DNA from: Planctomycetota bacterium | GTDB taxonomy: Bacteria > Planctomycetota > Phycisphaerae > Sedimentisphaerales > Anaerobacaceae | DNA: 64,000 nucleotides | Assembly (NCBI GenBank): GCA_014384025.1 | Contig: JACNGQ010000246.1 | Span: forward strand, 1-64,000 | Direction of reading: 5' to 3' | Shown here: piece by piece, positions 1 to 64,000 of the stretch | Layout: every line of letters begins with the position of its first letter | How positions within the stretch are numbered: the stretch's first letter is position 1 | Translations under genes and position numbers: made by a program | The notes under the pieces: model-generated | Seen by the model: the letters and a program-made list of their open reading frames with translations, nothing else | What the model was told of the DNA's origin: nothing | Databases searched by the model: none

Positions 1-2
1 AC

Positions 3-1049
3 GGCGGCTCTCAGTCGTTACCGCTTGCCTATGACAATAGCGTTGGATACTCTGAGGCGACCATGACGCTGACTTCTCCACGTGACTGGACGGTAAATAA
101 TATTGGCATATTGACGATTTGGTTCAGAGGCGACCCGACTAATGCCGCTGAGCGGATGTATGTAGCTCTTAACGGCAGCGCAGTCGTTTCTAATGATAAT
201 CCTGCTGCAGCTCAAATATCTGCGTGGAGCCAATGGGATATAGATCTGCAGGCTTTCGCGGACCAGGGTGTCAATTTGGCTAATGTCAATACGATCAGCC
301 TTGGTTTCGGTGATAAGAGCAACCCGCAGGCCGGTGGTCCGGGTATGGTATTCTTTGACGATATACGTCTTTATCCACCGGAGCAGGAACCCGAGCCGGA
401 AGCAGATCCGTCTCTTGTTATATACTATTCCTTCGACGAAGTCGGTGATATTGTCGCAGACCAATCCGGCAAAGGCCACGACGGCGTCGTAGTCGGTGAC
501 GTCACGGCAAATGCCGATGGAGTGAACGGTGGAGCTGCCAATTTCGCAAACGGTGGTTTCCTCGACCTGGACGGCCCAAGTTTTCCTGCCGAAGATATCC
601 CGACATCCGCTATGACTCTCGCCGCCTGGATAAAAATTGCCAATACGGGCGGAGATCACGAGATATTCAACGCCAGAGCATCTGACGAAAGCTGGATTAT
701 GCACCCTGAACCCAAGAGCAGCGGCGACATTAGATGGCTACTTCGCTCTTATGGCGGGGCTACAATCTTCCAGATTCGTGCAGGTACTGTAACCTGGGAT
801 GAATGGCTGCATTTTGCAGGCACTTACGACAAAGATTCCGGCAAAGCGGCCCTTTATATCAACGGGGAATTGATTGAGGAGATGGATGTTGCAAGCCCTG
901 CGGATATAGCCGGAGACTGGGACCTGGGTGCTCGCGTAGGAAAGACTATTGATGACGCAAGGCCTTTCACGGGGCTTATGGATGAGCTCCGCATGTACAC
1001 GCGGGCACTGTCACAGGACGAGATACTGGAAATTATGCAAGGTATGTGA
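3..1049 (+). CDS. LamG-domain secreted protein, C-terminal part (5' end beyond window)
   Basis: Frame stays open to the window edge: GGSQSLPLAYDNSVGYSEATMTLTSPRDWTVNNIGILTIWFRG matches the C-terminal module of the 30156..33443 protein; then a LamG-like domain (YYSFDEVGDIVADQSGKGHDG...GLMDELRMYTRALSQDEI). Confidence 0.85.
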   Translation, partial: GGSQSLPLAYDNSVGYSEATMTLTSPRDWTVNNIGILTIWFRGDPTNAAERMYVALNGSAVVSNDNPAAAQISAWSQWDIDLQAFADQGVNLANVNTISLGFGDKSNPQAGGPGMVFFDDIRLYPPEQEPEPEADPSLVIYYSFDEVGDIVADQSGKGHDGVVVGDVTANADGVNGGAANFANGGFLDLDGPSFPAEDIPTSAMTLAAWIKIANTGGDHEIFNARASDESWIMHPEPKSSGDIRWLLRSYGGATIFQIRAGTVTWDEWLHFAGTYDKDSGKAALYINGELIEEMDVASPADIAGDWDLGARVGKTIDDARPFTGLMDELRMYTRALSQDEILEIMQGM

Positions 1050-1098
1050 TCAGCATAGACGATGCTAAACTATTAGCTAAAGATGTTACACCAATTTT

Positions 1099-1137
1099 GG
1101 GCTTATACTGATTGATTTGGTATAAGCCCTTTTTTTT
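1099..1137 (+). terminator. Intrinsic terminator after the LamG gene
   Basis: GGGCTTATAC...GTATAAGCCC stem followed by T8. Confidence 0.9.
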
Positions 1138-1143
1138 CAACAA

Positions 1144-2274
1144 TTATTTTTTAGCAGATGGATCGGGTAAAGGTATTGGTGCTGTAAGTTTAGGTCCGCT
1201 GGGATTAGTGCTATAGTCGAACTTGAGCGTTTGGGGTAATTCACCCGGTGTTGTTGCGCTGCCAAGTAACCTGTCGTGTTCGGCTAAGATGGCAGGCATG
1301 CTATTCCCACCAAGAGCCCTTCTTATAGTCATTTGCGGTTTTAGAAGCGTACTGATACATTTTTCTTCGATATCCGCCAGGACAGAGATCAAGTGACTTT
1401 TTTGGGTATCGTTCAAAATATCAGCACCCTTGACATATCTTTGTATCACATAGGAATATAACTGTGCAAAACATCGAGCTACAGCAGTCTTTGAAGTGGC
1501 TGATGTTGAACCGGAAGACTGGGAAGCTGAGGGTATTTTGCTGCTGAGATATTTCAAGATGGCACTATCATAAAGTTCATACTTCACTGTCCAGGCGGCA
1601 TATTGTTTAATTCTGATATCAGCTATTTGGCACAGTAATTGTTCTGCCTGTGGTATCTTTACACCGGCTGCAAACTGAGCTATCAAAGCTATTATCTCAG
1701 GTGTGCTGGTATCGAGAATCTCTGTAAATTTAGCTGCAAGAACCGCTGCCTGATTCGAGTTTGCCGGGATATTTAACTGTGTTATGATGTCCGGGCTGGT
1801 AAGAGAATGGACCGCCCAGTAACGAATTACCATATTCTCATTTTTCAGCATTGGGACAGCCTGGTTCGCCAATTCCAGATCGTTCAGGCCATCAACCAGA
1901 ATCAAAAGATTAATCGTTACTCCGGTTATCCTCTCCTGACGCGGCAATTGTTGGGCGTCGAGAAAGCCCTGGGCGATATATCTGCGAGCAGACTCTGAAA
2001 ACTGTTGAGCGTACTGGCCTTGTTGGCTCTGAGTGCTCTGTCTGCTGAGAATGACCGTGCGAAGCTGAGCTATTGACGTAAAATCCCGGGCACCGACCAA
2101 CTCCTTTATCGCCTCAGCAAGAAAATCATCGATAATTTTTAAGTCACTATTATCGAGCACGGCCTTTTTGCGTACATTGTCAACTTCTCTGGTATTGACG
2201 GCTTTAGAGCCCGGATTCATTACCAAAATCAAAAAAACCACCAAAACAGCGAAAATCACCCATTTTATCTTCAT
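1144..2274 (-). CDS. Hypothetical exported/membrane-anchored helical protein
   Basis: 376-aa ORF with N-terminal hydrophobic segment WVIFAVLVVFLILVM and alpha-helical, HEAT-like content. Confidence 0.7.
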   Translation of the reverse strand: MKIKWVIFAVLVVFLILVMNPGSKAVNTREVDNVRKKAVLDNSDLKIIDDFLAEAIKELVGARDFTSIAQLRTVILSRQSTQSQQGQYAQQFSESARRYIAQGFLDAQQLPRQERITGVTINLLILVDGLNDLELANQAVPMLKNENMVIRYWAVHSLTSPDIITQLNIPANSNQAAVLAAKFTEILDTSTPEIIALIAQFAAGVKIPQAEQLLCQIADIRIKQYAAWTVKYELYDSAILKYLSSKIPSASQSSGSTSATSKTAVARCFAQLYSYVIQRYVKGADILNDTQKSHLISVLADIEEKCISTLLKPQMTIRRALGGNSMPAILAEHDRLLGSATTPGELPQTLKFDYSTNPSGPKLTAPIPLPDPSAKK

Positions 2275-2625
2275 TTTGTAAACACCCTTAAAAATGCCGG
2301 TTGTGGTTTAGACAATCTCCAGTTTATACCTATACCCAATATCACCCAGTTTAACTTTAAAAGCCTAATTTGTCAAGGGAATTTGCCACCGGAGTAAAAA
2401 GCATTAAAAATGCCTTTCGCGATTGGCCTTTTTCCTTATTAACTTTTTCATGGAAAGCAGGTAAAAATTGGTATAATATCGTGAAAAGTTGGTAAGTGAA
2501 AGACGAATAAACTATCGATGGGAAATTATTTATCGGACAAAAACAATGAGCAGGCCGTACTTTATTAAAGCTATGTTTTTGAGTGTAGCAACGGAGCTCG
2601 ACAGATGGTCTTTTTCTGTTAAGGT

Positions 2626-4074
2626 ATGTCAATGACCGAATCATCTTCAAAACTTGTTCGCATCGATCCTTTTCGTCTGCATATGGAACGCCGTGGCAGG
2701 ATGGTTACTGATGCGACCATATATGCCTCCGAAGGCATCAAACTCGAACCTGATGCGGTAAGTCAGCTTTGCGATGCCGCCTGTCTGCTGCCGGCCAGGA
2801 AGGTTCTGGCTACTGCTGATATACATGTCGGCTTCGGCATACCTATCGGGGCCGTATTGGGGCTGGAGGAAGCAATTATGCCTCCTGCCGTCGGGTATGA
2901 CATAAATTGCGGGATGAGGCTGTTGCGCAGTCCCTTTTCAAAAGGCGATATTGATACCGACAAAATTGCTGCCGATATAGCCCGTGACATTCCGCTTGGC
3001 GAGGGCAGGGAAAATCTGCAATTGGGCAAAACCCAAATTGAGACTGTTATAAATAAAGGTGTTTCTGCTATACCGGATATTGCACAAAGAAGCAACCACC
3101 GGGCCTGGGAGGCTTTTGACCCGGACGAGTTCGCAGATGACATTTTAAGAATCGAAGAAAACGGTCGCTTGCCCGCCGAGCCGGCCGCGGTTCCAAAGAG
3201 AGCAGTACAAAAAGGATGCAATCAGCTCGGTACACTTGGAGGAGGAAACCACTTTATTGAGATACAATATGTCCAGGAAGTCTTTGACAATAATTTAGCG
3301 AAGGGATTCGGTCTTTTCAAAAACCAGCTCGTTGTAATGATACATTCCGGCTCGCGCAGGTTCGGCTATGAAATCGCCGATGAATATATGAATGTCGCTG
3401 CCAGGATACCGGAGAATGCCGACCGCAAAAAGATGCTTTCTTATTTGTCCACGGAGAGCAGGGCGGGTAAAAATTATATACAGGCGATGGGGGCGGCCGC
3501 TAATTTTGCCTTTACGAATCGCCACATTATGGCTTTGCTGGTTAGACGCTGTTTTAACAGGATGTTTGGGCCCACGCCGCTGTCACTCGTTTATGATATT
3601 GCTCATAATATGGCAAAGCTCGAAACCCATAGCGGTAAACGTCTTTGGGTCCATCGCAAGGGTGCTACTCGTGCTTTCGGTCCGAAGCAGATGAGCGACA
3701 GTATTTTTGCCCAGACCGGCCAGCCAATAATAACGCCCGGCTCAATGGGCACCGCAAGTTTTCTTCTTGTTGGGACCGGCGATTCCGAGGAGTCTTTGAA
3801 TTCAGTTAACCACGGCGCCGGCAGGATTATGAGCCGTACCGCCGCCCGAGGAAAGGCCCGTAACGGTAGAATTATAACGCCGGCCCAGATTACCGATGAT
3901 CAGTTCAATCGCAGTATGAAAGGCATAAAAGTCATTGCGGGAAATAAAAGTAAAATTAAAGAGGAAGCGCCCGGCGCTTACAAAGATATCGAGGAGGTTG
4001 TTCGAATTGTCATCGAGTGCGGCTGGGCCAAAGCCGTTGCCCGAATGGTACCTTTAGCCGTATTAAAAGGCTAA
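2626..4074 (+). CDS. rtcB: RtcB family RNA ligase
   Basis: Motifs EEAIMPPAVGYDINCGMRLLRS, LGGGNHFIEIQ, HSGSRRFG, VNHGAGRIMSR. Confidence 0.93.
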   Translation: MSMTESSSKLVRIDPFRLHMERRGRMVTDATIYASEGIKLEPDAVSQLCDAACLLPARKVLATADIHVGFGIPIGAVLGLEEAIMPPAVGYDINCGMRLLRSPFSKGDIDTDKIAADIARDIPLGEGRENLQLGKTQIETVINKGVSAIPDIAQRSNHRAWEAFDPDEFADDILRIEENGRLPAEPAAVPKRAVQKGCNQLGTLGGGNHFIEIQYVQEVFDNNLAKGFGLFKNQLVVMIHSGSRRFGYEIADEYMNVAARIPENADRKKMLSYLSTESRAGKNYIQAMGAAANFAFTNRHIMALLVRRCFNRMFGPTPLSLVYDIAHNMAKLETHSGKRLWVHRKGATRAFGPKQMSDSIFAQTGQPIITPGSMGTASFLLVGTGDSEESLNSVNHGAGRIMSRTAARGKARNGRIITPAQITDDQFNRSMKGIKVIAGNKSKIKEEAPGAYKDIEEVVRIVIECGWAKAVARMVPLAVLKG

Positions 4075-4135
4075 TCCCGGATTTTCCGTATTAAGAGAAA
4101 CAATTTGATTTGAAGAGAAATTGAAAGGTGAAAAA

Positions 4136-5911
4136 ATGCTTCGTAACATTTTAAGCGGGAAATGTAAATCCTGTATTGTTGTTTTGTCAATTTTGGTTTC
4201 TGTTTTCATATCACCTCAGACGACTTGTGCCGCGGACAATACCTTTGAAGTTGACGTTCGTACGGACGTGAAGATTCCAATGCGGGATGGAGTACAGCTT
4301 TCTGCTCATATTTTCCTTCCAAAAGCAGAGGGCAAGTTTCCTGTTATACTGGTTCGCTCACCTTACGGCAAAGGGGATGAAAAAAACGGCGATGGTCTTT
4401 TCTATGCCTCCAGTGGTTATGTTTTTATCAGCCAGGACTGTCGAGGCAAGGGGGCCTCTCAGGGTCAATGGGAGCCTTTCTTAAATGAAGACGCCGATGG
4501 CCGGGACACTCAGAAGTGGGTCCTCAGTCAGCCCTGGTGTAACGGTAAAATCGGTACCTCCGGCGGTTCATATGTCGGATTTACGCAATGGATAACGGCG
4601 CCTAATGCGGGTCAGCATCTGAAGGCTATCTTTAGTGTCGTGCCTCTTATAGATACGTATGGAGATGCCGCCTATGCTGGTGGGGCATTTAATCTGGCCC
4701 TATTGATGGGCTGGGGCAGTATGGTATCATATAACCCGGGGGAAGAAATTACCATACTTGGTTGGGGAGGTGATGACTGGATTATGGCTTACCGAACTCT
4801 GCCGCTTAGTCAATGGGACAGGGCAATTGACCGTAAAGTCCAGTACCTGCGGGATTGGGTTGCCCATCCTGTTTTTGATGATTACTGGGCCAAACGCGGT
4901 GTGCGTAATCGATGGCAGGATATCACAGTGCCTATCTTTGCCGTGGGCGGCTGGTATGACATTTTCGCCAATAGTGTATTCGAACATATCAATGCCGTCA
5001 AGTCAAAGTCCCGTTCCCTTAAGGCTCGAAATCACCAGCATGTCCTGATGGGACCCTGGGGGCACGGAATAAGTCAGAATGGTAAGGTCGGTGATTTGGA
5101 TTTTGGACAAGATTCCGTGATTAAACTGCATGAGATTCAGACTAAATGGTTTGATTACTGGTTGAAGGGCAAGGATGCCGGCGGTTATAAGTGGGCGCCT
5201 TTTCGTATTTTTGTTATGGGTCGCAACGAGTGGGGGGATGAACAGGAGGGGGCCCCGGGTCGGGCTCGGTTTTCACCATATTATTTTTACAGCCGGGGGT
5301 CAGCAAACGCACCTTAAGGGGGTGGGAGATTAAGGACGATTAAGCCCGCCAATGAATCCTTCGATAGCTTTGTGTATGACCCGAACAATCCCGTTCCAAC
5401 GCTTGGTGGCTGCAACCTGGTTGGCTGTCCTGCCGGGCCGCGGGACCAGACCAGGGCTGAAAATCGAAACGATGTTCTTGTTTTCACAAGTGACGAACTG
5501 GAAACCGAACTGGAGGTTACCGGGCCGGTAAAAGTAATTCTTTATGCCGCCAGCTCTGCGAGTGATACGGACTGGACGGCAAAATTAGTCGATGTTCATC
5601 CAGATGGCCGTCCCATCAATCTATGCGATGGCATCATGCGTGCGCGATATCGGGAGTCGGCCGGAAATCCAACGTTGATTCAGCCCGGGAAAATATATCG
5701 ATATGAGATTGACTTATGGGTTACAAGTAACGTTTTCTTAGCCGGGCATAAGTTACGTGTTGAGATATCCAGCAGCAATTTTCCCCGTTTTGACCGAAAT
5801 CCTAACACGGGAGCCGATTTTGGTAAAAGTGCTGAAATAATAAAGGCAACCCAAACTATCTACCACGACTTGGAACACCCTTCGCATATCCTTTTACCTG
5901 TTATTCCCTGA
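4136..5911 (+). pseudogene. CocE/NonD family hydrolase (X-Pro dipeptidyl-peptidase S15 type) interrupted by one in-frame TAA at 5315-5317
   Basis: ORFs 4121..5317 and 5372..5911 share a frame. Upstream part has the S15 core (IPMRDGVQLSAHIFLP, GTSGGSYVGFTQW); downstream part has the jelly-roll domain (SFVYDPNNPVPTLGG...LRVEISSSNFPRFDRNPNTG). Only one stop separates them. Confidence 0.85.
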
Positions 5912-6162
5912 CTGAAAAGAGTGTAGCAGACTGAATTCATATTCTGGTTTAGATCATAGTCAATGTTTTATAGGACTATTCGGGGTGGATTCAAAATCAT
6001 TGTGCCATGCAAGTGGTATTTTCAGCAGTTCTTAAGATAATTTCCTGAAATTATTCTTATGGTCGATTTGTGCTTTTCAATCTATTTCTTATATTTTAAT
6101 TGTATGAAGCAAGCCGTGTTGTGCGACTTGCTAATCAAGACTAATTTTAAAGGGGGCATATT

Positions 6163-7128
6163 ATGGCCGGCAAAAGAAGAATGATGGTCGCTGTGATGGT
6201 TACATTTGGTTTAATACTCATCGGATGTAACAGCCAAATTGCGGATTTTCATGAGGCGATGAGGTCAGGAAATCTTGAAATGGCTGAAGCCTTGTTGGCG
6301 GAAAAGCCTACTCTTGTGGATACACAACAGGATGGCCGGATTCCGATATTTGAGGCGTTCCAGGAGGAACAAATAAACATGGTTTTGCTTCTGATTGACA
6401 GCGGCGTGGATTTAAATGTACAAGATGAAAGTGGCTTTACTCCCCTGCACTATGCCGCCCAGAAAGGCTATGTGGAGGTTGCTGAGCTTATCACAGCCCA
6501 AGCGGTCAATATAGATGCAGTAAATATGAACGGAGAAACTCCTTTGCACATTGCTTCCAGATTCGGATGGGTGGATGTCGTCGAAGTTCTGCTTGCCGCC
6601 GGAGCGGATGTGAATTTTGAAAATCCGTCACAAAGAACTGCTTTGCATATTGCTGCCAAAGTAGGTTATTCGGATGTGGTTCAGGCTTTGATAGCCGGGC
6701 AGGCAAACCTGAATCCTCAAGATCCCAAACAACACACTCCTTTGCACCTTGCAGCCAGAGTAGGTAATGTAGATGCCGTTCAGGCCCTGATAGACGCAGG
6801 AGCAAATGTCGATGCGGAAAATTACATAAGACGAACTCCTCTACATCTTGCAGCAAAAGTTGGTAACGTGGAAGTGGTCGAGGCACTGCTCATAGGTAAA
6901 GCAAATATTGAGGCAAAAGATAGAAGTCCGGGCCGGACAGCTCTTCATTATGCGGCCCAGCAGGACCATAAGGACGTTACTGAACTGCTGCTTAGCTTTG
7001 GAGCAGACGTGAATGCGACAGATTTGTTGTCCCGTACACCTCTGTACTGGGCATCAATTCGAGTTAAGAAGGATGGAGTTTGTCACGAAGTGGTCGAATT
7101 GCTAAAATCACATAATGCGCGCTACTAA
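6163..7128 (+). CDS. Ankyrin-repeat lipoprotein
   Basis: Lipobox-like LILIGC and multiple ankyrin repeats (GFTPLHYAAQKGYVEVAELI, RTPLHLAAKVGNVEVVEALL). Confidence 0.92.
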   Translation: MAGKRRMMVAVMVTFGLILIGCNSQIADFHEAMRSGNLEMAEALLAEKPTLVDTQQDGRIPIFEAFQEEQINMVLLLIDSGVDLNVQDESGFTPLHYAAQKGYVEVAELITAQAVNIDAVNMNGETPLHIASRFGWVDVVEVLLAAGADVNFENPSQRTALHIAAKVGYSDVVQALIAGQANLNPQDPKQHTPLHLAARVGNVDAVQALIDAGANVDAENYIRRTPLHLAAKVGNVEVVEALLIGKANIEAKDRSPGRTALHYAAQQDHKDVTELLLSFGADVNATDLLSRTPLYWASIRVKKDGVCHEVVELLKSHNARY

Positions 7129-7170
7129 GAGCAGTTTTGTGCTGTGAAGTCCTTTTAATAATGCTATCAA

Positions 7171-7216
7171 AGGGCTGTGGGTCTCGAACTGATCGGGACT
7201 TGCAGCCCTTTTGTTA
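7171..7216 (+). terminator. Intrinsic terminator
   Basis: AGGGCTG...CAGCCCT stem followed by TTTTGTTATT. Confidence 0.75.
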
Positions 7217-7411
7217 TTACCCATGCTGCCGGATTTTCCGAATCCGGTTTTTTACTTAAATTCCTATCATCGGTAACAATTCTCAGCAAAATAGCATAAA
7301 AACGGCCAACAAATCGTTGCATTTATTGTCTAAAGTCTTATGCTAATACGAGACAAAATTGGGTGTTTTTTGACAGCTCAAAGATTTATAGCTGATTATC
7401 GGAAAATTAAA

Positions 7412-8497
7412 ATGGCTAAACGCCTTGTTGTTTTTATAACTTTGCTTTTGGTACCGGTTTTTATTGTCGGTTGCGTACCCAAAGAGACTGAACATAATAT
7501 TATCGAGTCTGATGGTATTGCATCTGTTCTGAGCGAATCCGATCAGGTTGAGCCTGATAAAATTGAATCTGTTGGTTCCAAGCCTAATAATATCCAGCCT
7601 GACATGGTAGAGCAAAATGAGCCTGAGCAGCCGAAGGTTGTGGTTGGAGAGATTACACTTGCTGAGCCAGATTCCGGTGAGGTTGAGCAGGCCGGCGTTG
7701 AGCCTGATGAGCAGGAAATTAAACCGGCTGTTTCTTTTCACGGCAAATGTGCCCAGATACTGAAAGACTTCGTCGATGAGAAAGGGATGGTTGATTATAC
7801 AACGCTGCGGCGACAAAGGCTGAGGTTGAAAGCTCTCCTGCGGGAATTTGAAAAGCTTGACCCTAATGAATACAGAACCTGGACAAAAGAAAATAAAATC
7901 GCCTTCTGGCTCAATGCGTATAACATCCAGATACTGAAAATAATTACCGACAATTATCCCATTCAATCCTCGCGAATCCTTCGTCTTTATCCTGGCTGGG
8001 GTCCTAACAGTATCCTTCACATAAAGGGGATATGGACCGATTATAAGTTTCTTGTGATGGATGAGGAATTTACTTTGTCGGAGATCGACAAGCGTTTTTT
8101 CCGTAAAGAGTTTGATGACCCGAGAATATATTTTGCCCTATCCAAAGGCAGCTTGTCGAGTCCGCCATTGCGTAATGAGCCGTATTACGGGCACAGGCTC
8201 AATAAGCAACTGGAAGACCAGGTCAAAAGATTTCTATCCAGCCCGCTTGCCTTACATATAGACACCGAAAAACAGAGAGTATATTTGTCATCTTTATTTC
8301 AGTCATCCTCATATGGCAATGAATTTATTGGTAAATTCGCTATAGACAAAAAATTCAAGGACCATGAGCCAACTACACGGGCTGTTCTGAATTTTATTAC
8401 TAATTATGTTTCGAGGGAACAAGTTACTTTCCTTGAAGTAGGAAACTATTCTGTTAAATATATGAAGTACGACTGGACAATTAACGATGGTTCGTAG
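7412..8497 (+). CDS. DUF547-like lipoprotein
   Basis: Lipobox FIVGC; DUF547-like core VDYTTL...KIAFWLNAYNIQILKII...DPRIYFALSKGSLSSPPLRNEPY. Confidence 0.8.
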   Translation: MAKRLVVFITLLLVPVFIVGCVPKETEHNIIESDGIASVLSESDQVEPDKIESVGSKPNNIQPDMVEQNEPEQPKVVVGEITLAEPDSGEVEQAGVEPDEQEIKPAVSFHGKCAQILKDFVDEKGMVDYTTLRRQRLRLKALLREFEKLDPNEYRTWTKENKIAFWLNAYNIQILKIITDNYPIQSSRILRLYPGWGPNSILHIKGIWTDYKFLVMDEEFTLSEIDKRFFRKEFDDPRIYFALSKGSLSSPPLRNEPYYGHRLNKQLEDQVKRFLSSPLALHIDTEKQRVYLSSLFQSSSYGNEFIGKFAIDKKFKDHEPTTRAVLNFITNYVSREQVTFLEVGNYSVKYMKYDWTINDGS

Positions 8498-8548
8498 TCT
8501 GTCCATTATGAACCATGAATTATGAGAAGTTGAAAGGAAAAATAACAA

Positions 8549-9751
8549 ATGGCTAAAAAATCGAATCAAAGCAATCTCCACCTTGATACCAACAAATACC
8601 TTTTCACCAGTGAGTCTGTTACGATGGGTCATCCTGACAAAGTGGCCGACCACGTATCCGACGCAATCCTTGATGCAATGCTCGCACAGGATCCCAAAAG
8701 CCGGGTGGCTTGTGAAACATTAGTAACAACCGGCCTGGTCGTAGTCGCCGGTGAAATCACAACAAAAGCATATGTTGACATCCCGGGCGTTATCAGAAAG
8801 ACAATCAAAGAAATCGGTTACGACGACCCATCAATAGGTTTCGATGGTGATGACTGCGCCGTGATTGTTTCAATTGACAATCAAAGCCCTGACATCTCGC
8901 AGGGTGTAACTGAAGGTACCGGCCTGCACAAGGAGCAGGGGGCCGGCGACCAGGGTCTGATGTTCGGATATGCTTGCAAAGAAACTCCAGCCCTTATGCC
9001 GATGCCGATTCGATTGGCCCACGCCTTGACGACCAGGCTGGAAAAAGTCCGCCAGAATAAAAAGCTTCCCTGGTTGCGGCCTGACGGCAAGAGCCAGGTA
9101 ACTATCGAATACGAAGACGGCAAACCCAGACGTATCCATACGGTTGTCGTATCCACTCAGCATGCCCCGACTATTACCTATAGAAAATTACAAAAACAAA
9201 TCATCGAAAAGGTCATCATGCCGGTTCTGCCAAAACGTCTTGTTGACAAAAAAACCATATTTCACATCAATCCAACGGGTAGATTTGTCGTGGGCGGCCC
9301 AAAAGGTGATTGCGGTCTTACCGGCAGGAAAATTATTGTAGATACTTATGGTGGAAGAGGCAGCCATGGCGGCGGCGCCTTTAGCGGAAAAGATCCCACA
9401 AAGGTTGACAGAACAGCAAGCTACATGGCTCGATATATCGCTAAAAACGTAGTTGCAGCAGGACTGGCCGACGCATGTGAAGTCCAGTTGTCCTATGCCA
9501 TCGGAGTAGCCGAGCCCATCTCTGTCCTGGTAGATACTGAGGGAACCGCAAAAATCAGTGAGCAAAAGATAAGCCAAATTGTAAGAAAGTTTTTCCCCCT
9601 AACTCCGAAGGCTATGATCAGGCATTTAAATCTCGCTCGTCCAATTTTTGCCCAGACCTCTTACGGCGGGCATTTCGGACGAAATTTGCCGAACTTTACC
9701 TGGGAAAAGACCGATATGGCCGTCAAACTCCGAAAAGCCGCAGGATTATAG
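8549..9751 (+). CDS. metK: S-adenosylmethionine synthetase
   Basis: [72 protein letters not shown]. Confidence 0.97.
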
Positions 9752-9851
9752 GTGTAAATGCCGTGTGGGTGCCCTGATTTTCGTGGATGCTGGTATTTTT
9801 TCCAGTTTTTCAGCGATTTTTTGTAAGTTTTCTGCACTTCAGTGCTCTAAT

Positions 9852-10424
9852 ATGGTGGTCATGGCCGAAACGATTGATGATGAACGTCTCGTCGAACAAT
9901 TTAATCGGGGTGACGAATCTGCTTTTGACAGGATTGTCGGGCAATATTCGTCCGATGTTGCATCACTGGCCAGTCGATTGCTCGGCTGGTCCGGCGAGGT
10001 CGAAGATGTTACGCAAGACATCTTCCTCGCTGCATTTCTCGGCCTGAAAAAATTTCGCTGCGATTGCAGCCTTAGAACCTGGCTCTTTACCATAACGGTC
10101 AATAAATGCCGCAGTTACCGATATAAGCGAATGCTCCAGAGGCGTCGAATATCACAGGTTGCTGATAAAGCTATTGATGCTTCGGCGGGCACAGCGGATA
10201 AGTCCTCTATGGACAACGAGACTTTCGACCGTATTCGTCGTGCTATTCAAGCTTTACCTGCTAAATATCGTGAGGCGGTCGTATTAAGGTATCTGCAAGA
10301 GCTTCCAGCCGAACAAATCAGCCGGATTCTCGGAATATCTAAAAACGCATTGCAGGTCCGGCTGAACCGCGCCAGGGCACGTTTAAGAGATGACCTGGGT
10401 GAACTGACAAAGGAGAAATTATGA
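9852..10424 (+). CDS. ECF-type RNA polymerase sigma factor
   Basis: Sigma70 r2 (DVTQDIFLAAFLGLKKFRCDCSLRTWLFTITVNKCRSYRYKR) and r4 (LPAKYREAVVLRYLQELPAEQISRILGISKNALQVRLNRARARLR). Start moved to ATG 9852 because the longer ORF runs into metK. Confidence 0.93.
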   Translation: MVVMAETIDDERLVEQFNRGDESAFDRIVGQYSSDVASLASRLLGWSGEVEDVTQDIFLAAFLGLKKFRCDCSLRTWLFTITVNKCRSYRYKRMLQRRRISQVADKAIDASAGTADKSSMDNETFDRIRRAIQALPAKYREAVVLRYLQELPAEQISRILGISKNALQVRLNRARARLRDDLGELTKEKL

Positions 10425-11047
10425 CAGAAGACCAAATAAAACAACTGCTTCAGGAAGCAGACCGTATAGCGGGCCTGCCAGGCCCCGTTTCTGCCAATCT
10501 CTCCGCCATAGTCCGTCGCCGTGCCCATCGGAGACATTTGCGTATAAGTATAACCGCTCCTCTGGCTGCGGCCGCTGTTATTCTGATAGCTGTCGGTATC
10601 TCGAACTTTACATTCAGGCCGACTGAAAAAACAAAAGACCAGGAGAAAATCGTCTTGCTTGAAAAACAGTTTGAACAGCTCCAGGCAAAAACTGATGCCG
10701 CAATAAACCTCATACAGGAGATGCTTGTTGCCGAGCAAAAACAACACTCGCTTAATGAACTCGAAGTCCAGCTTGCAAGTATTCCCGACCCACTCGAAGA
10801 AATACAGAGGCAGGTTGATAAAACCGCTTCTATCCTCATATATCAGGCAGACCGTTTGTATCGCGAGCTAAACAGAACGGATTCCGCAGTCGAGACCTAC
10901 AACCGAGTCATCGAGCTTTTCCCGAAGACTAACCAGGCACAGAAAGCACGACAGCGATTATTAGAAATCGAAAGCAGAAAGTTCAACAAAATAGATTCAA
11001 AAGGAGAGTTGAAATGGAAGCCACAAATCGTTTCGTTATCTTGTTAA
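10421..11047 (+). CDS. Putative anti-sigma-like single-TM protein
   Basis: ATGA overlap with the sigma factor; TM segment ITAPLAAAAVILIAVGISNF; coiled-coil/TPR-like C-terminus. Confidence 0.75.
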   Translation: MTEDQIKQLLQEADRIAGLPGPVSANLSAIVRRRAHRRHLRISITAPLAAAAVILIAVGISNFTFRPTEKTKDQEKIVLLEKQFEQLQAKTDAAINLIQEMLVAEQKQHSLNELEVQLASIPDPLEEIQRQVDKTASILIYQADRLYRELNRTDSAVETYNRVIELFPKTNQAQKARQRLLEIESRKFNKIDSKGELKWKPQIVSLSC

Positions 11048-12318
11048 TTTTGGTCCTTTTCGCATCAGCTCCGGCTCAATCAGCTAACCAGCCGACAGCG
11101 GCTCAGATATCAAGCACGCACTCTGCAAGCTGTTTGGTCAAGATAACGTTCGATCCGCTTGTTTTGTCACTCGATAGTATCACTATAGACTATCTGCTGC
11201 ACAGTACCAGCGTTGGTGGCAGGGTTGTCCGTGAAATACTCGATATCACACCGGATCAGGTTTCTGAAATCTTTATAATCGAGACGTTGGGTGGCGCTTC
11301 CGGCAGGGCATTGACGGAACCTTCAATGAGGAGAGCTACACCTACAGGCATGAATGAATACGAGTATGAGATGATGAAGGAGAGGGAGCGAGTGGGGCGG
11401 GAGTACGCAGCTTCTACCTCTCCGCCCGGGTCTTCTCGCAGAACTTCGGCAACAACTGCAATACCACCGAATTCTGCTGCTGAGCAAACGATTCTTTTGA
11501 AGCTTCAGGTTAACCTGCCGGAGAACGCCAAACCCGCAGCAGAGGAGTTTATGTATGCTCTTGTTGACAGCCTTAGGAGCACTCTTGTTAAAGTTTTCGA
11601 GGACTATAAGCTAAGATATGAAAGCCAGCTAAAGCTCGCAGAACAGGAAGCCACCCGCGCTGAAACCGACTTGCGTGAAAAGCAAAAAACTCTCAGGGAA
11701 ATCTCACGCTCCCGTGTTCTTGACCACGACCAGATTCTCGCTGATATTTACCGCCTGCGTCAGGAAGTTCAGACTGCCAGGATGAGTCAGGCCTCCAACC
11801 AGGTCATTATCGACGCAACAACCAAGCGAATATCTGAAATTCAGATCAAGATAACCGAACATCTCGAGAATGACGCGATAAGCATAGAACAACAGAAAAT
11901 AATCGACTTGATCGGTAAGCTACTCGTTGAAGCGGAAAAACAAGCTAAGGCGGGCACGATAACAGCTTCTCAGGTTGATGAAATAAAGGAAAGACTTGCC
12001 AGAGAAAGAATAGCAAAAGCCACGCGGCGCGAATCACTCAGTAATTCTATCGGAGGCAATCTGATAGAGTCTCTTAATAAAGAATTAGCTGACCGTTTGA
12101 TACAGGAAACGCAGCAAGAGGCATCCCTTACCAGTCTTGAAAAGCAACAGGTTGAAGCAGAAGCGCTACTTGCCAAGGCCGACGACTATGAGCTGCTCTC
12201 ACTCAAGTCGGATATGGCCAAACAAAGCCTTCAGGAATCGATTCTTTGGCGTGACAGAACAAGCAGACAAATACGTTTGCTTCAATCGCCAATGGTGTCC
12301 ATTCTGGGCGGCGAATAA
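11014..12318 (+). CDS. Hypothetical exported coiled-coil protein of the sigma operon
   Basis: Signal peptide FVILLILVLFASAPAQSA; long heptad-rich C-terminal half; overlaps the preceding CDS by 34 nt. Confidence 0.75.
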   Translation: MEATNRFVILLILVLFASAPAQSANQPTAAQISSTHSASCLVKITFDPLVLSLDSITIDYLLHSTSVGGRVVREILDITPDQVSEIFIIETLGGASGRALTEPSMRRATPTGMNEYEYEMMKERERVGREYAASTSPPGSSRRTSATTAIPPNSAAEQTILLKLQVNLPENAKPAAEEFMYALVDSLRSTLVKVFEDYKLRYESQLKLAEQEATRAETDLREKQKTLREISRSRVLDHDQILADIYRLRQEVQTARMSQASNQVIIDATTKRISEIQIKITEHLENDAISIEQQKIIDLIGKLLVEAEKQAKAGTITASQVDEIKERLARERIAKATRRESLSNSIGGNLIESLNKELADRLIQETQQEASLTSLEKQQVEAEALLAKADDYELLSLKSDMAKQSLQESILWRDRTSRQIRLLQSPMVSILGGE

Positions 12319-12337
12319 AACATTGTTTGCATAGGTG

Positions 12338-12378
12338 TACCCGGGGGTCCGCCATAACTATCCGGCGGGCCCCGGGTA
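12338..12378. repeat. GC-rich inverted repeat downstream of the sigma operon
   Basis: TACCCGGGGGTCCGCC / GGCGGGCCCCGGGTA, near-perfect arms, no U-tract. Confidence 0.75.
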
Positions 12379-12449
12379 AAGCTTAAAATCAGTTAAATTT
12401 AATAAAAAACTATTTTCACACCAGGCGACACACTCGACACGATATGAAA

Positions 12450-14060
12450 TTAGTGTTTAAAGTGTCGTTTACCTGTAAAGACCATCGCAATGCCGTTTTT
12501 GTCTGCGGTGGCGATTACTTCATCGTCTTTTTTAGAGCCGCCCGGCTGAACTATTGCAGTCACTCCTGCTTTTGCCGCATTTATAATGTTATCCGGGAAG
12601 GGGAAGAACGCATCAGAGGCCATGGCACAGCCTTTCGACTCGTCGCCGGCATGCTTAAAAGCAATCAGCCCTGACTCAACACGATTCATCTGGCCCGCCC
12701 CTACGCCTAAAACCTTCTTATTTTTGACCAGCACGATTGTATTGCTCTTCGTATGCTTGGCGACGAGCCAGGCGAGCTTCAAATCGTCAAGCTGGCTTTT
12801 GGTGGGCTTTGCCTTTGTCGGATACGTCAGGACATCCGGCTCCCAGCCGGCTAAATCACGTTTCTGTAAGAGCAGACCGCCGATTACACAGCGGATGTCA
12901 AACTCACTGCAGTCAATCTTCGCTCTGTCAATCGGCCCTGTTTCTATCAGCCGGACTCTGTCGCCCCAGGTTTTGAGCGTCCTTATTATCTCGATAGCAT
13001 CCTTATCATATTCAGGTGCGATAATCACCTCTGCAAAGAATCCTACGGCCCCTAATGCTTTACCGAATCGGCTGTAAGATTCCATGATCGTTCGTGCTAA
13101 TTCGACTTCCACTTTCCTGTTCAGGGCGATAATACTGCCGAACGCACTAATTACATCACCCTCATAAGCCTTTCGGTATGCAACGCAAATATCATCATCA
13201 ATGGCACAGCCGCACGGATTAAGATGCTTAACAACGACCGCGGCCGGTTCGGTAAATTCCTTAACCAATTCGAACGCCGCATTAGTATCAAGAAGATTGT
13301 TAAAACTGATGTCTATGCCGCCTTCCAATAAAGTGCCGCTGCTGGTCGAAGTTTCACTGCTTGGCGGCAGCTTGTAGAAGGCCGCGGTTTGATGGGGATT
13401 TTCACCGTAGCGCAACGATGCGGTTTTGCTGATTGCAATTGACACTTTCTCAGGATACTCTTCGCCTGATATGGAGTTAAGATATTTTGCTATCGCTGTA
13501 TCATAGGAAGCCGTCAAGCCGAACACAATCCGTGCGAAATCGCTTCGCAGCTTCTCACTAACGGCCCCGTTGTTTTTCTCCATCTCTTCGATGACCTGGT
13601 CGTACTGGCTGGCTTGTGTTACGACCGTTAAGAACTTATGATTTTTCGCGGCTGATCGAAGCATACTTGGCCCGCCAATATCGATGTTTTCAATTGCTTC
13701 GGCCAATGTACAGTCTGATTTGGCGATTGTCTGTTCGAACGGATACAGATTTACACATACTAAATCAATCGGTTCGATATTATGTTCTTTCATTGCTGCC
13801 TTGTGTTCACTTTTATCACGAAGCCCCAGCAGCGCCCCATGTATCTTTGGATGAAGTGTTTTTACCCTGCCATCCATCATTTCGGGAAAACCAGTAACTG
13901 ACTCAATACCAACAACGTCCAGCCCGGCTTCGCTGAGCTTTTTAGCTGTTCCGCCGGTGCTGATTATCTTAACTCCCATCTTGCTGAGCTTGCCGGCGAA
14001 ATCGACCACGCCGCTTTTGTCAGAAACACTTATTAATGCCGTCTTGATTTTTACGTCCAT
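12450..14060 (-). CDS. purH: Bifunctional AICAR transformylase/IMP cyclohydrolase
   Basis: [15 protein letters not shown]...[14 protein letters not shown]...[37 protein letters not shown]. Confidence 0.97.
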
Positions 14061-14173
14061 TCGTACTCCTTTTGTTTTGAAATTTCCTTGTTCAGTTTTT
14101 ACTATTGGTCCCTCGTATTCCGTATTACATCCAGTCGGTTTTGTATATAGATGCTGTATTTCGGATCTACGAA

Positions 14174-15286
14174 TTATTTAACCGGCTGCAGGCATGCAAT
14201 CCGGCCGTGTTCATCAGCGATATAAATTTTCGAGTCTGTTATATTGGCTGTGTGTCTCGTAACCTCTGCAAAATTAACCGAATATAGTTTCTTTGCGGTG
14301 AGGTTATCCATCACCACAAGCTTCCTGTCCTTGGTAATGACATAAGCCCTGTCTTTGGCTTCAGCCAATAAATCAACGCCACCCGGAACCGACCACATGA
14401 ATTGTCCGCTTTGTTTGTCTATTGCTGTAACACCCTTGGCGGGGACATATTGATAGACAACTTGTTGTGTTATACGAGGCTCTCTATCAAGCATGCCGGC
14501 GGTCTGATATTTCCAAACAAGCTGCCTTTTCAAAGGTAAGCCAACCATATCGACTCTGTAAACATTTGTATCCTTGCTGGCAAAAAACAGCGATATTCCA
14601 TCTCTGATAATCGGTCCGGCTATGCCGCCGGCAGCATCAAATTGCCACAACTTTATTGGCTTGTCCGGCGCAATACTTATCACATTACCTGCATCGGTCC
14701 CAAAGATGACGGAGATGTCATGGGCGATAATAGAAGTAATTATCGAATCGTTTTTGGCGGCGACCTCGAAAATCTGAACCTTATCTTCGGCCCGCAAAGT
14801 ATGCAAACGTTTGTCGGTTCCACCAAGGTAAAAATACGAACTGTTGCGGGCGGCAGGACAGGCTATACCAAATCCCACATCTACGTTGTTGAGCTGATTT
14901 CCCGTTAGCGGGTCAATCTCAATCAGTTTTGTGCCAACTATCGATATAAGCTCATCTCCGTAAAGCTTCAATCCTGCAATGGGCAGGCCTTCCGGCGCAA
15001 CAACCCTGCGGAATATGATATCCCCGTTTTCCTTGTTCAGAGAAACCATATAATTCCGGTTTGAAATTGCATAGATACTGTTACCGAGAATAAGCAATTG
15101 CTCCAAACGCTCAGTGTTTTGGATCGACAGCTTACTTTCCCACAATATTTTCAGGTTGGCGTGCTCAAGCAGCTTCGGTGAAACGAGCCTTTGCGAACTA
15201 CCTTCTGCCGCAACGCTGTATTGCACAAAACACAAGCCTAAAAGAATCGCCAATAAAACAAACCTGTTTTTCAACATTCTTGCCAT
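14174..15286 (-). CDS. PQQ-like beta-propeller repeat exported protein
   Basis: Signal peptide LKNRFVLLAILLGLCFVQYSVA; repeated blade motifs (YAISNRNYMVSLNKENGDIIFR, TAIDKQSGQFMWSVPGG). Confidence 0.75.
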   Translation of the reverse strand: MARMLKNRFVLLAILLGLCFVQYSVAAEGSSQRLVSPKLLEHANLKILWESKLSIQNTERLEQLLILGNSIYAISNRNYMVSLNKENGDIIFRRVVAPEGLPIAGLKLYGDELISIVGTKLIEIDPLTGNQLNNVDVGFGIACPAARNSSYFYLGGTDKRLHTLRAEDKVQIFEVAAKNDSIITSIIAHDISVIFGTDAGNVISIAPDKPIKLWQFDAAGGIAGPIIRDGISLFFASKDTNVYRVDMVGLPLKRQLVWKYQTAGMLDREPRITQQVVYQYVPAKGVTAIDKQSGQFMWSVPGGVDLLAEAKDRAYVITKDRKLVVMDNLTAKKLYSVNFAEVTRHTANITDSKIYIADEHGRIACLQPVK

Positions 15287-15314
15287 TTCATCAACCCTCA
15301 AAAAAACTTTACAT

Positions 15315-15611
15315 TTACGGTAGTTCGACATAGTCAGCCAAATCGACATTCTGTTCCTCTTCGAAATTCTGCATTTGTTGAATGCGTTCGATATCATCTT
15401 TTATTCGATTTACCAGCTTAAATATATAGGGCTTACCTACCAGGCGGTTTTTCAGGTCATCGAGCATTGGCTCCCAGGTTCCGCCGTATAATTGTGCTTT
15501 AAGAACGACCAGCATACGATGCTCATCGCTCAGGCGGTCAACAAAATCGCTTAAGACTTTGTTGACTCTTGTTTTACCATCTTTCTTACTATTTACGCTC
15601 AACTCATCCAT
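15315..15611 (-). CDS. Hypothetical protein
   Basis: Short ORF upstream of the beta-propeller gene; start uncertain. Confidence 0.45.
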   Translation of the reverse strand: MDELSVNSKKDGKTRVNKVLSDFVDRLSDEHRMLVVLKAQLYGGTWEPMLDDLKNRLVGKPYIFKLVNRIKDDIERIQQMQNFEEEQNVDLADYVELP

Positions 15612-15753
15612 TCGCCAAAACCTCATTTTGGGTCGAATAATAACCGCCATTGACAAAAATTGCAACAAATTTTCCCAAATTAACCTAATTCGTATTTGAC
15701 AGGGCTTTATACACTTCTTCAAATACAGTTTCTATAAAATAATTTATTATCAG

Positions 15754-17904
15754 ATGATGAGGATATCAACTATGAAATATTTAAACATACGTTTATTTGC
15801 CGCTTTACTCGTTTGGATTGCATTGTGTTGTGGATGCAGGCAACTCGAAGTCCAGACCGGCGGATTGACCTATCCCCAGGCACACAGGGATTCTGTTATT
15901 GATGTCTATCACGGTACCGAAGTTCCCGATCCCTACCGCTGGCTCGAAGATGCTGATGCAAAAGAAACTCAGAGCTGGGTTGCAAAGCAGAATGAGCTGA
16001 CATCTGATTTTCTGTCAACTGTTTCTGTCAGAAGGAAAATCGAGACACGTCTGAAAAATTTAATGAATTACCCCCGATATTCAGCTCCGTACAAGCGGGG
16101 CGAACGCTATTTCTTCAGAAAAAATGACGGCCTCCAAAATCAATCCGTCCTCTATTTTAAGCAAACACTCGATAGCCAGCCCGCTGTCGTTATCAATCCT
16201 AATTTGCTCAGTACCGATGGCACCGTTGCCGTAAGCACTACGGCTGTAAGCGAAGATGGCACCCTGCTGGCCTATGCCGTCTCTCGTAGCGGAAGCGACC
16301 GGCAGGAAATCAAAATCCGCACAATCGATTCCGGGCAGGATTATGAGGAAACTCTCCAATGGTGCCGATTTACTTCCGTCGCCTGGAAGCACGACAACAC
16401 AGGCTTCTTTTACAATCGTTTCCCTGATCCCAATACTGTTTCCGTTGAGGACCAGACAAACTATAGCCGGGTTTATTGGCACAAGCTCGGCACGCCGCAA
16501 TCAAAGGACAAACTCATATACGAACGCCCGGACAAAAAGGAATTAGGTTTCTCACCATTGGTTACTGAGGACGGCAAATTTCTCATTCTCTATGTATATC
16601 ACGGCACCGACCCTAAGAACCGTATTTATTATCGTCCTGTTGAAAGCGGCGGTCCGTTTATAAGACTGCTCGATGATGCCGATGCCCGCTATGACTTTGT
16701 TGGGAATATTGGCTCGGTCTTTTACTTTAATACCGACCTTGACGCTCCTCGCGGACGAATCATCGCTATCGATACAAATAATCCCGCACGCAGCGATTGG
16801 CATACAATCCTGCCGCAAACCAAAGACGTAATCGATTATATTGCCCTTATTAATAACCACTTCGTTGTTGCCTATATGCACGATGTTCACCACCAGCTTA
16901 AAATTTATGACCTCGACGGTGATTTTGTCCGCGAAATTCCACTGCCTGCTCTCGGCAGGGTCGGTAGCCTGTCCGGCAGACAGGACGATACTGAAATGTT
17001 CTTTTCTTTTACCTCATTTCTCTTCCCTGATACGAACTATCGCTATGATTTTCGCAATGAGCAGTTGGCTATTTTCCAAAAGCCTGAAATCGATTTTGAT
17101 TCTTCGGACTATAAGACCACACAGGTTTTCTATCATTCCAAAGATAACACCCGTGTCCCTATGTTCATTACACATAAGAAAGGTCTCAAGCTCGACGGCA
17201 ATAATCCGACACTTCTTTACGCCTATGGTGGATTTAACATTAATATCAGACCATCTTTTTCAGTATCTGTCATTAATTGGCTTGAGATGGGTGGGGTATA
17301 TTGTGTTGCTAATCTGCGGGGAGGCTCCGAATACGGCGAAACCTGGCATCAGGCCGGTATGCTCGATAAAAAGCAGAACGTATTTGATGATTTCATCGCC
17401 GCCGCCGAGTGGCTCATTGCAAATAAATACACCAATGTGAAAAAGCTTGCAATAAGGGGCGGTAGTAATGGCGGCCTGCTCGTTTCCGCCTGTATGTTAC
17501 AGCGTCCTGATTTATTTGGTGCTGTTATATGCCAGGTTCCTGTTACTGATATGCTGAGATATCACAAGTTTACCGTTGGCCGCTACTGGGTGCCGGAATA
17601 CGGCAACGCTGAGGCCTCTGCCGAACATTTTAAGTTTCTATATATCTATTCTCCGCTCCACAACATAAAAGAAGGTGTGGGTTATCCGCCCATCTTTGTT
17701 ACCTCGGCGGATACGGATGACCGTGTTGTTCCCTCTCACGCCAAGAAATTCGTGGCCACTATCCAGGCAAAAGCCACCGGCAATAATCCCATCCTGCTCC
17801 GCGTGGAAACAAAGGCCGGACATGGCGGAGGCAAGCCAATAACCAAAGTAATTGAAGAGCAGGCAGATATTTATGCTTTTCTCTTCAAAGTGTTGGATAT
17901 GTAA
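15754..17904 (+). CDS. Prolyl oligopeptidase family serine peptidase (S9A), putative lipoprotein
   Basis: YRWLEDADAKETQSWVAKQN; catalytic GGSNGGLLVSACMLQRPDLFGAVICQVPVTDMLRYHKFTVGRYWVPEYG; HGGGKP; lipobox-like LCCGC. Confidence 0.95.
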   Translation: MMRISTMKYLNIRLFAALLVWIALCCGCRQLEVQTGGLTYPQAHRDSVIDVYHGTEVPDPYRWLEDADAKETQSWVAKQNELTSDFLSTVSVRRKIETRLKNLMNYPRYSAPYKRGERYFFRKNDGLQNQSVLYFKQTLDSQPAVVINPNLLSTDGTVAVSTTAVSEDGTLLAYAVSRSGSDRQEIKIRTIDSGQDYEETLQWCRFTSVAWKHDNTGFFYNRFPDPNTVSVEDQTNYSRVYWHKLGTPQSKDKLIYERPDKKELGFSPLVTEDGKFLILYVYHGTDPKNRIYYRPVESGGPFIRLLDDADARYDFVGNIGSVFYFNTDLDAPRGRIIAIDTNNPARSDWHTILPQTKDVIDYIALINNHFVVAYMHDVHHQLKIYDLDGDFVREIPLPALGRVGSLSGRQDDTEMFFSFTSFLFPDTNYRYDFRNEQLAIFQKPEIDFDSSDYKTTQVFYHSKDNTRVPMFITHKKGLKLDGNNPTLLYAYGGFNINIRPSFSVSVINWLEMGGVYCVANLRGGSEYGETWHQAGMLDKKQNVFDDFIAAAEWLIANKYTNVKKLAIRGGSNGGLLVSACMLQRPDLFGAVICQVPVTDMLRYHKFTVGRYWVPEYGNAEASAEHFKFLYIYSPLHNIKEGVGYPPIFVTSADTDDRVVPSHAKKFVATIQAKATGNNPILLRVETKAGHGGGKPITKVIEEQADIYAFLFKVLDM

Positions 17905-17962
17905 TAAATCTTTTCAAAGATTTTTTTCATATCATTCATTGAAACGTATAACTAAGTTGCCC

Positions 17963-18682
17963 TTAGGGATTCATTGAAATCCTGTTTCGGATGTTTTCTA
18001 ATTTCCCAAAGCATATAAGTTCATCACTGAGCAGGATTTTCATATTGGCCGTTGGATTGGGTATTGTTTCACCGCTCCTTACAGTTGCCAGTACCGTAAT
18101 ATCGTATTCCCTGAGTTGTGAATTCGCAAGTGTCTTATTAAGGATGGGACTTCCGGAGCTGACTGTGATGCGTGAAATACCGTATCCACCGGTTACCAGG
18201 AGCAATTCTTCAAAGGACACTTTTTGAAAGATTTCTTTTTTAATGATTTTTTTCCTGAGTAAAGTCGTCATTTTCCTGACAAATTTTTCGTATGTGGAAA
18301 CCTTATAAATTCCATACACAACAGCTACAATAATTGCCAGATTCACCCATTTTACTAAATCGGGTGGGATGTCAACTGGTAGGAATGATTCGGACAATTT
18401 GGAAAGTATAGTTTTTTGGGGAACCAGAGAGCCGGCTAATGTGGCAATCATAATTACCAGACCTGCGTTGCCTAAGATTATAAGAACTGAAGCAATCTTG
18501 CGTCTTTGTTTGTCGCCGGTAATCAACTCCGATTCCTTCGTTGTGAATCCTGTACCCGAAAAGCACGACAGCGCCTGGAATTTTGCCAAAGACCACTCAA
18601 GTCCGGTTAATTGAAATGCTATCGCACCGATTCTAACCACAACAAAAGATACAATTAATGTTAGAATAAACAAGACTAACAT
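17963..18682 (-). CDS. Membrane protein with C-terminal TrkA-C (RCK-C)-like domain
   Basis: N-terminal TM helices with FSGTGFTTKESELITG; C-terminal ITVSSGSPILNKTLANSQLREYDITVLATVRSGETIPNPTANMKILLSDELICFGK. Confidence 0.75.
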   Translation of the reverse strand: MLVLFILTLIVSFVVVRIGAIAFQLTGLEWSLAKFQALSCFSGTGFTTKESELITGDKQRRKIASVLIILGNAGLVIMIATLAGSLVPQKTILSKLSESFLPVDIPPDLVKWVNLAIIVAVVYGIYKVSTYEKFVRKMTTLLRKKIIKKEIFQKVSFEELLLVTGGYGISRITVSSGSPILNKTLANSQLREYDITVLATVRSGETIPNPTANMKILLSDELICFGKLENIRNRISMNP

Positions 18683-18733
18683 AGATATTACTCCTCAGAT
18701 GATGGAATGCTAATAATGCCCCCCATAGTTTAT

Positions 18734-19825
18734 TTAAAGCCATTTCTTCCTTCTAAAGTAAAGAAGCATAATAACTGCAATCGTAATCATAACCAGCCAG
18801 ACGGCACCGTAGGCCCAACGCACTTTTAGCTCCGGCATATATTCGAAATTCATTCCGTAAATTCCCGCCACGAAAGTAAGCGGAATAAATAAAGTGGCAA
18901 TAATCGTCAAAACCTTCATAACGGCGTTCATTTTATTACTGAGGCTGGATAGATATATATCGAGCATTCCCGAAACCATATCGCGGAAACTTTCTATGGT
19001 ATCGATAATTTGTATCGTATGGTCATAGACGTCCCGCATATATATATCTGTGGTTTCGTTAATAAGCGAAGATTCACTCTTTTGTAATCCTCCTATTAGT
19101 TCTCTTAAAGGCCAGATTGATTTGCGCAAGAATATCATTTCCCTCTTCAATGAGTGAATCTGCTGGACTGTTCGTTCCGTCGGATTGCCTACAACCTCTT
19201 CTTCCATGGACTCAATCTTCTCGCCAAATCTTTCCAGAATTACGAAGTAGTTATCAACTATTGCATCCAACAATGAATAGGCCAGGTAGTCAGGTCCCAT
19301 TTTTCGGATACGTCCTTTTGAGTTTCTTATTCTCTCCCTTATTGGATCGAAGACATCACCGATGCGTTCCTGAAAGGAAATGACATAATTCTGTCCCAAT
19401 ATCAGGCTAACCTGCTCGGCTTCGATCGATTGGTTCTCATCACTAAAGCTGAGCATCTTGAGCACGATAAAAATGTGTTTTTCATAATCTTCGAACTTCG
19501 GCCGCTGGCCAGTGCTGAGAATATCTTCAAGAACCAGCGAATGTAGATCAAAACCTTTGCCGAGCTTTTCAAGTAATTCAATATCGTGCAGGCCGTCGAT
19601 GTTTATCCAACTGACGGTAGGAGTGTCTTTTAGTTTGAGACATTCTTCGATGTTTGTAACCTGTTTTTCCTGAAAGCCCTGCTCATCATAGTCGATGAAG
19701 GTAATTTTTACTGACTCAACTTTCTTTTCCCCGACATGAACCAGTGTCCCCGGCGGCAAACCAGCCTTACTCGAACGTTTCTTACCAACTTTGAGTTTTT
19801 TTATACCTTTTTTCATCTTTATCAA
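18734..19825 (-). CDS. corA: CorA-type magnesium/cobalt transporter
   Basis: C-terminal TM pair with the GMN signature (TFVAGIYGMNFEYMPEL). Confidence 0.95.
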   Translation of the reverse strand: MIKMKKGIKKLKVGKKRSSKAGLPPGTLVHVGEKKVESVKITFIDYDEQGFQEKQVTNIEECLKLKDTPTVSWINIDGLHDIELLEKLGKGFDLHSLVLEDILSTGQRPKFEDYEKHIFIVLKMLSFSDENQSIEAEQVSLILGQNYVISFQERIGDVFDPIRERIRNSKGRIRKMGPDYLAYSLLDAIVDNYFVILERFGEKIESMEEEVVGNPTERTVQQIHSLKREMIFLRKSIWPLRELIGGLQKSESSLINETTDIYMRDVYDHTIQIIDTIESFRDMVSGMLDIYLSSLSNKMNAVMKVLTIIATLFIPLTFVAGIYGMNFEYMPELKVRWAYGAVWLVMITIAVIMLLYFRRKKWL

Positions 19826-19872
19826 TCTCCTGTATTTTCTGGCGGTATCTATAGAAGGAGAACTCTTGTTTT

Positions 19873-20121
19873 TTATCTTGAATTTGAACTGTCCTGGGTT
19901 ACGGTCTTTTTCTTTCCGGATTTTCTTAAGAGTAGACTGGTCGTGATTGTACCTGCTACGAAGCCGGCAATGAATGTCAAAATCAAAAGTATAGCCCTGG
20001 GCATAGCCACATTCATGAAAAGGATTTTGGTTTCCACAGATTCGGTATTCTGAAGAAAAATAATAAACGCCAGTATGGATATTACAATTATTACAATCAA
20101 CTTGGCCTTTTTCATAATCAA
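19873..20121 (-). CDS. LapA/DUF1049-like small membrane protein
   Basis: Two TM segments flanking FLQNTESVETKILFMNVAMPRAILLILTFIAGFVAG. Confidence 0.75.
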   Translation of the reverse strand: MIMKKAKLIVIIVISILAFIIFLQNTESVETKILFMNVAMPRAILLILTFIAGFVAGTITTSLLLRKSGKKKTVTQDSSNSR

Positions 20122-21635
20122 GCTCCTTTTTCCTGATTTTCGCTTATATTGTTATTGGTTTTTACTTTCACGGTTAAGTCCCTTACTATGGTAAACGGAA
20201 AGCTGACCATTTGCCGCAGGCCCTCGACAGATGATAGTGTCCGAACCTGGCTTCTCACCTCTGTCATAAGCTCATTAAAGACAACTTTTCCCTCAACTTC
20301 TCCGACTTCTTTTATCAAAGATAAACGATGAATTGAATATAATCCAATTATAAATGCAATCACAAAGAAAAAGTCCCACTGCTGTAGATTTAGTGTGGGC
20401 AGACTGAAGTCTCCCGCGGGGCTTTTATAATTAAGTACCCAGTCTAATTGCCGGTTTGCAAAAAAGTCCGCGAACTTGCCGCCTAAAATCGGGGCAATTC
20501 CGGCTGCTATTGAGTTGGCAATGGTATTAGCTGCAAGATAGGATGTTGCCTGTCCCTCCGGTGCAAGTTTCATGCTGATATTGCCCGAGGCCAGAGATAC
20601 ACCCGCTGAGGATAGACCCATTATGATATGTATAATTATCAGCAAAGGAAAAGTAAGAAAGTACTTCTCAGGCATAGTCGTGAATGTCCAGGCGAGAATC
20701 GAAACTATAAATAAAGGCCCGCAGATGGCGAGTACCGATTTATTACTGAAACGGTCAGTGAATTTGCCCCAGATTTTAAGGAAAGCGAAATTCAGTACTT
20801 GGCTGAGTATGGAAAGCCCGATGATAAATGACATGCTCAATCCTAATCTTTTGAGCATATAAACCATAAAGAAAGGCGCGGCCAGATTTACCGCAAAATT
20901 CCACGAACACATAAATACAATAAGCTTTCGAAAATTCTCATCTTTAAATGGTTTGGAAAGCAGCTTCAAAATGCTTGATTTCTCTTCTGCAAGAGGCATT
21001 CGCTTTTCAGGTGTTTTGTATAAATAATAAAGCCCGAGAACTCCAACCGCAAAGCCGCCCAAAAACAGAATCGAATAGCCTTGCACCTCATATTCGGCAA
21101 ACAGCTTTTTCCAAAGGTCCAAATAGACCGCGGCCAGTACGCTTAGTGCAATGCCCACGCCTGTGGCGATTCTCATTCTTTTTGAAAAGAACGAACCCAA
21201 TACCTCTTGTGGTATCAGGTCACGCATCCACGAATTCCAACTGCAGCCTGAAACGGCTCCAAGTGCCGAAGCAGCTATCATTGATACAATTAAGACAGCG
21301 AGGCCTATTTTGGCCCCGAACAGGAAAGGGCTCAGGGCAATAAACAGCCAGCACAGCCGGCTCAGAGTCGCTGTCACTACTACTATGGCTCGTCTGTTTC
21401 GTATTTTTTCGACGAGAAATATCGAAGGCAATTGAAGCAATTGTGCTAATGGCCCAATAGCAGCCAACAATCCGATTACAAAATTGGATGCTCCAAGCTT
21501 GACTGCGAAAGCTACTAAAAACGCTCCACCGGTTAAAATGCCCATCGACTGTGATGCTATGCCGTCTTTGATAACATAACTTAGTCCCGATTGAACTTGC
21601 TCCTCTGTGAGAGCTTCTTCGGTTTTGAACCACAT
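20118..21635 (-). CDS. MFS transporter
   Basis: ~12 hydrophobic segments; start set to MWFKTEEALTEEQVQSG; overlaps the LapA-like gene by 4 nt. Confidence 0.85.
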   Translation of the reverse strand: MWFKTEEALTEEQVQSGLSYVIKDGIASQSMGILTGGAFLVAFAVKLGASNFVIGLLAAIGPLAQLLQLPSIFLVEKIRNRRAIVVVTATLSRLCWLFIALSPFLFGAKIGLAVLIVSMIAASALGAVSGCSWNSWMRDLIPQEVLGSFFSKRMRIATGVGIALSVLAAVYLDLWKKLFAEYEVQGYSILFLGGFAVGVLGLYYLYKTPEKRMPLAEEKSSILKLLSKPFKDENFRKLIVFMCSWNFAVNLAAPFFMVYMLKRLGLSMSFIIGLSILSQVLNFAFLKIWGKFTDRFSNKSVLAICGPLFIVSILAWTFTTMPEKYFLTFPLLIIIHIIMGLSSAGVSLASGNISMKLAPEGQATSYLAANTIANSIAAGIAPILGGKFADFFANRQLDWVLNYKSPAGDFSLPTLNLQQWDFFFVIAFIIGLYSIHRLSLIKEVGEVEGKVVFNELMTEVRSQVRTLSSVEGLRQMVSFPFTIVRDLTVKVKTNNNISENQEKGA

Positions 21636-21664
21636 AATCGTTCCCTCCATTTTGTCAGGACGCC

Positions 21665-22804
21665 CTAAAACTGAAGGTATTTTTTCGCTTTTTTCAGCCT
21701 GACACCCACCTTGCCCACGTCTTCGATGTGCCCTATTCTTGCAGATTTCCGCTGCTCCAGAATACGTTTGACTGTTAGAGGTCCAAGCCCGGGCACTCGC
21801 AGGAGCGCAAACCTTGACGCTCGATTAATATTTACTGGAAATGCTTCAGGATGCCTGAGAGCCCATGCTTCTTTTGGGTCTGTAGTCAAAGACAAATTGC
21901 CGTTCTTTTCGAAAAGAATGTCCGATTCTTTGAAGCCGTATTTGCGAAGCAGAAAATCCACCTGATACAGCCGATGTTCCCGCATAAGAATATCCGTCGG
22001 CTTTTCATCTGCATTTTGTTCGCCGTCTATAGACTCGTCACCCAGACCTTTTTGGTAAGCGCTGAAATATACTCTGTGCATGTTAAGACGTTCATATAGT
22101 CCGAACATATACTTGATAATTTCCTCGTCCGGCTCCCCGGCTGCCCCTACGATGAACTGTGTTGTCTGCTTGACCCTCTGGTATCTCGATCCGCGTCCGG
22201 TCAGCCTGCTGATAAGCTTGATTGGCTCGATAATATCCTGAATATACCTTTTCTTGTTCGATACCTTCGCAAGTCTCTTTTCACCCGTTGTCTCAATATT
22301 CAGCGACACTGCGCTGGATAAAGAAACCGCCTCTTCTATAGCCGCATCGCTTGCTCCCGGAATAATTTTCAGATGAATGTAACCTCTGAATCTGTGTTTC
22401 TTTCTCAGCAGTCTGGCTACGCCGTTGAGTCTGTCCATAGTTGCATCAGCCGCACCTAAAACGCCCGAACTTAAAAACAGCCCAAAAACTTTTCGCTGGT
22501 TGTAATAATCCAGAAATACCTTTGCTGTCTCCTCCGGCCCGAGACTGCACCGGCGGACGTCCATTTGCTCTCGAAGAGGACAGTATTTACAATCATTCGT
22601 GCAAACATTTGACATCAGTGTCTTAAATAGGGGGCTCTTTACTCCGCTTGGAAGCGTTACAGGATATATCCATTTGCCGTCGCCGCTTCGCTTTCGGCTT
22701 TGGTCCTTACTCGTACTGCACGCACACGCCAAATCATACTGTGCATCGGCGCTGAGAATCTCCAGCTTCTCCTGCGTATCAGGCTTCGATATGATACCGA
22801 CCAT
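21665..22804 (-). CDS. Radical SAM protein with C-terminal helix-hairpin-helix (putative DNA modification/repair type)
   Basis: KLEILSADAQYDLACACS...NVCTNDCKYCPLREQMDVRR (CxxxCxxC); C-terminal RVPGLGPLTVKRILEQRKSARIGHIEDVGKVGVRLKKAKKYL. Confidence 0.82.
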   Translation of the reverse strand: MVGIISKPDTQEKLEILSADAQYDLACACSTSKDQSRKRSGDGKWIYPVTLPSGVKSPLFKTLMSNVCTNDCKYCPLREQMDVRRCSLGPEETAKVFLDYYNQRKVFGLFLSSGVLGAADATMDRLNGVARLLRKKHRFRGYIHLKIIPGASDAAIEEAVSLSSAVSLNIETTGEKRLAKVSNKKRYIQDIIEPIKLISRLTGRGSRYQRVKQTTQFIVGAAGEPDEEIIKYMFGLYERLNMHRVYFSAYQKGLGDESIDGEQNADEKPTDILMREHRLYQVDFLLRKYGFKESDILFEKNGNLSLTTDPKEAWALRHPEAFPVNINRASRFALLRVPGLGPLTVKRILEQRKSARIGHIEDVGKVGVRLKKAKKYLQF

Positions 22805-22861
22805 TTTCTTTACCTTCGCAGTCTTATCCCTGACTTGCTGTATTTACTCTCTGGCTTAATG

Positions 22862-23257
22862 TTATTTTACCACTTTTGCCAGTAATGCAAAGACTACAAG
22901 CCAGATTACGAAAAGTAAAGCCACATTATCCCAAAGAATACCCATAAAAAGAAAAATAATGGCAAGCACTGCCACAACCATTGCCGAGAACAGCAATTGA
23001 CCGGCGAGTTTTCCTGTTATTTGTTCGGCTTCCGACTGCCGAGCCTTGTCCCATTTTCTCAGAACCGATTTGGCTCCTTCGGCTTCCTCCCTTGGCACCG
23101 TAATACTGATTAAGTATGTTGCATGTCCGGCTCCACTTAGAACTGCCGCTGAACTCGGATTCTCCAGTGTGGATGGATTGAATCCTTTTTTGCGAAGAAG
23201 CCCGAGCACGGTCTGTACCGACTCGGGATTAGCCTTGTAAACAACTACCATATTCAT
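22862..23257 (-). CDS. Small protein with N-terminal DUF2007-like region and C-terminal TM pair
   Basis: MNMVVVYKANPESVQTVLGLLRKKGFNP followed by two hydrophobic helices. Confidence 0.6.
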   Translation of the reverse strand: MNMVVVYKANPESVQTVLGLLRKKGFNPSTLENPSSAAVLSGAGHATYLISITVPREEAEGAKSVLRKWDKARQSEAEQITGKLAGQLLFSAMVVAVLAIIFLFMGILWDNVALLFVIWLVVFALLAKVVK

Positions 23258-23392
23258 ATAATTTCGAACAAAGTTTAATGTCTTATGATCGCTGTCAATC
23301 AATCCTCATCTTTTTTTAATCGCATCGCTCTCGAACGCTTTTGTGTTGAACTCCGCAAGAAGCGCCCGTCCACTTGCATCATTCTTCAACGG

Positions 23393-23599
23393 TTAGATGT
23401 ACCCAAGCGCCACCAATGCTCCGAAAACAATGACGATAGCCCCTGTGATCTGGTAGAAGCGATGCACATTCTCACCCCACAGTATTTTCGAGCGAGCAAC
23501 CATAAGCCGATAGATGATAAACTTACTCTTTAGACTTCCGCAGACCAGCATGAATAGGCCGGCTGCCATGATCATACTTCCCCAAACTATGTGCATCAT
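23393..23599 (-). CDS. Small two-TM membrane protein
   Basis: 68-aa ORF with hydrophobic N- and C-terminal segments. Confidence 0.4.
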   Translation of the reverse strand: MMHIVWGSMIMAAGLFMLVCGSLKSKFIIYRLMVARSKILWGENVHRFYQITGAIVIVFGALVALGYI

Positions 23600-23740
23600 G
23601 TGCTTCCTTTTGCATCTTGTTTCGAATGCCTTAACCTCAATACTGGAGGTCTATTTTGCGGTTCAATAATCTACATCATTCACTCAACACTCATTTTCCT
23701 TCCGTTTTCATCACAAGGCTTAACCATGGTGATGATATCC

Positions 23741-24439
23741 TTAATGATGACTCATGGTGGCAGTCATAACAGCCGGCATGATAACGGCCACCATAACAGC
23801 CGCCTGCATAGCTGCAATAGCTTCTTTCGCGGCTTTTCCCGTTATTTCGCCGTTGCTGATTTCTTTAATCCGGGCTTTACGACCTTTTAGTTTCTTTTTA
23901 TCGAAGGCTTCTTTCAGAAGACCGGTACTATCGGCCAGTGATACCAGAACAACGGTTCGGGCATCAACATCCCGACTGTCCGTGAATATGGCCTGCTTTA
24001 GCCTTTCAATCAATCTCCTTTCTGGTACCGGATTGAGTTCGGGATATATCTTTCGTGTGAAAAGCAGCAAAATTTTATCTTCCGTGGCCCTGAGAATACC
24101 GCGGTCGCACAGTTGCTGGGCTACACGATGTTTAAGGTTCTTTACCCCGGCAAACCGTGATACCCAGGTCTGAAGCGATGCACGTCTTTTCGCATTGCCG
24201 ATTTTTTCAAGGCATTGGTCAATTAAGGGTTCACCCAGAGGTGTTGAGCTAATAAGGTTGACAAGCTTTTTCTTTCTGGTTTCATCTAAAGCAATGCGCT
24301 GGTTTAACAATAGCTCGGCCAGTATTGCCGCCCCGATTGCGTACTGGTACATAGTACCCGATGCGATAGTACCTTCTTCGTCACGCAAAGCTAAAAGCAT
24401 TACCTCTTCATGCAGGAAAAGAGAAGTCTGGATTGTCAT
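23741..24439 (-). CDS. GPP34/GOLPH3-like family protein
   Basis: LFLHEEVMLLALRDEEGTIASGTMYQYAIGAAILAELLLNQRIAL matches the GPP34 N-terminal pattern; hydrophobic Ala-rich C-terminus. Confidence 0.8.
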   Translation of the reverse strand: MTIQTSLFLHEEVMLLALRDEEGTIASGTMYQYAIGAAILAELLLNQRIALDETRKKKLVNLISSTPLGEPLIDQCLEKIGNAKRRASLQTWVSRFAGVKNLKHRVAQQLCDRGILRATEDKILLLFTRKIYPELNPVPERRLIERLKQAIFTDSRDVDARTVVLVSLADSTGLLKEAFDKKKLKGRKARIKEISNGEITGKAAKEAIAAMQAAVMVAVIMPAVMTATMSHH

Positions 24440-24490
24440 TCAAATGCTCTCCAAAATGAGTTATCAAGACTCATTAGCATATCCGGTAGT

Positions 24491-25447
24491 TCATTCTGTT
24501 TTGCTCTTAACTTCGGTCTGGTCTTTAATTACCGTGGCCGCCGATTTAATCATCCCTGCAATATCAGAAAGGTTCGAAGGTATTATTATCGAGTTGTTGG
24601 TTTTTGCCAGCTTACCGAATTCGTTCAGGTATTGTTCGGCGATGCGCAGGTTTACGGCGTTAATTCCGCCTTTTTCATTTATCGCAGAAGCGATTTCCCT
24701 TATACCGTTAGCCGTTGCTTCGGCGACTTTTAAGATTTCGATAGCTCGTCCTTCAGCCTCGTTTATACGCTTTTGTTTCTCGCCCTCGGACTGAGCAATC
24801 ATTTGTTGTTTTTCGCCCTCGGCCCGGTTTATCTTTGCCTGCCTGTCGCCTTCCGACTCGGCGATAGTCGCCCGTTTCTCCCGCTCAGCCCGCATCTGCT
24901 TTTCCATCGCATCTTTGATGCTTTGTGGCGGCAGGATGTTCTTAACTTCATATCGTGTTACCTTTACTCCCCATGGGTCAGATGCTTTGTCCACAGCATC
25001 GACAATCGCGCTGTTTATCGTCTCTCTCTCTTCGAAGGTCTTGTCCAGTTCGAGCTTACCCATTACGCTCCTCATAGTGGTCTGAGCTAATTGTGCCGAT
25101 GCGAACTGGTAATTATTTATTCCGTAAGAGGCCTTCTTTGGGTCCACAACCTGCATATACAAGATACCGTCAACCTCAACCGTGATGTTGTCCTTTGTGA
25201 TACACTGTTGCGGCGCAACATCGACTGCCTGCTCTTTTAAGGTGTGTTTGTATGAAACTTTATCGAGAAACGGCACAAGTATATGAAAACCTGCTTCGAG
25301 AGTAGTCGAGTATTTGCCGAGCCGTTCGACTATAAATGCCATTTTCTGGGGCACAATCCTTATAGTCTTGAAAAAGACAATCAACGCAAATAGTAGTATG
25401 CCTACGAGAATAATTGTCAACACTGCTGGATTTACTTCTGCTAACAT
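24491..25447 (-). CDS. SPFH/stomatin-family protein
   Basis: IRIVPQKMAFIVERLGKYSTTLEAGFHILVPFLDKVSYKHTLKEQAVDVAPQQCITKDNITVEVDGILYMQV. Confidence 0.93.
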   Translation of the reverse strand: MLAEVNPAVLTIILVGILLFALIVFFKTIRIVPQKMAFIVERLGKYSTTLEAGFHILVPFLDKVSYKHTLKEQAVDVAPQQCITKDNITVEVDGILYMQVVDPKKASYGINNYQFASAQLAQTTMRSVMGKLELDKTFEERETINSAIVDAVDKASDPWGVKVTRYEVKNILPPQSIKDAMEKQMRAEREKRATIAESEGDRQAKINRAEGEKQQMIAQSEGEKQKRINEAEGRAIEILKVAEATANGIREIASAINEKGGINAVNLRIAEQYLNEFGKLAKTNNSIIIPSNLSDIAGMIKSAATVIKDQTEVKSKTE

Positions 25448-25464
25448 GACTTGCTCCTTTCTTT

Positions 25465-25923
25465 TTACAGGCTTTTGACCTTAAGTGTAATGTTGTCCTT
25501 GCTGATAATTTGAACCATAACTCCCTCTGCGATTTCCTCATCTGCCTGGGCGAGCCAGTTGGTCCCGTGAAATTCCACCTTTCCGCCGGCTTTCGGTACG
25601 ATTTTTTCCTTCACAACTGCTTTCTGCCCGACGAATTCATCAAGGTTCTCTTTCAGGTTCTGTTTAGAGCCGGTGTGCCCCAGGAATATTCCTTTAAGCC
25701 ATTTCCGCAGGCATAACAGTGACAGCACCGAACAAATTATAAATATTATCAATTGAGTATTGATACCGATGTCTGTAATGAGGCAGACAAGAGCGACTAT
25801 CCAGGCCCCGACGCCGAAGAAAGCAATGATTAGACCGGGCAATGCAAATTCTAAAATCAGCAGTACAAGCCCTGTCAGAAACCAGATTATTTCCGGCCTT
25901 AGAAAATCTTTAATCGTATCCAT
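25465..25923 (-). CDS. NfeD family protein
   Basis: TM segments plus OB-fold C-terminus (VGQKAVVKEKIVPKAGGKVEFHGTNWLAQADEEIAEGVMVQIISKDNITLKV); directly upstream of the SPFH gene. Confidence 0.88.
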   Translation of the reverse strand: MDTIKDFLRPEIIWFLTGLVLLILEFALPGLIIAFFGVGAWIVALVCLITDIGINTQLIIFIICSVLSLLCLRKWLKGIFLGHTGSKQNLKENLDEFVGQKAVVKEKIVPKAGGKVEFHGTNWLAQADEEIAEGVMVQIISKDNITLKVKSL

Positions 25924-25957
25924 TTTGTCTTCCTTTCATTTAACTTATCTTGGTAAC

Positions 25958-27403
25958 TTATTTATTAAATCCGGTAGTTTGCTTTAAAATCCACTGCGTT
26001 ATTGCCTTAAGGGCAATCGGTGATATGGTCTCTTCTATCTTAGCATATTCTGAGATTGTCCCAAACTGAGCCCTCTGGAATAGATGATTATGCTTCGGTA
26101 GCTCCCGGATGGTGTAGTTGGTATTGCCCCCGGCCTTTAGTGCCTCTTCAATGGCAGATAAGTTTTCTTTTGGAGGAACCTGAAGATCTAACTGACCGTT
26201 TATCGCAAGCACCGGACATTTGACTTTCATTAGAGTTGATTTTGGGTCATATGTCAGAAAGAAGCGGAACCAACGGGATAGTATAGTTTTAAGCTGAATT
26301 TCCATGGTCGCCTCAGATACACCCAGCGTTTCTTTTTCCTCTTTGCTGAGTTTAGTAAGAAAATCAACCATAAATTTTTGGATTTTCTTTTTTGCGATTG
26401 AATTATCCTTCTCTTGTTTGAGTATCTTGAAAATCTGTTTTGAAGTAGTACGCTGCAGAGCCAATACATTTTCACTTGCACCGGCGGCCTTTAGTAAAAG
26501 GTCACTCTGTAAATAGAAACTTTCCTCTGCGGCCAAACCTGTCCCAGCCATCAATACAATAAAAGCGACATCAGATGATCGAGCGGCCACTAGTGGGGCG
26601 ATGTCCCCTCCCTCACTATGGCCGATGAGACCTATCTTGTTGTGATTAATCTCGTTACGACTCTTAAGATATTTTACTCCGATAAGCACATCACCTGCGA
26701 AATCCTCAATTGTTGCTTGTGAAAGGTTTCCTGTTGAGCCTCCTACACCACGGTCATCAACACGCAAAACAGCTATCCCCTTGCGAGTGAGATGATCAGC
26801 TAAAACCAAAAAGGGATGATGACCAAAGACTGTTTCATTCCGGTCCTGGGGGCCTGAACCCGTGATAAGTATAACTGCCGGGAATGGTCCCTCAGAACGA
26901 GGAAGTGTAAGTGTGCCGGCAAGCTTTATACCGGCTTTTTCATTTTCGTAAGTTACTTCTTCTTCAATATAGGGATACGGTTTCTTCGGTTCCTGGGGAC
27001 GATGCAGTTTGGGAACTTCATCAGTATGTTTAAGTTGGAGCGGGATAGAAATTCCACCTTGTTGCCATTTCCCTTCGATAGAACCGTCTTTTTGTAGCTG
27101 ACCTTCGTAGCTGCCTTGGACGACTTTCGACTCAAGATATAATCTGTCATTCTCGAATGTAACTTTGCTCAACGCTATAGTCTCTGCTCCCTGGTCAGGA
27201 CTGTCCATCGTAGCAGCAAGTGTCCCATCTGCGTTTGCGCTAATCTTGAACACTATCCTCAATTCTACTGTGGAGACCTTCAGAGTCCCCATCCAAACAC
27301 CTTCGATGTATTCTGTTGTTGCGTCTCTGCTGAGGGCTGATGGCCCAATAGTCAATATCAGGGCAACAGAAATCGCTGTTCTAAATGTGCATTGATTTCT
27401 CAT
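25958..27403 (-). CDS. Alpha/beta hydrolase, exported
   Basis: PAVILITGSGPQDRNE, nucleophile elbow IGLIGHSEGG, VLAINGQLDLQVPP, PKHNHLFQ. Confidence 0.9.
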   Translation of the reverse strand: MRNQCTFRTAISVALILTIGPSALSRDATTEYIEGVWMGTLKVSTVELRIVFKISANADGTLAATMDSPDQGAETIALSKVTFENDRLYLESKVVQGSYEGQLQKDGSIEGKWQQGGISIPLQLKHTDEVPKLHRPQEPKKPYPYIEEEVTYENEKAGIKLAGTLTLPRSEGPFPAVILITGSGPQDRNETVFGHHPFLVLADHLTRKGIAVLRVDDRGVGGSTGNLSQATIEDFAGDVLIGVKYLKSRNEINHNKIGLIGHSEGGDIAPLVAARSSDVAFIVLMAGTGLAAEESFYLQSDLLLKAAGASENVLALQRTTSKQIFKILKQEKDNSIAKKKIQKFMVDFLTKLSKEEKETLGVSEATMEIQLKTILSRWFRFFLTYDPKSTLMKVKCPVLAINGQLDLQVPPKENLSAIEEALKAGGNTNYTIRELPKHNHLFQRAQFGTISEYAKIEETISPIALKAITQWILKQTTGFNK

Positions 27404-27439
27404 ATCACTTTATTGCCTACATAAATAGCTGGACTAATG

Positions 27440-27754
27440 TTACTCGACCACTACTGCCGTGCCGTAGGCCAGAATCTCAGATGCCCCTGCCATTACCATC
27501 TGGGTAGTAAAGCTCACATGCACAATCGCATTGGCGCCTAAGATTTGAGCGTCTTCTATCATTCTGTCAAGGGCCTGTTCGCGTGACTCGGCCATCATCT
27601 TGGTATAATCGGTTATCTCGCCTCCTATTATGTGCCGCAGTATTGCCACAATGTCTCTGCCAATGTGCCGGGCTCGAATGGTATTGCCTTTGGCAAGTCC
27701 CAGTTGCTTGGTAATCTTCTTCCCCACGATTGTATCTGTTGTAGATAAAAGCAT
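27440..27754 (-). CDS. YbjQ family protein
   Basis: GLAKGNTIRARHIGRDIVAILRHIIGGEITDYTKMMAESREQALDRMIEDAQILGANAIVHVSF. Confidence 0.92.
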   Translation of the reverse strand: MLLSTTDTIVGKKITKQLGLAKGNTIRARHIGRDIVAILRHIIGGEITDYTKMMAESREQALDRMIEDAQILGANAIVHVSFTTQMVMAGASEILAYGTAVVVE

Positions 27755-27758
27755 TGTC

Positions 27759-28205
27759 TTACCTCCTTACGTTTCTATAACGGTCTTTTTGCCAGATGTG
27801 AAGCCTCTCCCGCGACACCGAGACCAGCAGAATAGCCAGGCCGGCTATAAGTACCAGCAGGGCGGCTTTCAAGAGTATGCCTACTGAAGGATCTGTTATT
27901 ATATCTTCTATCAGCTTGAATCCGCCATAGATTGCCAGCAGAATAGCTGCTGCAGAAAAGACAATCCAGCCGACCCTGCGCTCGATTCGGTTATAAATGC
28001 CGCTCCAGTAGTCCTGCCATATTTTGTCCTCAGGCTCGACCAGCGTTACCTCATCGGTAATAGCTTTAAGTTTCCTGAACTCTTTCAGCTCAGCTTTACA
28101 TTCAGAGCATCCGGTCAGATGCTCTTCGAATTGACGTCTCTGTTCGTTACTCAATTCATTGTCCAGGTAGCCCATCATTAAATCTTTATAATCATGGCAT
28201 GTCAT
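27759..28205 (-). CDS. Anti-sigma factor with zinc-finger domain (zf-HC2 type)
   Basis: MTCHDYKDLMMGYLDNELSNEQRRQFEEHLTGCSECKAEL then TM segments; overlaps the sigma gene by 14 nt. Confidence 0.9.
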   Translation of the reverse strand: MTCHDYKDLMMGYLDNELSNEQRRQFEEHLTGCSECKAELKEFRKLKAITDEVTLVEPEDKIWQDYWSGIYNRIERRVGWIVFSAAAILLAIYGGFKLIEDIITDPSVGILLKAALLVLIAGLAILLVSVSRERLHIWQKDRYRNVRR

Positions 28206-28794
28206 TTATGCTACCTCCTTTCCCAGTACTCAATAATTCTTCCAGCCTTTTACGTGCGTAGTACAACCTGCTCGTAATCGTACCTTTATTGCAATAAAGG
28301 GCCTCAGCGATTTGTTCGTATGACATATTTTGAAAATGCCGTAATATAATCACTTCTCGATGTTTATCATCCAGCTTGCCGATTGCCTGCCAGACTTTGT
28401 TTTTGAGTTCATTTCTTCCGGCCACAACTTCCGGTGAAAAGCAATCCGTGGCGGCCGGTATTTCCGGGCAGTTTTCGCAGTCAAGAGAATTTGCCTTTCT
28501 ATATCTTCGTTTTCTTAAATGGCTGATACAAAGATTTTTCAGTATTTGATAAAACCATGGGAAAAACTTTCGTTCCGGTTTGAGGTGCTTGATATTCCGG
28601 TAGGCTCGGATAAAAGCCTCCTGGGACAGGTCCATTGCGTCTTCGCGATTACCTACAAGTCCCAGTGCGATAAAATAAGCGTCTTTCATATATCTGTTCA
28701 CAAGAACTTCAAACGCCGCGGGAGAACCCCGGCGGCAGCGCCGCATTGCTGTTATTTCTTCCTGACACACGCTTGTCACTTTTTCAGGCTCCAA
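28192..28794 (-). CDS. ECF-type RNA polymerase sigma factor
   Basis: DAMDLSQEAFIRAYRNIKHLKPERKFFPWFYQILKNLCISHLRKRRYRK; LDDKHREVIILRHFQNMSYEQIAEALYCNKGTITSRLYYARKRL. Confidence 0.95.
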   Translation of the reverse strand: MEPEKVTSVCQEEITAMRRCRRGSPAAFEVLVNRYMKDAYFIALGLVGNREDAMDLSQEAFIRAYRNIKHLKPERKFFPWFYQILKNLCISHLRKRRYRKANSLDCENCPEIPAATDCFSPEVVAGRNELKNKVWQAIGKLDDKHREVIILRHFQNMSYEQIAEALYCNKGTITSRLYYARKRLEELLSTGKGGSINDMP

Positions 28795-28972
28795 TTCAAG
28801 GTTCTCTCAACTTAGCCCAAAAACTCTGTTTCTACGGTAATATACACTTCTAACGCTCATTTTCTTCAAATTATTTTCCAAATTTTTTAACGCCCCATAA
28901 TCACTCCAGTCTTGTGAGGATATTGCCTGTCTCTGTACAATATTTACTGCTCGATATTCTGCATTTTTTTCT

Positions 28973-29902
28973 CTACATTTCAGGTATCCTCCATTTTGCA
29001 GAACACTTCGGACATCGCCCGATTTTACCCGCATATTGACTTAGTATTTTAATTCGTTGTCCACACCGGCACCGCAGGTGAATATATTGTTCCTGTGTTT
29101 CTTCCGGTTCAATCGTTATAGTCTTCTGCTTAGTTTCTTTGCTGTCATTATTATCCCATTCCGACTGCCACGGTGCGAAATCCCCTCGGCGCTCCGTAGA
29201 TTTATCCTTTGTCTCTAATCCCAGTAATTTCAGGATCGATGTCTCATCCCTTTCCATAACAATCATTTTGGTCCTAAGCATCAATATCGCCAGTCCGACA
29301 CCGGCCACAAAGCCGCCAATGTGGGCAAGGTAAGCCACTCCTCCTCCGCCGTGCATTGCACCAAGTATGTCAAATGCAAACCACATTAAAATCATCCAGA
29401 AACTTCTGACTGAGAACCACACCGGACGAAATAGTAAGAAGAAAAAACAGCTTATCGAATTCTCCGGGAAAAATACCAGATACATCCCCACAACACCGTT
29501 TATCGCTCCGCTCGCTCCAAGTATTGGAATATCGGAAAAAAGCAAATGGCTAATCCCGGCTACAAGACCGAGGAATACATATACAGGCAGATAATACAAA
29601 TTGCCTATCTTAGAGCACACCGCGTTTCCGAAAAGCCAAAGAAAAATTAAGTTGCCAACAAGGTGCAGTAGCCCTCCATGCAGCCACATATGTCCGAAAA
29701 GCCCCTTGATAGACCAGCCATCCAGCAGGTACTGTGTTGTTATAGAGTTTTCCTTGTACTCGACAAGACTCATTTGGCGGTTTCTGACTTGATTGGCCTC
29801 GACAATTTGAATTGCAAAGATGAATATGACCAAAGCAACCACTATCCAGTTCATGACTGGTCGATAATTAAACGGAACGTCAACGCGATAAGGGATAAAC
29901 AC
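28973..29902 (-). CDS. Rhomboid-family intramembrane serine protease with C-terminal zinc ribbon
   Basis: MWLHGGLLHLVGNLIFLWLFGNAV, GASGAINGVVGMY, LAHIGGFVAGVGLA; C-terminal LRCRCGQRIKILSQYAGKIGRCPKCSAKWRIP. Confidence 0.93.
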   Translation of the reverse strand: MFIPYRVDVPFNYRPVMNWIVVALVIFIFAIQIVEANQVRNRQMSLVEYKENSITTQYLLDGWSIKGLFGHMWLHGGLLHLVGNLIFLWLFGNAVCSKIGNLYYLPVYVFLGLVAGISHLLFSDIPILGASGAINGVVGMYLVFFPENSISCFFFLLFRPVWFSVRSFWMILMWFAFDILGAMHGGGGVAYLAHIGGFVAGVGLAILMLRTKMIVMERDETSILKLLGLETKDKSTERRGDFAPWQSEWDNNDSKETKQKTITIEPEETQEQYIHLRCRCGQRIKILSQYAGKIGRCPKCSAKWRIPEM

Positions 29903-30035
29903 GCTCAGTGCACCTCAAAGATTATCCACACTTTCTGAATTCACTAAACCATTCTACACAATCTTCCTGGTAAGCGGAAAGATTTTATTACCTGCCGATT
30001 ATCACTGAGCAGTAGAGGACTTTTGATTGTGTACA

Positions 30036-30077
30036 AATAAAAAAGGGACCCATACCGCATCATCAGTATAGGCCCCG
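30036..30077 (-). terminator. Intrinsic terminator downstream of the 30156..33443 gene
   Basis: Minus strand: GGGGCCTATAC...GTATGGGTCCC followed by TTTTTTATTTG. Confidence 0.8.
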
Positions 30078-30155
30078 AATTTAATCCAATCTTTTTATGC
30101 CGGCCTTACAATTTTAACTGCCGGCTAAATCTTCCATTTATGGTTGTTGTTCCCG

Positions 30156-33100
30156 CTACGGCCGATTCAACCGAATATCATCAAAGTATGCACTTCCCGA
30201 ACCGCCACCGGCCTGCGGATTCTTCTTATCGCCAAAGCCAATGGTAATCGTATTAACATTAGCAAGATTCACACCCTGTTCTGCAAATGCCTGAAGGTCG
30301 ATATTCCATTGGGTCCAGTCACTTATCAATGCTGCATTGGGATTCTCATGTTGTACAACTGCATTGCCGTTGAGAGCAAGATACATCGGCTCAGGATCAT
30401 TACTGGCCATATCAACACCTATGGCTTCGTGTGTCCATGTCAACGGACTGACTGAACCGGTTGTCGTCACACTGGAGAATTGTGCCTCACCGATCACTGC
30501 GGGGTTATGGCTGGTAAATGCCAGGCCTATATAAACACTCGGAGGCATTGATATTTTCTGTGGATTCCATGGCATTGCCTGCCAGCTAACGCCGTTGCTG
30601 GAGTAGTAGCCATTAAAGTTATCGGCTGCGTCACGCTCTATTCTAATCCAGTAGGGGGCCTTGATTGCTGTTTGTTCAGGTGTAAACGCATTATCGGCAG
30701 TGTCACTCGTTGCGGCAGAGCCCGGAGTCTTTCTGGCCTGGAATCTACAACCGTTACCGGGCGAGATATACACGGCGGCGAATTTCGAGCCTGCGTCAAG
30801 TGTCTGGCGAATCATCACACCTGCTTTGGCCCATGGGTCAGTATTATCAACGCTGAGCACCTGAGCCGTAATCGATCCAACGCCGGATAATTGCTTCCAT
30901 GCATAACGGAACTGGTCGGCTGTGTTCCAGATGTCTGCGCCTCCTGCGCTCATCGTGAAGGTGCCGGCCGGGTCTTCTAAGAAACCTGTCGGATTGCCTC
31001 TAAACCAAAGCGACAAAATGCCGATTCCGTGTCTGCTCCAGTCACGCGGGTAAGTCAATGTCAAAGTCGCCTCTGATTTCCCGACAGCGTTGTCATAGGC
31101 AAACGGCATCGACTGAGAACCGCCGTGAATGATCGTTTGCTCGGCAAAAGGAGCAGCAGCATAACCAACGATAGAACCGTTTGTTGCCGGGTTATCAAAT
31201 CCATCTACCCAGGCAAAATATATCCTGTTGCTACCGGGTTCACTTTCATCAAGGTCATTATAGCTCTCAAAGTCGTCAACAACGATGTGGTCTGCAATCG
31301 CAAAACTCCACACTCTACCCTTACTTACAGTTCCATCGGTGTTATTCTCATCTATTCGCCAGTAGGAGGTCTGGCCCCATTCAATACCTTCAGGTGGGAT
31401 ATAATTGGTCGCTCCCTGTTGACCTCTATATATACCGGAAGTATCGGAAGCATCAGCGCCGGCTACTGCATCCTTATCAAAGCCGAAGTAAACATCGTGC
31501 TGACCTGCATTATCACCGGCCGACCAGCTAACAGATGTTACATCATCGATATTCGATGTTGATCCACTGGCCGGTTTTGGATTCCAGGCAAGTGTTACGT
31601 CACCTCTCATAATAAGAGCAATCTCATCAGGTGATAATACGTAGTTGTACACCCGCACATCGTCAATCAGGCCGGTATAGAAACGCTGACGAGAAGCAGG
31701 CTGCCCGAGTCGGATTGTACCGGACAAGGTGAACTCATTGGCTGTATGAGGAACTGATATCGGATTACTGCCGTCAACATAAAGCTTCGCATCAGCGTTA
31801 ATGTCCCATGTGGCTGTAATATGATGCCAGGCATCATCATTCACTGCTGATGCCTCGGGATTGACGTCATTGTCACCGCCTTCGATGTAGAATTCAACCC
31901 CGCCGTTGTCCATCATATTGATGTGTAACTCATCCTGGTCACCGAAACCATCACCGTTGCTTGCTGTTCCATAAAAAATCATACCTACCCCTGCCTGAGT
32001 GGTTTTGACCCACAGGCATACAGAGCCTATGGCCGAGCCTATCATATCTGTCGCTGACAATGCAACGGAGTTAGTACCGTCAAATTCGAGCCCAACGCCG
32101 TCAAATCCTTCAGACCATTGTGGATTATTTTCCAGAGTGCCATGATTGCTATGACCGGACCAGTCAACAACCCTTGAGCCTTTACCCTCATCTATCTTCC
32201 ACCAGCTAATAAGATTGGGATTAGTAACAGGTATCTCCCCTATCGTTCTGAAACTCCAGACATCACCTGTGTATGTGCCGGTAAGAGCAAATTCATCGAC
32301 ACGCCAGTAATAATCCTTATCTATGCCAAGTGTACCCGGAGAATAAGTAGCTTCTGCAATAGGGCCTTTGTAGGTATTGGGAGAACCGGCATTTACGTCG
32401 TCAAAACTTTCGCCAAAATACAAATGATGTAATTTCGCGCCTAAGCCGGGGGTCCAGCTAATTTTCGTATCCGGGTCGATGAATTCAGTGTCTTCTCCAG
32501 GAATTGGATTGTGGGCTTTTCTGGGGGGAACGACAAAACTCCAGACATCGCCTTTGTTTATAGTACCATCCGCTTCAACCTCATCTATCCGCCAGTAGTA
32601 TGTTTTTCCTGTAGGAAGACCATCAGGAAAAGCGAATCCGGGAAAACCGGCGACATAAAATGCTGTGGTTTGGTTGCCTCTGAATGTATCTGCCGTGCCG
32701 TCATTTACTTCGTTAAAGTTGTCACCGAAATACACATCATGTGATACCGAAGTCTCTCCTGCCGTCCAGTTAAGACTTACCCAGTTGTCCTCATGTGTGG
32801 CGCCATCTCCCGGGATGGGATTGTAGGCTTTCAACCTGGCGCCGCGATGACTTAGTTGAGGACCTGCACCTGACGGTCTGTAATCGGGATTGGTCGTCAG
32901 AACGATCTTGTCGATAATAAGTCCGTCCTCACGCACCCAGATATTCAGGGTGTGAAGACCGGCTGTAATTATATCGATTTGTGATGGTTCCGGCATTTGA
33001 TATCTGCTGTTGTTCCATGTGTAACCGCCGCTCCAGCCGCCGCTCATTTGATTGGAAAGGGGGGTTGCCTCCCCGTCCAGACCTACATGGCAGGAGTCAT

Positions 33101-33443
33101 CGGTCCCATCGAAACCCCATGCTAAAATCCACACATAGTGCGTGCCGGTTTTGACAAAATCAATCTCATACTCCAAACGCTCGCTATTGGCGGCATAGTC
33201 GGTGCTGTGTCCGCCTTGACCATTGGGTGCGTGCATACCGGCTTCACCGATAAAACCTTCCGTTGGCCCGGTCTCCACCCATGCATGGCCGCCTACTTCG
33301 ACATTGGCATCATAGTCCTCGGCTTCCACCGACACAATCCCATTCGGGCCGGTATCCTGTCGGAGCGGATCTGCGTTTACTGCCCCACCGACTAATCCTA
33401 TGACCAAAACAAAAGCAAGTAAATACGTTAGTTTCTCAGACAT
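30156..33443 (-). CDS. Large secreted multidomain protein (N-terminal carbohydrate-binding-like module, VYFG repeats, LamG, DUF1349-like region)
   Basis: Signal peptide; VSVEAEDYDANVEVGGHAWVETGPTEGF; repeated SHDVYFG...TYYWRIDEVEADG...GDVWSF units; LamG (WWKIDEGKGSRVVDWSGHSNHGTLENNPQW...GLIDDVRVYNYVLSPDEI). Confidence 0.88.
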   Translation of the reverse strand: MSEKLTYLLAFVLVIGLVGGAVNADPLRQDTGPNGIVSVEAEDYDANVEVGGHAWVETGPTEGFIGEAGMHAPNGQGGHSTDYAANSERLEYEIDFVKTGTHYVWILAWGFDGTDDSCHVGLDGEATPLSNQMSGGWSGGYTWNNSRYQMPEPSQIDIITAGLHTLNIWVREDGLIIDKIVLTTNPDYRPSGAGPQLSHRGARLKAYNPIPGDGATHEDNWVSLNWTAGETSVSHDVYFGDNFNEVNDGTADTFRGNQTTAFYVAGFPGFAFPDGLPTGKTYYWRIDEVEADGTINKGDVWSFVVPPRKAHNPIPGEDTEFIDPDTKISWTPGLGAKLHHLYFGESFDDVNAGSPNTYKGPIAEATYSPGTLGIDKDYYWRVDEFALTGTYTGDVWSFRTIGEIPVTNPNLISWWKIDEGKGSRVVDWSGHSNHGTLENNPQWSEGFDGVGLEFDGTNSVALSATDMIGSAIGSVCLWVKTTQAGVGMIFYGTASNGDGFGDQDELHINMMDNGGVEFYIEGGDNDVNPEASAVNDDAWHHITATWDINADAKLYVDGSNPISVPHTANEFTLSGTIRLGQPASRQRFYTGLIDDVRVYNYVLSPDEIALIMRGDVTLAWNPKPASGSTSNIDDVTSVSWSAGDNAGQHDVYFGFDKDAVAGADASDTSGIYRGQQGATNYIPPEGIEWGQTSYWRIDENNTDGTVSKGRVWSFAIADHIVVDDFESYNDLDESEPGSNRIYFAWVDGFDNPATNGSIVGYAAAPFAEQTIIHGGSQSMPFAYDNAVGKSEATLTLTYPRDWSRHGIGILSLWFRGNPTGFLEDPAGTFTMSAGGADIWNTADQFRYAWKQLSGVGSITAQVLSVDNTDPWAKAGVMIRQTLDAGSKFAAVYISPGNGCRFQARKTPGSAATSDTADNAFTPEQTAIKAPYWIRIERDAADNFNGYYSSNGVSWQAMPWNPQKISMPPSVYIGLAFTSHNPAVIGEAQFSSVTTTGSVSPLTWTHEAIGVDMASNDPEPMYLALNGNAVVQHENPNAALISDWTQWNIDLQAFAEQGVNLANVNTITIGFGDKKNPQAGGGSGSAYFDDIRLNRP

Positions 33444-33558
33444 AATAATCCTCCTTAAAAGAATTTAAGTAACATAAATTATGATTTGGCTGATAAGCCA
33501 AATATTCATTATCTTTGAAAAACCTTTACATCATAAAAAATCCGGCGATCAACATTGT

Positions 33559-36516
33559 TTATTCAACCTTGGAAATCAGGATGGTGTCCATTAGCGCGCC
33601 GTCTTCTCGGTAGCCGACCTCAAGGGTATAAGTCCCTGGATCCATCGTAAAGAGTACTGTTTCACCGTTGTCTTCGGCGCTGAAGACATCCTCCCAGTAC
33701 CATGAGTCTGAGTTCGGAGGGTCGCTCCATCTTACCCAGCCGCTGGGGTGATTGGTTGTCTGAGTGGTAGCGCCCTGGATACGGAACCAGAACGAATCAC
33801 CGTTTGGAATAATTATGCGGCAACTGAGCATATATGTTCCGCCTTCTACTGTGAAAGTATAGCTTGCAGTGCCGTCCGGAGACGGTGGATTGCCGCCGCT
33901 GTCACCGACATCATCCGTTGTGCCGATATACTTACCGCCTGAAGCATCAGCCTTGTCAGTATAAATCTCCATGGGTGCGGTTATCGTATCGGCATCTTCC
34001 GCCTCAATCCATATTTCTTCAGAAGCAACTGCGACCGCAGGGATTGCCTGATGCAGCCGAATGTCATCAAAGTAAACCGTACCTGAACCACCGGCTGTCG
34101 GATTCGTATCGTTACCGAAGCCAATGATTAAGCTCGTGATATTTTGCAGATTTACACCAAGCGATGCAAGATCGATATTCCAAAGGTTCCATCGTGGTAG
34201 TGTTATGTCAGATGCGTCACCGTTATATAGTACCTTTTTGCCGTTAATCTTCACATACATCGGCTCAATAGAATTACCGGTATTGCCAAGGAAGCTCAGT
34301 GACAGTACCGTTACACCCAGTCGCGTCCAGTTCTGTGCCGGGCTGAGTGTAAGCTGTGCTTCTGAATACTTCATGTTGTTGTCATAGAAATACGGCATCG
34401 ATTGCGAGCCGGTGCGGACGATGCCTTGCTCGGCAAAAGGAGCAGTAGCATAGCCAACGATGGAACCGTTGACTGCCGGGTTATCGAATCCATCCAGCCA
34501 GGTAAGATATATCCTATTGCTCCCGGGTTCACCTTCATCAAGATCATTGTATGATTCGAAATCATCTACGATAAGGAAATCGCCGGTTGTAAAGCTAAGT
34601 ACATTGCCCTTCCATGGGCTTTCAGGATTCGCGTCATTAACTTCGTCTATCCGCCAGTAGTAAATCGAATTCGAGAGAAGTTCTCCGGAAACAAAGCTCT
34701 CAGAACCGAATTCTCTGCTGCCTTGATACTCAGGTGAAGCTGTGGTGGCGTTGTTAACCGCATCTTCATCTGAACCGAAGTACACATCGTGCGAAGAGGC
34801 ATAATCTCCAGCCCTCCATGTAAGAACAGGTGTTATTGTCACATCTGTAGCTCCGTTAGACGGATTCTGGCTGCCGGCTCTTACAGGCGGGGACAATGCG
34901 GCTTGCGGAATAAGCTGCTTTGGTGTGGATGGACTTGACCATCGCAGTTCTGCAACGGCACCACCGCTGCTGTCATTATACTCCATTACAAGGGTGTAAA
35001 CATTACCGGCAACAAGGTCAATTGTGTCGTAGTTCTCGCCGACCCCTTGGTCTGTCCAGTCGTCAACGAGTTGTTGACCATCCACCCATAAACGTGCACC
35101 ATCGTCGCTATTAGTGTAGAAGGTATAGGTCTCTGTAAATGGAGCCTCTACTTCACCTGCCCATCTGACCGAAAAGTTATTATCGCTGATTAATGCATTG
35201 GGTGAACCCGGATCACCCCAGTTAAAGTTGAGCTGAGGATCTATTCGAGTCAGCATGAGATTCTGGAAATTCGTACCTCTATAGTAATCGCCTCGAAGAC
35301 CTCCGCCGGCTTTTGCAGTCTTAAAGCTCCAGACATCGCCTTTGTATGTGGTAAAGCTGTCGAACTCATCGACACGCCAGTAGTAAACCTTGTTGGCTTC
35401 AAGAGTCCCGGGATTATAGCTTGTAGTTCCCTGAGGAATACCCACAACACCACTATTCACATCCTCGAAGTTATCACCGAAATATACATAGTGCAGCTTA
35501 GTACCGAAACCTGGAGTCCAGCTAAGGCTCGGATTAAGGTCTATGAATGGGATAACATCAACCGGAACAGGATCATAGGCCTTCTTGGGGGGAATCGTAA
35601 AGCTCCAGACTGAAGCTTTATATTTTGTTGTACCGTCAGCCTCAATTTCATCGACTCGCCAGTAATATGTTGTTCCGGGAACAAGACCCGCCGGATAAGC
35701 AAATCCCGGAAAGCCGACGACGAGGAACGTGTTCTCCTGATTTCCTTGGAATGTATCACCTGTACCGTCGTTCACATTGTCAAAATTCTCACCGAAATAT
35801 ACATCGTGAGAAGACGCTGTAGCTCCGGCTGTCCAGCTTAGATTTGCCCATGTATCCAGATATATCTCATCTTCAGCCGGATTGGGATTGTAAGCATTCA
35901 GGATTGGACCGCGGCGGCTTTCAGGGGGGCCTTCCTCTGCCCCTGTAAGAGTGAAATCGGGATTAGTGGTCAGAACGATTTTATCGATAATAAGCCCATC
36001 TTCACGTACCCAGATGTTCAATGTGTGTGGCCCGGACGAAGTTATCTCGATCTGGGATGGTTCAGGCATGTCCATTCTGCCGTTGTTCCATTCATAAGCA
36101 CCGCTCCAGCCTGTCATTCGGTCGGAAAGGGGCGTTTCCACCCCGTCCAGACCTACATGGCAGGAGTCGTCGGTACCATCAGCACCCCATGCCAAAATCC
36201 AAACATAGTGCGTGCCGGTCTTGACAAAGTTAATCTCATACTCCAGACGCTCACTATTTTCAGCATAGTTGGTGTTGCCATGTCCGCCTTGGCCGTTGGG
36301 TGCGTGCATACCGGCGATACCGGTGAAGCCGTCCGTCGGCCCGGTCTCTACCCATTTATGGCCGCCTACTTCAATATTGGCATCAAAGTGCTCGGCTTCA
36401 ACCGACACAATCCCGTCGGGGCCGGTATCCTGGTTGAGCGGGTCTGCGAAGGTGACGCCTGTTGCCAAGCCAAGCACTAAAACGAATGAAATCAAATTAA
36501 TCAATTGTTTACACAT
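33559..36516 (-). CDS. Paralogous large secreted multidomain protein with PA14 domain
   Basis: N-terminus nearly the same as the 30156..33443 product; PA14-like GLRGDYYRGTNFQNLMLTRIDPQLNFNWG...FYTNSDDGARLWVDGQQLVDDWTDQG; C-terminal carbohydrate-binding-like module. Confidence 0.9.
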   Translation of the reverse strand: MCKQLINLISFVLVLGLATGVTFADPLNQDTGPDGIVSVEAEHFDANIEVGGHKWVETGPTDGFTGIAGMHAPNGQGGHGNTNYAENSERLEYEINFVKTGTHYVWILAWGADGTDDSCHVGLDGVETPLSDRMTGWSGAYEWNNGRMDMPEPSQIEITSSGPHTLNIWVREDGLIIDKIVLTTNPDFTLTGAEEGPPESRRGPILNAYNPNPAEDEIYLDTWANLSWTAGATASSHDVYFGENFDNVNDGTGDTFQGNQENTFLVVGFPGFAYPAGLVPGTTYYWRVDEIEADGTTKYKASVWSFTIPPKKAYDPVPVDVIPFIDLNPSLSWTPGFGTKLHYVYFGDNFEDVNSGVVGIPQGTTSYNPGTLEANKVYYWRVDEFDSFTTYKGDVWSFKTAKAGGGLRGDYYRGTNFQNLMLTRIDPQLNFNWGDPGSPNALISDNNFSVRWAGEVEAPFTETYTFYTNSDDGARLWVDGQQLVDDWTDQGVGENYDTIDLVAGNVYTLVMEYNDSSGGAVAELRWSSPSTPKQLIPQAALSPPVRAGSQNPSNGATDVTITPVLTWRAGDYASSHDVYFGSDEDAVNNATTASPEYQGSREFGSESFVSGELLSNSIYYWRIDEVNDANPESPWKGNVLSFTTGDFLIVDDFESYNDLDEGEPGSNRIYLTWLDGFDNPAVNGSIVGYATAPFAEQGIVRTGSQSMPYFYDNNMKYSEAQLTLSPAQNWTRLGVTVLSLSFLGNTGNSIEPMYVKINGKKVLYNGDASDITLPRWNLWNIDLASLGVNLQNITSLIIGFGNDTNPTAGGSGTVYFDDIRLHQAIPAVAVASEEIWIEAEDADTITAPMEIYTDKADASGGKYIGTTDDVGDSGGNPPSPDGTASYTFTVEGGTYMLSCRIIIPNGDSFWFRIQGATTQTTNHPSGWVRWSDPPNSDSWYWEDVFSAEDNGETVLFTMDPGTYTLEVGYREDGALMDTILISKVE

Positions 36517-36846
36517 GATAATCCCTCTTCTAAAAGTTTGTAATATAAAGTGATAATTGAAATGTAAAGTATCTTGACCTGCGGAGCATAAAATTCACAT
36601 TAACACTCTGTGCTTCGCATAATACCAAATAACACCTCCTCTATTTAGAAAACTACACAGATTTCAGGCTTATTGTGCCCGAAATAGACATATACCGACT
36701 TTTTTGCTATTTATTATATACCAAATTAACTGCCTTGCCGTCAAGTGAAAAGCAAATGATATAGGAGTAAAACTAACAAAATTGAGATAGTTACGCCCGT
36801 TTTCGGTATAAAAGCTTTGCCGATATCGAGATAATACAAAAAGTGA

Positions 36847-37479
36847 TTATCGAAGGAATGGATTATATTCTCTTTCATGGGCTATTGTGGTAACAGGGCC
36901 ATGGCCGGGATAGACTTTTGTTTCATCAGGCAGGGTGAAAAGTTTTTCTCTTATGCTTTGTAATAAATGTTCCGTATTCCCATTCGGGAAGTCTGTCCGC
37001 CCGATTGAGTCCGCGAACAACGCATCATCCGTAAAGACAATTCCTTCATCTTCGCAGTACAGACAGATACCGCCAGGCGTATGGCCGGGCGTATGGAGTA
37101 CACTTAGCTTTATCTCGGCCTGTTCGATAACACTTTGCTCTTCCAGGAAGAAATCCGCCGGTTCGACGCTGAAGGCGGCTCCGGTCATGGCGGAAAGATT
37201 TGTATGAGGCTCTGTGAGCATTTCGGCGTCGAGCTTATGAATATACACTTTTATATCCGGAAACTCAGCTCGCAGTGCGGCCACCCCTTCAATATGGTCG
37301 ATATGCCCGTGAGTAAGGACTAACGCGACAGGATTTAAGTTATGTTCCTGAAGGAACTTGATTAACTTATCCGCCCCAGGGCCTGCATCAATAATCAAGC
37401 AGTCTTGAACGGCTTCACTGCTGCGAAGGACATAACAGTTGGTTTCATACGCACCTAAGATTAAACGGTCGATTTTCAT
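36847..37479 (-). CDS. MBL-fold metallo-hydrolase (glyoxalase II-like)
   Basis: LTHGHIDHIEGVAAL, HTPGHTPGGICLY, VFTDDALFADSIGRTDFP, VYPGHGPVTTI. Confidence 0.95.
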   Translation of the reverse strand: MKIDRLILGAYETNCYVLRSSEAVQDCLIIDAGPGADKLIKFLQEHNLNPVALVLTHGHIDHIEGVAALRAEFPDIKVYIHKLDAEMLTEPHTNLSAMTGAAFSVEPADFFLEEQSVIEQAEIKLSVLHTPGHTPGGICLYCEDEGIVFTDDALFADSIGRTDFPNGNTEHLLQSIREKLFTLPDETKVYPGHGPVTTIAHEREYNPFLR

Positions 37480-37646
37480 TCAAATATTCTCCTGAAAACA
37501 CGGTAAGCTAATAAAAATTGCTCCGCAAGTCAACAGTCTTTGGGCTTGACCGACAGGTTTAAGTTTGTTACTGTGCCATCGTTATAAACAAAGGAAGATG
37601 AAACGTATAGAAGGAAACTGTACGCTATATTGGAGTAATCTATCGA

Positions 37647-39800
37647 ATGAAGGCTTTTAATCGGGTATTTCAGTATATCTGGCCGCAATGGCACAGACTC
37701 GTGACTATTGTATGCAGTGCGCTGCTTATCGGCATACTTTTTTCACTCAGCTTCGCGACGATTTTGCCGATCCTGAAAGTTATGATGGGCGAAGAGGGGC
37801 TGCACGGCTGGATCAACAGGGAAATTAGTGAGAGTCGTTATGGATTTAGTTTTTTTGTGCCCGACAGCTTTGAGCTTTCTGACCCTAACAATTCTGATGT
37901 CGCGTATTATTTGAGAATTGCCGGCGTTAAGAAAAAGAGCTTTGCCGAACAGGCAGGGCTCAAACCAACAGACCAGATTGTCGGAGCGGCAGGCAGTATC
38001 ATCAGCGGAAGCGAAAGAATACTATCCAACACGCTCCTTGAGGAGCTGGCCACCATCTCGAATGTCAAATCCATAGCAGTTCAATACCGAAGGTTTAACG
38101 AATACGGACAGTTGATACCAGGGCTTGAAACAACGGTGCTTAAGTGCGGCAAAAGGCCTTTCTATGCCGATTTCGCCCAAAGGCTTCTCAGGCACTTACC
38201 TAAAGAACGAACCAGAGAAAGTAAAAGAAAAGCTGTGGTATTTATCATACTTATGATGATGGTCGTTACAACAGTGCGATGTATGGCCAGGTTCTACCAG
38301 GATTACACTGTACAAAAGCTTATGCATACTTCACTGATCCATTTGCGAAGAGATGCTTTCAGGCATTCTCTGAATATTCCCGTGGGTTATTTTGCCGATG
38401 AAGGTTCGAGCGAGACTGCCAGCAAGTTGTATGGAGATGTAATGATAGTCGGCATCGGGATTAAGACATTGTTGGGCAAAACTCTACGCGAGCCTTTGAA
38501 AGCAATCGGGTTGATTACATGGGCAATGTATATAGACCGCAATTTAACATTGGTATTTCTATGTGGAGCGCCTGTTTCACTTTATGTTATCAGCAAGCTC
38601 GGACGGAAAATAAAACGGGCAACTAAAAAATCGCTCGCAACCTGGGCGGAAATGCTTGGAAAGTTGAAAGAAGTGCTGGGGGCCATAAAGGTTATAAAGG
38701 TCTATAACCAGCAGGAATATGAAAGTGAAAGTTTTACATTAATTAACCATAAGCTGTTAAAGCGGCAGTTAAGAATTGCAAAGGTGGATTCAGCAACAGA
38801 CCCTTTAATGGAGACACTCGGAATGATGGCCGGTTCTGTGTGTTTGATTTTCGGTGCGCACTGGGTTTATAAGGGAACGGTGCAGCCGGCCGATTTCTTT
38901 GCACTGCTTATTGCGCTGGGTGCTACGGCCGATTCAATACGCAGAATGAGCGATGTTTGGAACAGGATTCAACAGGCAAACGCTGCTGCTGAGCGGGTAT
39001 ATGCAATAATCGACGAAAAAACGGAAGTCGAAAGCCCGGATGCTTTTCAGCTTGAGCCATTAAAAAGCAAAATCGATTTCATAGACATCGAATTTACATA
39101 TCCGTGTTCTGAAACCCCGGTATTAAGAGGAATCAACCTGTCAGTGCAAGCCGGGTATAATGTCGCTATAGTGGGCCCAAACGGCTCGGGCAAAACCACC
39201 CTGGCAAATCTGATACCGCGCTTTTATGACCCGGATGCAGGCCGGATATTGATTGACGGTAAAGATATTCGCGCCGCGACATTATTTAGTCTGCGAAGCC
39301 AGATTGGAATGGTTACACAAAATGTTGTAACTTTCAATGATACAGTAGCGGCAAATATTGCTTATGGTAAACAAGGTGCAACCAGAGAAGAAATCATTTC
39401 GGCGGCCAAGCGCGCTTTCGCGCACGAATTTATTTCTCCTTTACCCGACGGCTATGACTCAGTCATAGGTGAGCAGGGTTCCGGCCTAAGTGGCGGACAG
39501 TTGCAGAGAATTGTCATTGCCAGGGCGATTTTGAGAAATCCCGCCATCTTGATTTTCGACGAGGCGACAAGTCAAATTGACGCCGACAGTGAAGCAAAAA
39601 TTCACAAGGCTATCGAGGAGATCATGCAGGACAGGACAAGCTTCATAATAGCCCACAGGTTCAGCACCGTTATCTCGGCGGATGTAATAGTTGTAATGGA
39701 TAACGGCCGGATTATTGCTCAGGGCCAGCATGATGAGCTTATAAAGACCTGCCCATTGTACCAAAGCTTGTACGAAACACAGTTAGTAAAAAAAGTATAG
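37647..39800 (+). CDS. ABC transporter permease/ATP-binding fusion (MsbA-like exporter)
   Basis: Walker A VGPNGSGKTTLAN, signature GLSGGQLQRIVIARAI, Walker B ILIFDEATSQID; N-terminal TM domain. Confidence 0.95.
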   Translation: MKAFNRVFQYIWPQWHRLVTIVCSALLIGILFSLSFATILPILKVMMGEEGLHGWINREISESRYGFSFFVPDSFELSDPNNSDVAYYLRIAGVKKKSFAEQAGLKPTDQIVGAAGSIISGSERILSNTLLEELATISNVKSIAVQYRRFNEYGQLIPGLETTVLKCGKRPFYADFAQRLLRHLPKERTRESKRKAVVFIILMMMVVTTVRCMARFYQDYTVQKLMHTSLIHLRRDAFRHSLNIPVGYFADEGSSETASKLYGDVMIVGIGIKTLLGKTLREPLKAIGLITWAMYIDRNLTLVFLCGAPVSLYVISKLGRKIKRATKKSLATWAEMLGKLKEVLGAIKVIKVYNQQEYESESFTLINHKLLKRQLRIAKVDSATDPLMETLGMMAGSVCLIFGAHWVYKGTVQPADFFALLIALGATADSIRRMSDVWNRIQQANAAAERVYAIIDEKTEVESPDAFQLEPLKSKIDFIDIEFTYPCSETPVLRGINLSVQAGYNVAIVGPNGSGKTTLANLIPRFYDPDAGRILIDGKDIRAATLFSLRSQIGMVTQNVVTFNDTVAANIAYGKQGATREEIISAAKRAFAHEFISPLPDGYDSVIGEQGSGLSGGQLQRIVIARAILRNPAILIFDEATSQIDADSEAKIHKAIEEIMQDRTSFIIAHRFSTVISADVIVVMDNGRIIAQGQHDELIKTCPLYQSLYETQLVKKV

Positions 39801-40069
39801 TTAAAAAGTTAATATTGAATTGTGTTTGGTACTTAAAGGTACTGATAACAACCTGCGATATGCCTCGAAAGATACTCAGGATTGTCCCCTGGGCCGGAAA
39901 TTTTATATCGTTGTGTCTAAAATTCACACTTTGGCTTACAGAAAATATGTTATCTTGCCGATTAAGTTAGGTAAGGTTTCCCGTGGGCTTGAAACTGAAG
40001 CTAAAATTAAAGTTACTCGCTCCGGGATTTTTATATAGAAAAATTATTGTATATGTAAAGGTCGAAACT

Positions 40070-41029
40070 ATGCCCGAGCTTTCAAGGCAACAAAAAGCAC
40101 ATGAGCTTTTTACGAGATACGAGGGAAATCCGATAATGACGGCGGATGATTGGCCCTATCCCACAAATGCGGTCTTTAATGCCGCAGCAGCTAAATTGAA
40201 TTCCGAGGTATTACTTTTAGTGCGAGTAGAGGATATGCGGGGCTTTTCGCATTTGACGGTTGCCCGCAGTGCCGATGGATTCACTAACTGGGAAATTGAT
40301 TCCACACCAACTCTCGAAGCCGACCAAAGCTCGCGAGAAGAAAGATGGGGGCTGGAAGACCCGCGTATTGTCTGGCTCGAAGAGCAGAAACAGTTCGCAG
40401 TTACCTATGTCTCATTTAGTGAAGGTGGTCCCGTGGTTTCGCTGGCGATAACAAAGAACTTCAAGGCGTTTGCCAGGCTGGGTGCTTTGCTGCCGCCGGA
40501 AGACAAAGATGCATGTTTGTTTCCCCGCAGATTTAACGGAAGATTTGCACTGATACACCGTCCTATTGTCCGCGGTGAAGCTCATATGTGGATAAGTTTC
40601 TCACCTGATCTGAAGCACTGGGGTGACCACAGGGCCTTGATTATGACAAGGCACGCATATTGGGACGGCCAAAGAGTTGGTCTGGCCTGCCAGCCCATTG
40701 AGACACCTCACGGCTGGATGTTGTTCTACCATGGCGTTCGTGGTACTACTGCAGGACAGATATACCGTGTCGGAATGGCGCTTTTGGATTTGAATTCACC
40801 CTGGAAGGTCCTGCGGCGAAGTGATGAGTGGGTACTGGGACCAAGTGCGATTTATGAACGTATCGGGGACGTCGGTGATGTAGTATTTCCCAGCGGCGCT
40901 GTTGTTCATAAAGAAATCGACCAGCTTTGTCTTTATTATGGTGCGGCTGATTCATCTGTGGCTGTTGCAACTGCTAAATTCAGTGATTGCATAGACTATC
41001 TTTTGTTATGTCCGGAAGTTGAAGAATAA
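40070..41029 (+). CDS. GH130-like glycoside phosphorylase/hydrolase
   Basis: FTRYEGNPIMTADDWPYPTNAVFNAAAAKLNSEVLLLVRVEDMRGFSHLTVARS, RWGLEDPRIVWLEEQKQFAVTYVS, YYGAADSSVAVATA. Confidence 0.9.
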   Translation: MPELSRQQKAHELFTRYEGNPIMTADDWPYPTNAVFNAAAAKLNSEVLLLVRVEDMRGFSHLTVARSADGFTNWEIDSTPTLEADQSSREERWGLEDPRIVWLEEQKQFAVTYVSFSEGGPVVSLAITKNFKAFARLGALLPPEDKDACLFPRRFNGRFALIHRPIVRGEAHMWISFSPDLKHWGDHRALIMTRHAYWDGQRVGLACQPIETPHGWMLFYHGVRGTTAGQIYRVGMALLDLNSPWKVLRRSDEWVLGPSAIYERIGDVGDVVFPSGAVVHKEIDQLCLYYGAADSSVAVATAKFSDCIDYLLLCPEVEE

Positions 41030-41092
41030 ACCGTCGGCTTTTTGAGCACCGCAGCTTCAAATCTTTGATTTGTCGATTAGCTCTCGATAGTA

Positions 41093-42772
41093 TTATTTAA
41101 TGCTACTTTGCGGCACAATCGGTTCCCAACGTACTTTTGCAGCGCCCAAAAGAGTTCCGGTTGCATACGACAAATCTACAAGTGCTATCTGATACTCGGC
41201 CAGCGCCAGGATTTCTGCGCTCTGGGAATTGGCAAAGTTCGTCTGGGCCTGAAGTACGTCTGTAGATGTTCTCAAACCGAGTTCGAACTGGCGTTTCTCA
41301 GCTTCAAACAAACGGCCGTCCAGAATTGCACTTTGCCTGCTGGCCAATATACGCTGCCAGTTTGCCTCAAGCTGGTCGATAGCATTCAGTACCTCAAGTT
41401 CGATCAGTGCCTGTCGATTGTTACGCGAAGCTAATCGCAGCCTGCGTTGATAAAACGCCTGGCGCAGCCGGCTCTTGGCGGCCTCATTTCCCAACGGCAC
41501 CAGAAGCGACAGGCCAACGCGGTGGTCCTCAAACCTTTTATTGAAAAGCAAATCAAACGAGTCGTCTCTCGAATCTCCCAGGCCGTTGACATTATATCTA
41601 TAATCCATTATTACCAAAGGCAGTGTCTGGTTGTGCATGTAATCGATAGAGCTGATATCCTCGGCGATTTGAAGCTCCAGTTCGAGCATTTCCATCCGAT
41701 TTTCAAAAGCTATTGCCAATAACTGTGTCTTATCCAGTTCATAACGTACAGGGGCAGGCTCGGTCATTGGTATCAAAACCGTTGGTGTCGACATATCAAG
41801 GTCGGTTTTATTAAGAGTTCGCTTAAGCTCACGTTCCCGGTCTCTTAGATTATTTTCAGCAACAATAATCGCCTCAAGCTGCTGTGCGACACCGGCCTCG
41901 GTTCGGATAATCTCCACTTGTGATTTATCCCCGGCCTCGACAAAACGGCGGGCCTGATCATTCAGAGTTTTGGCCAGGTCATATTGTTTTTCCCGTACTT
42001 CCAGTTCTTTTCTGGTCGCATAAAGCCGCCAGTACACACGGTCCACAGCGGCAATAACTCTTATGACCTCGAGCTTCGTTCTGGCATCGGTTATCTGCCT
42101 TTCATATTCTGCGATACGAATGGCGTGGGTATTGGCTCGATTGCCGGCCCCTCTAAGAAGCGGCTGGCTAATTGAAACACCAAGGTCCGAGCTATAGAAA
42201 GGATTAAATGCCGTTGGTGCATCCGTTCTAGTACGATTGCCAACCATGTCAAATCTTACAGTTCCGCCGGTTCGCAGAGGAACTTGAACACCAAGATCAT
42301 TGTATAAATTCTTTACCTTTGAGCCTGATATTGCATCAAGAGTGGTAACAGTGGGGGTGTCTCCTATAGAATAAACCATATTTGAAGTAAATGCCGCCTC
42401 AAACACAGCTTCTGCTTCGCCGACCATCTCTGCGGCAATGGCCGGACTGATAAGCTGTACCTTAAGCTCGAGGTTGTTCTCTAATGTCAAGGCCCTGCAT
42501 TGCTCCAGGTTAAGCTCAAGTTCTTTGGGTGGGGGGGCGTTCGAATCTGTCCGGTCATTTTCTTCAATCTCTGATTCCTGAAGTGCAAGAGTTTCTACTT
42601 CTCGCAGCTTCTCAGGTGCAACCGTGACTTCGTAAAAATCCTCGTCACCGGGAAAACTCTCACAGCCGGTCAAAAAAGTACACAAGAGCATTACTGCACA
42701 AATGCACAAGAGAGCAAGGCCGCGGCAAAAATTTGAAATCTGAAATTTGAAAGTTGAAATTTGATTATTCAT
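41093..42772 (-). CDS. TolC-family outer membrane efflux protein (lipoprotein)
   Basis: Lipobox FLTGC; LNLEQCRALTLENNLELKVQLISPAIA; coiled-coil LEAEKRQFELGLRTSTDVLQAQTNFANSQSAEILALAEYQIALVDLSYATGTLL. Confidence 0.93.
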   Translation of the reverse strand: MNNQISTFKFQISNFCRGLALLCICAVMLLCTFLTGCESFPGDEDFYEVTVAPEKLREVETLALQESEIEENDRTDSNAPPPKELELNLEQCRALTLENNLELKVQLISPAIAAEMVGEAEAVFEAAFTSNMVYSIGDTPTVTTLDAISGSKVKNLYNDLGVQVPLRTGGTVRFDMVGNRTRTDAPTAFNPFYSSDLGVSISQPLLRGAGNRANTHAIRIAEYERQITDARTKLEVIRVIAAVDRVYWRLYATRKELEVREKQYDLAKTLNDQARRFVEAGDKSQVEIIRTEAGVAQQLEAIIVAENNLRDRERELKRTLNKTDLDMSTPTVLIPMTEPAPVRYELDKTQLLAIAFENRMEMLELELQIAEDISSIDYMHNQTLPLVIMDYRYNVNGLGDSRDDSFDLLFNKRFEDHRVGLSLLVPLGNEAAKSRLRQAFYQRRLRLASRNNRQALIELEVLNAIDQLEANWQRILASRQSAILDGRLFEAEKRQFELGLRTSTDVLQAQTNFANSQSAEILALAEYQIALVDLSYATGTLLGAAKVRWEPIVPQSSIK

Positions 42773-44033
42773 GTCTAAGTGCCTCAATAGGGTCGAGCTT
42801 GGCTGCCTTAATCGCCGGAAACATCCCGAAAAAGATTCCTACCGTACCGGCGAACGCAAAAGAAAGGCCTATTGCCCACAAGGGAATATATGCCATATCA
42901 AGTTGAATTTTTGGGATACTGGATAATGCCTTGGTCAGAAGATGACCAAAACCAACTCCCACAAGCCCCCCGAAAAAGCACAAAACTATAGCTTCAATCA
43001 AAAACTGGGTCAGAATCGCAGTTTTTTTAGCTCCTACTGCTTTGCGAAGCCCGATTTCCCTGGTACGCTCCGACACCGAAACAAGCATGATATTCATTAT
43101 ACCTACGCCGCCGACAAGAAGAGAAATGCCAACGATGCCGCCTGCCACCATCGTAACCATAAGAGCTATTTTATTAAATGTCTCCAGTGCGTTTTGGAGC
43201 GACATAACTTCGAATGTATCTGGTTCGCCGGGTTTTATATTCCGTGTCTTGCGAAGGAAGAAACTTATCTCGGCCAGGGCATCATCCGATACCTCGGCGG
43301 ATTCACTTTCGGCAATAGCCATTATGAACGGATAGCGCTGCATCTTGAGGCTGGTCTTATAGGGAATAAATATCTCGGATTGCTCCTGGTTACCTCCGCC
43401 AAATGCGTTTTCAGGGCGGGGTTCGAGCACGCCTATAATATAGAATGTGTTGTGACTTATAAGAATTGACTGGCCTATACAGTCACGGTCAAGGCGAAGG
43501 TCGTTACGCAGCTTGGGGTCGATCAGGCAAACCTGTCTCACTTGCATTTCATCAATAACCGAAAGTGGTCTTCCGATTGTAACCGGACGGCTGTCGATTT
43601 TATGAACGGCAGGCTCGGTTCCCCGGACAGTAACATTTTCAACCGACTTTTCACGGTGGCTGACGGTGTAGTTTCCGACCCAGGTCATACGGCCGAATTG
43701 TGAGACCGAGGGGCAGTGTTCGAGCAGGTTATCAAAATGTTCAGGCTTAAACCGAATAGTCCACCATGAGGCATGTTGCAGAGGCCCTGTTTTAGGTGTT
43801 CTTGGTTGAATAAATATGCTGTTTGTTCCTAAAGTTTCTACCTGTGTCAGCACTTTGGCCTTCAGACCGGTAAGGGCGGCAATAACGGCCGTTACCGAAG
43901 CGACGCCGATTACAATACCGATAGTTGTCAGTATCGACCTGGTCTTATTGGCCCAGATTTGACTCAGCGCAAGATACACACTCTGATAAGTAAGCCGAAT
44001 GAAAGCTATAGGTGCTTGAATCACGAATTTCAT
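42765..44033 (-). CDS. MacB-type ABC transporter permease
   Basis: ANKTRSILTTIGIVIGVASVTAVIA; GVGIMNIMLVSVSERTREIGLRKAVGAKKTAILTQFLIEAIVLC; GMFPAIKAAKLDPIEALRHE. Confidence 0.94.
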   Translation of the reverse strand: MKFVIQAPIAFIRLTYQSVYLALSQIWANKTRSILTTIGIVIGVASVTAVIAALTGLKAKVLTQVETLGTNSIFIQPRTPKTGPLQHASWWTIRFKPEHFDNLLEHCPSVSQFGRMTWVGNYTVSHREKSVENVTVRGTEPAVHKIDSRPVTIGRPLSVIDEMQVRQVCLIDPKLRNDLRLDRDCIGQSILISHNTFYIIGVLEPRPENAFGGGNQEQSEIFIPYKTSLKMQRYPFIMAIAESESAEVSDDALAEISFFLRKTRNIKPGEPDTFEVMSLQNALETFNKIALMVTMVAGGIVGISLLVGGVGIMNIMLVSVSERTREIGLRKAVGAKKTAILTQFLIEAIVLCFFGGLVGVGFGHLLTKALSSIPKIQLDMAYIPLWAIGLSFAFAGTVGIFFGMFPAIKAAKLDPIEALRHE

Positions 44034-44794
44034 ACCTTCTCCTCCGGCTTGCGATCTTGTGTTACTGCATTATTTCGCGGGTCTCTGTTATTCGACAGAT
44101 CACTACAAATGTGTCCGTCTTTCATATGAATAATTCGTTTTGCGTGATGCGAGACATAATCTTCATGGGTTACCAGAATAATGGTCTGGCCTTCCTGATG
44201 AAGCTGGTCAAAAAGCTGCAGAATGCCGTCGCTGGTTTTGCTGTCGAGATTGCCCGTAGGTTCATCGGCCAGCAAGATACTTGGATTGCAGACTAGCGCC
44301 CGGGCGATAGCTACTCGTTGTTTCTCACCTCCGGAAAGCTGATTGGGTTTATGTTTTACCCGGTCTCCAAGCCCAACCCGCTCAAGGACGCTTAGAGCAC
44401 GTTTGCGACGTGTCCACCAGCCGTTTTTTGAGTATATCAACGGCATTTCTACATTCTTAAGCGCACTTACCTGTCCGAGCAGCTCGAATGACTGAAAAAC
44501 AAATCCGATTCGCTCATTACGAACACGAGCTAATGATGCGTCGGTCATTTTAGTTGTGTTCTCTCCATCCAGCTCATAACTTCCTGAAGTCGCTCTGTCA
44601 AGACAGCCTAAGACATTCATCAGTGTGCTCTTACCCGAGCCGGAAGGTCCCATCACGGCAACATATTCGTTTTCGTATAATTCCAGGTTGATTCCGCCAA
44701 GCGCATGGATACTTTCCACGCCGACTTTGTAAATCCGCTCAACGTCCTGAAGACGAATTATTAGTTTTCTATTTTTATTTGACACTGTTTGCAT
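44030..44794 (-). CDS. MacB/LolD-type ABC transporter ATP-binding protein
   Basis: VAVMGPSGSGKSTLMNVLGCLDRATSGSYELDG, LSGGEKQRVAIARALVCNPSILLADEPTGNLDSKTS. Start set to MQTVSNKN because the longer ORF runs into the adaptor gene. Confidence 0.94.
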   Translation of the reverse strand: MQTVSNKNRKLIIRLQDVERIYKVGVESIHALGGINLELYENEYVAVMGPSGSGKSTLMNVLGCLDRATSGSYELDGENTTKMTDASLARVRNERIGFVFQSFELLGQVSALKNVEMPLIYSKNGWWTRRKRALSVLERVGLGDRVKHKPNQLSGGEKQRVAIARALVCNPSILLADEPTGNLDSKTSDGILQLFDQLHQEGQTIILVTHEDYVSHHAKRIIHMKDGHICSDLSNNRDPRNNAVTQDRKPEEKV

Positions 44795-46211
44795 CACCGG
44801 TATCGTTTGTATCGGCTCCGGCTTTCGGGCCGTCCGTCTTCTTTTTCTTCTTCTCTTTCTCAGCCTCAACTTCACGCTCGTCGCGAACCTTCTTGTCGTG
44901 ACTTAAACTCTCGAGTTCTTTATACGGTCCAACTATTATCGTGTCGTCTTCGGTAATCCCGGATAGTATCACCGTATGCGTCAGATTACTGGGGCCTATC
45001 TTGACGGGCGTTACTACTGCTTTGCCGTCGATATGGCGATAGACTACGGGTGTGAATGTTTTCTCTTTATCGACCTCCGGGTTGTCCTCCCGAATCTTCA
45101 AAGGCAGGTCATCGATAGGCCGTCCTAATACGGCATGGCTTGGAACGTTCAGAACATTTTCGTGCTTGATGGTCTCGATATCCACATGCGCCGTCAGCCC
45201 CGAAAACAATTTTTTCACGTCACCCTCAAGTAATATCTCGGTCCTGAAATATTTCGTAGCGGTGCTTTGAGATATCCTGTGTGTCAAAGCAATCAAATCT
45301 ACCACCCCTTTGAATTCCTTATCCGGAAAGGTCTGGACGAAAACCTTGGCCTTCTGTCCGACTGCCAGTTTGCCTACGTCGGCTTCATCTACCTGCGCAA
45401 CAAGCAGCATCGTTGACAGGTCCGCCACCTCCAAAATTACGGTGCCCGGATTATTCATTGTTCCAAAAATCACGACCTCCCCGACTTCCGCATTAATACG
45501 GGTTATCACACCGTCAATAGGTGAGGTTATTGTAGTATAGCTAAGGGCTTCCTTCGCCTGGGTAACTCCGGCGCCTGCTGCTTCGAGGTTGTGTTGCATT
45601 ACTAATAAATTCAAATTTGCCGCATTAAGCGTATGCTTAGTGGAGTTATATTGTGACTTTAGCTCATCGAATCTTAATTTGCTCTGGTCGTAAGTGGCCT
45701 GGCTGATATCCTGGGATTCGAGTAATCCTTTTTGACGCTCCAGATCTCGCTGCGCTTGTTGTAACGAGGCATCCAGGCCGACAAGACTGGCTTGCTGGCT
45801 GGAAATCCTTGCTTTTTCAACTTCGATCTGCGCTTCCTGGGCGGCGTAGCTTGCTTCGGCTGAAAGCAGCCGGCTTTGCAGATCATTATCATCCAGGCGT
45901 ACCAGTACGGAAGCCGGTATCGGTGGATTCGCTTTCGGATTACCCTTGGTAACTATGTCTCCTTCTTCGTAGGGAAGCTCTGTAATCCGTGCAGAAACTT
46001 TTGCGCTCATTTCCACATTTATTCTGGGCTCGATTTCACCGGGGGCACTGACAAACTCTATCAATTCTCCGCGCTGAGCCTTGTCCATGCGAACAATCGT
46101 TGGTTTACGGGATGCGCTGGTTTTGACTTTATACACTATTCCAATCACGGAAACAATCACCAGCGTCACGATAACAGTAATAATAATTATGCGGGACTTC
46201 TTCACTCTCAA
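44775..46211 (-). CDS. MacA/HlyD-type periplasmic adaptor subunit
   Basis: N-terminal TM anchor, GEIEPRINVEMSAKVSARITELPYEEGDIV, coiled coil, TITSPIDGVITRINAEVGEVV. Confidence 0.93.
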   Translation of the reverse strand: MRVKKSRIIIITVIVTLVIVSVIGIVYKVKTSASRKPTIVRMDKAQRGELIEFVSAPGEIEPRINVEMSAKVSARITELPYEEGDIVTKGNPKANPPIPASVLVRLDDNDLQSRLLSAEASYAAQEAQIEVEKARISSQQASLVGLDASLQQAQRDLERQKGLLESQDISQATYDQSKLRFDELKSQYNSTKHTLNAANLNLLVMQHNLEAAGAGVTQAKEALSYTTITSPIDGVITRINAEVGEVVIFGTMNNPGTVILEVADLSTMLLVAQVDEADVGKLAVGQKAKVFVQTFPDKEFKGVVDLIALTHRISQSTATKYFRTEILLEGDVKKLFSGLTAHVDIETIKHENVLNVPSHAVLGRPIDDLPLKIREDNPEVDKEKTFTPVVYRHIDGKAVVTPVKIGPSNLTHTVILSGITEDDTIIVGPYKELESLSHDKKVRDEREVEAEKEKKKKKTDGPKAGADTNDTGDANSVK

Positions 46212-46654
46212 ACCTTTCCTTCAAAAAAACCATTACCGATTACAGGATTAAGTTGTAGTCTATACAAATATAACGCTTAACTTGTCGATTTGTTACAATT
46301 ATTTCTTTAAAAACGCCTTTTTATATAGAAAAACGAAGAAAGACTATTTAGCGATAGCAATTATGCTGAACAAATGTTACGGTTTTGTTACGGCTTTGTA
46401 CTATTTATGTTATTTTTTATAATATGTTTCTTACTACAAAAGGATTCTAAGAAATCAATTCTTCCATATTGAAGATAAAGGAAGTTGATTGCTTGTGTGC
46501 AGACAGCAGCATGTCACTTACATAAATAAAAGCACTAACAAAGTTAGAACATTATTTTTTTGAAGCTTATTGGGCAAGTGCTGTGTTAACTGCGTGCTTG
46601 CCTGTTTTGACATAAATAGTGCTTGCGAAATTGCCTATTCTAACAATCAAATGA

Positions 46655-46696
46655 AAGAAAAATAAAGCCAGATTCCTATACAACAGAATCTGGCTT
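46655..46696 (-). terminator. Orphan terminator-like hairpin
   Basis: Perfect 11-bp arms AAGCCAGATTC / GAATCTGGCTT with 10-nt loop; minus strand continues TATTTTTCTTTC. No convincing minus-strand gene directly upstream. Confidence 0.55.
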
Positions 46697-47005
46697 CGGA
46701 GGAGGGTGATGAAAAGCTGATAATAACTTTCAAAATTTAATTTTACCCGACCCAACTACTCCTTATAATAATAATCGATTAAATGGTATGAATTTCTTTA
46801 AAGAAAAGGGAGAATATTGTTGAAAACTTACACTTTTCTTTTTAAGTAATCAAGCTTTTTAATTATAAATAGATAAAAAGTATTTAGTTTTTTTAGAAAA
46901 TAGCCCGATTTGGCCCCTAAACACGAATACTTTACGCTTTGTAAATAGATTTTGTTCTTAAATTTTTCACTAAAAGACTGTTATTTCTTTTTCAGAAAGA
47001 CTGAT

Positions 47006-47860
47006 ATGGAAACCAAAATTACGATAGCGGATTTGCTTGATGCCAGGAGAAAAAATCAAAAAATTGCGGCCATTAGCTGCTATGATTATACCACGGCTCG
47101 GCTTATCTCACAGACTGATGTGCAAATGATATTAGTGGGAGATTCGGCCGCACAGGTTGTACTCGGTTTCGATTCGACTCTGCCGGCAACCATGGATTTT
47201 ATGGTTACAATAACATCTGCTGTCAGGCGGGGGGCCCCGAATATATTTCTGGTCGCAGATATGCCGTTTCTGTCATATCAGCTTGGAAAAACTGAGGCTC
47301 TCAAAAACGCCGGCCGTTTCGTAGCAGAAGCGGGCGTACAAATGGTAAAAATCGAAGCGACCGGGGCATATCTTGACATAATAAAAACAGTCAGCGATGC
47401 CGGTATAGCCGTTATGGCCCATATCGGCATTAGGCCGCAAAGCATCAGTAAGATTGGACGATTCAAGGCTGAGGCGACCACTGCCCAAATGGCTGCTGAG
47501 CTGATAAGCCTGGCTGATCAAATGATTGCGCATGGTGCCGGTTCGCTGCTTATTGAGGGTGCTGCTGAAGAGGTAGCGGAAATCATAACTAAACGCTGCG
47601 AAGTGCCGGTGATTGGTATTGGTTCGGGCAAAGGCTGTGACGGGCAGATATTGATCGCCCCTGATATTTTAGGCCTTACGCAGGGCCCGGGTCCGAAGTT
47701 TGCTAAAAGCTATGGCAATCTGGCCAAACAAACTATAGAAGCATTCAACACCTATGCCAAAGAAGTGCAGTCAAATAAATACCCCGACGCCGAACATAGT
47801 TACCACATGAAGTCCGGCGAGTTGGAAATACTTCAGAAGTTACTGAAAGATAAAACATAA
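47006..47860 (+). CDS. panB: 3-methyl-2-oxobutanoate hydroxymethyltransferase
   Basis: KIAAISCYDYTTARLISQTDVQMILVGDSAAQVVLGFDSTLPATMDFMV, AHIGIRPQSI, VIGIGSGKGCDGQILIAPDILGLT. Confidence 0.95.
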   Translation: METKITIADLLDARRKNQKIAAISCYDYTTARLISQTDVQMILVGDSAAQVVLGFDSTLPATMDFMVTITSAVRRGAPNIFLVADMPFLSYQLGKTEALKNAGRFVAEAGVQMVKIEATGAYLDIIKTVSDAGIAVMAHIGIRPQSISKIGRFKAEATTAQMAAELISLADQMIAHGAGSLLIEGAAEEVAEIITKRCEVPVIGIGSGKGCDGQILIAPDILGLTQGPGPKFAKSYGNLAKQTIEAFNTYAKEVQSNKYPDAEHSYHMKSGELEILQKLLKDKT

Positions 47861-47892
47861 GGGAAATCTCAGCGGGTTATTGGGATAGGTTC

Positions 47893-48942
47893 TTACAGTC
47901 CGAATCCTGCAACCTCTGTTCCGCAATCGGGGCATTTTGAGTCTTGGATATTATTTCCAGCAATCCTGTAGCCGATACGCTCAATTAACATTCGCCCGCA
48001 ATTATAACAGAAAGTGCTTTCGGATTTCGACCCCGGCACATTACCCAGGTAAATATAATGAAGTCCCGCCGATTGGCCCATCTCGTAAGCCCGCTCCAGA
48101 CTTTCAATAGAAGTTGGTAGCGAATTCATATATTTATACTGTGGATGGAATTTACTGATATGCCAGGGGACATCGGGGCTGGCGTTCGAAACAATAAAAT
48201 CGGCAAGCTTTTTCAGCTCATCCTCGGAATCATTTTTACCAGGTATCAGCAGGGTCGTAATCTCAAGCCAGATATTCGTTTCCTTGGCGATATAGCTAAT
48301 CGTATCAAGCACCGGCTGCAATCTCGCATGGCATAATCTTTTATAATAGTCATCGCTGAACGCTTTAAGGTCAACATTAATTCCATCCAGCCACTCCCCC
48401 GCAAAGTCAATTGCCTCTCGTGTCATATATCCGTTACTGACAAAAACATTTGCCAGCCCGCGCTCTTTACCTAATCTCCCGCAGTCGTTACACAGCTCCA
48501 TAAAAACCGTCGGCTCCGTATAGGTATAAGCGATACTCTTGCACCCGCTGCGAAAAGCCCCCTCGACAATCTGCTCCGGCGCTATCGGCTCTCCGTTGAT
48601 TTTCCCTCTTTCTATTGCCGCCTGACTTATCTGCCAGTTCTGACAGAACTCACAGCGAAAATTACAACCCATCGTGGCAATTGAGAAACTTTGAGTGCCC
48701 GGCTGAAAATGAAACAGTGGCTTTTTCTCGATTGGATCAGGATTGGCCGAGCACACCTTATCATAAGTAAGCGAATACACTACCCCGTCAATATTCTTTC
48801 GCACACAACACCGGCCAAGCTTACCTTCATCAATCACACAGCGATGGCTGCACAATTTACACCGGACCTTCCCGGCCCCATCCGGGGATGGCTCACATAA
48901 TACCGCCTGCTTAAGCTCTTCCTTTTCCAATGCCGTTACCAA
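47893..48942 (-). CDS. amrS: AmmeMemoRadiSam system radical SAM enzyme (AmrS-like)
   Basis: GCNFRCEFCQNWQISQ, YTYTEPTVFMELCNDCGRLG, VFVSNGYMTREAIDFAGEWLDGINVDLKAFSDDYY, WHISKFHPQYKY. Confidence 0.9.
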   Translation of the reverse strand: MVTALEKEELKQAVLCEPSPDGAGKVRCKLCSHRCVIDEGKLGRCCVRKNIDGVVYSLTYDKVCSANPDPIEKKPLFHFQPGTQSFSIATMGCNFRCEFCQNWQISQAAIERGKINGEPIAPEQIVEGAFRSGCKSIAYTYTEPTVFMELCNDCGRLGKERGLANVFVSNGYMTREAIDFAGEWLDGINVDLKAFSDDYYKRLCHARLQPVLDTISYIAKETNIWLEITTLLIPGKNDSEDELKKLADFIVSNASPDVPWHISKFHPQYKYMNSLPTSIESLERAYEMGQSAGLHYIYLGNVPGSKSESTFCYNCGRMLIERIGYRIAGNNIQDSKCPDCGTEVAGFGL

Positions 48943-49068
48943 TTAAAATTTACTTTCTTTTTCACGGCCTAATATATATAATATTTTAGGTAAAAGCAAC
49001 TATTCAAGTTATCCGAATAGGCTTGATTCGAATATATATTCTACTTAGTATCCGGAGATAAACAAAGT

Positions 49069-49980
49069 ATGAGCATATTATCTGCTATCGGGAATACGCC
49101 GCTTGTTGAACTCACCAGTCTGAATCATAAGAAGCCTGAAGTGAGAATTTTTGGAAAGCTCGAAGGCACCAACCCCGGCGGCTCAATTAAAGACAGAACC
49201 GCTTACTGGATGATAAAAAAAGCCGAGGAATCAGGCGAACTTACAAAAAGCAAAATAATACTCGAGCCAACCTCGGGAAATACCGGTATTGCCCTGGCTA
49301 TGATAGGTGCGGCCAAAGGATACAAAGTAAAGCTTTGCATGCCCGAGTGTGTCAGTACCGAAAGACAGCATATCCTTCAGGCATTAAATGCCGAGGTCGT
49401 CCTTACCCATGCAAAAGAGGGCACCGACGGCTCTATCAGAAAAGCGCATGAGCTTCACGATGCCGAACCAGAAAAATATTATATGCCAAACCAATTTGTG
49501 AATAAAAATAACATCCTCGCCCATTACGAATCGACCGGCCCCGAAATACTTGCACAAACCGGCGGCGAAATTGATTGTTTCGTCGCCGGCATGGGAACCA
49601 CGGGAACGTTGATGGGAGTTTATAAATTCCTAAAGGAAAAAAAGCCAGAGGTCAAAGTGATTGGAGTCGAGCCGCCGGAAGGACACGCAATCCAGGGACT
49701 AAAGAATATGAAAGAAGCCATTGTCCCTGAAATCTATAATCCGCAGATGATGGACGAAAAGATTACTGTTGATGATGGCGAGGCCTTCGAAACAACCCGG
49801 CTTCTCGCCGCTGCCGAAGGAATCTTCGTAGGAATGTCAAGCGGCGCCGCCGTAGCAGGGGCCTTGCGGATAGCAGGGCGGATGAAATCCGGCACAATCG
49901 TAGTTATCCTACCCGACCGTGGCGACCGCTACCTCTCCACAACACTCTTCCGATCAATCTGCGCAAAATGCCCGCCTTAA
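49069..49980 (+). CDS. cysM: Cysteine synthase (CysM/CysK type)
   Basis: IGNTPLVELTSLN, GKLEGTNPGGSIKDRTAYWMI, EPTSGNTGIALAMIGAAKGY, GVEPPEGHAIQGLKNM, GMSSGAAVAGALRIA. Confidence 0.93.
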   Translation: MSILSAIGNTPLVELTSLNHKKPEVRIFGKLEGTNPGGSIKDRTAYWMIKKAEESGELTKSKIILEPTSGNTGIALAMIGAAKGYKVKLCMPECVSTERQHILQALNAEVVLTHAKEGTDGSIRKAHELHDAEPEKYYMPNQFVNKNNILAHYESTGPEILAQTGGEIDCFVAGMGTTGTLMGVYKFLKEKKPEVKVIGVEPPEGHAIQGLKNMKEAIVPEIYNPQMMDEKITVDDGEAFETTRLLAAAEGIFVGMSSGAAVAGALRIAGRMKSGTIVVILPDRGDRYLSTTLFRSICAKCPP

Positions 49981-49986
49981 TCCAAC

Positions 49987-50045
49987 AAACTAAAAACTAA
50001 AAACTCAAAACTCAAAACTAAAAACTCAAAACTCAAAACTAAATT
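49987..50045. repeat. Heptanucleotide tandem repeat (CTMAAAA)n just after the cysM stop
   Basis: CTAAAAA CTAAAAA CTCAAAA CTCAAAA CTAAAAA CTCAAAA CTCAAAA CTAAA read directly. Confidence 0.9.
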
Positions 50046-50296
50046 TAGTGCCCACCATAATCTTTTTCTTCACTTCATAATTCAGAAGTCCTTGTTCAAT
50101 ATTCGACATTCCTTGTTTGATATTCAGTATCCCTTCACTTCATCCTCTCCTCAATCCCAATAATCAATTAAAAGAGTTTGTCCCCTAAAGTACGGGCTTC
50201 TTCGCGAACCGCCCTCAACCAAACCATATATACCCGAACCACGCTCTTGGCCTACACAGGGAGCCGGGGGTCGCGGTAATTAAAAAATAGTCAATT

Positions 50297-50328
50297 TTGA
50301 AAGACAGCGAAAATCAGCTGTCTTTCAA
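50297..50328 (-). terminator. Perfect inverted repeat, probable terminator of the repeat-protein gene
   Basis: TTGAAAGACAGC / GCTGTCTTTCAA (12 bp, 8-nt loop); minus strand continues AATTGACTATTTTTTAATT. Confidence 0.6.
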
Positions 50329-50363
50329 GGATAAACGTCATTCATGGTTGCTGTCTGCGTTAT

Positions 50364-50729
50364 TCAAATAGCCTCCTTGCTATGAGTTTGAACCAATGCC
50401 TCGATTTTCGATTTGATATGCTCCGGCAGTTCCGGCCAAACACGGACGATTTCAACAAGGTCGTCCGGTAGTTTTTCAGTGTCATTGTTGCCCTGTTTCT
50501 TTTGGGATTTGTATTGAATATTAACTACCCCGTAACCGATATCACCATCCTCTTTCTTCGTTCTATATACTGTATATGTTTTATCGTTTACTTTAACAGT
50601 ACCATGGCCCATATCACCGAACAATGGACTTGTTCTGAATATGTGATACTTTCTCCCGCGTACCATAATCATACCGTAGCCCCTATCGCCATCCTCTTTA
50701 TTCGTTCTGAAAACGGCATGTAGTGACAT
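50364..50729 (-). CDS. Small protein with three ~24-residue internal repeats
   Basis: FRTNKEDGDRGYGMIMVRGRKYHI / FRTSPLFGDMGHGTVKVNDKTYTV / YRTKKEDGDIGYGVVNIQYKSQ. Confidence 0.7.
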   Translation of the reverse strand: MSLHAVFRTNKEDGDRGYGMIMVRGRKYHIFRTSPLFGDMGHGTVKVNDKTYTVYRTKKEDGDIGYGVVNIQYKSQKKQGNNDTEKLPDDLVEIVRVWPELPEHIKSKIEALVQTHSKEAI

Positions 50730-50910
50730 TATTATGTCTCCCGTGAGCTTTTTTCAACAACACTATGTTAACTTCACAACTCTATAAAAAAATAGTATAG
50801 ATAATTCTTTGAGTGCTCATTTATATTAGTCATTAAATTTTGTATTTTCGATGAATACTCTTTCTTGTTAGGCAATACAATGTACGATGCTATCAGCTTG
50901 ATAGTCATCT

Positions 50911-53310
50911 TCAGTCTATAGTACTGGCTTCGAGTTTTGCATCCATCACCATGCAATTATGCTTCGGTAAAGTGAATAAGAAAGTAGTTCCCTGCCCGAG
51001 CTTTGATTCAGACCAGATTTTACCTCCATAGGTCTCAACGATTTTCTTCACGAGTGAAAGTCCAATACCAGTGCTTTCGAACTGGTCTTGCGGCTCAGTT
51101 GTTTGGAACATTCGGAAGATTTTATCGAAGAGTTCTTCTTCAATTCCTGGGCCGTTGTCGGCGATGCTGAACTTCCAACAAACATCTTCATCAATACAGC
51201 TGATTCTTACTTGGCCTTGTGATTGATCCATACATTTTACGGCATTGCTCAGTAGAATCTGAAAGACCCAGGTAATGCGAGTTTGTTCTGATTCGATGAA
51301 AGGCAATTCATTCTCAACCACGAGGGTAATGTTTTCCGGTGCAGAGACCATATCGATAATCTGCGGAATAAGATCATTAAGATTGACCTGCACCTTTTGT
51401 TCAGCCAGATATCCTACTCTCGAATACTGTAGGATACTATCGATCAAGTTGTGCATTCGATTCACGTGGTTCAAGATCAAATCCAACTGCTTCTTTCCTT
51501 TTTCATCGAGCTTGTCGGCGTAATCATCTGATACCAATTGCGATAATCTCTGGATCGTTCGCAATGGATCCTTCAAATCGTGTGAGACTATGTTTGCGAA
51601 GTCTTTTAGCTCAGTGTTGATACTCTCTAATTGATTGAGAAGCTCCATCTGTCTTCTCTCGGCCTTCCTGCGCTCGGCTATACCTGTAGCAAGAAGCTCC
51701 AGCTGTCTTCTCTCGGCCTTCCTGCGCTCGGTGATGTCTGTCGAGATTAGATTCACTGCTACAACCTGCTCACCATGCATAACAGGTACGACGCGTGTTT
51801 TCCATATGGTCTCTGATTCTTGCTCGCCATCCCAATTAATCTCGAAGTTGCCTACTTTCCCGGTTAGGAAAACACTTTCGATAGATTCTCTCATTATCTC
51901 TTGTTGGTCGGGCGGCATATATTCATAAATACTGGTTCCAATCACATTCTCCGGAGCAGTCCCTGCCTTAATGTGATTGAGGAACTGAATCCTGCCGTCT
52001 TTGCCCACAGCGAAGATAACATCAGGAATGTTCTCTGCCAGTGATCGCCATTTCTGCTCACTCTGGCGCAGGGCTTCCTCTGCTTCTCTTAGTGCCGCTA
52101 GCTCCTTTTTCGCTGTTATGTCATAAACTATTCCCTGAGATCCATTCGTTTCTCCGTGGAGGTCTTTAATAAAGGTGGAAAATACGGTCACGTATATCTT
52201 TTTGCCTTTGGAAGTTTTGAGAGTTAGTTCCTTGCTTTCAAAACAACCCTCTTTTAGCTCGGCCAGGAACTGTTCTCTCTCTTTCGGATCAAACCAAAAC
52301 CGTTCCGGCAGAAATGGTTGATTAATGAATTCTTGTGGTTCAGAAACCTCGAATAGTTCCGTAAATGCATGATTAGCATAGGTTATCACGTAATCCAGGT
52401 CGGTAGTATAGATGGCGCTTTTGGATTCCTCCAATAATCTGTGGTTCTTGTCTTCATCAGCTTGTAGTTTATTCTTAATCGCCATGAAGATGTCTGTTTG
52501 AGTTACAATCCCGCATAACTTCTTGCCCTCCATGATAACCAGCCTGTGAATATTCATATTTTCCATAGTCTTGCTGGCACTGAAGACAGAATAGCTGGGG
52601 GGAACACTTATCACTGGAGAAGACATTACCTCTTCTGTTTTGACATCGCGTGGATTTTTTTGCAGTGCAATTACTCTTCCGAGAATGTTTTTCTCGGTGA
52701 GGATGCCAACGATCTGCTCACCTTCCATTACTGTGATGGATGAAATATGACGGGAAGACATGATAGTTGCCGCTTCCGCTACGCTTGCTTTCCTCTCTAT
52801 TCCATATACGTTCTTATTCATTATCTCTGAAATATCTCTCCATGTGCCATAGTATGTCAGGGCCAGGGCCAGATCAGGCTGTACTACAATTCCCACCAGT
52901 TTATTCTCAGACAGGACAGGTAGGCACTTGATGTGCTTGGCCTCCATGATATTGCTGGCTTCAAGGACCGAAAAATCAGAAGGTACAGTCTCCACCGGTG
53001 ACGACATTATTACAGCAACTGCCATTCTATGTACATCCCTGGCCTCGACTACGGCTTTTTTGAGGAGATCTGTTTCGGTAAGAATGCCTTTCACGTTCCC
53101 GTTCTGAACAACAATGATGCAGGAAACGTTGTTCTCAGACATTACTACCGCTGCAGTAGCCACCGTCTCATCGGGTGAAATGGTGATGACTTCTTTTTTC
53201 ATAACCTGCTCGATTTTCATCCACTCGTGAGAAGTGGTCATCGCATGAGTTGTATAAAAGTTCCGGTTCTTAATCGGCAATAGGTCATCGAACTGTTTTT
53301 TGTCGCCCAT
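50911..53310 (-). CDS. Hybrid sensor: multiple CBS domains + two PAS regions + histidine kinase
   Basis: Repeated CBS motifs (VMKKEVITISPDETVATAAVVMSENNVSCIIVV...), PAS regions, HisKA FANIVSHDLKDPLRTIQRLSQLV, HATPase FSIADNGPGIEEELFDKIFRMF...GIGLSLVKKIVETYGGKIWSES. Confidence 0.93.
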   Translation of the reverse strand: MGDKKQFDDLLPIKNRNFYTTHAMTTSHEWMKIEQVMKKEVITISPDETVATAAVVMSENNVSCIIVVQNGNVKGILTETDLLKKAVVEARDVHRMAVAVIMSSPVETVPSDFSVLEASNIMEAKHIKCLPVLSENKLVGIVVQPDLALALTYYGTWRDISEIMNKNVYGIERKASVAEAATIMSSRHISSITVMEGEQIVGILTEKNILGRVIALQKNPRDVKTEEVMSSPVISVPPSYSVFSASKTMENMNIHRLVIMEGKKLCGIVTQTDIFMAIKNKLQADEDKNHRLLEESKSAIYTTDLDYVITYANHAFTELFEVSEPQEFINQPFLPERFWFDPKEREQFLAELKEGCFESKELTLKTSKGKKIYVTVFSTFIKDLHGETNGSQGIVYDITAKKELAALREAEEALRQSEQKWRSLAENIPDVIFAVGKDGRIQFLNHIKAGTAPENVIGTSIYEYMPPDQQEIMRESIESVFLTGKVGNFEINWDGEQESETIWKTRVVPVMHGEQVVAVNLISTDITERRKAERRQLELLATGIAERRKAERRQMELLNQLESINTELKDFANIVSHDLKDPLRTIQRLSQLVSDDYADKLDEKGKKQLDLILNHVNRMHNLIDSILQYSRVGYLAEQKVQVNLNDLIPQIIDMVSAPENITLVVENELPFIESEQTRITWVFQILLSNAVKCMDQSQGQVRISCIDEDVCWKFSIADNGPGIEEELFDKIFRMFQTTEPQDQFESTGIGLSLVKKIVETYGGKIWSESKLGQGTTFLFTLPKHNCMVMDAKLEASTID

Positions 53311-53944
53311 CGGTTTTTCTCCTGTATTTACATGTTATGTTCGTCTGTTAGCCCCTGAATTCAGAGTGCATCTGCCGCCTGCCGGGTTCCTTTATACAAA
53401 CTTGACATGACCACGGAATTTTCGTCGTCAAAGTAAAAAATCCCGTCAAAGGCGGATTGCCACGTAACTTTCAGATGTTTTAAAGCCAAATTTTGAGCTA
53501 AGTTATGAAAGAAAAAATAAATCTATCCGCTTTACACAATCTCCCTCAAGCAAATAAACATAGCTGTTCTTACAATCCATCGACTTATTCAGACAGCTAC
53601 TTTATCTTATTGCTAATCCATTAACAGGCATTTCGAACCTGATACTTAGGAATATCCTGCTCGCTTTTTCTCTCCGGCTACGCTGCAGTGATACGATAGA
53701 GAAATATATCAAACGCAGTCTTAAACCAACCGATAATATCTCACAAAACACACCTGAAATAATTAATCCTCTCTCACATATTCATCGGTCATGTTTTGGC
53801 AATTGTAGAACACAAAGATGAAATCCACTCCTCAACCCCAATAATATTGTCATCCTCGCATGTCTTTAGCGGGGACCCAGCTTTAATCGTCAATAGTCAA
53901 TCGAAATGTAGGGGCAACCCCGTGTGGTTGCCCTGATTTGCTTG

Positions 53945-53975
53945 CCCCGTTAGAGTGCTTTATACTCTAACGGGG
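53945..53975. repeat. Perfect inverted repeat CCCCGTTAGAGT(gctttat)ACTCTAACGGGG
   Basis: 12-bp perfect arms; second copy at 59166-59196. Confidence 0.9.
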
Positions 53976-54039
53976 TCATCCCGACCGAGGCGTAGCCGAG
54001 TGGAGGGATCTATTTGGATATTCGCCCGAAGGGCCTCCA
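53975..54039. repeat. Dispersed repeat GTCATCCCGACCGA...GTGGAGGGATCTATT...CGCCCGAAGGGCCTCCA, copy 1
   Basis: Direct match to copy 2 at 54451-54505, with an extra GGCGTAGCCGA-type segment. Confidence 0.85.
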
Positions 54040-54042
54040 CAA

Positions 54043-54076
54043 CTCAAAACTAAAAACTAAACACTCAAAACTAAAT
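54043..54076. repeat. Second CTMAAAA-type heptanucleotide tract
   Basis: CTCAAAACTAAAAACTAAACACTCAAAACTAAA. Confidence 0.8.
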
Positions 54077-54450
54077 TACGGCAATCTTCATTAAATCATT
54101 GCTTGGTTGTCATAAATCAACCACAATGTCTTTCCGGTTTTAGGCGGACTAAATCCTCTGCCCTGCGTAGCCTTGGCGAAGCATGGGTCAATCCCAATAA
54201 TCATTCATCATTCATCAATAATCATTTCAATGTGCTTGCCCTGATATGCGATATTATCCCGATGCATTGTTGCCGTTATCATTGTAGGGGCGGTTCGTGA
54301 ACCGCCCTCAAGACGTATCTGTACCATTGCATTGTTAAATGTAGCGGCTGGGTTCAAGCCCAGTTATCAACCGAAATGTAGGGGCAATCCCATGTGGTTG
54401 CCCTGAAAGCAAGGGATCATTTAACTTCACACAATACGCATCTCGTTTCT

Positions 54451-54505
54451 GTCATCCCGACCGAAGTGGAGGGATCTATTCAAGTAGCCGCCCGAAGGGC
54501 CTCCA
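54451..54505. repeat. Dispersed repeat GTCATCCCGACCGAAGTGGAGGGATCTATT...CGCCCGAAGGGCCTCCA, copy 2
   Basis: Direct match to 53975-54039. Confidence 0.85.
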
Positions 54506-54626
54506 TAATTTTCCTTTTGCCTTTTTACTTCTTTTCCGTTATTCTCACCCCCAAAGGCGTGAAACAACCGGGAGCGGAATCAACACAAAATATGAGATAT
54601 GAAATTGTTTGGCGGGAATTGTGGCT

Positions 54627-55085
54627 TTAGTCTGTGTTAATATCATCAGACGCACGAGATTTCTTGATACCCCATACAGAAGACGCTATCGATTCTAACT
54701 TCTTCATGAAATTGTCAACATTGTATCCAGCGATAAAAGCAATAGCTAAGTATCCGAAAGCTATAGCATCAGGCTTTGCATCAGCTTCAAGAACGAGTAA
54801 CCCTGCTTTTAAGAAAATGTAACTTATAAAACCACTTATCCCGCTTGCAATAGGTCTAAGATAATACCAAACTTCCCAATCTTTGTCCCACTCTTTTCGA
54901 ACGCATTTGTTCAAATAAACAGCCCTAAGGCAATATAAAATCCCCCCCATAATTCCAACTAAAGTGCATTTAATTAAAAGTATATTTTCTACATACCAAG
55001 AGGGCATGTCAATAAGATGGTGGCTTATTGAGAGAAACACCATGATAAATAGAGCCAAACACAAATATGTAATAATCTTAATCAT
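54627..55085 (-). CDS. Four-TM protein of the E2-E1/JAB/MBL operon (candidate effector)
   Basis: 152 aa; four hydrophobic segments (IITYLCLALFIMVFLSI, NILLIKCTLVGIMGGILYCL, IASGISGFISYIFLKAGLLVL, AIAFGYLAIAFIAGYNV); starts 18 nt after the JAB stop. Confidence 0.75.
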   Translation of the reverse strand: MIKIITYLCLALFIMVFLSISHHLIDMPSWYVENILLIKCTLVGIMGGILYCLRAVYLNKCVRKEWDKDWEVWYYLRPIASGISGFISYIFLKAGLLVLEADAKPDAIAFGYLAIAFIAGYNVDNFMKKLESIASSVWGIKKSRASDDINTD

Positions 55086-55103
55086 TTTAAAGTTCCTTTC
55101 ATT

Positions 55104-55619
55104 TTAGTTCTTAAAACTATTACGTTCCCATCCTTTTACTAATTCAATCAGACCGACTTGTCGTGAATAGACAAAAGAGCTACAAGACCACTTGGTCTTT
55201 GGATCACCTCCAATTATGAACATGATAACCTCTGGGGATTTATATGACCTATCTTCCGCATTACTCTTGATCTGGCAGATATCAGTGGAACTGGGATTTG
55301 GTTTTGCAAATGGATGAAAATGCCATTCTCCAAGATAGTACCTACGCTCTTTTACATACCATAAACTGTTGATCCATTGTTGGAGCCCTTTAATTCCTCG
55401 TCGGAAAAATGTTCTCTTGCAAGTAGAGTCTCTTGGAGGTCCGGAACAGTCTGTTACAATGGCACAATTTTGACGTCGGTTGTAGTAACCAACCATAATT
55501 CCACCTGTCTCAAATGCACAATTGTTTTTGCAGAACGTTATTGCCTTTTGTAACACTTGAGCAGAGATTCTAACTCCATATCTACCACAAGGTGACCATG
55601 CTTCGTAATTTTGGATCAT
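55104..55619 (-). CDS. JAB/MPN (Mov34)-family isopeptidase-like protein
   Basis: FETGGIMVGYYNRRQNCAIVTDCSGPP and YYLGEWHFHPFAKPNPSSTDI, matching E...HxHP...SxxD. Confidence 0.88.
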   Translation of the reverse strand: MIQNYEAWSPCGRYGVRISAQVLQKAITFCKNNCAFETGGIMVGYYNRRQNCAIVTDCSGPPRDSTCKRTFFRRGIKGLQQWINSLWYVKERRYYLGEWHFHPFAKPNPSSTDICQIKSNAEDRSYKSPEVIMFIIGGDPKTKWSCSSFVYSRQVGLIELVKGWERNSFKN

Positions 55620-55620
55620 G

Positions 55621-57441
55621 TCATTTTTCGAAAATCAGTTTAATTCCACAAAATTTCTCATTTTCCTTAATCTGCTCGAAAACGGCGAATTTCGTTCTAT
55701 CGTGTTGTATTTTCATGTGCTCATCTAAATATTTCAATGCAGTACTAGCTGCCAGCCACATATCATCGACTCTTGCAGGAAAAGCTGGGTGCCAACATCC
55801 TGTTCCTGCTCTAGGTAATTCCATGCCACACATGTCGTCAATTTCCTTCTCTAGCCATTCCTTCATCAAATCTAGAAAGATTACATTAGGAAATGCTTTC
55901 TTCCTCGCTATAAATAAATATAATCTCTTGGCTTTGAATCCTACAGACACGGAACAGAATAATTTTTCTCCACCCCACACAAAGCCTCCACAATAGTGTA
56001 TAACTTCATCATTCGCTGTGCAATCAATAATTATATCTGCTTCTCTCAATTTTTCCTTATCATTATCATCAATGTCTTCTAAGTTATTCGCAATTTCTCT
56101 CACTTTTGCGTAAGGTAATATTTTCAAAAGATGTTTTTTTAGGCACGTCGCCTTTGCCAAACCAACATCTTCAAGTCCAAGTGTATGCCGTACTAGATTG
56201 CCAGCTTCAAGAATTTCTTTGTCCACAATTGTAAGTTGATGTACACTCCCTCTTACAAGCAATTCAGACATCATAGAGCCAAGTGAACCGGCTCCTATTA
56301 TGACTACTCGCGAAGTTGTAAGCTCACTCGAGTATCGACCCCTACATGCTATTTCTTCAGAGTTCCAGTTTTCACATTTTTGCCAATCCACAGGCTCACT
56401 TCCGCTTAATAATTTTCTGTCTCGCATTTGATATCCTATCTCGTTCGCCCTAAAACCAGGCGCGCTAAAATTTTTATGGGATAATACCGGCAATAGTAAT
56501 GCTTGCCAATATAACTGCAATGGTTTCGATCCAATCTTATCTGGGATTGGAAAACCCAGTAAAGCGATGTGTTGTGTTCCATCTCTTATCTTTCTAGATA
56601 CGTTTCCAATTAGACGACGGATATCTTTTCCTTGAGTTTTGGCAGCATCAATCAATTCTTTCCAAGTTCTGGGTGCCTGCCAGGGAGGAAGAACAATCGG
56701 CCTTTCGAAAATCATCCATATTCCTATCACTTTGTCCTTTATCGAGGCATTAACAAAGTCTCCCCATTCTGAATGCAGTAATTCCTCATTTTTTAAATTC
56801 ATAATCCTCTGAACAATAAGTTTTGCGATAGGTTTTTCAAGTGAAGTTAGCTCCAAGATTCCACTATTAGTATTTACATTCGCCCAAACTTTTGCAAAGG
56901 TATCTCTCGATTCTGAAAAAACTATTGTAATCGGTTCCGGTCCTGTAGGGTAATCTGGGACCTCGAAATAATTCCCAATTTCGACAAGCGTTCCGTTTGC
57001 AGCGTGTTCCAACCATTCAAGAGCCCTCATAAAATGCCACTTCAGTCGCTTACTAGCTTCATATGGCTCCTCGCTATATGCGCTTCTTCCAGTCTTGTAT
57101 AGGCTTGTATTTACACAGATATTACCGTTTCTCCACGGTAAATCATCTTTGATATTCCCATTATGTATCTGGTGTTGAAATGTTCTTGTCAATCCCCCTT
57201 TTTTAGCCGGATAGAATTTTATGTCTCCCAGAGGATATGCCCCGTCTATAAGGACATACCAAAATGTCTCATTAGGAACAAGCTCGGGATTTGAAGAGTC
57301 AATTCGCAGGCAACAACAAACCGTCCATTTCTTCTTGAAATCGTTCCACTTGAGATTCCGTACAATGGTTACGCGCGACAGGCTATATAATGCGCGCTCG
57401 CCATCAATCAATACTCTGGTTTTCGACTGCCCTCCTTTCAT
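55621..57441 (-). CDS. E2-E1 fusion: N-terminal UBC/E2-like domain + C-terminal ThiF/E1 adenylyltransferase
   Basis: E2-like YPLGDIKFYPAKKGGLTRTFQHQIHNGNIKDDLPWRNGNICVN; E1 VVIIGAGSLGSMMSELLVRGSVHQLTIVDKEILEAGNLVRHTLGLEDVGLAKA; IIDCTANDEV; GTGCWHPAFPARVDDMWLAA. Confidence 0.88.
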   Translation of the reverse strand: MKGGQSKTRVLIDGERALYSLSRVTIVRNLKWNDFKKKWTVCCCLRIDSSNPELVPNETFWYVLIDGAYPLGDIKFYPAKKGGLTRTFQHQIHNGNIKDDLPWRNGNICVNTSLYKTGRSAYSEEPYEASKRLKWHFMRALEWLEHAANGTLVEIGNYFEVPDYPTGPEPITIVFSESRDTFAKVWANVNTNSGILELTSLEKPIAKLIVQRIMNLKNEELLHSEWGDFVNASIKDKVIGIWMIFERPIVLPPWQAPRTWKELIDAAKTQGKDIRRLIGNVSRKIRDGTQHIALLGFPIPDKIGSKPLQLYWQALLLPVLSHKNFSAPGFRANEIGYQMRDRKLLSGSEPVDWQKCENWNSEEIACRGRYSSELTTSRVVIIGAGSLGSMMSELLVRGSVHQLTIVDKEILEAGNLVRHTLGLEDVGLAKATCLKKHLLKILPYAKVREIANNLEDIDDNDKEKLREADIIIDCTANDEVIHYCGGFVWGGEKLFCSVSVGFKAKRLYLFIARKKAFPNVIFLDLMKEWLEKEIDDMCGMELPRAGTGCWHPAFPARVDDMWLAASTALKYLDEHMKIQHDRTKFAVFEQIKENEKFCGIKLIFEK

Positions 57442-58574
57442 CAAGCAAACGTAGCCCCTCCAATCCGCGATAGCTCTCTTCTTTTTGTGTACCCCCCCGG
57501 ACTCAGCTTACTCCCCTTCCCATCGTCTTCAAAGCCAGGGCCTGATTCGTCCACCACAATCACTATTGGTTTTGGTTTATCACTCGTCGGCGTACTCATT
57601 GTTACAAGGAATTCACCTGACTTATCTCTTGCAACATCTTCATAATAAGCGGCTGCTTGCTTATGAGGTGGAAGGTCAGTATCTTCTTCAGGTATTTTTT
57701 TACTTGAAGAAATTAGATAGCAATCGTCTTGTCCCTGCTCAAAAAGGTACTTTACATCATCAGTAGGCTCTGTCTTATCTTTCCCCTTTTCATTTGAAAG
57801 TGCCTTATAACTACAATGGTGTGATATGCTGAAAATATCCCATATTAGACGCTCTATCCTATTTTTCTGCTTTGTCTTGTAGACGATTTTTTCCCATACA
57901 TCGTATGTCGTGTCCGCACTGAAAAAAGCTCTTGAGCACGTATCTCCTTCGAAAAACGTAATATGGAAAACAAGGCTTGCCTTGTTTTGATCAATCTCTT
58001 CGTTGTCCACTTGAAAGGAAAATGGTGCATGAATAAAAATTTCTGCTTGATCATTTTCCTTTGTAAAACCGGGTACACAATTTCCCGCTGTTGTGATCAA
58101 ATGTTTCCTTTCCTTTGGTTTGATATTTTTGCTTTTTAACCAGTCATCAAGGGCATTTGGCTGACTAAATACCCTAATCCCTTTGCCCTCTATTAGTCTA
58201 TGCCTTGCTTCCTGACGAATTATTCGTGCAGAATCCTTTAGTCGTTCCTCTAAAATGTAGCATGCTGGGACCCATATCTCTTTTATCTTTATCCGATCTT
58301 CTCCTTGATATTCTTCAGCATGATCCAACCAGAAGAATTCTTCTGCACCTAAGACATGGTCGCTGTCTCGGTGGGTAAAAGCTAACACATCAAAATAATC
58401 ACGCCCTTTATCCTCTAAAACAGCGCTAAGCTCTTCTGGTAACTTTACTCTCTTGTCTTCTTCATCATCATTTTCTTTGCCTTTAAAGTAGTCTATTAAC
58501 ATAAGTCTTTCATCAGCAAACTCTATTAGGCTACAATCTGCGTTTCCAAGTGGATAAAAAGTGATAGTCGCCAT
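57441..58574 (-). CDS. ComEC/Rec2-like metallo-beta-lactamase-fold protein
   Basis: MATITFYPLGNADCSLIEFADERLMLIDYF; metal motif AFTHRDSDHVLGAEEF; AFFSADTTYDVWEKIV; DIFSISHHCSYKAL. Its stop overlaps the next start (TGATG). Confidence 0.85.
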   Translation of the reverse strand: MATITFYPLGNADCSLIEFADERLMLIDYFKGKENDDEEDKRVKLPEELSAVLEDKGRDYFDVLAFTHRDSDHVLGAEEFFWLDHAEEYQGEDRIKIKEIWVPACYILEERLKDSARIIRQEARHRLIEGKGIRVFSQPNALDDWLKSKNIKPKERKHLITTAGNCVPGFTKENDQAEIFIHAPFSFQVDNEEIDQNKASLVFHITFFEGDTCSRAFFSADTTYDVWEKIVYKTKQKNRIERLIWDIFSISHHCSYKALSNEKGKDKTEPTDDVKYLFEQGQDDCYLISSSKKIPEEDTDLPPHKQAAAYYEDVARDKSGEFLVTMSTPTSDKPKPIVIVVDESGPGFEDDGKGSKLSPGGYTKRRELSRIGGATFA

Positions 58575-58836
58575 AATATTTCTCCTAAAAAATTAAAGTA
58601 ATTCATATAAAAACCTTAAAATTGTGGAATCAGTTCTGAAATGAAAAGCGGTGTGTCTAATTTCTTAGGCAACGCCGACCATCCATGTCAGCAGCCCTTG
58701 TTTTAAATGTAATCATTTAATATACGCAAATATCGTGCCAATTACATTGTTATGGGACGATGCTCTTGCAACTCTTTTTCTATACAAAACTTACAAGCAT
58801 TCTTCGTTTTTTCAATCATTTGTCAATGCTATATTT

Positions 58837-58853
58837 ACTGCCATGTTGGCAGT
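58837..58853. promoter_or_regulatory. Candidate palindromic operator upstream of the MBL/E2-E1/JAB operon
   Basis: ACTGCCA-TGT-TGGCAGT, 7-bp perfect arms. Confidence 0.3.
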
Positions 58854-59143
58854 CATATATACCAATCGAATATGTTGCCTAACACAGAGAAAACAGCGCA
58901 AACACTAAGCGCTTCTATTAATAATGGCGTTTCTGAGCCTGCAAATATTGATTGTTTTATCTTAAATTTCCCGAAAAATCAGCAAAAAACGTAAATAGAT
59001 ACCCATTTTTCAGTCAAAAACGCTCACTCTTAAAAACAAAAATCTGAATTTTCAAAATTTTTTATCTCCTTCCAATATAACGACTTACGGACTCCGGGCC
59101 CCGGAATACGACCAAATTTTCGACTCAAAACTGCACACTCGTC

Positions 59144-59215
59144 TAATTATAGAGGCAGTGCCTTGCCCCGTTAGAGTGCCTTATACTCTAATGGGGTTTT
59201 TCTGCCTCGAATTAG
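59144..59215. repeat. Nested long hairpin with core CCCCGTTAGAGT...ACTCTAATGGGG
   Basis: Outer arms CTAAT/ATTAG and GAGGCAG/CTGCCTC enclose a second copy of the 53945 hairpin, followed by T5. Confidence 0.85.
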
Positions 59216-59450
59216 GAGTTTTGAATTTGAGTCATTTGGATTTTGATATTGTTTCGGATTTCGGGACCTGTCCTGAGCAGGGTCGAAGGATTCGGATTTC
59301 GAGTTTATGCTATATAAATTCTACGAATTCTTACGTACGAATTTATAAGCAAATTATGCAAAACAAACCCAATTTCAGAAATGGCAAAATGAACATAAAT
59401 ATAGACATGACAAGCATATACATGATTTTTTCCGCTGGCTCAGGCCAAAA

Positions 59451-59555
59451 AACAAACCCAATTCAAAGCCAATTCAAACCCAATCAAAGCCAATTTAAGC
59501 CAATTTTAAGGCCTGGCAAAGCCAAAACAAAGCCAATTCAAACCCAATTTCAAGC
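59451..59555. repeat. ~11-nt periodic degenerate repeat array (CAAACCCAATT/CAAAGCCAATT)
   Basis: CAAACCCAATT CAAAGCCAATT CAAACCCAAT CAAAGCCAATT TAAGCCAATTT TAAGGCCTGG CAAAGCCAAAA CAAAGCCAATT CAAACCCAATT. Confidence 0.88.
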
Positions 59556-62438
59556 TGAAATACAATCGGCCAGAATTTTAATGGGATGGCGAACAGTGCA
59601 GCCGCTGATGTGTTCTATCTGCATTTTACAGGCGGCGCATTCGGTAAGGACGTTTTTCGTGGGCGATTTTTCCAATGCTTCTTTTAAGCTCTCGGAAATC
59701 TTCGAAGACAGCTCGAAATTTTTCTTTTGCATCCCGAACGTCCCGGCTATACCGCAGCACCCGGCCTTAAGATCAACGACTTTAACGCCGCAATGCTCCT
59801 GCAGCAGCTTGATACTTGCCCCTTCGAGACCAACCGCGCACAAATGGCAAGGCAAATGATAAACAAACTCTTCAGTTATAGATTTCGTTGGTTTTTGCAG
59901 CTTGTTCTGCGAATGCAGGCTCAGAAGATAATCCATAAGTTCATAAGTATTTTCAGAAACGAGCGTTGCCTCCGGCCCAGTAATAAAATGCCGAAGCTCC
60001 TGCTTCAAACAAAGTGCAGCACTCGGCTCGGAGCAAATTATCTTGTAGCCGTCGCGCACCGCCGCAGCCAGATATTTTACACTATATGCCAAATCGTTAC
60101 GAGCGGCCTTGACGTTACCATAGACAATCGCTGGCAGCGGGGCGGGCAACTGTTTTGGTAAAATTACTTCGATGGAGTTTGCTCTTAGAACATCGACAAC
60201 GGCAAAGCCTAATTCGTGGTCGTTATAATTTGCATACGTATCCACGAAATACGCGACCTTATCGACCGGCTTTTCAATCGGCTCACAGGCTTCTAAATAT
60301 TTTCTTCCGGCTTTTAAGAATGAGCTGCGACCGAACCTGGGCATGCTTCTGTGTTTATCTATACCGGCTAATTTCTCTAACAGCCATTTGGATATCGGTA
60401 GTCTCATCAGAAAATTCGATATCGGCGCAAAAACGCTTCCTAATATACTAAGGTAGCGATTATGACTGAGAATCAGCTCCGTACGCCGGAGCCCTTGAAG
60501 TTTAACGTACCGTGCTCTGGCCGCCACCATCAGCTTGGAAATATCTACGCCGGATGGACATTGCTGCAGGCAGGCCTTGCAATTAACGCACAAATCCAGA
60601 AATTTCCTGAACTCCGGCGACTCGAAATCTTCTTTTTCCAACTGCCCGGTAGCCCAGAAGTGCAGGATATTAACCTTTGCCCGCGAGCTGCCCATTTCGT
60701 CGCCCATCGCCCGAAATACCGGGCACATTCGCATATCCGGTTCGCGGTTTCGGCAAACTCCGCACCCGTAGCACTGGTCGAGTTCGACTGCAAGCTCATC
60801 TTTCTCGAAAAGCAAATCCGTCTTAACTCTTTCCGCCAAAACCTTATGCTCGGCTCTCAGGTTTTTAACCATAATGTCGGCATCTGGGTTTAGGATTTTG
60901 CCGGGATTCATCAGGCCGTCAGGGTCGAATATGTTTTTGATTTTGCAAAGCAGCTCATAATATTCATCACCGTATTGGCCTCTCACGAAGGCCGCCCTTA
61001 CCAGACCCTCTGCGTGTTCACCGCTTATCGTGCCTCCTAACGACCATGCGAGCGATACAACCTCATCCGCCATTGACCGCATCGTTTTAATGTCCGCCGG
61101 GTCGCTCAAATCCAGGAATGGTCGGATATGCAGCAGGCCGTCGCCGGCGTGACCAAAGAAAGACATCGTGATATCATAACGCTTGCCAATCTCTAACAGC
61201 CCGGAAATATATTCTCCGAGCCGATTATAATCTACCGAAATGTCTTCCATAAATTCAGCCGGATGCTTATTGGATCTTTTTCTGTAAATCAACGGCCCGG
61301 CGTCTTTCCGCGACTTCCACAACCGCTGTTGTGCCTTCAGGTCAAAAATGATGCTCCGTCCGCTCGCTATTTTTCCGACGGCCGAATCGGTTTTTGCTAT
61401 TTTTTCTTTTACCTGCTCTTGTGTTTCGCCCGTATGCTCGACTAAAAGAACAGCGGCCGCTCCGGCGGGTAAAAGATCGCGATATTCCGGCAAAGCATCG
61501 AATGCCATATCGATTAATGTCTTATCCATCAGCTCACATACCGACGCATCATTATCAATGATAATCGGTACCGCCTGTGCCATTTTCTCAAGACAGTCGA
61601 ACTCAAGCTGCAGCAGTCCTTTCGCTTTCGGCAATGCGACGGTCTTTAGCGTTATTTTTGTAAAAATCGCCAGCGTTCCTTCGGAGCCTGTTAACAATCT
61701 GGCTAAATCAATCCTGCCGTTATGACATATCCCGGCAATGTTATAACCGCTTCGATTTCGCTTTGTTTTAGGCAGTGCGTTCTTAATGATTTCATCCTTG
61801 TCGCAGAGAACAGACAGACATTCTTTTGCAATCAAGGCTGCTTTATCCTGCTTTGCTTTTTCCGGGTTAAAATTATTTTTGAATTCGGCCACACTGCCGT
61901 CGGCAAGGACCGCTTCGATGCTTTCTACGTGGTCGGCGATAAAACCATATTCAAGGGAATGGGAGCCTGTGGAATTATTTGCGACTACTCCGCCTATTAC
62001 CGCACGATTAGCGCTGGACGGATCAGGGCCGATTTTCCTGCCGTACCTGGCCAGAACCTTATTTAAATCGTCCAGCACAACGCCCGGTTCACAAACTACC
62101 GTTTGTCCTTCGTCTTTGACATCAATAATCCTGTTCATATACCGGGTCATATCGAAGACTATACCGCTGCACAGCGACTCGCCCGCCAATCCGCTGCCTG
62201 CTCCGCGAGCGACTACCGGTATAGCATTGGAGCGTGCATATTTTACAACGGTAACCACATCACCGGGGTCACGCGGGGCAACAACACATTTGGGAACAAT
62301 CCTGTAAATGCTCGCATCGGTGCTGTAAGCGGCCCTGTGCAGTATATCGGTAAAAACGTCTCCTTGTACAACTTCAGCCAAATCGGATGCAATTTGCTCT
62401 GGCCCTGCTTTCATCACTTCTTTTATGTCCTTAAGCAC
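59550..62438 (-). CDS. FAD-binding oxidase / Fe-S (CCG domain) fusion protein, GlcD-GlpC / D-lactate dehydrogenase type
   Basis: VVARGAGSGLAGESLCSGIVFDMTRYMNRI; GEHAEGLVRAAF; cysteine clusters CYGCGVCRNREPDMRMCPV and CVNCKACLQQCPSGVD; C-terminal GCCGIAGTFGM. Confidence 0.94.
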   Translation of the reverse strand: MLKDIKEVMKAGPEQIASDLAEVVQGDVFTDILHRAAYSTDASIYRIVPKCVVAPRDPGDVVTVVKYARSNAIPVVARGAGSGLAGESLCSGIVFDMTRYMNRIIDVKDEGQTVVCEPGVVLDDLNKVLARYGRKIGPDPSSANRAVIGGVVANNSTGSHSLEYGFIADHVESIEAVLADGSVAEFKNNFNPEKAKQDKAALIAKECLSVLCDKDEIIKNALPKTKRNRSGYNIAGICHNGRIDLARLLTGSEGTLAIFTKITLKTVALPKAKGLLQLEFDCLEKMAQAVPIIIDNDASVCELMDKTLIDMAFDALPEYRDLLPAGAAAVLLVEHTGETQEQVKEKIAKTDSAVGKIASGRSIIFDLKAQQRLWKSRKDAGPLIYRKRSNKHPAEFMEDISVDYNRLGEYISGLLEIGKRYDITMSFFGHAGDGLLHIRPFLDLSDPADIKTMRSMADEVVSLAWSLGGTISGEHAEGLVRAAFVRGQYGDEYYELLCKIKNIFDPDGLMNPGKILNPDADIMVKNLRAEHKVLAERVKTDLLFEKDELAVELDQCYGCGVCRNREPDMRMCPVFRAMGDEMGSSRAKVNILHFWATGQLEKEDFESPEFRKFLDLCVNCKACLQQCPSGVDISKLMVAARARYVKLQGLRRTELILSHNRYLSILGSVFAPISNFLMRLPISKWLLEKLAGIDKHRSMPRFGRSSFLKAGRKYLEACEPIEKPVDKVAYFVDTYANYNDHELGFAVVDVLRANSIEVILPKQLPAPLPAIVYGNVKAARNDLAYSVKYLAAAVRDGYKIICSEPSAALCLKQELRHFITGPEATLVSENTYELMDYLLSLHSQNKLQKPTKSITEEFVYHLPCHLCAVGLEGASIKLLQEHCGVKVVDLKAGCCGIAGTFGMQKKNFELSSKISESLKEALEKSPTKNVLTECAACKMQIEHISGCTVRHPIKILADCISA

Positions 62439-62456
62439 TTATGTTTTTCCTGAATA

Positions 62457-63311
62457 TTACTCGAAATCACGAGGCAGGAACTGGGTATGGGAAATGTTTC
62501 CGCGCATCCGCAGGACTGCGAGGTCTTCTTCGCTGACCTGTCCGCTGATGAACTGCTGAACGACAGGATGGGGATGGTTACGGATATGGTCTGCATTGCC
62601 GTCGGCAATAATTTTTCCATTATGCAGCATGATGATACGGTCGGCTATTTTATAAGCGCTATTCATATCATGGGTAACAACAACGGATGTTACGCCAAGC
62701 TCTTTTTGTAGTTTTAAGACAAGCTCGTTGATAACATCTGAACGGATAGGATCCAGCCCCGTAGTCGGCTCATCATATAAAATTATCTCCGGATTGAGCG
62801 CAATCGCTCTTGCAAGCGCCACTCTCTTTTGCTGGCCTCCTGAAAGATTAGACGGATAAAATTGCTGAAAACCATCAAGACCCACCATAGCTAATTTGGA
62901 TTTTACAAGCTCTTCGACCTCTTTCCAATCAGTTATCTTACAATGCTGTCTTATCGGAAATATGATGTTCTCAGTAACGTTTAGACTGTCGAACAGCGCC
63001 CCTCCCTGGAAAAGAAAACCGTAATGTGTACGGATATTGTTTAATTCATTCTCACTGAGATTATCGATTCGGTGCTTTTTAAAATAAACCTCGCCGGAAT
63101 TCGGCCTCAATAAAGCTATCAAATGTTTTACTAAAACGGTTTTGCCGCATCCACTCGGTCCGATGATAACAGTCGTTTTGCCATCCTCGATCGTCAGGGA
63201 AATATTATCCAGGACAACATTGGTACCAAACCTTTTAGTAAGGTTCTTCACACTAAGAACGCCGTTTGAAGATTTCTCGGTATCAAGATTATTTTCGTAT
63301 TTCTTTTTCAC
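62457..63311 (-). CDS. MlaF-type ABC transporter ATP-binding protein
   Basis: VIIGPSGCGKTVLVKHLIALLRPNSGEVYF, LSGGQQKRVALARAIALNPEIILYDEPTTGLDPIRSDVINELV. Confidence 0.94.
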   Translation of the reverse strand: MKKKYENNLDTEKSSNGVLSVKNLTKRFGTNVVLDNISLTIEDGKTTVIIGPSGCGKTVLVKHLIALLRPNSGEVYFKKHRIDNLSENELNNIRTHYGFLFQGGALFDSLNVTENIIFPIRQHCKITDWKEVEELVKSKLAMVGLDGFQQFYPSNLSGGQQKRVALARAIALNPEIILYDEPTTGLDPIRSDVINELVLKLQKELGVTSVVVTHDMNSAYKIADRIIMLHNGKIIADGNADHIRNHPHPVVQQFISGQVSEEDLAVLRMRGNISHTQFLPRDFE

Positions 63312-63343
63312 CTGCTGTTCTTTTTATTTGCCTAATGATATCA

Positions 63344-64000
63344 TTAAACCATACTTCTGAGCGGCCAAAACGTGTCATAAATTGCCTTAAAAATCACTAC
63401 CAGCGCGAAATCCAGCGCTAATATGGAAATAAAACTGGCCACAAATGCTTCTGTGCATGCTTTGCCTACGCCCTGTGCACCTTCTTTGCATGTAAAGCCC
63501 TTATAACAGCTAATAACTGCAATAGCTACGCCAAAGAACAAACCCTTTATAATTCCTATAAATACATCCCACTTTTCTACGGCGTTGGCACTATGGAGCC
63601 AATACGCCCGGCTGTTAATCCCCAAATGTACAACGCTTACGAGATACCCGCCGAGAATACCCAACAAATCGGCGAAAATAATCAGAACCGGGGTAAGCAG
63701 CAGACAGGCCAGAATCCGCGGTGCCACCAGATATTTTACCGGGTCGGTCCCCATGCTTCTGATTGCATCAATTTGCTCGGTCACATTCATTGTTCCCAGT
63801 TCAGCCGTCAAAGCACCTCCGATGCGCCCAGCCAACATAACTGCAGTGAGTACAGGCCCCAGCTCTTTTACGACGGCAATGTTAATCAGAGAGCCCAGGT
63901 ACTCTTCTAATCCCATACCTGCAAGCTGGCCATAAGTCTGAACTGCCAATGTCATTCCCACAAACGCTCCGGTTATCATAACAACCGGGACACTGTGGAC
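63344..64000 (-). CDS. MlaE-type ABC transporter permease (N-terminus beyond window)
   Basis: ITGAFVGMTLAVQTYGQLAGMGLEEYLGSLINIAVVKELGPVLTAVMLAGRIGGALTAELGTMNVTEQIDAIRSMGTDPVKYLVAPR; frame remains open past the first ATG to the window edge. Confidence 0.92.
   Translation of the reverse strand, partial: VHSVPVVMITGAFVGMTLAVQTYGQLAGMGLEEYLGSLINIAVVKELGPVLTAVMLAGRIGGALTAELGTMNVTEQIDAIRSMGTDPVKYLVAPRILACLLLTPVLIIFADLLGILGGYLVSVVHLGINSRAYWLHSANAVEKWDVFIGIIKGLFFGVAIAVISCYKGFTCKEGAQGVGKACTEAFVASFISILALDFALVVIFKAIYDTFWPLRSMV

Follow-up and report, generated by a model that had tools for sequence, protein, structure and literature searches.

The window, a stretch of 64,000 nucleotides from a Planctomycetota bacterium, contains four genes that are packed end to end on the minus strand. 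The first gene (57441-58574, minus strand) encodes an MBL-fold protein of 377 amino acids with a disordered C-terminal tail (residues 352-377; 57444-57521, minus strand) that ends in SPGGYTKRRELSRIGGATFA. It is followed by an E2-E1 fusion of the CBASS Cap2 type (55621-57444, minus strand), which comprises 607 amino acids from a TTG start or 606 from the ATG at 57441, and in which the codons for E2 Cys110 and E1 Cys550 occupy 57115-57117 and 55795-55797, both on the minus strand. The third gene (55104-55619, minus strand) encodes a JAB/JAMM isopeptidase of the CBASS Cap3 type with 171 amino acids, carrying E37 and HFHPFAKPNPSSTD at residue 100, and the fourth (54627-55085, minus strand) a four-TM protein of 152 amino acids that is a predicted membrane effector. 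Recomputing the open reading frames reproduced the four genes, coordinates and junctions described in an earlier note on this DNA, e.g. a TGATG overlap between the MBL and E2-E1 genes, 1 nt between E2-E1 and JAB, and 18 nt before the TM gene. Misassembly of a MAG contig is possible in principle, although neighbouring genes here are overlapping or abutting. The same note saw neither a CD-NTase nor a ubiquitin-like gene here, and this held. No CD-NTase gene is present among the operon's reading frames or was found in 53310-59550, no recognisable additional Ubl-like reading frame was found in 53310-59550, and the SMODS CD-NTase family (PF18144) has no match anywhere in the source genome.

The MBL protein scores 396.6 bits against the NCBIfam model NF058524 (“anti-phage 6A-MBL”), above its membership cutoff of 220, and its sequence thus places it in the 6A-MBL family; the “anti-phage” label of this family rests only on NCBIfam family names. 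The ComEC-like fold proposed earlier is borne out by an AF2 model (pLDDT 90.5), for which the top PDB hit is 9ic4, the MBL domain of ComEC (E 4.3e-15). The catalytic residues are intact, comprising the HxDxDH motif at H68/D70/D72/H73 together with H182, D221 and H252/H253, and across 33 homologues the metal ligands are conserved, D70 being retained by 31. Single-sequence scans of genome contigs and viral contigs gave no relatives of the MBL protein, whereas an alignment-based scan succeeded; phage records contained no relative of it. MBL, E2-E1 and JAB occur together in nearly all intact loci examined, an association far beyond chance, so the neighbourhood conservation that the earlier note proposed to check was found. 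Operons of MBL with E2-E1-JAB have been catalogued as type 6a (Iyer 2006, Table 1, row 6a), which agrees with the note's mention of surveys reporting MBL neighbours. The family, though named, is little studied: the literature searched yielded no paper on 6A-MBL and no published function for it.

The enzymes beside this MBL protein are of a different kind. The E2-E1 fusion matches the Cap2 structure 7to3 over residues 36-573 (E 3e-90) and retains the conserved catalytic cysteines C110 (E2) and C550 (E1), in agreement with its first identification. It scores 649 bits against the PADLOC model PDLC00848, whereas a true 6A E2-E1-JAB protein reaches only 73 bits. On the 6A cap2_3 model NF058523 it scores 109.7 bits, below the cutoff of 320 and close to the 113.7 bits of Nostoc CBASS Cap2, whereas real 6A proteins score 554-674 bits. 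The identity of the third gene product as a JAB/MPN isopeptidase is supported by a match to Prok-JAB (4.2e-10) and an intact active-site motif (E37, H100xH...D). Its top PADLOC model, PDLC00890 (2.2e-47), is also the top model for Nostoc CBASS Cap3; it scores 50.1 bits on the Cap3 model NF050170 (cutoff 200) and 91.5 bits on NF058523 (cutoff 320). In a tree of E2-E1 sequences, the CBASS type (13 CD-NTase-linked proteins, the window, and loci L043 and L128) and the 6A type (21 proteins) are separated at 100/100 support, and an AU test rejects, at a moderate p 0.033, a position of the window and L043 proteins within 6A. Close relatives of the E2-E1 fusion examined by hand, from plasmids and one genome of the same phylum, have a CD-NTase neighbour in 8 of 8 cases. 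As judged from these sequences, the E2-E1 and JAB genes originate from the Cap2 and Cap3 of type II CBASS, and the earlier description of an MBL in the place of the CD-NTase is literally right. An ordinary 6A-MBL system whose E2-E1-JAB triple gene was merely split in two would share the clearly 6A MBL and the 6A order of MBL, E2-E1 and JAB, and a few 6A loci do appear split (L055, L059); this explanation is nevertheless extremely unlikely and largely refuted by the CBASS type of both enzymes in profiles and tree, and is opposed by an MBL tail that as a whole resembles CD-NTase tails and not those of 6A.

Only two such hybrids, the operon in the window and the Chloroflexota locus L043, were found among 98 MBL loci. 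Window-like E2-E1 proteins at 1e-40 occur in 2 of 399 Pseudomonadota and 2 of 301 Chloroflexota genomes, the hybrid being present only in that of L043, and window-like E2-E1 proteins were found in none of 292 cyanobacterial genomes. In a tree of MBL proteins with the tail left out, the window and L043 proteins both fall inside the 6A clade, yet apart from each other, and an AU test speaks against a single clade of the two (p 0.009). Two separate origins of the hybrid are the reading favoured by these sequence data. Another explanation would be that the operon is the decayed remnant of a type II CBASS from which the CD-NTase was lost, and that an unrelated MBL gene happened to land beside Cap2/Cap3. 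The genome without a CD-NTase match would fit such decay, and locus L118, in which an intact CBASS has a fragment of a broken 6A MBL as its neighbour, demonstrates that such debris does occur. However, the MBL of the window is intact, overlaps the start codon of E2-E1, and has kept its metal ligands and a Cap2-type tail, and the same arrangement is seen at the separate Chloroflexota locus; decay is very unlikely.

The C-terminal tail of the MBL protein connects the two halves. In CBASS, Cap2 conjugates the CD-NTase through a conserved C-terminal Gly/Ala (PMC10097602). Residues 352-377 of the MBL model have pLDDT below 50, and the protein terminates in ...GGATFA, i.e. with an alanine, Ala377, through which attachment by Cap2 is predicted. 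The CD-NTase tail pattern GGYTxR...GGxxFA is present both on this protein and on the MBL of L043, which sits with CBASS-type enzymes like those of the window. A terminal [RTLQ][FY][AG] is found in 12 of 13 CD-NTases and both hybrids (2/2), in none of 96 other 6A MBLs, and in 1 of 530 background proteins. Aligned from the end, the last 18 residues of the window MBL match a CD-NTase tail at 11/18 positions, which was equalled by 1 of 400,000 composition-preserving shuffles, and those of L043 at 13/18, equalled by none of 400,000; the top score was 7 among the 96 other 6A MBLs and 6 among 530 neighbouring proteins. The tail signal comes from this end-anchored matching, which was chosen after the tails had been seen. 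A local HMM of CD-NTase tails matches the L043 tail clearly and gives the window tail 6.1 bits (E 1.4), barely above its own shuffles. This non-significant score, and the shortness and Gly/Ser/Ala richness of the tails, would be expected if low-complexity linkers had merely converged and Cap2 conjugated something else. Given how seldom shuffled sequences equal the end-anchored matches, that account is very unlikely, and convergence, if it occurred, would still indicate selection for recognition by Cap2.

In almost all other 6A MBLs sampled, the protein ends in a flexible tail that has R-x-G at its C-terminus or close to it. When broken ends and two other branches are excluded, RxG lies at most 7 residues from the end in 84 of 84 proteins and is exactly terminal in 56, while the other 28 have 1-7 residues beyond it, which JAB may trim. 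The window tail contains SRIG five residues from its end. A 6A RxG tail with a five-residue pro-extension cut by JAB was considered for it and dropped once the CD-NTase tails of CBASS were compared, with which the whole tail aligns. With RxG on other 6A MBLs and the CD-NTase tail on the window and L043 proteins, the type of tail tracks the E1 and not the protein that bears it. Three points go beyond the earlier note: the MBL family already has a name, each half of the operon derives, by sequence, from a system of its own, and the MBL tail fits the foreign E1. A Bil- or Bub-like system with an encoded yet unrecognised Ubl protein is suggested by the JAB, E1 and E2 enzymes common to those systems, but the chance of it is minute, as E2 and E1 here form a single CBASS-like fusion, the gaps contain no suitable reading frame, and the MBL tail provides the modifier end. 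Among the roles first offered for the MBL protein (sensor, enzyme or conjugation target), the tail evidence favours that of conjugated substrate, and the protein is probably also an enzyme; that it is the substrate of Cap2 is very likely.

The four-TM protein has no family match in Pfam, PADLOC or PHROGs, and its all-helical, low-confidence model (pLDDT 68) yields no significant PDB match. It is 58% identical to a protein encoded immediately downstream of a 6A E2-E1-JAB gene (L077), and homologues with approximately 47% identity are found on enterobacterial 6A-MBL plasmids; by sequence the gene recurs with 6A-MBL systems, distant ones included. Patatins are known membrane effectors. In the third-gene slot of 88 loci, an adjacent same-strand patatin is present in 37, another protein with at least two TMs in 18 (only one with a patatin nearby), and the window-type TM protein in 2. 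Because of this recurrence in distant 6A systems and the alternation of patatin and TM proteins in the slot, the earlier guess that the TM protein is an effector gains support, and it is probably correct. A less probable, though still substantial, alternative is that the TM protein serves the MBL as membrane anchor, sensor or immunity partner and that the MBL itself is the killing nuclease. The ComEC-like fold with intact ligands would suit it, as would the enterobacterial plasmids, on which the TM gene is co-transcribed with a WYL regulator and lies apart from the MBL and E2-E1-JAB genes, unlike the usual CBASS effector; the alternation of the slot with patatins and other TM families speaks for an effector.

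The operon is best read, with a probability of roughly 0.8, as a hybrid anti-phage conjugation system in which the body of a 6A-MBL and its membrane effector are combined with type II CBASS Cap2/Cap3 and the MBL replaces the CD-NTase. Cap2 would adenylate the terminal Ala377 of the MBL protein, which would then pass over the catalytic cysteines of E1 and E2 and become attached to target proteins at their lysines. By analogy with CD-NTases, conjugation would prime the MBL protein, and JAB would take off or trim its conjugates. With less confidence, we propose that upon infection the primed ComEC-like hydrolase generates or breaks down a small nucleic-acid product, freeing the four-TM protein, which might then harm the inner membrane and cause abortive infection. 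Whether the signal is carried by this product rather than by protein contact is evenly balanced.

The CD-NTase-type tail suggests, from its sequence, a portable “attach me” tag. There is about an even chance that Cap2/Cap3 acts generally as a conjugation cassette directed by tails, with a C-terminal tail of approximately 20 residues serving as a portable tag on at least three unrelated heads, and that 6A-MBL systems are built alike but use a different tail and E1. The heads would be CD-NTases, MBL hydrolases (at least twice) and a YegP/DUF1508 protein from Spirosoma, whose C-terminus is GGGRFA. If so, immune heads would be exchangeable before one ubiquitin-like machinery, and the general principle would be conjugation of an immune enzyme by its protein tail and not conjugation of cGAS. 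A natural swap of the tail onto an unrelated fold would mean that the tail is sufficient for recognition by Cap2, and the substrate of an orphan cassette could thus be assigned from the last 20 residues of a neighbouring protein. The tails would also indicate that 6A-MBL systems conjugate the MBL itself, and the priming of an immune enzyme by conjugation would reach beyond cyclic-nucleotide synthases.

The operon can be compared with three known kinds of system. With 6A-MBL it shares the MBL family, an MBL gene that comes first and overlaps or abuts E2-E1, and a membrane-type third gene. It differs in having E2-E1 and JAB as two CBASS-type genes and not as one triple-module protein, a tail that as a whole is of the CD-NTase type where 6A has ...RxG, a TM effector candidate where patatin is commoner in 6A, and no WYL gene in the operon. 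One main-text clause in an earlier paper, which leaves 6A or hybrid unstated and is given without tails, trees or function, probably overlaps the 6A-MBL or hybrid class. Bil and Bub systems likewise use E1, E2 and JAB enzymes, but they have a dedicated Ubl modifier and E1 and E2 of other families, whereas the E2-E1 of the window is fused and CBASS-type. Type II CBASS (CD-NTase, Cap2, Cap3 and effector) has the same Cap2-type E2-E1 followed by a separate Cap3-type JAB, and its first gene product carries the same type of Cap2-conjugated tail; the tail in the window, with its terminal Ala, is predicted to be conjugated likewise. However, no SAVED or other cyclic-nucleotide receptor was recognised in the operon, and because its first gene encodes a hydrolase of the MBL fold where CBASS has a nucleotidyltransferase, a cyclic nucleotide product is not expected.

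The four minus-strand genes at 54627-58574 have the coordinates and spacings reported in the earlier note: an MBL gene (57441-58574), an E2-E1 fusion (55621-57444), a JAB gene (55104-55619) and a gene for a transmembrane (TM) protein (54627-55085). Structure models and residue inspection also bear out the folds and active sites claimed for their products. The MBL protein has a ComEC-like fold with HxDxDH and additional metal ligands, the E2-E1 protein carries E2 Cys110 and E1 Cys550 (residue numbers counted from the TTG start), the JAB protein has Glu37 and an HxH...D motif, and the fourth product is modelled as a small, all-helical membrane protein. The operon was said to lack a CD-NTase, and none lies between the flanking genes; this interval likewise contains no further ubiquitin-like-looking ORF, and the genome holds no SMODS-type CD-NTase. 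The G+C content of the operon is 39.5% vs 45.6% at window positions 1-54000, which is consistent with horizontal arrival. A hairpin repeat, TTAGAGTATAA[A/G]GCACTCTAACGGGGCAAG, occurs in two same-strand copies on either side of the operon (53941-53970 and 59162-59191, 5.2 kb apart), possibly linked to its mode of arrival; the repeat core has 18 copies in the genome.

The class combining MBL, E2-E1 and JAB is already catalogued and named. The window MBL scores 396.6 bits (cutoff 220) on NCBIfam NF058524, the “anti-phage 6A-MBL system MBL-fold protein”, a name derived from operon type 6a (Iyer et al., 2006). Searches of plasmids and genomes recovered about 100 MBL relatives; at almost all intact loci an E2-E1-JAB triple gene directly follows the MBL gene. 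Some members have a second, different MBL-fold gene after the 6A locus (L095:9483-10553, L010:9210-10289) or, just upstream, an additional E2-E1-like/JAB-like gene pair (L012:1805-3648, L086:3112-5056).

The window E2-E1 and JAB, as judged from sequence, are not 6A proteins. On the 6A model NF058523 (cutoff 320) the window E2-E1 scores 109.7 bits, close to a Nostoc CBASS Cap2 (113.7), and real 6A triple proteins score 554-674; on PADLOC PDLC00848 it reaches 649 bits, Nostoc Cap2 760 and one 6A protein 73. Among known structures it matches Cap2 (PDB 7to3, 3e-90). Close relatives adjoin CD-NTases on plasmids of Nostoc, Desulfosarcina, Deinococcus, Haloplanus, Priestia, Enterobacter and Sphingomonas and in a same-phylum genome, most with a separate JAB as well. 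In a maximum-likelihood tree of 37 E2-E1 sequences, the CBASS and 6A types separate with 100/100 support, and the window falls with the CBASS proteins, as does a Chloroflexota MAG locus (L043); constraining both into 6A is rejected (p-AU 0.033). These scores, neighbours and tree indicate that the locus is a hybrid of a 6A MBL with CBASS Cap2 and Cap3.

In type II CBASS, the conserved C-terminal Gly or Ala of the CD-NTase is the point of conjugation by Cap2 (PMC10097602). The 6A MBLs consist of a body, a variable flexible stretch and a conserved end. In 84/84 6A MBLs an R-x-G is found no more than 7 residues from the C-terminus, and in 56 it is exactly terminal. This set of related and hence not independent sequences spans many phyla; two deep branches that carry other motifs, and five loci whose ends are broken, fused or frame-shifted, were removed from it after inspection. 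Terminal RxG occurs in 6/530 neighbouring proteins. Enterobacterial-plasmid and other branches, with bodies only 25-30% identical, end similarly in AAAPRAG plus 3-4 residues or in P-x-[YH]G. The remaining 28 of the 84 (e.g. L004, L034, L052, L091) carry 1-7 residues after RxG, reminiscent of ubiquitin pro-forms, which JAB could trim. One locus (L027:5938-9420) has a single 1160-aa ORF spanning MBL and E2-E1-JAB. This could be a genuine fusion or reflect a lost stop or frameshift, and would be odd if the MBL required a free C-terminus.

Taken as a whole, the tails of the two hybrids depart from this rule: their MBLs end in GGYTKRRELSRIGGATFA (window) and QGYTPRNRPSRIGGGRFA (L043), like the CD-NTases beside such Cap2 proteins (GGYTPRQGVSQLGGGRFA in Nostoc L102, GGYTPRKEPSIIGGGRYAA in Chloroflexota L117). 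In tests devised after this likeness had been noticed, the best end-anchored 18-residue comparisons with CD-NTase tails gave 11 matches for the window and 13 for L043, scores reached by 1/400,000 and 0/400,000 shuffles; the highest score was 7 for the 96 other 6A MBLs and 6 for the 530 other proteins. Terminal [RTLQ][FY][AG] occurs in 12/13 CD-NTases, 2/2 hybrids, 0/96 other 6A MBLs and 1/530 others. A local HMM of CD-NTase tails reaches significance with L043 alone (20 bits), against 6.1 bits for the window. The window MBL model, with a body pLDDT around 95 and residues 352-377 below 50, suggests an enzyme with a folded body and a loose tail, a layout also suggested by CD-NTase tails.

Only two hybrids were found. 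In a tree of MBL bodies with tails removed, both fall within the 6A clade, separate from each other, and a single hybrid clade is rejected (p-AU 0.009); the E2-E1 tree is undecided on one hybrid clade (p 0.277). The simplest reading is two separate captures, with the tail altered in both to suit the E1. A proteobacterial CBASS locus (L118:7219-8699) starts with a 110-residue N-terminal 6A MBL remnant, 79% identical to the L008 MBL and adjoining a WYL regulator, a scar of recombination or a swap between 6A and CBASS. On a Spirosoma sp. KNUC1025 plasmid (L128:1813-6133), a frame-shifted CBASS-type E2-E1 and a JAB stand behind a haem-peroxidase-family protein and a DUF1508/YegP protein ending GGGRFA, the latter a putative third kind of tailed head protein. 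The literature searched, with preprints and several key papers beyond reach, yielded no prior description of the hybrid, the MBL tails or the tail switch.

The MBL is most likely conjugated by Cap2 and most likely an enzyme as well; the proposed conjugation step rests on established Cap2 biochemistry. Cap2 would activate Ala377 of the MBL, conjugation would prime it and JAB would reverse the conjugation; on infection, the product of the MBL or direct contact with it would release the TM effector.

The TM protein matched no family in Pfam, PADLOC or PHROGs. A relative 58% identical is encoded immediately after a 6A triple gene (L077), and relatives about 47% identical occur in 181 plasmid records, mostly enterobacterial; in the four records examined the gene adjoins a WYL regulator and faces a 6A MBL only about 25% identical to that of the window. 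In a comparison of 88 loci, the position following E2-E1(-JAB) is occupied by a patatin gene in 37, by a gene for some other protein with at least 2 TM segments in 18 and by a window-type TM gene in 2, and a patatin occurs somewhere in the locus in 56. This position, mostly membrane-directed, resembles the slot for exchangeable effectors in CBASS.
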